DNA from: Cytophagales bacterium
GTDB lineage: Bacteria; Bacteroidota; Bacteroidia; Cytophagales; Cyclobacteriaceae
NCBI GenBank assembly: GCA_005788235.1
Contig: SXYU01000065.1
Span: 1 to 32,424 of the forward strand
Length of the DNA: 32,424 nt
Reading direction: 5' to 3'
Shown here piece by piece: positions 1 through 32,424 of this stretch (position 1 is its first letter; each line of letters begins with the position of its first letter). The position numbers were made by a program, and so were the translations under genes. The notes below the pieces were generated by a model, which was not told the origin of the DNA, did not search any database, and saw only the letters and a program-made list of their open reading frames with translations.

Positions 1-603
1 GTTAGCCACTTTTTCTTTCAGATACTTTAAGTCAAACTTGAGGCTTGGCGCTTCAAAATGCTTTTCAGGATAGCCCGCTACGCCCACACAAAAATCAGTT
101 TGGAAGCTCGGCTCGGTTTCCTCGTGTAGGTACTTACCTGGGTTCATGCGGACCACTTGGGCCACGAGTTCGCTAGCACACGAGTGCCCATTAGGCTCGC
201 CTACAAAGCGTTCTGCTTTAGGAGCATCCCCACGAAGGGCCAGCACATTTTCTACCCCAATAAAATCAAGATCAATCAACAGGTTTTCCGTTTCCTCTTT
301 AGTGAAGCCTCCACAAAGCACATGCGGCACGGCATCTACATCAAATCGGTTGATCAAGGCAGCACAAATCCCAACAGTTCCTGGGCGTTTCTTCGTGCTT
401 ACCTTCTCTAGAAGTCCATTGGTATGCTTCTTATAAATGTACTCCTCACGGTGGTAGGTCACATCCACAAATGGGGGGTTAAACTCCATTAAAGGGGAAA
501 TACCCTCCATGAGCTCCTTCAAACTTTGTCCTTTTAGTGGAGGAAGAATTTCAAAGGAAAAGAGGGTTCCTTTTGCGTTTTTTATATGTTCAGTGATTTT
601 CAT
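1..603 (-). CDS. metF: methylenetetrahydrofolate reductase, partial (C-terminus runs off the window start)
   Basis: Minus-strand open frame from ATG at 603 ([53 protein letters not shown]...[10 protein letters not shown]...); MetF FEffPPk-like and LRGDxP motifs; directly downstream of metH. Confidence 0.9.
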
Positions 604-3296
604 TGTGGTATAGTCTCAAGAATTGCAGTTGGAGTGTAGGCCAAATTTGGAGAAAGTAAACGCTCAGCAGCCTGGAGACCGATGCCTTTTCGCTTTGCAT
701 AACTTTCTACTTGGTCGGCACCAATTTTTCCTAAGCCAAAATAGCTGCTTTCGGGGTGTGCAAAGAAGAATCCAGAAACTGAGCTAGTCGGATACATGGC
801 GTAGCTGGATGTCAAGGTAATTCCTATCGTATTTTCTAAATCTAACAATTCAGAAATAGTCAGCTTCTCCGAGTGCTCTGGACAGGCTGGATAGCCAGGT
901 GCTGGACGGATACCTAGGTATTCCTCGCTAACCAAGGCCTCGTTGGATAGCTGCTCCTGAGGGGCATAGCCCCAAAGTTCCTTTCGTGTCAATTCATGTA
1001 AGTATTCGGTAGCTGCCTCTGCCAATCTATCGGCCAAGGCCTTAAACAAAATGTCGTTGTAATCATCCCCTGCCGCTTGAAATTCGGCTAGCTTCGTTTC
1101 CATGCCGAGCCCGGAGGTGACAGCAAAGCAACCTAAGTAGTCCAGCTGGTCAGGATGCAAGTAATCGACTAGGGAGCGATTTGGCACTCCCTTGCCTTTT
1201 TTACCCTGCTGCCTCAAGAAGTGAAAGCTGGTAATGGATTCCCCTTTTTCGTTCAGCACACGGGCATCATCGCCTTCGCGTTGCACAGGAAATAAGGAAC
1301 ATACTGCCTTGGCAGTGAGCCATTTTTCTTTGATTAAGGTATCTAGCATGGCTTCTGCGTCTGCAAAAAGGCGGGTAGCCTCTTCTCCGACCACAGGATC
1401 GGCCAATATCTTTGGGAACTTGCCACTTAGCATCCAGGTACTGAAGAATGGTGTCCAATCAATGTACTTTCTCAACACCGATAAGTCTAGTTCCTCAAGC
1501 ACTGTTCTACCCAAAACTTTTGGCTTCATAGGAGCAATTCCTGCCCACTCGATTGGCACCGGGTTGGCCATGGCCTCCTCATAGGAAATTAACTGCTTGA
1601 CCGCCTGCTTGGCTTCGTGCTCTTCCCGCAAAGCCTTGTATATGGCCTTCAGATTGATGCGGTAGCTTTCGCTAGTTTCTGGTGAAATAGACTCCCCTGC
1701 GATAGGAACCGACTTACTCGCATCTGTGACGTGAATGACACAACCGGAATACATAGGATCAATTTTCACTGCGGTATGAATTCTGGAAGTAGTGGCTCCA
1801 CCGATAAGCAAAGGTATCGTCAGCCCTTGGCGCTCCATTTCAGAAGCCACATTGACCATTTCGTCTAGGGAAGGAGTAATCAATCCACTCAATCCAATAA
1901 TATCTACCTTGTTTTTGATCGCCTCGTCAATGATTTTTTGTGCATCTACCATCACACCGAGGTCGATGATTTGGTAGCTATTACAGGCCAAAACTACTCC
2001 TACGATGTTTTTACCGATGTCGTGTACATCTCCTTTTACGGTTGCTAGGAGGATTTTCTTTAGGGAAGAGGCTTCTTGACCCTCCTCTGGAAGCGGCATA
2101 AAAGGCTCCAAATAGGCTACTGCCTTTTTCATTACTCGTGCAGACTTCACTACTTGGGGAAGGAACATTTTTCCTTCACCAAACAAGTCTCCTACTACAT
2201 TCATTCCATCCATCAAAGGCCCTTCAATCACTTTCAGAGGATTGACCAATTCAAGGCGTGCTGACTCAGTATCCTCAATAATAAAGTCCAAAATACCTTT
2301 CACCAAGGCATGTTCAATTCGCTTGGCTACTGGAGCAGCTCTCCAGGCCTCGTTCACCACTTCTTTTTTATCCGCAGACTTCACCGTTTCAGCAAAGTCC
2401 AGTAGGCGCTCGGTAGCGTCCTCCCTACGATCAAATAATACATCTTCCACCCTCTCCAATAATTCCTTATCGATATCGGCATATACCTCGAGCATGGTGG
2501 GGTTGACAATTCCCATATCCATCCCATGCTGGATTGCATGGTAAAGGAAAGCGGCGTGCATGGCTTCGCGCACAGGATCATTTCCCCGGAAGGAAAAAGA
2601 TACGTTGCTGACGCCACCACTTACCTTGGCACCGGGAAGATTTTGCTTGATCCAGCGCGTTGCATTAAAGAAGTCAACCGCATTCTTGCGGTGCTCTTCC
2701 ATCCCTGTAGCTACTGGGAAAATATTGGGATCAAAAATGATGTCTTGCGGATTAAACTTTACGTAATCTACTAAGATTCGGTAGCTACGCTCACAGATTT
2801 GGATGCGTCTCTCGTAGGTATCAGCCTGTCCCTTCTCATCGAAAGCCATCACCACTACTGCAGCGCCAAATTTTTTGATGGTCTTCGCCTGCTGTATAAA
2901 TTCTTCTTCCCCGTTTTTTAGGGAAATGGAGTTCACAATACCTTTTCCCTGCACACACTTCAATCCGGCAAGGATGATACTCCACTTGGAACTATCAATA
3001 ACGATTGGAATACGGCTAATCTCCGGTTCAGAAGCAATCAAGTTGAGAAAGCGAACCATAGCAAACTCGCCATCCAGCATCCCCTCGTCCATGCAGACGT
3101 CCAAAACCTGTGCACCACCTCGAACTTGGTCTAAAGCGATATCTAAGGCGTCATCGTATTGGCCATTGAGGATGAGGCGGGCAAATTTTTTGGATCCAGT
3201 GATATTGGTTCGTTCGCCGATATTCACAAAGTTGAGCGTAGGTGTAAATACCAAAGGCTCAAGGCCAGAAAGCTTCAGATAGTTAGGCTTAAGCAT
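600..3296 (-). CDS. metH: methionine synthase, pterin-binding/cobalamin-binding/activation-domain half of a split MetH
   Basis: Translation has pterin-binding ([14 protein letters not shown]), cobalamin-binding ([30 protein letters not shown]) and C-terminal activation-domain sequence. ORF track starts at 3368, but [11 protein letters not shown] at 3296 is the likelier start, overlapping the upstream stop. Confidence 0.92.
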
Positions 3297-4347
3297 GTTG
3301 CTCCTCCTCTTCCGTAAATTGACCAATTTGTCTTGGGCTATATTCGGCTGCCAGCTGTGCCAAAGCACGAATATGGTCAGGAGTAGTGCCGCAGCAGCCT
3401 CCCAAAATATTCAGCATTCCCTCTTTCAAAAAAGTTCGTACTTGATCCGCCATTTCATTAGCTCCTTGGTCATAGGCGCCAAATTCGTTGGGCAAACCAG
3501 CATTGGGGTAGGCAGACACATAAAATGGGGCCTCTTGCGCGAGCACCTTCAAGTAAGGTCGAAGTTCCTTAGCTCCTAAGGCACAGTTGAGGCCTACAGA
3601 AAATAAGGGTACATGGGATACCGAAATTAAAAAAGCTTCGGTGGTCTGTCCAGAAAGCGTTCGTCCAGAGGCATCGGTAATGGTTCCTGAAATCATTATT
3701 GGAATTCCTCCCTCTCTTGCGTCTAGGGGAATATTTCGCTCCTCATACACTTCCTGAATGGCATAGAGAGCAGCCTTGGCATTGAGTGTGTCAAAAATGG
3801 TCTCTACCAGAATTAGGTCGGCACCCCCATCCAATAAGCCCCTTACCTGCTCCGCGTAGGCTTCTGCTAGCTGATCAAAGGTGATGGCACGGTATCCAGG
3901 ATCGTTTACATCAGGTGAGATAGATGCAGTTCGGTTGGTTGGACCCATCGCACCAGCTACAAAGCGTGGTTTGTCTGGGCTAGTCTCCGTGAATGCATCT
4001 GCAACCTCTCGAGCAATTTTGGTAGATTCAAAATTGATTTCATAAGCCAGGTGGGACAAGCCATAATCTTCCTGAGCAATGGTCGTTCCTGAAAAAGTAT
4101 TTGTTTCAATGATATCCGAACCAGCCTCTAGGTATTCCTTATGAATCGCACGAATGATATCGGGTCTACTTAGGGAAAGGAGGTCATTATTGCCTTTTAA
4201 AGACTTGGGATGGTCTTTTAAAGCTAGAGTCCTAAAATCTTCTTCGGTAAGGGTGTAACGTTGAATCATGGTACCCATGGCACCGTCTAGGATTAAAATC
4301 CTATTTTTAACTGCTTGGAGCAGTTGGTCCGTTCTGTTTTGTCTCAT
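3289..4347 (-). CDS. homocysteine S-methyltransferase domain half of a split MetH
   Basis: [38 protein letters not shown]...; C-terminal zinc-binding [11 protein letters not shown] motif. Confidence 0.92.
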
Positions 4348-4411
4348 TGTTGGTTACATTCAAAAAACTAATCGAGCAAAACACGGAGAAAAGTAGGTCA
4401 ATTTACTGTTC

Positions 4412-4510
4412 TTCTCATCTATTCTTGGCATATCCAAGAGGGGAGTTAGCACCTTGATTACAGGTTGCTAAGACGTCAAAGGGCCCATCCCTCGGTCTTT
4501 CTCGATAAGT
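4412..4510 (-). ncRNA. SAM-I riboswitch (S-box leader)
   Basis: Reverse complement reads CTTATCGAGAAAGACCGAGGGATGGGCCCTTTGACGTCTTAGCAACCTGTAATCAAGGTGCTAACTCC...CTCTTGGATATGCCAAGAATAGATGAG. It matches S-box landmarks (CUUAUCnAGA, GAGGGA-UGGCCC-UUGACG, GCAACC, AAGGUGCUAAcUCC, closing GAUGAG) and sits in the metH leader. Confidence 0.92.
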
Positions 4511-4515
4511 AACTG

Positions 4516-4523
4516 CAAAAGTA
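4516..4523 (-). promoter_or_regulatory. Candidate Bacteroidota -7 element (TACTTTTG) just upstream of the riboswitch
   Basis: Plus caaaagta is TACTTTTG on minus, matching TAnnTTTG; a start a few nt downstream would coincide with the riboswitch 5' end. The -33 element is weak. Confidence 0.4.
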
Positions 4524-4603
4524 ATACTAAAATCCAAAAAACCGAAAGATCAATCTAATTTTCACGCAGAAAAAATAGTTTTTTTGAAAAAAACAGAAGG
4601 ATA

Positions 4604-5914
4604 TTAGGGACGGATCCCTAGTCCAAAAGTTAAAAATGGTCCAGACTGATAGGAATTCATGGACAGTCCTCCGAGCTTAAATCCAGGAATTGCCTGTTCG
4701 TAACCCGCCGAGGTGGAAAATACGACATCAAAAATCTTTCTTTTGGTCATGGGCAGGCCATATTCTAAAAGCAGCTCTGGCTTGAGAAAAATTCCTGAAT
4801 TCCGGAGGTATCCATCAAAATTTCGTTGATCAAGCAAGGTAGGAAAATCAGGCTTCACATCCTGAAGCAGCGTATATCTCAAGTTACCATACCCAAGACC
4901 AGCCATGGCACCTACTCCCAAATTTTTATATTGAAAGAATTTTTTACCCACATTCGCATAGATTCGAAGGCTATTTAAACTATGAGATTGTATGGTACTT
5001 GCTCTGCCTTTTTGCGCGACATTAAATACATCTATACCATATAGCAGGCCACCTGTTTCCCCCAGAATACGTAGCCCCAACTGAGAGGGGCTACCATCAA
5101 AGGCTTGGTAACCCTGCTCTTGAAGGTAGGTATTGAACTTTTCTGGCTTCGAAAAGTGGAAGCCCCGAATCATGGAAATCCCAATCGTGGCATCCTTGTA
5201 GGTAAAATTCCGGTCTGGAAGACTGATTCCGGTTCCAACCCTAAAAAATGCTCCTGCTTGCGCATTATCAAAAGACAATCCATTCATCTTCCAACTTTCC
5301 TCAAAAGGACTAAAAGCATATCCTGCTTTAGCCATCACGATTAGCGCCTCCTTTCGATTGGGGATGAGGAAATCATAGGATAGCTGAAACCCAATTTCTG
5401 TCAGAAAATCACCGAAATACTGCGATCCATTATGGATATTATTTTCTCGTAAAATAAATCCTTGTCGAGGATTTTTTAGAAAGGATTCTAAACTTATGGA
5501 TTGCTCTTTTGGAAGCAGTTGAACGTTCATGTATCCCATGCCTAGGGATAGGTAATGGATCAGCTGAAATTTCCCTTCTTCAGTTAGTGAGTAACCTAGA
5601 TTCACTAATGCACGAGAGGTACGGTATTGGAAGCGATGCTCCCCTATTTTCGCTGATTGACTTTGATGTTGGGATAGCTCAAAGCCTAAAATAAAATCAT
5701 TCAGCCTAGCCTGATAACCTAGCCCAAAAGAATTATACTTATTCTGAATAGGAAGTATTCCACGGTCACTTAAGAGTGCATTGAATTGACTCAAGTTCGC
5801 TCCTGAGGTACCCGTATACGCATAAATGGAAGATCTATTTGCTAAAAAACCTTGAGCTTGAAGACCAACTCCCAAAAGCAGTAGCGAAAATAGAAGAAAG
5901 AGTCTTGGCTTCAT
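4604..5914 (-). CDS. outer-membrane beta-barrel protein, hypothetical
   Basis: Signal peptide MKPRLFLLFSLLLLGVGLQAQG from the internal Met at 5914; alternating aromatic/glycine beta-strand pattern, C-terminus ...GPFLTFGLGIRP. Confidence 0.65.
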   Translation of the reverse strand: MKPRLFLLFSLLLLGVGLQAQGFLANRSSIYAYTGTSGANLSQFNALLSDRGILPIQNKYNSFGLGYQARLNDFILGFELSQHQSQSAKIGEHRFQYRTSRALVNLGYSLTEEGKFQLIHYLSLGMGYMNVQLLPKEQSISLESFLKNPRQGFILRENNIHNGSQYFGDFLTEIGFQLSYDFLIPNRKEALIVMAKAGYAFSPFEESWKMNGLSFDNAQAGAFFRVGTGISLPDRNFTYKDATIGISMIRGFHFSKPEKFNTYLQEQGYQAFDGSPSQLGLRILGETGGLLYGIDVFNVAQKGRASTIQSHSLNSLRIYANVGKKFFQYKNLGVGAMAGLGYGNLRYTLLQDVKPDFPTLLDQRNFDGYLRNSGIFLKPELLLEYGLPMTKRKIFDVVFSTSAGYEQAIPGFKLGGLSMNSYQSGPFLTFGLGIRP

Positions 5915-6017
5915 CCGATAAAGCTTTTTGACAAAAATAATGCTAAAAGCCAATTTTAAAGGTAAACTAGCCAAATCCCGAACTATATTATCCTTAAAAA
6001 ATTCGAGAATATCCGAG

Positions 6018-7271
6018 TTAGCTGGACATCCACTGCATAATCAATCCGCTGATATATGCTCCATAAGTACCCAGAGCGTAACCTAGCACAGCCAAAAGCA
6101 CCCCCACAGAAGCCAAAGAAGCATCAAAAGCAGAAGCGACGATGGGTGCAGAAGCCGCACCACCTATGTTGGCTTGGGAGCCCACTGCCACATAAAAGAA
6201 GGGAGCCTTAATCAGCCAAGCCACGAAAAGCATCAGCGATATGTGAAACAAAATCCAAATTATTCCTATCAAAAATAGAATGGGATTATCTAGAACAGCC
6301 GCCAAGTCCATTTGCATCCCAATAGTCGCTACCATGACATACAGGAGAACTGAACCCAAACGAGAAGCACCCACTCCTTCCAAATCCCTTGCCTTGGTAA
6401 AGGAAAGTACCAAACCTAGCGCAGTTGCAATGACTACAATCCAGAAGAATGCCGAATTTAAGGAGTATTGGTTCCATTCCGGGTGATTGGTCTCAAACCA
6501 AGGAGCTAAGAAATCAGCAAAAAAGTGCGATACCCCCGTAACCCCAAACCCAATTCCTAGAATTACTAAAATATCCGTTAAGTTGGGAATAGCAACACTA
6601 GCCTCCCTCGCTTTTGCAATTCGATCTCGGAGTTCATAAATAGCCTTGGTATCAGCTTTTAAAAGTTTATCGATTTTTTCCGGTTTAGCTGCCCAATACA
6701 ATAAAATGGCCATCCAAAAATTAGCTATTAAAACGTCTACCGCAATCATCTGACCAAACAAGACCGGACTTGCACCAAAGACCTCCAACATGGCAGTTTG
6801 GTTGGCTCCACCCCCAATCCAACTCCCAGCAATCGTAGACAGACCCCTCCACAATTCATCCGGACCTGTACCTGCATACAAATCAGGTTGAATCCAACCA
6901 ACTAGCAGCAAAGAAACTGGGCCACCTAAAATAACTCCGACTGTTCCGGTAAGGAACAGGATCAATGCTTTGGGTCCCAAGCGAAGGATACCTTTCAAAT
7001 CCACACTGATGGTAAAAAGTACCAAAGAAGCTGGTAGTAGGTAACGGGAAGCTACTTTATACAAATTTGAAGACTCCCCAGAAATCAATCCCATGGAGTT
7101 GTATACCGCAGGGATAAAATAGCAAAGCAACACCGCAGGTACATAGGTGTAAAACTTAACCCAAAAAGGATGCTTATTGGAAGAAGAAACGAAAATAAAA
7201 GCCAAAGTGGCCATTAGTAGACCAAATACTACGGCATCATTGGTCAAAATAGGACTAGTTTGCTCTTGCAT
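6018..7271 (-). CDS. DUF819 family integral membrane protein
   Basis: Multi-TM protein; WRGLSTIAGSWIGGGANQTAMLEVFG and ANIGGAASAPIVASAF motifs typical of DUF819/YjcL. Confidence 0.8.
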   Translation of the reverse strand: MQEQTSPILTNDAVVFGLLMATLAFIFVSSSNKHPFWVKFYTYVPAVLLCYFIPAVYNSMGLISGESSNLYKVASRYLLPASLVLFTISVDLKGILRLGPKALILFLTGTVGVILGGPVSLLLVGWIQPDLYAGTGPDELWRGLSTIAGSWIGGGANQTAMLEVFGASPVLFGQMIAVDVLIANFWMAILLYWAAKPEKIDKLLKADTKAIYELRDRIAKAREASVAIPNLTDILVILGIGFGVTGVSHFFADFLAPWFETNHPEWNQYSLNSAFFWIVVIATALGLVLSFTKARDLEGVGASRLGSVLLYVMVATIGMQMDLAAVLDNPILFLIGIIWILFHISLMLFVAWLIKAPFFYVAVGSQANIGGAASAPIVASAFDASLASVGVLLAVLGYALGTYGAYISGLIMQWMSS

Positions 7272-7331
7272 ATTCCTAAAGTTATCCTACACAACATTAC
7301 CAAGAATTGATTAAAAAGCCATCCTTAGCTC

Positions 7332-7970
7332 TCATATTTGATCCAAAACCTCTATAAGCTCACTCAAAATCATCGCTGTAGCACCCCAAACTACCTCTTC
7401 CTCAACTGCGAAATAAGGAGTGTCCAAGTATAATCCTCCACCAACTGGAAGCTGCGTGTGTTTTTTAATATCGGGATGAAAAAGGGAAATCACTTCAGTA
7501 GCTATGATCCGTGCTACCTCCCGCTGCTCAGGAACAAAATTTGGCTTCTCAAGCACAAATCCAACCACAGGGCTCACTAAAAAATTGCTCGTTGGGATAT
7601 ATAAATCTGAAAGTTGACCAAGCACCTCTACTTTGCTTGCCTTTATGCCAATCTCCTCTTCTGCTTCCCGCAAAGCCGTAAATAGAATGTCTGGATCTGA
7701 GGGTTCCATTTTACCGCCAGGAAAGCCCACTTGCCCACCGTGCACTCCAGGGTATTGTGGTCGTTTGATCAAGGGAAAATACACTACCCCTTGATCTTGG
7801 TAAAACAACAATAAAACCCCACTTTTTTTAGGTGGCTCGGAGAATAACGTAGTAAACCTCCGTAAATCAAGCGGCTGTGGAGCCATTTTTACATGCGCAT
7901 CCTTTCCCGGTAATTCCTTGGTAAATGCTTGCTGAAGTAACTCTTTAATGTATTCAATAGTCATAACCAA
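7332..7970 (-). CDS. NUDIX hydrolase, CoA pyrophosphatase-like
   Basis: NUDIX box GGKMEPSDPDILFTALREAEEEIGI preceded by VHGGQVGFPGGKME, the UPF0035/CoA-pyrophosphatase signature. Confidence 0.88.
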   Translation of the reverse strand: MVMTIEYIKELLQQAFTKELPGKDAHVKMAPQPLDLRRFTTLFSEPPKKSGVLLLFYQDQGVVYFPLIKRPQYPGVHGGQVGFPGGKMEPSDPDILFTALREAEEEIGIKASKVEVLGQLSDLYIPTSNFLVSPVVGFVLEKPNFVPEQREVARIIATEVISLFHPDIKKHTQLPVGGGLYLDTPYFAVEEEVVWGATAMILSELIEVLDQI

Positions 7971-8014
7971 AGATTGAGATTCAACCTAGCCTTCAAATAA
8001 CTTGAAAATGAGCT

Positions 8015-8051
8015 AAATAAAAAAAAGGCCGGAATAAAATCCCGACCTTTT
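8015..8051 (-). terminator. Intrinsic terminator-like hairpin on the minus strand
   Basis: Minus strand AAAAGGTCGG-GATTTTATT-CCGGCCTTTTTTTT: 10-bp stem with one G-U and an 8-T run. On the plus strand it would have a C-A mismatch and a short T run. Confidence 0.6.
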
Positions 8052-8343
8052 CCTGCTCTCAAACCTATTAAACCTATTGTAAATATTCAATTCATGAATA
8101 CCTCCGAAATGTAGAAAATGTTTTTTTCTCTTCAAACAATCGATTGCGAAAAATTTTCAAAATATTATTCGGTGCTTGTTTTTCTTAAGTTTTAGCCTGT
8201 TTTAATCAAAAAAATAAAACACCTAGGCCTGTCAAATTTTCTACTCTTTGATTTGTGACCCTCACTTGATTACCTACTGACATTTCCTTTTGGATTAGTC
8301 AATCGAATAGTTTAGATTTATGTATACTTTTTAATCTTTTATA

Positions 8344-9156
8344 ATGAAGTCTAGCCTGATTTTTTGCTTCTGGCTGCTGTGGTCCTATCCCACATCAGCC
8401 CAAATAGACCTATCCACACAAGCATTCGGAGCCAAATCCCAAGGGCTAGGAACGGTCAAATTATACCATCGAGATGCCTGGAGCCTAGCAAATAATGTAG
8501 GGGCCATGGACCGGATTACTGAATCTGAGATTGGTATTGCAGTGGACCAACGATTTGGAATCCAAGAATTAAGCACAGCTGCCCTTTCAGGTATTTTCAA
8601 AACACCAAAGGCTAGTTTCGGCTTTGGAATTGCTCGTTTTGGGGGAGAACTATTTAATCAAAATCGACTAGAACTAGGGCTAGGCACCACCCGAGGAATA
8701 TTAAGCTTTGGGCTGAAGGTAGCTTGGTTTCAAACCCATATTGAAGGTTTTGGAATTGGGAATGCCTTTCAATTCTCTTTAGGTGGATTGGCAGAATTAG
8801 GACCCAAGTTTTTCTTCGGAATGCAGCTCACGAATATTAACCAAGCCAAAATCAGTAAATATTCCTACCAAAGTCTCCCCACCCTACTCCAAATGGGGAC
8901 TACTTACCTCCCCTCCAAGAACTTGGAAATCCATGCCGAACTTGAGAAAGACCTAGATAACCCACCCATTTTTAAGTTTGGCCTCCAATACAGCCTTGAA
9001 AAGTGGGTCATCTTGCGCACAGGCATTCACTCCTACCCCACTGCTCTCAATTTTGGGATTGGACTGCAAAAGAAAAACTACGGACTAGACTATGGGTATG
9101 GACAAAATACAGCCTTAGGAAGAACCCACCACCTAACTGTTTTTTTAAAGCGCTAG
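8344..9156 (+). CDS. outer-membrane protein, PorV/FadL-like small barrel, hypothetical
   Basis: Signal peptide MKSSLIFCFWLLWSYPTSAQ; AFGAKSQGLGTVKLYHRDAWSLANNVGAM resembles 'GARSxGMGxAxVAxxDdaxAxxxNPAgl' outer-membrane families. Confidence 0.6.
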   Translation: MKSSLIFCFWLLWSYPTSAQIDLSTQAFGAKSQGLGTVKLYHRDAWSLANNVGAMDRITESEIGIAVDQRFGIQELSTAALSGIFKTPKASFGFGIARFGGELFNQNRLELGLGTTRGILSFGLKVAWFQTHIEGFGIGNAFQFSLGGLAELGPKFFFGMQLTNINQAKISKYSYQSLPTLLQMGTTYLPSKNLEIHAELEKDLDNPPIFKFGLQYSLEKWVILRTGIHSYPTALNFGIGLQKKNYGLDYGYGQNTALGRTHHLTVFLKR

Positions 9157-9158
9157 GC

Positions 9159-11246
9159 ATGAAAACTATTCGATGGTTGATCGGAATTCTCTTGCTATCC
9201 TCCCCTGCAGTCGCTCAGGAAACAGTTAAACCAGTCTTGGATATTCAACAGCTCGTGGAGCGACTCTTCCCGATACAAGAAGAGGATTTGGACTACGAAG
9301 CCTTGTATGAATTGCTTCTAGAACTATACCAGAATCCACTCGATATCAACCGGGTAACTGCGGATGAATTACTAGCAACCTACCTCCTTACCCCACCACA
9401 AATACAGGCCCTTATCGATCACCGAAATACCTGGGGAGAGTTTCTGTCGGTTTACGAACTACAAACTCTTCCCCATTGGGACAGTACAATTTTGGTAACC
9501 ATCCTGCCTTTCCTTTCACTTGAAACGACAAAAAATAGCAGTAAACCGTTTTTTGAGCGCTTGCGGAGCGAAGAAAATAATTTCTTAGTGTTTCGCCACC
9601 GTCAAACCATGGAATTACGCCAAGGGTTTAACAAAAATGACAGCACCATCAATCCCAGAAGTAGGTACCTGGGCGATCCAAATGATTTATTCTTGCGATT
9701 CAGAGTTCAGCATGCCAAGGATTTCAGTCTGGGATTTATCCTCGAGAAAGATGCAGGTGAAGCGCTTACCTGGGACCCTAAAACTAGCCGCTATGGATTC
9801 AATTTTGCCTCTTTTCACCTCACTCGCTACGGCTTAGGAAAATGGAAAACCATTTCCCTTGGAGATTTTCAGGCCAGCTTTGGTCAGGGTCTGGTTTTGG
9901 GTGCTGGATTTAGCTTGGGCAAAGGTGCGGAAACAGTGCCCACCGTACGTAGAAGCAGCCTAGGCATTCTACCTTACACAGCAAGTATTGAAACTGGTTT
10001 TTTTAGAGGCATTGGATTGACCAGGCAATTGGGTCCTTGGCAAAGTAGCCTCTTGATCTCTTCCATTGGCAAAGATGGAAAAGTCAAGGAGTCGAGTGAC
10101 TCCCTAGGCTTGGCAGGACAGACATTAACTAGCTTATCCCAAACGGGTTTGCATCGCAGTATGACTGAGCTATCCACCAAAAATCAAGTTCAAGAAACCA
10201 ACCTTGGCAGTAACCTCCAGTACACCGCTACCTCAGGACGCTGGTCTGCAGGGCTCAATTTCCTGCATAGCCAGTTTAGCATTCCCTGGATTCGAAATGC
10301 AAACAGCTACAATGCTTTTGATTTTTCGGGACAATCCAATCAGGTAGGCAGCCTCTATGCCAACCTTTCTTGGAAGAATTTTGCTTTCTTTGGTGAATCT
10401 GCTCGATCTAGCAGTCAAGGACAAGGAACAGTGCTGGGTTTGGTCAGTAGCTTAAGTAGAACGGTGGATTTTTCATTGCTATGGAGAAGCTATGACCGAC
10501 ACTTCCATAGTTTGTATGCTACCGCATTTGCGGAAGGCACCCGTCCTAGCAACGAGCGAGGTGTCTATTTAGGGTTTCAGCTTAAGCCTTCAGCAAACCA
10601 CAAACTAAATGCCTATGTAGACTTTTTTACCTTTCCATGGCTAAAATTTAGGGTATCTACCCCATCCAATGGACAGGAATGGCTGCTTCGCTGGAGCTAC
10701 CAGCCACAAAAAAACAGGGTAGCACTCGTTCAATTTAAGCAGGAACGTAAAATAAGGAATCTCCCAGAAGCGGAAGAATTTACACCTACCCAACAGGTCG
10801 GCACGATACTTAAAAGTCAAGCTCTAGGAAGCTTGGAGCTAGATATTTCAACTGAATTGACCAGTAGATCCCGTATCCTTTGGAATCAGGTATCCTTCGA
10901 TCAGAAAAAAACACAGGGATGGATGCTCATTCAAGAATGTTCCTATTCGAGAGGGAACTGGAAACTAACCGCAAGAATGGCCTTATTTGATACCGAAACT
11001 TTTGACAACAGACTCTATGCTTACGAACAAAATGCGGTGAGCACCTTTGCAATCCCTACCTTCTCGGGAAAAGGAAGCAGGCAATACTTGCTGGCACAAT
11101 ACCGAATTCATTCGAGGCTCACTGCCTATTTTCGAATTGCCCAAACCCATTACACAGACCGAGAATCAATCAGTTCAGGAATGCAGAAAATTTCTGGTCC
11201 CAAACAAACCGACTCGGTCCTCCTACTTCGGTATGCCTTGCATTAA
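9159..11246 (+). CDS. helix-hairpin-helix (ComEA-like) domain outer-membrane protein
   Basis: Start re-assigned to MKTIRWLIGILLLSSPAVAQ at 9159 (ORF track start 9003 lies inside the upstream gene). HHH segment LDINRVTADELLATYLLTPPQIQALIDHRNTWGEFLSVYELQTL followed by a long beta-rich C-terminus. Confidence 0.75.
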   Translation: MKTIRWLIGILLLSSPAVAQETVKPVLDIQQLVERLFPIQEEDLDYEALYELLLELYQNPLDINRVTADELLATYLLTPPQIQALIDHRNTWGEFLSVYELQTLPHWDSTILVTILPFLSLETTKNSSKPFFERLRSEENNFLVFRHRQTMELRQGFNKNDSTINPRSRYLGDPNDLFLRFRVQHAKDFSLGFILEKDAGEALTWDPKTSRYGFNFASFHLTRYGLGKWKTISLGDFQASFGQGLVLGAGFSLGKGAETVPTVRRSSLGILPYTASIETGFFRGIGLTRQLGPWQSSLLISSIGKDGKVKESSDSLGLAGQTLTSLSQTGLHRSMTELSTKNQVQETNLGSNLQYTATSGRWSAGLNFLHSQFSIPWIRNANSYNAFDFSGQSNQVGSLYANLSWKNFAFFGESARSSSQGQGTVLGLVSSLSRTVDFSLLWRSYDRHFHSLYATAFAEGTRPSNERGVYLGFQLKPSANHKLNAYVDFFTFPWLKFRVSTPSNGQEWLLRWSYQPQKNRVALVQFKQERKIRNLPEAEEFTPTQQVGTILKSQALGSLELDISTELTSRSRILWNQVSFDQKKTQGWMLIQECSYSRGNWKLTARMALFDTETFDNRLYAYEQNAVSTFAIPTFSGKGSRQYLLAQYRIHSRLTAYFRIAQTHYTDRESISSGMQKISGPKQTDSVLLLRYALH

Positions 11247-11310
11247 TTTTTTTAGGAGTGGTAGGATAGCGACCTGGCTTTTTGATAAATTGACAAAAAA
11301 ATGTAATCCC

Positions 11311-13722
11311 ATGAAAAAAGTATGCATTCTACTTTTTGTAGTGCTTCTACAATCTAGCTGCCTAGTTGCTCAAGATTTTTCCAAAATGATCAAAAAGGAC
11401 GGATTCATCCCCTTCTATTTAGATGAAGAAAAAGGAAAGATTTACTTAGAAATCTCCACACTTAACCAAGAGCTCCTGTATGTCAATGCATTGACTGCGG
11501 GTATTGGATCCAACGACATCGGATTGGATAGAGGTCAACTTGGGGATACACGGGTGGTAGAATTTCGTAAGACAGGAAATAAAATCCTGATGGTGCACAA
11601 AAATTACGACTACCGAGCCTACACCAAAAATTCATACGAGGCCAAATCCATTCAAGATGCTTTTGCTCAATCCACGTTATGGGGCTTTGAAGTAATAAAA
11701 AGCGAAGGAAATACCCACCTCGTAGATGCAACTAACTTTTTCCTACAGGATGTACACGGGGTCAGTGAAACACTAGCGAGAACAAAGCAAGGCACTTACA
11801 AAGTGGATGCAAGTCGCTCTGTCTTGTACTACCCAACCACCAAAAACTTCCCTAAAAACACAGAAGTAGAGGCTACCATTACCCTTACGGGAACCGGTGC
11901 AGGTGCTAATTTGCGTTCGGTGACTCCAAGTCCTGATGCAGTAACGGTCAGAATGAGGCATTCGTTTATCGAATTACCCGAGCTTTATGCGACGCGGAAA
12001 TTTGATCCTCGAGCTGGCTATTTTTTCATTAGCTACCAAGATTACACTACTCCCATTGATCAACCTTTGGTAAAGCGTTTTATCTCTAGACACCGATTGG
12101 AGAAAAAAAATCCCACTGCAGCAGTATCTGAGGTAGTTGAGCCCATTGTTTATTACTTAGACCGTGGCACTCCAGAGCCTGTAGCGAGTGCCCTGATTGA
12201 AGGTGGCAACTGGTGGGCGCAAGCCTTTGAGGCAGCTGGATTTAAAAATGCTTTCCGTGTGGAACTTGCCCCAGAAGGTATGGATCTAAGCGATGTACGC
12301 TACAATGTAATTCAATGGATCCATCGCTCCACTCGAGGCTGGTCCTATGGATCAAGTATTCAAGACCCACGTACTGGTGAAATCATCAAGGGGCAAGTAT
12401 CTCTAGGTTCTCTCCGAGTACGTCAAGATTACCTTATCGGCCAAGGTCTACTTCAGCCCTTCGAAGATGGAAATACAGCAGATCCAAAATTGATGGAGTT
12501 TGCATTGAATCGATTGAAGCAACTTTCTGCCCATGAGATCGGCCACACCATCGGATTAGCACACAGCTATGCTACCTCCGCTTCAGGGCGATCTTCTGTT
12601 ATGGACTACCCTCATCCAGTGATCACAGAAAATAAAAAAGGGGAAATTGATTTTGGAAATGCTTATGATTTGAAAATTGGAGAATGGGACAAGTTGGCCA
12701 TCACCTACGGCTATGGACAACCGACAGCAAATCAAAGCGAAGAAGAGTTTCTAGAAAAAACACTCCAAGCTACCTATACTGCTGGATATGAGTTTATTAC
12801 CGATTCAGATTCCAGAAATCCAAGTGGAGTACATCCTCGCTCCCACCTTTGGGACAATGGCGCTTCTGCTCCAGAGGAACTCAAGCGGATGTTAACCTTG
12901 CGCGAAAACCGAATGAAAACTTTTGGGCTCAATTCCATCAAAACGGGTGAGCCTCAAGCAATCTTGGAAGAAGTATTCGTGCCGCTATACCTCATGCACC
13001 GCTACCAGCTGGAAGCTACTAGCAAATTGGTCGGTGGACTAGACTATACCTACAAAGTCAAAGGTGACAACCAAACTGCGCATGAATGGATTCCTGCTAA
13101 GAGTCAAAAAGAGGCCTTGGATGCACTTCTACTTTCCATCAGCAGGGAACAATTGGAAATTCCTACCTCTATTTTGGCCTTAATTCCACCAAGACCTTAT
13201 GGCTACGGCAAAAACCGAGAAACCTTCCCGTCCCGTACAGGACCTGTTTTTGATCCCATCGCCCCCGCGGAAAATGTAGTGGACGCCACCTTTACCTTTC
13301 TATTTGAGCCTGGAAGAGCGAATCGAATTTACTTGCAGCAACTTCAAAACAAATCCTTACCAGGTTTAGAAACTGTATTGGAGAAAGTGAGCAATCAAGT
13401 ATTTAGTAATTCCATGCCAAAAGGCCTTGGTGTAGAAATTAAACTCATGACTGAAGCCAAATTGGTAGATCACTTGATTGCCTTGTCAAAAAATGTAGGA
13501 GCATCACAAACAGTTCGTGCATTGGTTCGAAATCAATTGCGCCTACTTAGCAATACCTCGGGTTCATACTCTACCCTTATGCAAGCGCATCGGGATTACC
13601 TGAAGCAAAAGATTGAAGCCTATCTTAGCCTTCCTGAGGAATTGACTCCTCAGCAACTGCTCAGCATCCCGGATGGTGCTCCCATCGGCATGGAATCCAT
13701 GACCTGCGACTTTCACGAATAG
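11311..13722 (+). CDS. zinc-dependent metalloprotease (DUF5117/DUF4953/DUF5118-type), secreted
   Basis: Signal peptide MKKVCILLFVVLLQSSCLVAQ; met-zincin HEIGHTIGLAHSYATSASGRSSVMDYPHP (HExxHxxGxxH plus Met-turn). Confidence 0.88.
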   Translation: MKKVCILLFVVLLQSSCLVAQDFSKMIKKDGFIPFYLDEEKGKIYLEISTLNQELLYVNALTAGIGSNDIGLDRGQLGDTRVVEFRKTGNKILMVHKNYDYRAYTKNSYEAKSIQDAFAQSTLWGFEVIKSEGNTHLVDATNFFLQDVHGVSETLARTKQGTYKVDASRSVLYYPTTKNFPKNTEVEATITLTGTGAGANLRSVTPSPDAVTVRMRHSFIELPELYATRKFDPRAGYFFISYQDYTTPIDQPLVKRFISRHRLEKKNPTAAVSEVVEPIVYYLDRGTPEPVASALIEGGNWWAQAFEAAGFKNAFRVELAPEGMDLSDVRYNVIQWIHRSTRGWSYGSSIQDPRTGEIIKGQVSLGSLRVRQDYLIGQGLLQPFEDGNTADPKLMEFALNRLKQLSAHEIGHTIGLAHSYATSASGRSSVMDYPHPVITENKKGEIDFGNAYDLKIGEWDKLAITYGYGQPTANQSEEEFLEKTLQATYTAGYEFITDSDSRNPSGVHPRSHLWDNGASAPEELKRMLTLRENRMKTFGLNSIKTGEPQAILEEVFVPLYLMHRYQLEATSKLVGGLDYTYKVKGDNQTAHEWIPAKSQKEALDALLLSISREQLEIPTSILALIPPRPYGYGKNRETFPSRTGPVFDPIAPAENVVDATFTFLFEPGRANRIYLQQLQNKSLPGLETVLEKVSNQVFSNSMPKGLGVEIKLMTEAKLVDHLIALSKNVGASQTVRALVRNQLRLLSNTSGSYSTLMQAHRDYLKQKIEAYLSLPEELTPQQLLSIPDGAPIGMESMTCDFHE

Positions 13723-13724
13723 CA

Positions 13725-13758
13725 ACTAAGGCCAGGAGTTCCTGGTCTTAGTTTTTTT
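13725..13758 (+). terminator. Rho-independent terminator after the metalloprotease gene
   Basis: ACTAAGGCCAGGA-GT-TCCTGGTCTTAGTTTTTTT: near-perfect stem plus T run directly after the stop at 13722. Confidence 0.9.
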
Positions 13759-13811
13759 AGCAATTCCTAGGGAAAATGCCAGCAAAACAGGTTAAAATCC
13801 TCTATAAATCG

Positions 13812-13819
13812 GTAATTTT
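13812..13819 (+). promoter_or_regulatory. Candidate Bacteroidota -7 element TAATTTTG upstream of the M3 peptidase
   Basis: cggTAATTTTGcg matches TAnnTTTG, about 50 nt upstream of ATG 13866; no clear -33. Confidence 0.3.
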
Positions 13820-13865
13820 GCGATTGTATTTTAGATAAATTCAATTGATTCCCACCAAAGATTTC

Positions 13866-15902
13866 ATGAGCAATCCATTACTTATTGCATTTAGAACCCC
13901 TTTTTTGACGGCTCCATTTACTGAAATTTTACCCAGCCATTACCAACCTGCTTTTATTGAAGCCATAGCGGAAGCAAAAAAAGAACTTGAGGCAATCAAA
14001 TTGGTGACACTCCCCACCTTTGAAAATACGGTGGAAGCATTGGAAAAGAGTGGGAAGCAGCTTGGGTTAATTTCATCCATTTTTTTTAACCTAAATTCAG
14101 CAGAGACCAACGATGAAATCCAAAAATTAGCTCGGGAGATCTCTCCTCTGCTAACCGCCCATACCAACGATATTTTATTGGATCAGGAACTTTTCCAGCG
14201 CATTTCACAAGTTTTTGAACAACGAGAGCATCTTTCCCTAGCTGCTGAGCAAACTACTCTCTTAGAAAAAACATACAAATCCTTTGTGCGTAATGGTGCC
14301 CAGTTGGAAAAAATAGATGCCGATACCCTGCGGAAAATTGACCAAGAACTAGCTCAACTTAGCCTTCAATTTGGAGAACATGTGTTGGCCGAGACCAACA
14401 AATTTGTTCACCTAGTGGAGAATTTGGTTGAAGTTGAAGGCCTTCCTAAAGGAGCTTTGGATGCAGCCGCACAACTTGCAGAAGAAAAGGGGTATTCAAA
14501 CTGTTGGGCATTTACTCTGGACTATCCTTCCTATATTCCGGTGATGACCTATGCGAAAAATAGAGCCCTACGAAAGACGCTATTTAAAGCATTTAATACG
14601 AAATGCGCCAAAGGAGATGACTTGGACAATCAAGAAATTATTCGGCAGCTTGTCACCTTAAAACAGCAACGAGCAAAGCTTTTGGGATACGAAAGCCATG
14701 CCCACTTTACCTTGGAAGAACGCATGGCAAAAAGCCCAGGTACTGTCCTAGATTTTCTCCAATCGCTTTTGGAAAAGGCCAAACCCAAAGCGCAACTTGA
14801 AGTAAAAGAGGTTGCTGCATTGGCAAAAAACCTTGACCAATTGGCTGTGCTAGAAAAATGGGATTTTGCCTACTATTCTGAATTGCTCAAAAAAGAAAAG
14901 TATGCGCTAGATGAGGAACTGCTACGGCCCTATTTCAGCTTGGAAAATGTGATTTCAGGCGTATTTGAAACAGCTTCCCGCCTATTTGGCCTTCGCTTTG
15001 TGGCCAATTCAGAAATTCCAGTCTACCATCCAGAAGTAACTGCTTATGAGGTCTACGATCGAGAAAATCGTTTCCTATCCATTTTTTATGCCGATTTTTT
15101 CCCAAGACCTGGAAAACGAAATGGAGCATGGATGACCTCCTATCGAGGCCAATTTAAGGAAGGAAATGTAGATCACCGACCTCATATCTCCATTGTTTGT
15201 AATTTCACCAAACCTACCAAAACCAGCCCTAGCCTACTTACTTTCAATGAAGTCACCACTCTTTTCCATGAGTTTGGACATGCACTGCATGGCATGCTGG
15301 CTCGAGGAGTGTACGAAAGTCTCTCGGGCACAAGCGTATTTTGGGATTTTGTGGAACTCCCTTCCCAAATTTTTGAAAACTGGTGTTATGAAAAAGAATG
15401 CCTAGATCTTTTTGCGCATCATTACCAAACTGGAGAGGCTATTCCAGCAGATTTAGTAGAAAAGATCAAGAAAGCAGCCAATTTCCAGCAAGGCTACATG
15501 ACTTTAAGACAGCTAAGTTTTGCTTTGCTTGATATGGCCTACCATAGTCAAAACCCAGACCAAATTCAGGACATCAAAGCCTTTGAAAATGAAATTTTAA
15601 AGGAAACCGAACTATTGCCTTCGTTGGAGATGACTCGGATTAGTACGAGTTTCTCCCATATTTTTCAGGGAGGCTATGCTGCTGGCTACTACAGCTACAA
15701 GTGGGCTGAGGTACTGGATGCGGATGCCTTTGAATTATTTCTAGAAAAGGGGGTTTTCGATACTGAAACATCCGTTTCCTTTGAAAGAAATATTCTCTCC
15801 GCAGGAGGATCTGAACATCCTTCCCTCTTGTATGCACGATTTAGAGGACGAGATCCTAAACCAGATGCCCTACTTAAGCGTAGTGGATTGGTACTAGAAT
15901 AA
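13866..15902 (+). CDS. M3 family metallopeptidase (oligopeptidase A / dipeptidyl carboxypeptidase-like)
   Basis: Active-site TLFHEFGHALHGML and M3 architecture (SYRGQFKEGNVDHRPHISIVCNFTKP, ...FSHIFQGGYAAGYYSYKWAEVLDADAFELF). Start set to MSNPLLIAFRTPF. Confidence 0.93.
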   Translation: MSNPLLIAFRTPFLTAPFTEILPSHYQPAFIEAIAEAKKELEAIKLVTLPTFENTVEALEKSGKQLGLISSIFFNLNSAETNDEIQKLAREISPLLTAHTNDILLDQELFQRISQVFEQREHLSLAAEQTTLLEKTYKSFVRNGAQLEKIDADTLRKIDQELAQLSLQFGEHVLAETNKFVHLVENLVEVEGLPKGALDAAAQLAEEKGYSNCWAFTLDYPSYIPVMTYAKNRALRKTLFKAFNTKCAKGDDLDNQEIIRQLVTLKQQRAKLLGYESHAHFTLEERMAKSPGTVLDFLQSLLEKAKPKAQLEVKEVAALAKNLDQLAVLEKWDFAYYSELLKKEKYALDEELLRPYFSLENVISGVFETASRLFGLRFVANSEIPVYHPEVTAYEVYDRENRFLSIFYADFFPRPGKRNGAWMTSYRGQFKEGNVDHRPHISIVCNFTKPTKTSPSLLTFNEVTTLFHEFGHALHGMLARGVYESLSGTSVFWDFVELPSQIFENWCYEKECLDLFAHHYQTGEAIPADLVEKIKKAANFQQGYMTLRQLSFALLDMAYHSQNPDQIQDIKAFENEILKETELLPSLEMTRISTSFSHIFQGGYAAGYYSYKWAEVLDADAFELFLEKGVFDTETSVSFERNILSAGGSEHPSLLYARFRGRDPKPDALLKRSGLVLE

Positions 15903-15939
15903 ATAACCGATTTGTAAAACAGAACTTGGGCTTATTTCT

Positions 15940-17040
15940 ATGACTACAAAAACCCTACAACTCCCACCGTACCTCAAAGCTTTGGCCGTTTTATCGTTGT
16001 TGATAGTGGTGATTTTTATCCTTATCCTAGGAAAATCAATTCTTATCCCCTTGGCATTGGCTGCTTTTTTCGCAGTGCTCTTTACCCCTATGAGCTTGTT
16101 TTTAGAAAGGTATCGGTTTCCAAGAGTACTTTCAAGCCTAATTTCTCTCGTGCTAATGGTAGGCCTAGTGGCTGCTTTACTAAGTTTTATTGTAAGTAAC
16201 TTAATTAGTTTTTCTACAGATTTTGCAGATGCATCGGTACGGATTACCACAGTTATCCAACAAGTTGACCAGTTTACTAGCACACAACTAGGTTTTCAAC
16301 AGAAACTGGCAGACCAATTGGATCCAGATGCCTTTCTCAGTTTACTCAACAAAAATAGCGGCAGTATTTCTGCTTTTGCAATCAATGCCATCGGATCCTT
16401 AAGCAGCCTTATATTGATTCCTGTATTTATGTTTTTCTTTTTACTCTACCGGGATCACTTGGTAAACGTACTTATCTCCATTTTTCGAGATGCTGATCCT
16501 TCAGAAGTCAAATCACAGCTTATACGCTTGCGGAAAGTGGTCTTGAACTACATTTCGGGGGTGGGCAAGGTAATGGTGATTCTTGCAGTACTCAATATCA
16601 CCGCTTATTCCCTGATTGGGGTAGATCATGCCGTATTTTTCGGGATTATAGGTGCTATTTTAAATATTATCCCGTATGTGGGTCCATTTATTGGTGCTTT
16701 ACTCCCCATGAGCTATGCCCTCTTGACGATGGACAACCTGCTCTCACCTTTGTTAATTCTCGCGGCATATCAGGCCATTCAACTCTTAGAAGGGAATTTC
16801 CTAACTCCAAAGATTGTAGGTAGTCAAGTCAATTTGAATGCATTCCTCACCTTTCTAGGACTCCTCCTAGGTGCCTCCATTTGGGGTGTTGCGGGGATGA
16901 TTTTGATTATTCCTATCCTAGCAATTCTACGTGAAATTTTTGACCTTTCCGATGCCACCAAACCCTATGCTTTGCTCTTGGGCGAAGAAGTAAAGGTAAA
17001 AAAAAACAAACCACCGCAAGATGAAAAACCTGATCAGTAA
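15940..17040 (+). CDS. AI-2E family transporter (paralogue 1)
   Basis: Multi-TM; IIGAILNIIPYVGPFIGALLPM and QLLEGNFLTPKIVGSQVNLNAFLTFLGLLLGASIWGVAGMILIIPILAILREI motifs. Confidence 0.88.
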   Translation: MTTKTLQLPPYLKALAVLSLLIVVIFILILGKSILIPLALAAFFAVLFTPMSLFLERYRFPRVLSSLISLVLMVGLVAALLSFIVSNLISFSTDFADASVRITTVIQQVDQFTSTQLGFQQKLADQLDPDAFLSLLNKNSGSISAFAINAIGSLSSLILIPVFMFFFLLYRDHLVNVLISIFRDADPSEVKSQLIRLRKVVLNYISGVGKVMVILAVLNITAYSLIGVDHAVFFGIIGAILNIIPYVGPFIGALLPMSYALLTMDNLLSPLLILAAYQAIQLLEGNFLTPKIVGSQVNLNAFLTFLGLLLGASIWGVAGMILIIPILAILREIFDLSDATKPYALLLGEEVKVKKNKPPQDEKPDQ

Positions 17041-17953
17041 AATCCTTCTTTTCATTCCAATAGTTTGGATAGGATGCGATACCCTTGAAGATAAAAAAGG
17101 TAGATTCCTTCTCAAAGGCAATGAGAAAATGGAAGAAAATGACCCCAAATCTGCACTTGGATTTTATGAAGAGGCCATCGCTCTAGATTCTAATTTTAGT
17201 GATGCTTACTACAACAAGGGGATGGCACATCTTCAATTGAATCAACTTGAGGATGCCATTCAAGATTTTAGCAAGGCGATTCAGAAAAACCCCAATGCTG
17301 TAGATGCAGTGTTTCAACGTGGTTTGGCTTACTTAGATATTGGTGCCAATTACAATGCAAAAGAGGATGCAAACCGTATGGTATCACAGCAATCATCCGA
17401 TTGGAGGTCCTATTTTTTGGTAGGCCTTACCGAAGAGAAACTCAAAAACTATCCTGCAGCGCTACAATCCTTTCAAAAAGCTTCCGAATTAGCTCCTAAA
17501 AATTCAGATCTCTTGGTAAACCAAGCAACAATTCGCTTCTATCAAAAGGAGTATGGAGCCGCTAAAACCCTCTTGGAGAAAGCGGAGAAGATAAACCCGC
17601 TTGAGCCTAATCTACACAACTTGCGGTCCATGATTTACTTTGAAGAAAAAGACTATTCAAGAGCGGTTCAGGCAGTAGAAAAAGCCATAACCTTAGACAA
17701 CCGACAGGCCTATTTTTACAATAATCACGGATTGTACCTTCTTTATCTCAATGAATTGGAGGAAGGGCTTGCTTTAATCAATCAAAGTTTGTCGATGGAT
17801 TCCAGAAACCCCTTTGCACTTCGAAATAAGGGTATCTATTACACACTTAACGGAGACAAAGTAAGTGCTTTAAGTTATTTAGAAGAATTGGCAGTCAGTC
17901 ATCCCGATATGGACTTGGTTCAGGAATACCTGACTAAAGCAAGAGCCTTGTAA
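17021..17953 (+). CDS. tetratricopeptide-repeat lipoprotein
   Basis: Lipoprotein signal MKNLISKILLFIPIVWIGC; tandem TPRs (ALGFYEEAIALDSNFSDAYYNKGMAHLQLNQLEDAIQDFSKAIQKNPNAVDAVFQRGLAYL...). Overlaps the AI-2E stop by 20 nt. Confidence 0.88.
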   Translation: MKNLISKILLFIPIVWIGCDTLEDKKGRFLLKGNEKMEENDPKSALGFYEEAIALDSNFSDAYYNKGMAHLQLNQLEDAIQDFSKAIQKNPNAVDAVFQRGLAYLDIGANYNAKEDANRMVSQQSSDWRSYFLVGLTEEKLKNYPAALQSFQKASELAPKNSDLLVNQATIRFYQKEYGAAKTLLEKAEKINPLEPNLHNLRSMIYFEEKDYSRAVQAVEKAITLDNRQAYFYNNHGLYLLYLNELEEGLALINQSLSMDSRNPFALRNKGIYYTLNGDKVSALSYLEELAVSHPDMDLVQEYLTKARAL

Positions 17954-17981
17954 CTACCATTTTAAGGGAATAAAAGACTTT

Positions 17982-19187
17982 TTAAATCCCAAATTCAACC
18001 TGAAAAAGCCCAAACCAGTAGTTTGAAGTTTGCCTGAGTAGCGTTTGATTATTGGCCCAGGAATAACCCAAATTTCCCTGCAACTTCACCCGGTGACCAC
18101 CTACATACTGGGTGTAGCCAAGTGTGGTCTCCTCTCGTTGCATTTCCAAGTTTCGAATCAATTGTTTGGGCGTGATTTGAGCATAACGGAAGGCCATTTC
18201 CCCGTGCTTGGAAATCAGTTTACTTACTTGCAGGTTTTGACCAGTACCTACCCAAACCGCTTGGCGGAGGCCATTTGGATTAGAGGTGATTGGATTGGAA
18301 GCGTTTCTAGAAAAATACTCTCCCAAAAGGGCCCATCCCTTATATTTCAACATCAAATCCGCAATAAACACCTGTTGATCTCGCTTTTGATATAATTCAG
18401 GACCCAACTGTCCTCGAGCCCGTGAACCGCTCTCGTTAAAATTGTAACTGGCTCCAATGGAAAGTTTAGGACGCGGTTCCAACTCTAAATCTCCCTCGGA
18501 ATAATCTCCTCCATTGGCGAATTTCCCAAATGGCAAGACTTCCAATCTTCCTGTATAGCTTAGCCCTCGGTCTCCAACCGAAGGGTTTCTTCCTTCACCC
18601 GAACTAATCGCTCCTTTCAGTTGATAAACAGCCTTTCCAATTGAAGGAACGGTATAGTAGGCAAAAACTCCAAAATCACGATCTAGAGTAAAAAATGCAT
18701 TGGCAATGGATCGATCAGAGAACTGCAAATTTCCAGAGCTGATGACTCGCTCCCGATTTCCAGGCAATTTGGCTTGTCCCATTCCGACGTAAAAATTGGG
18801 ACTGAAGTGGTAATAGAGAATTGCATCACGAATCGGCTGTGCTACTTCTCCCCCATCTAAATCCATATCCGATTTTGAAAATCCGAGTTGTATGTAATAT
18901 TGAATTCGAGGGTTGAATACAAACCCATCCAACCGTACCCGTAACCTACGAATTCGAAAATCCGTCTGTTCAAATCCTAAATCCTCTCCACTCTCTGTCC
19001 GAAAGCCAATTCGGTTTTGCATACGAAAACGAAGGTTAAGGCTATATAAGGAATCTTTTGTAAAACTTATGCCTTTTTGAACTTGAAGAAGGGATCGCTC
19101 GTCGGATTCATTTTGTGCAAAAGCAGATTGAAAAAGCACAAAGCTCAAGAAAGTAACGAGTAGACGCACTATAAGAATTCTTCGCAT
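17982..19187 (-). CDS. phosphate-selective porin O/P-like outer-membrane porin
   Basis: MRRILIVRLLVTFLSFVLFQSAFAQ signal; RRLRVRLDGFVFNPRIQYYIQLGFSKSDMDLDGG...IRDAILYYHFSPNFYVGMGQAKLPGNRERVISSGNLQFSDRSIAN is typical of the family. Confidence 0.82.
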   Translation of the reverse strand: MRRILIVRLLVTFLSFVLFQSAFAQNESDERSLLQVQKGISFTKDSLYSLNLRFRMQNRIGFRTESGEDLGFEQTDFRIRRLRVRLDGFVFNPRIQYYIQLGFSKSDMDLDGGEVAQPIRDAILYYHFSPNFYVGMGQAKLPGNRERVISSGNLQFSDRSIANAFFTLDRDFGVFAYYTVPSIGKAVYQLKGAISSGEGRNPSVGDRGLSYTGRLEVLPFGKFANGGDYSEGDLELEPRPKLSIGASYNFNESGSRARGQLGPELYQKRDQQVFIADLMLKYKGWALLGEYFSRNASNPITSNPNGLRQAVWVGTGQNLQVSKLISKHGEMAFRYAQITPKQLIRNLEMQREETTLGYTQYVGGHRVKLQGNLGYSWANNQTLLRQTSNYWFGLFQVEFGI

Positions 19188-19198
19188 GGAAAATTGGT

Positions 19199-19231
19199 GT
19201 AAAAAAAACCGTAATGAAATACTCATTACGG
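19199..19231 (-). terminator. Rho-independent terminator after aconitase
   Basis: Minus strand CCGTAATGA-GTATT-TCATTACGG-TTTTTTTT: perfect 9-bp stem and T run between the aconitase stop (19254) and porin start (19187). Confidence 0.88.
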
Positions 19232-19253
19232 CTTCAGTTGAATTTAGGTTAAG

Positions 19254-21515
19254 TTAAGCTTTTACCTTGATCAAATTCAAAGCACTTCCAGCCTTAAACC
19301 ATTCGATTTGGCCTTGATTGTAGGTATGATTGGCCGCTATTTTGTCTTGCGTTCCATCCGCATGATGGAAGATCAGCTCCAAAGGTTTGCCTGGATCAAA
19401 GCTGGTTAAACCGACAATATCAATCACATCATTTTCTTGTATCAAGTCGTAGTCCGCAGGATTCGCAAATGTCAACGCAAGCATTCCCTGCTTCTTCAAG
19501 TTGGTCTCGTGGATTCGAGCAAAGGACTTCACCAAGATGGCACGAACGCCTAAGAACCTAGGTTCCATAGCTGCATGCTCCCTGGAAGAACCTTCCCCAT
19601 AGTTTTCATCTCCTACGACAATCGAACCAATACCGGCCGCTTTGTAGGCACGCTGGGTAGTAGGTACCTCACCATACGCACCAGTCAATTGGTTTTTCAC
19701 CGTGTTAGTGGCTTCATTGAAGGCATTTACTGCTCCAATAAGCATGTTGTTGGAAATATTGTCCAAATGACCTCGGTACTTCAACCATGGGCCCGCCATC
19801 GAAATATGGTCCGTAGTACATTTTCCTTTAGCTTTAATCAACAATTTCAATCCTTTAAGGTCTACGCCCTCCCAAGCTGCGAAAGAATCCAAAAGCTGCA
19901 ATCGATCCGAAGTAGGCGACACCAAAACCTGTACAGAAGATCCATCTGCAGCAGGAGCCTGATAGCCAGCATCTTCTACAGCAAAACCCTTTGTTGGCAA
20001 TTCCAATCCTCTTGGCTCCTCCAAGCGAACTTGGTTGCCTTCAGAGTTGGTCAAGGAATCTGTAAGTGGGTTAAAGGTAAGGTCACCGGCAATGGCTAAT
20101 GCCGTTACAATCTCTGGTGAGGCTACAAAAGCATGTGTGTTTGGATTTCCATCCGCACGCTTTGCAAAATTCCGATTGAAAGAAGTAATGATGGAGTTCT
20201 TTTCCTGCTTTTCAGCACCATGCCTAGCCCACTGGCCGATACAAGGACCACAAGCATTGGCAAGGACTACGCCTCCCATTTTATCAAAAGTGTCTAAAAA
20301 TCCATCACGAGCTACGGTAAAGCGAACTTGCTCAGAACCAGGAGTGATGGTGTATTCAGATTTAGCTACCAATTTTTTATCTACTGCCTGCTGTGCCAAG
20401 GAAGCGGCTCTAGAGATATCTTCGTAAGAAGAGTTGGTACAAGATCCAATTAGACCCACATCCAACTTCGCTGGCCAACCGTTTACTCTAACAGCAGCAG
20501 CGAATTTAGAAATTGGCCAAGCCAAATCTGGTGTGAATGGACCATTTACATGGGGCTCCAACTCAGAAAGATTGATTTCAATCACCTGATCAAAGTACAA
20601 CTCTGGCTGAACATATACTTCAGGATCTCCAGTCAAGTGCTCTGCAATGCCGTTAGCCAACGCTGCAATATCGGAACGGCCTGTACCAGATAGGTAGGCG
20701 GCAGATTTGTCGTCGTAACCAAAAATAGAAGTTGTAGCTCCGATTTCGGCACCCATATTACAGATGGTTCCTTTTCCTGTAGCAGAAAGGGAACGCGCTC
20801 CTTCACCAAAATATTCAACGATGGCGCCTGTTCCACCTTTTACAGTAAGGATTCCGGCAACTTTCAAAATCACATCTTTTGCGGAAGTCCAACCAGATAG
20901 CTTACCCGTCAACTTTACACCAATCAATTTTGGAAACTTAAGTTCCCACGGCAATCCAGCCATTACATCACAGGCATCCGCTCCACCAACACCAATTGCA
21001 ATCATCCCAAGACCGCCTGCATTCGGGGTATGGGAATCGGTTCCAATCATCATTCCCCCTGGGAAAGCATAGTTTTCCAATACTACCTGGTGAATAATTC
21101 CAGCACCTGGCTTCCAAAAACCAATCCCATACTTATTGGATACAGAGGCAAGAAAATCATAGACCTCTTTATTTTTATCTTTTGCTTTACTCAAGTCTTT
21201 ATCTGCTCCAATTTCCGCTTGAATCAAGTGATCGCAGTGCACAGTAGAAGGAACGGCAACTTGCGAACGACCGGCCTGCATGAATTGCAACAAAGCCATC
21301 TGTGCAGTTGCATCTTGCATGGCTACTCGATCTGGTTGAAAATCAACGTAAGAAGTTCCTCTTTTAAATGCCTGATTAGCAGTCCCTTCACTCAGGTGAG
21401 TGTAAAGAATTTTTTCAGTCAATGTAAGTGGTTTGCCCACTACCTTTCTTGCCGCTGCAATGCGACTAGGTGTTTGTGCATAGACCTCTTTGATCATTTC
21501 AATATCAAAAGCCAT
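19254..21515 (-). CDS. aconitate hydratase, mitochondrial-type
   Basis: [41 protein letters not shown]...; [71 protein letters not shown] are canonical aconitase motifs. Confidence 0.95.
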
Positions 21516-21559
21516 CGTTTGGTATAGTTTATAAAGTAAATGGTTCAAATTTCCGACTG

Positions 21560-21567
21560 CAAATATA
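21560..21567 (-). promoter_or_regulatory. Candidate Bacteroidota -7 element (TATATTTG) upstream of aconitase
   Basis: Plus caaatata is TATATTTG on minus, about 45 nt upstream of the ATG; -33 not clear. Confidence 0.35.
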
Positions 21568-21700
21568 GGAAAAAGCAACAGAAAAGGTAACGAACATTCC
21601 GCTTAAAGGGTTGCCTCAAATGAAGGTAGAATACGGAACTAGCCTCGTCCAAAACTCATTGAAAATTGGATTCAATGAGATCTAAAGACTGACTCAGCGT

Positions 21701-22735
21701 TTAATCACCGAGGTTTATGAGGAATTGAAGGGTGTCTACCCCATCTGCATAATCCCAAGGTTGCGGGCATTGTGTTTGGCCAAAAGGAATCATACTTGGA
21801 AGACCCTTTATCTGATTTCCGACTACACATTGAATCTTGGTATTCAGGTCCTCCAACTTCGCTTTAAGCTCCTGCTCCTCAGCATAGACTTCATAAAAAA
21901 GAACTCCTATGGGCGAAACCAACTCACTAGATTCACTTAGCAGAAGAAATCCATTGTCTAAATGCGCCGTTCGATTGACCAAATAAATTGATTTATTGTA
22001 TTCGTAATTATTGAAGTATTTGTGATGATTGGCCACCCAAGAGAAGGATTCGAGGGCATCGAGCAAGTCAGTCAGCTGCCCTTGATTTTTGACAAAAACC
22101 TTGGATACATTTCTACATCCAAGGCCGAAGTAATCAAAAATATCGGATCCTAAGGCCTGCAAATCAGCCCTAGATTCATCCCCCTGAATAATGGCTACAG
22201 AGGTGCGGTTGGAACGAATCAAGTGCGGATACTTCCCAAAATAATAGTTGAAATACCGAGCTGAGTTATCGCTACCCGTGGCGATGTAGGCTTGCTTATT
22301 TTTCAGCATGTCTTCGATTTGAATTCGATCTGTAAACCGAGGTTCTAACCTTTTCAATTCTTGAATCAACCAAAGTGGAAGCGCAGTATCTTGAGAACTT
22401 AGTTTGATACTTGCCGAATGGCCAACAATCAATACCGAAAGAATATCATGAAACCCAACAGCAGGAATATTTCCTGAAAGCATCAATCCAACTTGTTTTG
22501 GAGATACTGGATCGAGAAGTGCGTAGTCAGCAAGCCAATTTTCTAGGGCATTAGCTTCTAGCATCACTCGAATACCTGTCATTGCTTGTTCTAGCGCAGG
22601 ATATGTAAACCAAGGGTTTTGATTTTCCGCTTGTTGAAAAAGAGGAATTTTTTCATTCTCAGTAATATTAGAAATACGAATTCCTAGTTGTACAAAAGCT
22701 ATAATTCGATCAGAAAGCGGAAAATCTGAATTCAT
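21701..22735 (-). CDS. acyl-CoA reductase, LuxC-like
   Basis: LMLSGNIPAVGFHDILSVLIVGHSASIKLSSQDTALPLWLI, AYIATGSDNSARYFNYYFGKYPHLIRSNRTSVAIIQGDES, and GLGCRNVSKVFV (candidate catalytic Cys). Confidence 0.85.
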   Translation of the reverse strand: MNSDFPLSDRIIAFVQLGIRISNITENEKIPLFQQAENQNPWFTYPALEQAMTGIRVMLEANALENWLADYALLDPVSPKQVGLMLSGNIPAVGFHDILSVLIVGHSASIKLSSQDTALPLWLIQELKRLEPRFTDRIQIEDMLKNKQAYIATGSDNSARYFNYYFGKYPHLIRSNRTSVAIIQGDESRADLQALGSDIFDYFGLGCRNVSKVFVKNQGQLTDLLDALESFSWVANHHKYFNNYEYNKSIYLVNRTAHLDNGFLLLSESSELVSPIGVLFYEVYAEEQELKAKLEDLNTKIQCVVGNQIKGLPSMIPFGQTQCPQPWDYADGVDTLQFLINLGD

Positions 22736-22803
22736 TTTATAAAGGTATCCAAAAAAAAAGCCCTCGGAATAAATTTAAATTAATTAGTGTGACAACTTTT
22801 TTA

Positions 22804-22834
22804 TTGCGAAGGTGTTTAGGAGATTGTAACTTTG
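22804..22834 (+). promoter_or_regulatory. Bacteroidota-type promoter for the ferredoxin gene
   Basis: TTG (22804-22806), 20 nt, TAACTTTG (22827-22834): fits the TTG...TAnnTTTG consensus, just upstream of ATG 22854. Confidence 0.6.
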
Positions 22835-22853
22835 TATTCAAATTTGACTACTT

Positions 22854-23201
22854 ATGGCGATAATGATTACGGACGAATGTATCAATTGCGGTGCATGCGA
22901 ACCTGAATGCCCAAATACGGCAATTTATGAAGGAGGAATAGAATGGACATGGGCTGGAGGCACTAACTTGAAAGAAGTCAATCTTCCTGATGGCAGTGTT
23001 ATCGCTGGCACGGAAAGACAAACCCCTGTTTCCGATGAGTTTTATTACATCGTGTCTGAGAAGTGCACCGAATGCAACGGTTTCCATGAGGAGCCCCAAT
23101 GCGCTGCAGTATGTCCCGTTGATTGCTGCGTAGATGATCCTGACCACCGAGAAAGTGAAGAAGTGCTGCTCGCTAGAAAAGTATTCTTACACGGCGATTA
23201 A
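22854..23201 (+). CDS. 2[4Fe-4S] ferredoxin (4Fe-4S dicluster domain protein)
   Basis: [20 protein letters not shown] and [22 protein letters not shown] cluster motifs. Confidence 0.93.
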
Positions 23202-23223
23202 TCCATTAGGCTAACTGATTTGG

Positions 23224-23254
23224 GGCTGTTTCTGGAAAGGGACGGCCTTTTTTT
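23224..23254 (+). terminator. Intrinsic terminator after ferredoxin
   Basis: GGCTGTTTCT-GGAA-AGGGACGGCC-TTTTTTT: 10-bp stem with G-U pairs and 7-T run. Confidence 0.75.
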
Positions 23255-23549
23255 AGTTTTAACCTAACCTACTTTTTGATTCTGTTACTTTTTTACTAAA
23301 AAGCACAAATGATTAAAAAGATATACTGTTAAATTTCAAGTAAATAGCTTCCAAAACCCCTAAATCGAAGAGCGATTACACCTCTATAATTTGTTTAACT
23401 CAAAGAGGTTTATATCGAATTTAAAACAACTTATACCCTTTTTTTTACAGATTTTCAAAAAAAAGCAGGGATTGATTTTGAATTCTAAGTTGCTTTTAGC
23501 TTATCTTAGATGCGTTATTTATACATTCCAACACTTAATCCCTAGAACA

Positions 23550-23879
23550 TTGGAAGATCACCGAGGATACGATCGAGAGGAAATTTTCTCAAAGAAAGTA
23601 AAAGCAGGAAAGCGAACCTATTTTTTTGATATCAAGTCCACCCGTGGCAACGATTATTACCTGACCATCACCGAAAGCAAGCGAAGAATGGATGGAGACA
23701 ACTTCAGTTACGAGAAGCACAAAATCTTTTTGTACAAGGAAGATTTCTTCAAATTTGTAAATGCATTGAACGAAGCAGTTGATCATGTGAAAAACGATTT
23801 ACTTCCTGATTTTGACTTTGAGCAGTTTGAAAATGTAGATTCTGAAAACGAACTTAACAATGACTTGCGCTGGGAATAA
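23550..23879 (+). CDS. DUF3276 / PUR-domain nucleic-acid-binding protein
   Basis: LEDHRGYDREEIFSKKVKAGKRTYFFDIKSTRGNDYYLTITESKRRMDGDNFSYEKHKIFLYKEDFFKFVNAL: typical PUR fold. Likely TTG start at 23550; upstream part of the ORF (23391-23549) looks non-coding. Confidence 0.85.
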   Translation: MEDHRGYDREEIFSKKVKAGKRTYFFDIKSTRGNDYYLTITESKRRMDGDNFSYEKHKIFLYKEDFFKFVNALNEAVDHVKNDLLPDFDFEQFENVDSENELNNDLRWE

Positions 23880-23925
23880 TCCAGTACAATTGCATTAGGG
23901 ATACACATCCTATTCCGATATATTT

Positions 23926-23951
23926 GAGGAGGCTTATGCCTCCTTTTCTTT
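23926..23951 (+). terminator. Short terminator-like hairpin after DUF3276
   Basis: GGAGGC-TTAT-GCCTCC-TTTTCTTTTT immediately before the AI-2E ATG (23958). Confidence 0.65.
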
Positions 23952-23957
23952 TTAACC

Positions 23958-25052
23958 ATGCAGCGGTTTTTCGTCTACCTCACTCTATTCTTTGCCACTT
24001 TCCTAGTGTTTGGTTGGAATTTTTCTGCTATTTCTCTTTATTTAGTTACCTCACTCATTCTAGCTGCACTGCTGAGACCACTCACAAATAAGGTCAATGA
24101 AGTACATATTCTAGGTCAACACATTCCACGCGGCATTGCTATTCTAGCCTCCTATGCCACTGTAGTTTCTATTGTATTCTTGTTAGGACTGCTATTTTTT
24201 CCATTAATCAATCGCCAAGTCATTTTGCTGAGCGATTTGGATTTGGAAAGCATCTACTTGCAACTTGAAGTTCCCCTTGAGAAGCTAGAGCGGTTTTTGA
24301 TGAAGTACCAACTTATTGAAAATAAAAAAGGCATACTCCTCGAAGAATTGCGCCTTTCCGTACAAACTGCACTTCAAAAATTTGATATTGGCGGATTCAT
24401 CACTGGCGTGATCTCTGTTACTAGCAGCATATTTATAGGAACAATGGCGGTAGCCTTTATCACTTTTTTCCTACTTCTTGAAAATGGGCTTCTGCGTAGA
24501 AACCTATTAAATCTTATTCCAAATGCCTATTTCGAGCTATCGGTAGCCACCTTTACTAAAGTCGAAAAATTGCTCTCGAATTATCTTTTTGGGTTACTCC
24601 TTCAGGTTTTAGCGATTTTTCTTCTAGCTGCTTCAGGCCTAAGCCTAGCAGGAGTCGAATACGCATTGACCATTGCCTTATTTGCAGCAATTGCCAACCT
24701 CATCCCCTATGCTGGTCCAATCCTGGGCACCATTTTCGGCATCGTGGTGGGGGTTTCGACAGGATATTTTGTGACGGACAACGATTATAATTATTTGCTT
24801 TTTAAGATTATCTCTGTTTTTGCAGTGGTTCAAATCACCGATAATGTGCTGCTACAGCCTGTAATTTTTTCCAAATCAGTAAAAGCACATCCCCTTGAGA
24901 TATTTGTTATTATCTTTGCCGGTGCAAAAATCGCAGGAATCCTAGGGATGATATTTGCCATACCCGTTTACACCATTTTCAGAGTATCGGTCTTGGAATT
25001 TTACAGTGGGTACAAGTCCTACAAAATATTTAAAATTAAAGCAACGAATTAA
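23958..25052 (+). CDS. AI-2E family transporter (paralogue 2)
   Basis: Multi-[26 protein letters not shown] and [46 protein letters not shown]. Confidence 0.88.
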
Positions 25053-26149
25053 TGGCATTACAATGTGGCATAGTAGGTCTCCCCAATGTGGGCAAATCTA
25101 CCTTGTTTAATGCGCTATCAAGCGCCAAAGCTGAAGCAGCTAACTTTCCTTTTTGCACCATCGAACCCAATGTAGGGGTAGTTTCAGTACCCGATTCTCG
25201 CCTCCAGGAACTTGAGGCACTCGTAAATCCACAACGGGTAGTACCTACGATCATTGAGTTTGTGGATATCGCTGGATTGGTGAAAGGTGCTTCCAAAGGA
25301 GAAGGCTTAGGCAATAAATTTCTTGCCAATATCCGGGAAGTAGATGCCATCATTCACGTCATCCGTTGCTTTGAAGACGACAACATCGTGCACGTTGCTG
25401 GTGGAGTAGATCCCTTGTTCGACAAGGAGGTCATTGACACTGAACTGCAGCTCAAGGATTTGGAGTCCATTGAAAAGAAGATTCAGCGCATTGAAAAAAT
25501 GGCCAAATCTGGGGATGCCAAATTCAAAAGAGAGTTGGAAACGCTACTACTATTTAAAGAGAGTCTGACAGCAGGCCTGAATGCTCGGGCGATTGAAGTG
25601 GATAAAGAAGATCTAGAGGCCGTACGAGATCTGCATCTCCTCACCATTAAGCCAGTGCTCTATGTGGCCAATGTAGATGAATCAAGTATTCATACAGGCA
25701 ATGCCTTTGTCGACCGACTACGGGAAAAGGTGAAAGAGGAAAACGCAGAAGTCATCATCCTATGTGCAGCGATAGAGTCTCAAATCGCAGAATTCGATGA
25801 CCCTGAAGAAAAAGGACTATTTTTAGGTGAGTACGGTCTTAATGAAAGTGGGCTGAATCGTTTGATCAATGGTGCTTATACCCTACTCAATTTGATCACC
25901 TACTTTACTGCCGGCGTACAAGAAGTTCGCGCCTGGACCATACGCAAAGGCTGGAAAGCTCCCCAGGCTGCAGGGGTGATTCATACTGACTTCGAAAGAG
26001 GATTTATCAAAGCAGAAGTCATTGCAATCGCTGACTACAAACAATTTAAGACCGAAGCTGGTTGTAGAGAGAACGGCAAAATATCCATCGAAGGCAAGGA
26101 ATACATTGTTCAAGATGGTGATATTATGCATTTTAGGTTCAATGTTTGA
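25052..26149 (+). CDS. ychF: redox-regulated ATPase YchF (Obg-family GTPase/ATPase)
   Basis: [44 protein letters not shown]...; C-terminal TGS-like domain. ATG overlaps the upstream TAA by 1 nt. Confidence 0.96.
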
Positions 26150-26177
26150 TTTTTCCTGAAAAAATTATGTAATTTTG
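26145..26177 (+). promoter_or_regulatory. Bacteroidota-type promoter for the cas6-like gene
   Basis: TTTG (26145-26148, overlapping the ychF stop), 21 nt, TAATTTTG (26170-26177): good match to TTTG...TAnnTTTG. Confidence 0.6.
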
Positions 26178-26245
26178 AAGGATTGTTTTAAACTAAAAAT
26201 CTGAGTCCTCAGAATCTATATTATTTAATTTTATTTTTCATAATC

Positions 26246-27136
26246 GTGAGAGTTAGACTGATATTTTCCTTAAAAAACAAAGGGTCTTTTTTGCCCTTCC
26301 ATCACCAGTATATCCTGGCCCAATTCCTGAAAGGACTGATCATCAAAGGAGGAAGGGAAGATTTCTACAACTATAATTTCTTTAATTTCTCGGGGTTAAA
26401 GGGACAGACCAAGGTCAGCCGTAGTGGGTTACACTACTACTCTAGTTTGGTGACACTCGTCCTTTCCTCTCAAAGTGAAGAATTGATTGATTATTTGCTA
26501 GAACAAGTATTTGCAGCTCCAAAAATTGAGCTTGGCAATTTGATTCTTTCCCCAGAGTACACCGAACTAGAGATGGAACCCACTTTGGAAGTTTCAAATA
26601 AGTTTGTCTGCATCTCTCCTTTGGTGCTCATCACTCCCGCATTCAATGAAGAAGCGGGGAAGCGATTTATCAATCCAGATAGTGACGAGTTTTCTGATTT
26701 GTTGTACGAATCAACTTTGACCAGAATGGAAAAATCAGGATGGTATACCCCAGAACAAATGGAGTCTTTTTTCAAGTTCCAGGTAGTGCCAGACATGGTC
26801 TATGTCAACAAGTTGAAAGAGCAGCAAAAGAAATTTGCACGAATTTATGCCGTTTACGACCTAGATGTGAAATATGAAGTCAGAGGCTACACACTTCCTT
26901 TTACGCTTTACGCAGCTCCTGAAGTACAAGATTTCGTATTTAAGTGTGGACTAGGTGCTTTTACCCACAAGGGTTTTGGGATGATGGACTTGGCTACGCA
27001 TCCTGCCGATAATAAAACAACGCCATACAAATTCAAAAGAGAGGGATTTGTTCCTTACAAATCCACTGTCGATCGAGTGAGACAAAATGTAGCTCCAACA
27101 GAAGAAGAAACAGAGGCTTCCTCAGAGGAAATTTAA
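26246..27136 (+). CDS. cas6: stand-alone CRISPR-associated endoribonuclease Cas6-like protein
   Basis: N-terminal RAMP pattern MRVRLIFSLKNKGSFLPFHHQYILAQFLKGLI, NFFNFSGLKG, and C-terminal glycine-rich loop VFKCGLGAFTHKGFGMMDL characteristic of Cas6. GTG start; acidic C-terminal tail. Confidence 0.88.
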   Translation: MRVRLIFSLKNKGSFLPFHHQYILAQFLKGLIIKGGREDFYNYNFFNFSGLKGQTKVSRSGLHYYSSLVTLVLSSQSEELIDYLLEQVFAAPKIELGNLILSPEYTELEMEPTLEVSNKFVCISPLVLITPAFNEEAGKRFINPDSDEFSDLLYESTLTRMEKSGWYTPEQMESFFKFQVVPDMVYVNKLKEQQKKFARIYAVYDLDVKYEVRGYTLPFTLYAAPEVQDFVFKCGLGAFTHKGFGMMDLATHPADNKTTPYKFKREGFVPYKSTVDRVRQNVAPTEEETEASSEEI

Positions 27137-27156
27137 TTTTCTCCTGGCTTTAACAA

Positions 27157-27194
27157 CTAACCCCTAACATGAAAATCTTGGGGGTTATTTTTTT
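27157..27194 (+). terminator. Terminator-like hairpin after the cas6-like gene
   Basis: CTAACCCC-taacatgaaaatctt-GGGGGTTA-TTTTTTT. Confidence 0.7.
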
Positions 27195-27335
27195 ATCTGA
27201 TTATCCGATTTTGAACCACTGACCAAAAAAAGCCTGATGTTCAATTAGGTGAGCTGTGGCCTATGGTCTGTGAACGATTATCCGCAGTATTAAATAGGCA
27301 AGCTGAGTCACAATCGTGATTGCGGATAATCAGAT
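27195..27335. repeat. Intergenic element with two direct copies and one inverted copy of a GATTATCCG-containing arm
   Basis: ATCTGATTATCCG (27195-27207) is the exact inverse of CGGATAATCAGAT (27323-27335). GATTATCCGCA (27276-27286) is the exact inverse of TGCGGATAATC (27321-27331). Both left arms compete for the same right arm. Confidence 0.75.
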
Positions 27336-27354
27336 TTTTTAAATGAAAAATTAA

Positions 27355-28623
27355 TCAGAGCCTTCTCCTATTGGGTTGCAGGTACACATACCCGACCAAC
27401 TGATCGTAGCGAGATCCAAGTGCTCGGTAATACACCAGAATCTCGTACTCATTCTCAGTTTGAAAATAACTCCCTTCTAAGGACTCAAAATCTAATTTCC
27501 CAGCTCCGAGATCTATTGCATATTGGTAGTCATACCATCCTTGCTTCAAAAGTAAGGAGGTGCTGTAGACACGCTTCTTGGCATCATAGACTAAGGTAGC
27601 TTCAGGTACTTTACCCCATTGACTTAGAGCGCCCATCAGTTTAATGGTTTTTCCTGGTAGATCATTCAAGTAAAAGGTAGTATAGATGTATTCACTTTCC
27701 ACTTCTGGGTCCCCTCCAGGCCTATCGTTCGTTTGTACTACATATTGCCCATTCAGGTCCAAATATTGTGCATAAGCTCCACTAGGACGAGGAAGATCTA
27801 CCCTTGCCTCAGCTGAAATTAACGATTCTTCTACCTTGATCGAGGCCACATTGACGCCTGTGGCGCGAATAAACCGTAAGTCTAAAAATCGAAACTCATT
27901 GCCCGCTCGAAAAGTGCTCTCCCCTTCAAATGGTTCGTAGCGAATCAACTTTGAGTTCTGGTTCAAAAAGGTGGGTTTGGAGAGGAACTTAACATTATCC
28001 CAGCGTTGATTTTGACGCATGTAAACCTTCACTTGGGCAAGAGGATCGATTACCTCTAGGTTGCTGTAATTCACCGTTGCATTGATTTGCTGCAAGGCCC
28101 GCCGATCTTCAGTCTGCACTGGAGGCACCAATTGTGCGCCGACCACAGCTAGATTCTCTACGATCATAAACCTCCGCGTGAAGATGACTGCGTTTTCATC
28201 TCGGTTCTTGTAAACTTTCAATAGGTAATTTCCAGATTTACTCACGCGAGGAATGGTGAATGAGTACCGGATATAGGGTACTCGCGTATTCACAGAGTAG
28301 GCATAATCCAATACATTGTACTCGTTAAATGCTAGCGAAAAATCAGTGTCTTTTAAGGCTGATTTTTTCCAATCTGCATCACAATGCACCAATTTGGCAG
28401 TATACAACTCGGGATCATAAGACAAATCATCAAACCACACCAGCAAAGACTTTGAATCAGTCAAGGAGATCACAGGAGAAAGTAACTGGCTTTCTGTCCC
28501 TGCACCCTGAGGGAAGATACGAACCGATAAAATATGATCGACGAATACTTTATCTTCTAGAACCTGTGCATTTATCCTTAATGTCAAGGTGATGAAGAGA
28601 ATAAAAATGAACCGTAATTTCAT
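27355..28623 (-). CDS. type IX secretion system plug protein (formerly DUF5103)
   Basis: QVLEDKVFVDHILSVRIFPQGAGTESQLLSPVISLTDSKSLLVWFDDLSYDPELYTAKLVHCDADW... matches the DUF5103/T9SS plug family; signal peptide present. Confidence 0.85.
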   Translation of the reverse strand: MKLRFIFILFITLTLRINAQVLEDKVFVDHILSVRIFPQGAGTESQLLSPVISLTDSKSLLVWFDDLSYDPELYTAKLVHCDADWKKSALKDTDFSLAFNEYNVLDYAYSVNTRVPYIRYSFTIPRVSKSGNYLLKVYKNRDENAVIFTRRFMIVENLAVVGAQLVPPVQTEDRRALQQINATVNYSNLEVIDPLAQVKVYMRQNQRWDNVKFLSKPTFLNQNSKLIRYEPFEGESTFRAGNEFRFLDLRFIRATGVNVASIKVEESLISAEARVDLPRPSGAYAQYLDLNGQYVVQTNDRPGGDPEVESEYIYTTFYLNDLPGKTIKLMGALSQWGKVPEATLVYDAKKRVYSTSLLLKQGWYDYQYAIDLGAGKLDFESLEGSYFQTENEYEILVYYRALGSRYDQLVGYVYLQPNRRRL

Positions 28624-28637
28624 AAAAATATTGAAAT

Positions 28638-30563
28638 TTAAGCGAGTGTGGCTTGCTGCTGAAGCTGGGAAATTTGATCAACCAACTTCTCCCAAGAGGT
28701 ATTTGCAACTTCAAGTGATTTATCCACTTGTTTGTAGTTAGCTTGGATTTTTTGAGTCTGAGCCTCATCCAAATACAAGGAAGGATCGGCTAGTTTATCC
28801 TCCAACTCCTCCTTTTTTTCTTCAAGCTGACTGATTTCTTTTTCAATCAGTTGCAACTGCTCTTCCAATTTTTTAAGCTCTTTCTTGGCCTGCTGGGCGT
28901 CTTCCTTACTTTTCGGAGGAGCCACTTCTGCCTTTACCTGTTTTTGAATAGGTGCGGAGGAGAACTCTAGCTGCTGACTTCTCCAAAACTCGTATTCCTC
29001 GTAGGTACCAGGGTATTCTTTTATTTCATGCTGCTCAATATACCAAATCTTGTTTGCCACACCTTTGATAAAATGGCGGTCATGGGAAACTGTGATAAAC
29101 GTACCTTCGTACTGCTGCAAGGCTTGAATTAGAATGTTGACCGATTGAAAATCCAAGTGGTTGGTCGGTTCATCAAGCAATAAAAAATTAGCCTCTGAGA
29201 TTAGTGTTTTGGCTAAGGCTACTCGAGATTTTTCTCCTCCTGATAGTACCTTGATTTTCTTGTACACTTCCTCGTTGGAAAACAAAAAACATCCCAGCAC
29301 CCCTCTCAACTCCATTTCTGTCTTCTTACTTCCCGCCTGAGACATTTCTTGAATGATCTCGTTATCCAGCGTCAATGCCTCCAGCTGGTGCTGCGCAAAA
29401 AAAGACTTGATAACATTATGGCCCTCCTGTCGGGAACCCTGAATCAATTCCGTGCCTGCAATGATACGGAGCAGGGTAGACTTTCCTTTTCCATTCGCTC
29501 CAATCAAGGCTATTTTATCTCCGCGCTCAATTCGTGCTACGGTATTTTTTAGAACTGTAAGCACTCCATAAGACTTGGAAACCTGATCTAAAGTCACCAC
29601 ATCGCGACCAGATTTTTGGGAAAACTTAAACTTAAAGTTCACAAAAGCCTCATCATTGACCACTTCATGCACCCGTTCCAGCCTATCCAAGGCCTTGATT
29701 CGGGATTGAACTTGGTTGGACTTGGTTGCCTTGGCGCGAAATCGCTCAATAAATTTCTCAGTTTGCTTGATCATCTGCTGCTGATTTTCAAAGGCGTTTT
29801 GCTGCAGTTCCATGCGGAGTTTTTTCTCCTCTCGATAAAAGGAATAATTGCCCGCATAGGCAGTCAAGGTCTCGTTGGCTACTTCTACTGTGGTACTAAT
29901 ACAGTTGTCCAAAAAAGTTTGATCGTGAGACACCACAATGACCGCCCCCTCATAATTTTTCAAGTAGTTTTCCACCCATTGGATGGATGGAAGGTCAAGG
30001 TGGTTGGTAGGCTCATCCAGCATTAGCAGTGAAGGCTTTTCCAGAAGCAACTTGGCAAGCATAACCCGCATTCTCCAGCCTCCAGAAAATTGTCGTAGTG
30101 GCTTTTGTAGGTCACTGGTTTGAAATCCTATTCCTTCCAGCACCTCTTCCGCCTTTGCCTTTATGGTGTAGCCTTCATTGGACTCAAATCGATCTTGTAA
30201 AAAAGCCAGTTTATTGATTACTTCGTCTGAATAGTCAGTCTCCATTAACTTTAAAACCTGCTCTATCTCACCTTGGATAGCTAAAGTTTCTTTGAAGGCA
30301 GCTAAAGCCACGTCCAAAATGCTATCGTCAGATTGGTAGGAAAGTAAATCCTGATTTAAAAAGCCGAGCGTACAATCTTTTGCCTTTTGTACATCGCCAG
30401 AGGACGGAAGATAATCACCGTTGATGATTTTAAGTAAGGTAGATTTCCCGGTACCATTTTGGCCTACAAGACCAATTTTGTCCTTTGGTTTGATGTGCAA
30501 GTTGGCATTCTCGTATAAAGCACGGCCGCCAATAAAATAAGAGAGGTTACTAATCGATAACAT
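28638..30563 (-). CDS. ABC-F family ATP-binding cassette protein (Uup/YheS-like)
   Basis: Two NBDs (GQNGTGKST/QFSGGWRMRVMLA and GANGKGKST/LSGGEKSRVALA), ABC-F linker, C-terminal coiled coil, no TM segments. Confidence 0.95.
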   Translation of the reverse strand: MLSISNLSYFIGGRALYENANLHIKPKDKIGLVGQNGTGKSTLLKIINGDYLPSSGDVQKAKDCTLGFLNQDLLSYQSDDSILDVALAAFKETLAIQGEIEQVLKLMETDYSDEVINKLAFLQDRFESNEGYTIKAKAEEVLEGIGFQTSDLQKPLRQFSGGWRMRVMLAKLLLEKPSLLMLDEPTNHLDLPSIQWVENYLKNYEGAVIVVSHDQTFLDNCISTTVEVANETLTAYAGNYSFYREEKKLRMELQQNAFENQQQMIKQTEKFIERFRAKATKSNQVQSRIKALDRLERVHEVVNDEAFVNFKFKFSQKSGRDVVTLDQVSKSYGVLTVLKNTVARIERGDKIALIGANGKGKSTLLRIIAGTELIQGSRQEGHNVIKSFFAQHQLEALTLDNEIIQEMSQAGSKKTEMELRGVLGCFLFSNEEVYKKIKVLSGGEKSRVALAKTLISEANFLLLDEPTNHLDFQSVNILIQALQQYEGTFITVSHDRHFIKGVANKIWYIEQHEIKEYPGTYEEYEFWRSQQLEFSSAPIQKQVKAEVAPPKSKEDAQQAKKELKKLEEQLQLIEKEISQLEEKKEELEDKLADPSLYLDEAQTQKIQANYKQVDKSLEVANTSWEKLVDQISQLQQQATLA

Positions 30564-30567
30564 GGCG

Positions 30568-30575
30568 CAAAAATA
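30568..30575 (-). promoter_or_regulatory. Candidate -7 element (TATTTTTG) almost abutting the ABC-F start codon
   Basis: Minus strand TATTTTTGCGCCATG; TAnnTTTG 4 nt before ATG; -33 element not clear. Confidence 0.3.
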
Positions 30576-30644
30576 ACCAATACTGTCCTTTAATTAGAAT
30601 CATTCTCTGAAGTATTAAATTAAATTTACTCAAAATAAAAGCAA

Positions 30645-31835
30645 ATGATCGCTCTACTTCGTTTCTTCCCTATTCTTTTTGCCGTATTCCTACTTAGCCT
30701 ATCCGCTTGCAAAGAGGATAAAGCAGCATCAGCTACCGGTCTACTTGGTCAAAAAATTTCCATTACGGATGCAAAAGCAGATGTTCAATTGGACAAACTC
30801 CAACTTCCTAAAGGGTTTACCATTGAGGTTTGGGCGGCGGAAGTACCTAATGCGCGCTCCATGGCCCTTTCCGAAAGTGGAATTGTATTTGTTGGCAATC
30901 GGCAGGAAAAAAATGTGTATGCATTGGTAGATGAAAATGGAGATGGTAAGGCAGATAGCAAGTATGTTTTGGCCAATGACCTAAGCATGCCCAATGGAGT
31001 TGCCCTAAAAGATGGAGACCTGTATGTGGCAGAAGTATCACGGATTCTTCGATTCAAGGATATTGAAAACAACCTGACAAACCCTACCTACGAGGTGGTC
31101 TACGATGGCTATCCTGACGAAGCGCACCACGGATGGAAATTCATCGCCTTTGGACCCGATGGCTTACTCTACGTTCCGGTAGGTGCCCCTTGTAATATTT
31201 GCATTTCCGAGGATCCTATTTTCGCGAGCATCACCCGATTGGATGTGAGCAAGCCGGGTGTGAAACCAGAAATCTATGCACATGGTGTTCGTAATTCGGT
31301 AGGAATGACCTGGCATCCAGAGACAAAGGAACTGTGGTTTACCGATAATGGAAGAGACATGATGGGAGATGATGTTCCAGATTGCGAGCTCAATAGGGTT
31401 CAAGAATTTGGGCAAGATTTCGGCTATCCTTTCTGGCATGCGGGTACAGTCCAAGATCCTGAATTTGGGACTGAAGGGCAAGAGGCCTCCTTCTACGTCC
31501 CTCCTGTAGCTAAACTAGGGGCTCATACCGCACCGCTAGGCTTAAGATTTTATACAGGAGATCAATTCCCTACTTCTTATAAAAATCAACTGATCATCGC
31601 CAAACACGGTAGCTGGAATCGAACCAAAAAATCAGGTTATGAATTGGTCGTCGTAAAATTAGATAGCACAGGAACTGCCCTTGGCCAAGAGATTCTAGTA
31701 TCTGGATGGCTTGACCAAGCTTCCCAAGAGGCATGGGGAAGGCCAGTAGACGTGCAACAACTTGAAGATGGCAGCCTACTGATCTCTGATGATGTCGCAA
31801 ATTGCATTTACCGTTTGAGCTATCCCAAGCAATAG
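30645..31835 (+). CDS. PQQ-dependent sugar (sorbosone) dehydrogenase-like beta-propeller lipoprotein
   Basis: Lipobox LLSLSAC; QLPKGFTIEVWAAEVPNARSMALSESGIVFVGNR, YAHGVRNSVGMTWHPETKELWFTDNGRDMMGDDVPDCELNRV are typical. Confidence 0.88.
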   Translation: MIALLRFFPILFAVFLLSLSACKEDKAASATGLLGQKISITDAKADVQLDKLQLPKGFTIEVWAAEVPNARSMALSESGIVFVGNRQEKNVYALVDENGDGKADSKYVLANDLSMPNGVALKDGDLYVAEVSRILRFKDIENNLTNPTYEVVYDGYPDEAHHGWKFIAFGPDGLLYVPVGAPCNICISEDPIFASITRLDVSKPGVKPEIYAHGVRNSVGMTWHPETKELWFTDNGRDMMGDDVPDCELNRVQEFGQDFGYPFWHAGTVQDPEFGTEGQEASFYVPPVAKLGAHTAPLGLRFYTGDQFPTSYKNQLIIAKHGSWNRTKKSGYELVVVKLDSTGTALGQEILVSGWLDQASQEAWGRPVDVQQLEDGSLLISDDVANCIYRLSYPKQ

Positions 31836-31872
31836 TATTGCAAGCTGAGAGCGAAAATCCACCTTAGTCAAA

Positions 31873-31899
31873 AAAAAGGCTGTCTCTCGACAGCCTTTC
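31873..31899. terminator. Bidirectional terminator between convergent genes
   Basis: AAAAAGGCTGTC-TCTC-GACAGCCTTTCG: perfect 10-bp stem between convergent genes, with an A-run on the left serving the minus strand. Confidence 0.75.
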
Positions 31900-31900
31900 G

Positions 31901-32424
31901 TTATTTAAGCCAATCTGGCTTGGTAGTATCCACTTCAGCTTTAAGCTGGTTCAGTAAATTGTAGAGTCCAAAATAGGTACGGTTGATATACAAACCGTGT
32001 TTGGAGCCTCTCGCCTGCCTTGAACTTCTAAACATCTTGTCATTGGTGATCCGATCCCCAAGCAAGAAGATTTGTTCGAAGTAACTGTCCTCCGCAAAAT
32101 CAAAGTGATCCACATGAAAAGGCTGACCAAGCAAAGAAATCATTTCTGTAAATATGCTTTTGAAATAGGCTTTTTCCTCCTCCGTATCCTTATCAGAAAT
32201 AAATTCAAGCCCATAAAAGATTTGATCCAATTCTTCCGGATTCATCACCAATTCCCGCTTAATCAAAGCAAAATAACCCTGGTAAAAATCTTCAGGAATC
32301 ACCTTGACACAGCCAAAATCGATAATCCCAAGTGTTCCATCCTCTTGAATAATAAAGTTTCCTGGATGAGGATCTGCATGCACCTGCTTCAAGTTATGTA
32401 CTTGGTGGTGGTAAAAATCCCACA
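31901..32424 (-). CDS. ABC1/AarF/UbiB family atypical kinase, partial (N-terminus beyond window end)
   Basis: VHADPHPGNFIIQEDGTLGIIDFGCVKVIP: ABC1 kinase HADPHPGN and DFG motifs; frame stays open to 32424. Confidence 0.93.
   Translation of the reverse strand, partial: WDFYHHQVHNLKQVHADPHPGNFIIQEDGTLGIIDFGCVKVIPEDFYQGYFALIKRELVMNPEELDQIFYGLEFISDKDTEEEKAYFKSIFTEMISLLGQPFHVDHFDFAEDSYFEQIFLLGDRITNDKMFRSSRQARGSKHGLYINRTYFGLYNLLNQLKAEVDTTKPDWLK

Follow-up and report, generated by a model that had tools for sequence, protein, structure and literature searches.

CRISPR proteins usually come and go with mobile defence loci. By profile, the best solved relatives of the family described here are the archaeal PH0350 (3qjj/3qjp) and 3ufc, both of which we take to be non-catalytic Cas6 paralogues, and archaea with paralogues of this type have many CRISPR arrays. 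Regarding catalysis, the Y31A and H46A substitutions of PfCas6 each abolish activity, SsoCas6 lacks the His yet is active, and Cas6 active sites are plastic (PMC3652601). Furthermore, processing of a non-CRISPR RNA by a Cas6 is already known, as Cas6-3 (Sso1422) of Sulfolobus solfataricus processes ncRNA60 (PMC4041471). Cas6-3 differs from the protein examined here in that it also cuts CRISPR repeats, is catalytic (K47 is needed) and belongs to a CRISPR-rich genome. In the open literature, subscription papers being outside this scope, we found neither a description of this orphan Cas6 family nor a lineage-wide, CRISPR-independent Cas6 family.

The Cas6-like gene studied here comes from an Algoriphagus MAG (Cyclobacteriaceae, Cytophagales; 2.31 Mb, 283 contigs, 84% complete) and lies in a stretch of 32,424 nucleotides, the whole of which was analysed and is referred to as the window (Table 1). 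Its ORF runs from a GTG start at 26246 to a stop codon at 27134-27136, exactly where a preliminary description of this DNA had placed it. Judged from profile comparisons, the ORF is a genuine Cas6 homologue. PF01881 matches the protein at 5.6e-21 (76 bits against a 23-bit Pfam cut-off), TIGR01877 scores 66.9 against a cut-off of 58.65, the PADLOC Cas6b model matches at 1e-26, and PDB profile matches range from 7e-14 to 6e-13, with 3ufc and PH0350 as the best. The HMM search thus gave no poor score and upholds the family call of the preliminary description. The N-terminal Cas6 model PF21350 reaches 14.7 bits, below its 27-bit cut-off; the PDB and hhalign matches extend across the N-terminal region, and hhalign of the orphan family against canonical Cas6 (99.8%, 20% identity) covers nearly the full length. 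PF10040, which models another kind of Cas6, for that reason has no match in the genome, and chance resemblance to Cas6 is ruled out by the genus-wide conservation of the gene. An AF2 model based on an alignment of 33 close relatives has a pLDDT of 41.6.

Table 1. Features of the window around the Cas6-like gene (positions in the window)
Feature	Coordinates	Strand	Remarks
DUF3276 (PF11680)	23391..23879	+	in the conserved block DUF3276 / AI-2E transporter / ychF / cas6-like
ychF	25052..26149	+	directly upstream, codirectional; partner conserved across families and orders
Putative Bacteroidota-type promoter	26145..26177	+	TTTG at 26145-26148, 21-nt spacer, TAATTTTG at 26170-26177
Orphan Cas6-like gene	26246..27136	+	296 aa, GTG start, single copy, housekeeping context
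PFHHQ motif, aa 17-21	26294..26308	+	start of helix 1; H20 invariant (28/28)
FNFSGLKGQTK, aa 46-56	26381..26413	+	S49 and K52 invariant (alignment)
KKFARIY, aa 195-201	26828..26848	+	subfamily-specific basic motif; K195 and R199 invariant
EVRGYTLPF, aa 211-219	26876..26902	+	subfamily-specific motif
Gly-rich loop GLGAFTHKGFG, aa 235-245	26948..26980	+	Cas6/RAMP-typical; G235/G237/G243/G245 invariant
Putative terminator	27159..27194	+	hairpin AACCCC...GGGGTT, then T-run
T9SS plug protein	27355..28623	-	convergent neighbour, kept in many families
ABC-F ATPase	28638..30563	-	next convergent neighbour

The active site region was examined in an alignment of 28 diverse members of the orphan family with 7 canonical Bacteroidota Cas6 proteins. 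Whereas 7/7 of the latter have the canonical Tyr, His and Lys/Arg, the orphans have the Tyr in 0/28 and the Lys/Arg in 3/28, and the His is deleted in 28/28; the catalytic triad of PfCas6 (Y31/H46/K52), taken as reference, is not found in the family. In canonical proteins, LHxxGY, which carries the catalytic His, and F[KR]LFTFS come just before the point at which the orphans have FNFSGLKGQTK, and this His segment of about 12 residues is what the orphans have deleted. In this alignment, then, the canonical Tyr/His/Lys site is lost, and the Gly-rich loop and basic residues are retained. Fixed in 28/28 orphans are H20, S49, K52, S124, P125, P144, F149, D151, F178, D183 and Y186, together with K195, R199, Y215, P218, F219, A223 and the Gly-rich loop. 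A Cas6 C-terminal domain with this loop is present (PF01881, TIGR01877, invariant glycines). The two stretches cited as Cas6 hallmarks in the preliminary description, PFHHQYILAQFLKGLI (aa 17-32) and GLGAFTHKGFG, both occur in the protein. The loop is indeed typical of Cas6/RAMP, but 'FHHQ', which lies where canonical proteins have N-[YH]-Q and whose H20 is invariant in the orphan subfamily only, is a subfamily feature and no general hallmark. In a tree, the orphans all fall to one side of a branch with moderate support (80/65). The protein probably has no canonical nuclease activity; since SsoCas6 works without the His, loss of the triad is no proof that catalysis is absent.

The gene is near-universal in its genus and family. 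It occurs in 36/37 genomes of the genus with identities of 84-97%, and the sole exception (G020) is 81% complete and also devoid of ychF, so that the locus is probably unassembled there. In the sample of the order, about 118 of 196 genomes carry one strong copy each, and the scores are bimodal, the orphans reaching at least 236 bits and canonical Cas6 no more than 63 bits. Strong matches were also found in about 20 of the 296 genomes sampled across the class, families of other orders among them, and the phylum sample outside the class gave only weak matches of canonical type (at most 85 bits). In GTDB, at least 402 contigs or loci encode relatives. Some whole families (f11, f12 and f14) have lost the gene clade-wise while their DUF3276-ychF block remains, and it is therefore not universally essential. 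Viral contigs and phages contained no family member, and the viral, phage and plasmid collections held no mobile copy save one, 51% identical, on a 602-kb secondary replicon of Bernardetia sp. (NZ_CP147018.1:328852-329628), where it is annotated as 'CRISPR-associated endoribonuclease Cas6'.

The neighbourhood of ychF and the Cas6-like gene is kept in related genomes, a point that the preliminary description had proposed to check. Indeed, ychF is adjacent, upstream and codirectional in 97/97 loci holding both genes, with a gap of usually about 97 bp, and the adjacency extends to other orders (L150, L155-L158); in several lineages (L042, L052, L146, L151) the Cas6-like gene is placed elsewhere. 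The two genes co-evolve, their pairwise distances being correlated with r=0.96 (0/1000 permutations). Furthermore, the Cas6-like gene is under extreme purifying selection and as constrained as ychF, with dN/dS values, which are medians over unsaturated pairs only and few pairs per gene, of 0.024 for the Cas6-like gene, 0.028 for ychF, 0.034 for ABC-F, 0.060 for DUF3276 and 0.070 for the T9SS plug. The TTTG of the putative promoter overlaps the ychF stop codon, and TAnTTTTG is conserved upstream of the gene within Cyclobacteriaceae; we take TTTG-N21-TAATTTTG to be of the Bacteroidota promoter type. With a promoter-like box between the genes and a hairpin and T-run after the second, the Cas6-like gene may be transcribed alone. 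This apparent promoter of its own and its different location in several lineages mean that the linkage to ychF may reflect no more than passive synteny.

The gene is also decoupled from cas genes. In agreement with the preliminary description, the 32-kb window has no direct repeats of at least 20 bp within 150 bp, no CRISPR array in a separate scan and no other cas gene, and its other genes examined are housekeeping ones (metH, aconitase, DUF3276, AI-2E transporters, ychF, T9SS plug and ABC-F). The 84%-complete MAG itself gave no match to Cas1, Cas5, RAMPs, PF10040 or the divergent Cas6b model PDLC02104, which is suggestive of decoupling; since sequence is missing from such a MAG, relatives matter more. 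Across the genus, Cas1 was found in 10 genomes, RAMPs in 2 and Cas5 in 2. Among the 21 near-complete Algoriphagus genomes (completeness of at least 98%), 12 carry the Cas6-like gene and have no match to Cas1, Cas5 or RAMPs, nor to another Cas6 in the search that found the gene, and one of these 12 (G033) is a single 3.88-Mb contig. No array was detected at any orphan locus in the retrieved regions of genomes that were scanned. Every intact Cas6-needing CRISPR system examined in relatives has its own Cas6: the type I-B systems of G014, G021 and the close match G031, the system of G019 with its 46-repeat array, those of G016 (III-D), G039 and G058 (III-B), and that of G051, the system of G032 being left out of this tally as it lies on a truncated contig. 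As a separate observation, the type I-B locus of G014 (L054:5483-7049) has beside Cas3 and Cas8b a tandem pair of Cas6 genes (300 and 220 aa) that are not alike, with no array in the 14 kb retrieved and no Cas1 in the genome.

A normal Cas6 serving in trans arrays located elsewhere in the genome or population, as envisaged in the preliminary description, would agree with the Cas6 homology, with the occurrence of Cas1 in 19/49 genomes carrying the gene and with the incompleteness of the MAG, in which arrays could be missed. We nevertheless hold it to be very improbable, because the gene occurs in many genomes in which no CRISPR genes were detected, the 12 near-complete Algoriphagus genomes among them, and because the I-B, III-B and III-D systems of relatives each bring their own Cas6. 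No Cas1, Cas5 or RAMP match was obtained in the 84%-complete MAG, selection and phylogeny follow ychF and not mobile CRISPR loci, and the active site is lost. A solo gene without catalytic residues or cas neighbours could also be a relic, now decaying, of a CRISPR-Cas system since lost, but its ORF is intact in nearly all genomes, it is single copy across families and orders and has new invariant motifs, and its dN/dS of 0.024 leaves this explanation practically no chance, so that the selection data refute it.

It is unlikely, though less so, that the protein is an active endoribonuclease whose site has been re-invented (for example H20 + S49 + K52) and which processes a conserved housekeeping RNA in the manner of Sulfolobus Cas6-3 with ncRNA60. 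H20, S49 and K52 are invariant in the 28 diverse members despite loss of the triad, H20 and K52 could form a new catalytic site, and such an enzyme would accord with the plasticity of Cas6 active sites (PMC3652601) and the precedent for non-CRISPR RNA (PMC4041471). However, all three canonical positions are lost in the 28 members, the His-bearing segment is deleted, and the idea of active processing, also raised in the preliminary description, loses support for this reason; moreover, no candidate substrate RNA was found, Rfam returning just a SAM riboswitch at another place in the window. The nearest solved relatives, 3ufc and PH0350, are also presumably non-catalytic.

What we consider likely is that the protein belongs to a distinct Cas6 subfamily that works outside CRISPR and is inherited vertically in Cytophagales and in some further orders of Bacteroidia, and that it is an RNA-binding pseudo-nuclease. 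With canonical Cas6 and Cas6b (types I-B and III) it shares nearly full-length homology, the PF01881 domain and the Gly-rich loop, but differs from them by its vertical inheritance beside ychF with no CRISPR neighbours, the loss of the triad with the deletion and the sub-threshold PF21350 score; unlike PH0350 and 3ufc, it is found in another domain of life and is retained in genomes without any CRISPR gene detected. As hundreds of Bacteroidota genomes keep it next to ychF as an ordinary chromosomal gene, and in many of them searches gave no CRISPR genes, it probably binds a cellular RNA of its own and does not serve immunity. It would be a sequence- or hairpin-specific RNA-binding factor built on the two-RRM Cas6 platform, whose retention would allow it to bind a fixed cellular RNA. 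More speculatively, the ychF linkage and the housekeeping behaviour lead us to propose that its role would most likely be in translation or RNA turnover. The suggestion of a co-opted RNA-binding protein fixed in a housekeeping context, already made in the preliminary description, is strongly supported by conservation, synteny, selection and triad loss.

We give about even chances to a broader proposal, namely that exaptation of a Cas protein, deep in the evolution of Bacteroidia, gave rise to a core RNA-binding factor that is independent of CRISPR and linked to translation, possibly with a new H20/K52 active site, in which case hundreds of genes called 'CRISPR-associated endoribonuclease Cas6' would be misnamed. 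A Cas6 homologue retained as strictly as ychF in genomes where CRISPR genes were not detected would clearly exemplify a Cas protein in core RNA biology, or else a RAMP lineage that had no tie to CRISPR at any time, and it makes the direction in which Cas6 evolved testable. In practice, the orphan family would also represent a group of genes wrongly called as CRISPR components, as on the Bernardetia replicon.

Two candidate elements around the gene were rejected. Against a structured RNA at the locus, the AT-rich 5' leader shows little conservation beyond a T-rich stretch and the promoter-like box. A hairpin element downstream does not belong to the family, being a dispersed repeat. This 141-bp element (27195-27335) has terminal inverted repeats CTGATTATCCG/CGGATAATCAG, folds strongly (z -4.8) and, with 34 matches in its own genome and 44 in G005, represents a dispersed, MITE-like family present in some Algoriphagus. 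A conserved TTATTCACCC-like stretch, absent from the window's own clade, lies in the 5' leader about 50-70 bp upstream of many Algoriphagus copies of the gene (L068-L122). At the other end of the window, metH (600-4347, minus strand) consists of two overlapping ORFs (4347-3289 and 3368-600), which may be a natural split or a frameshift, and is preceded by the SAM riboswitch (4412-4511, minus strand).
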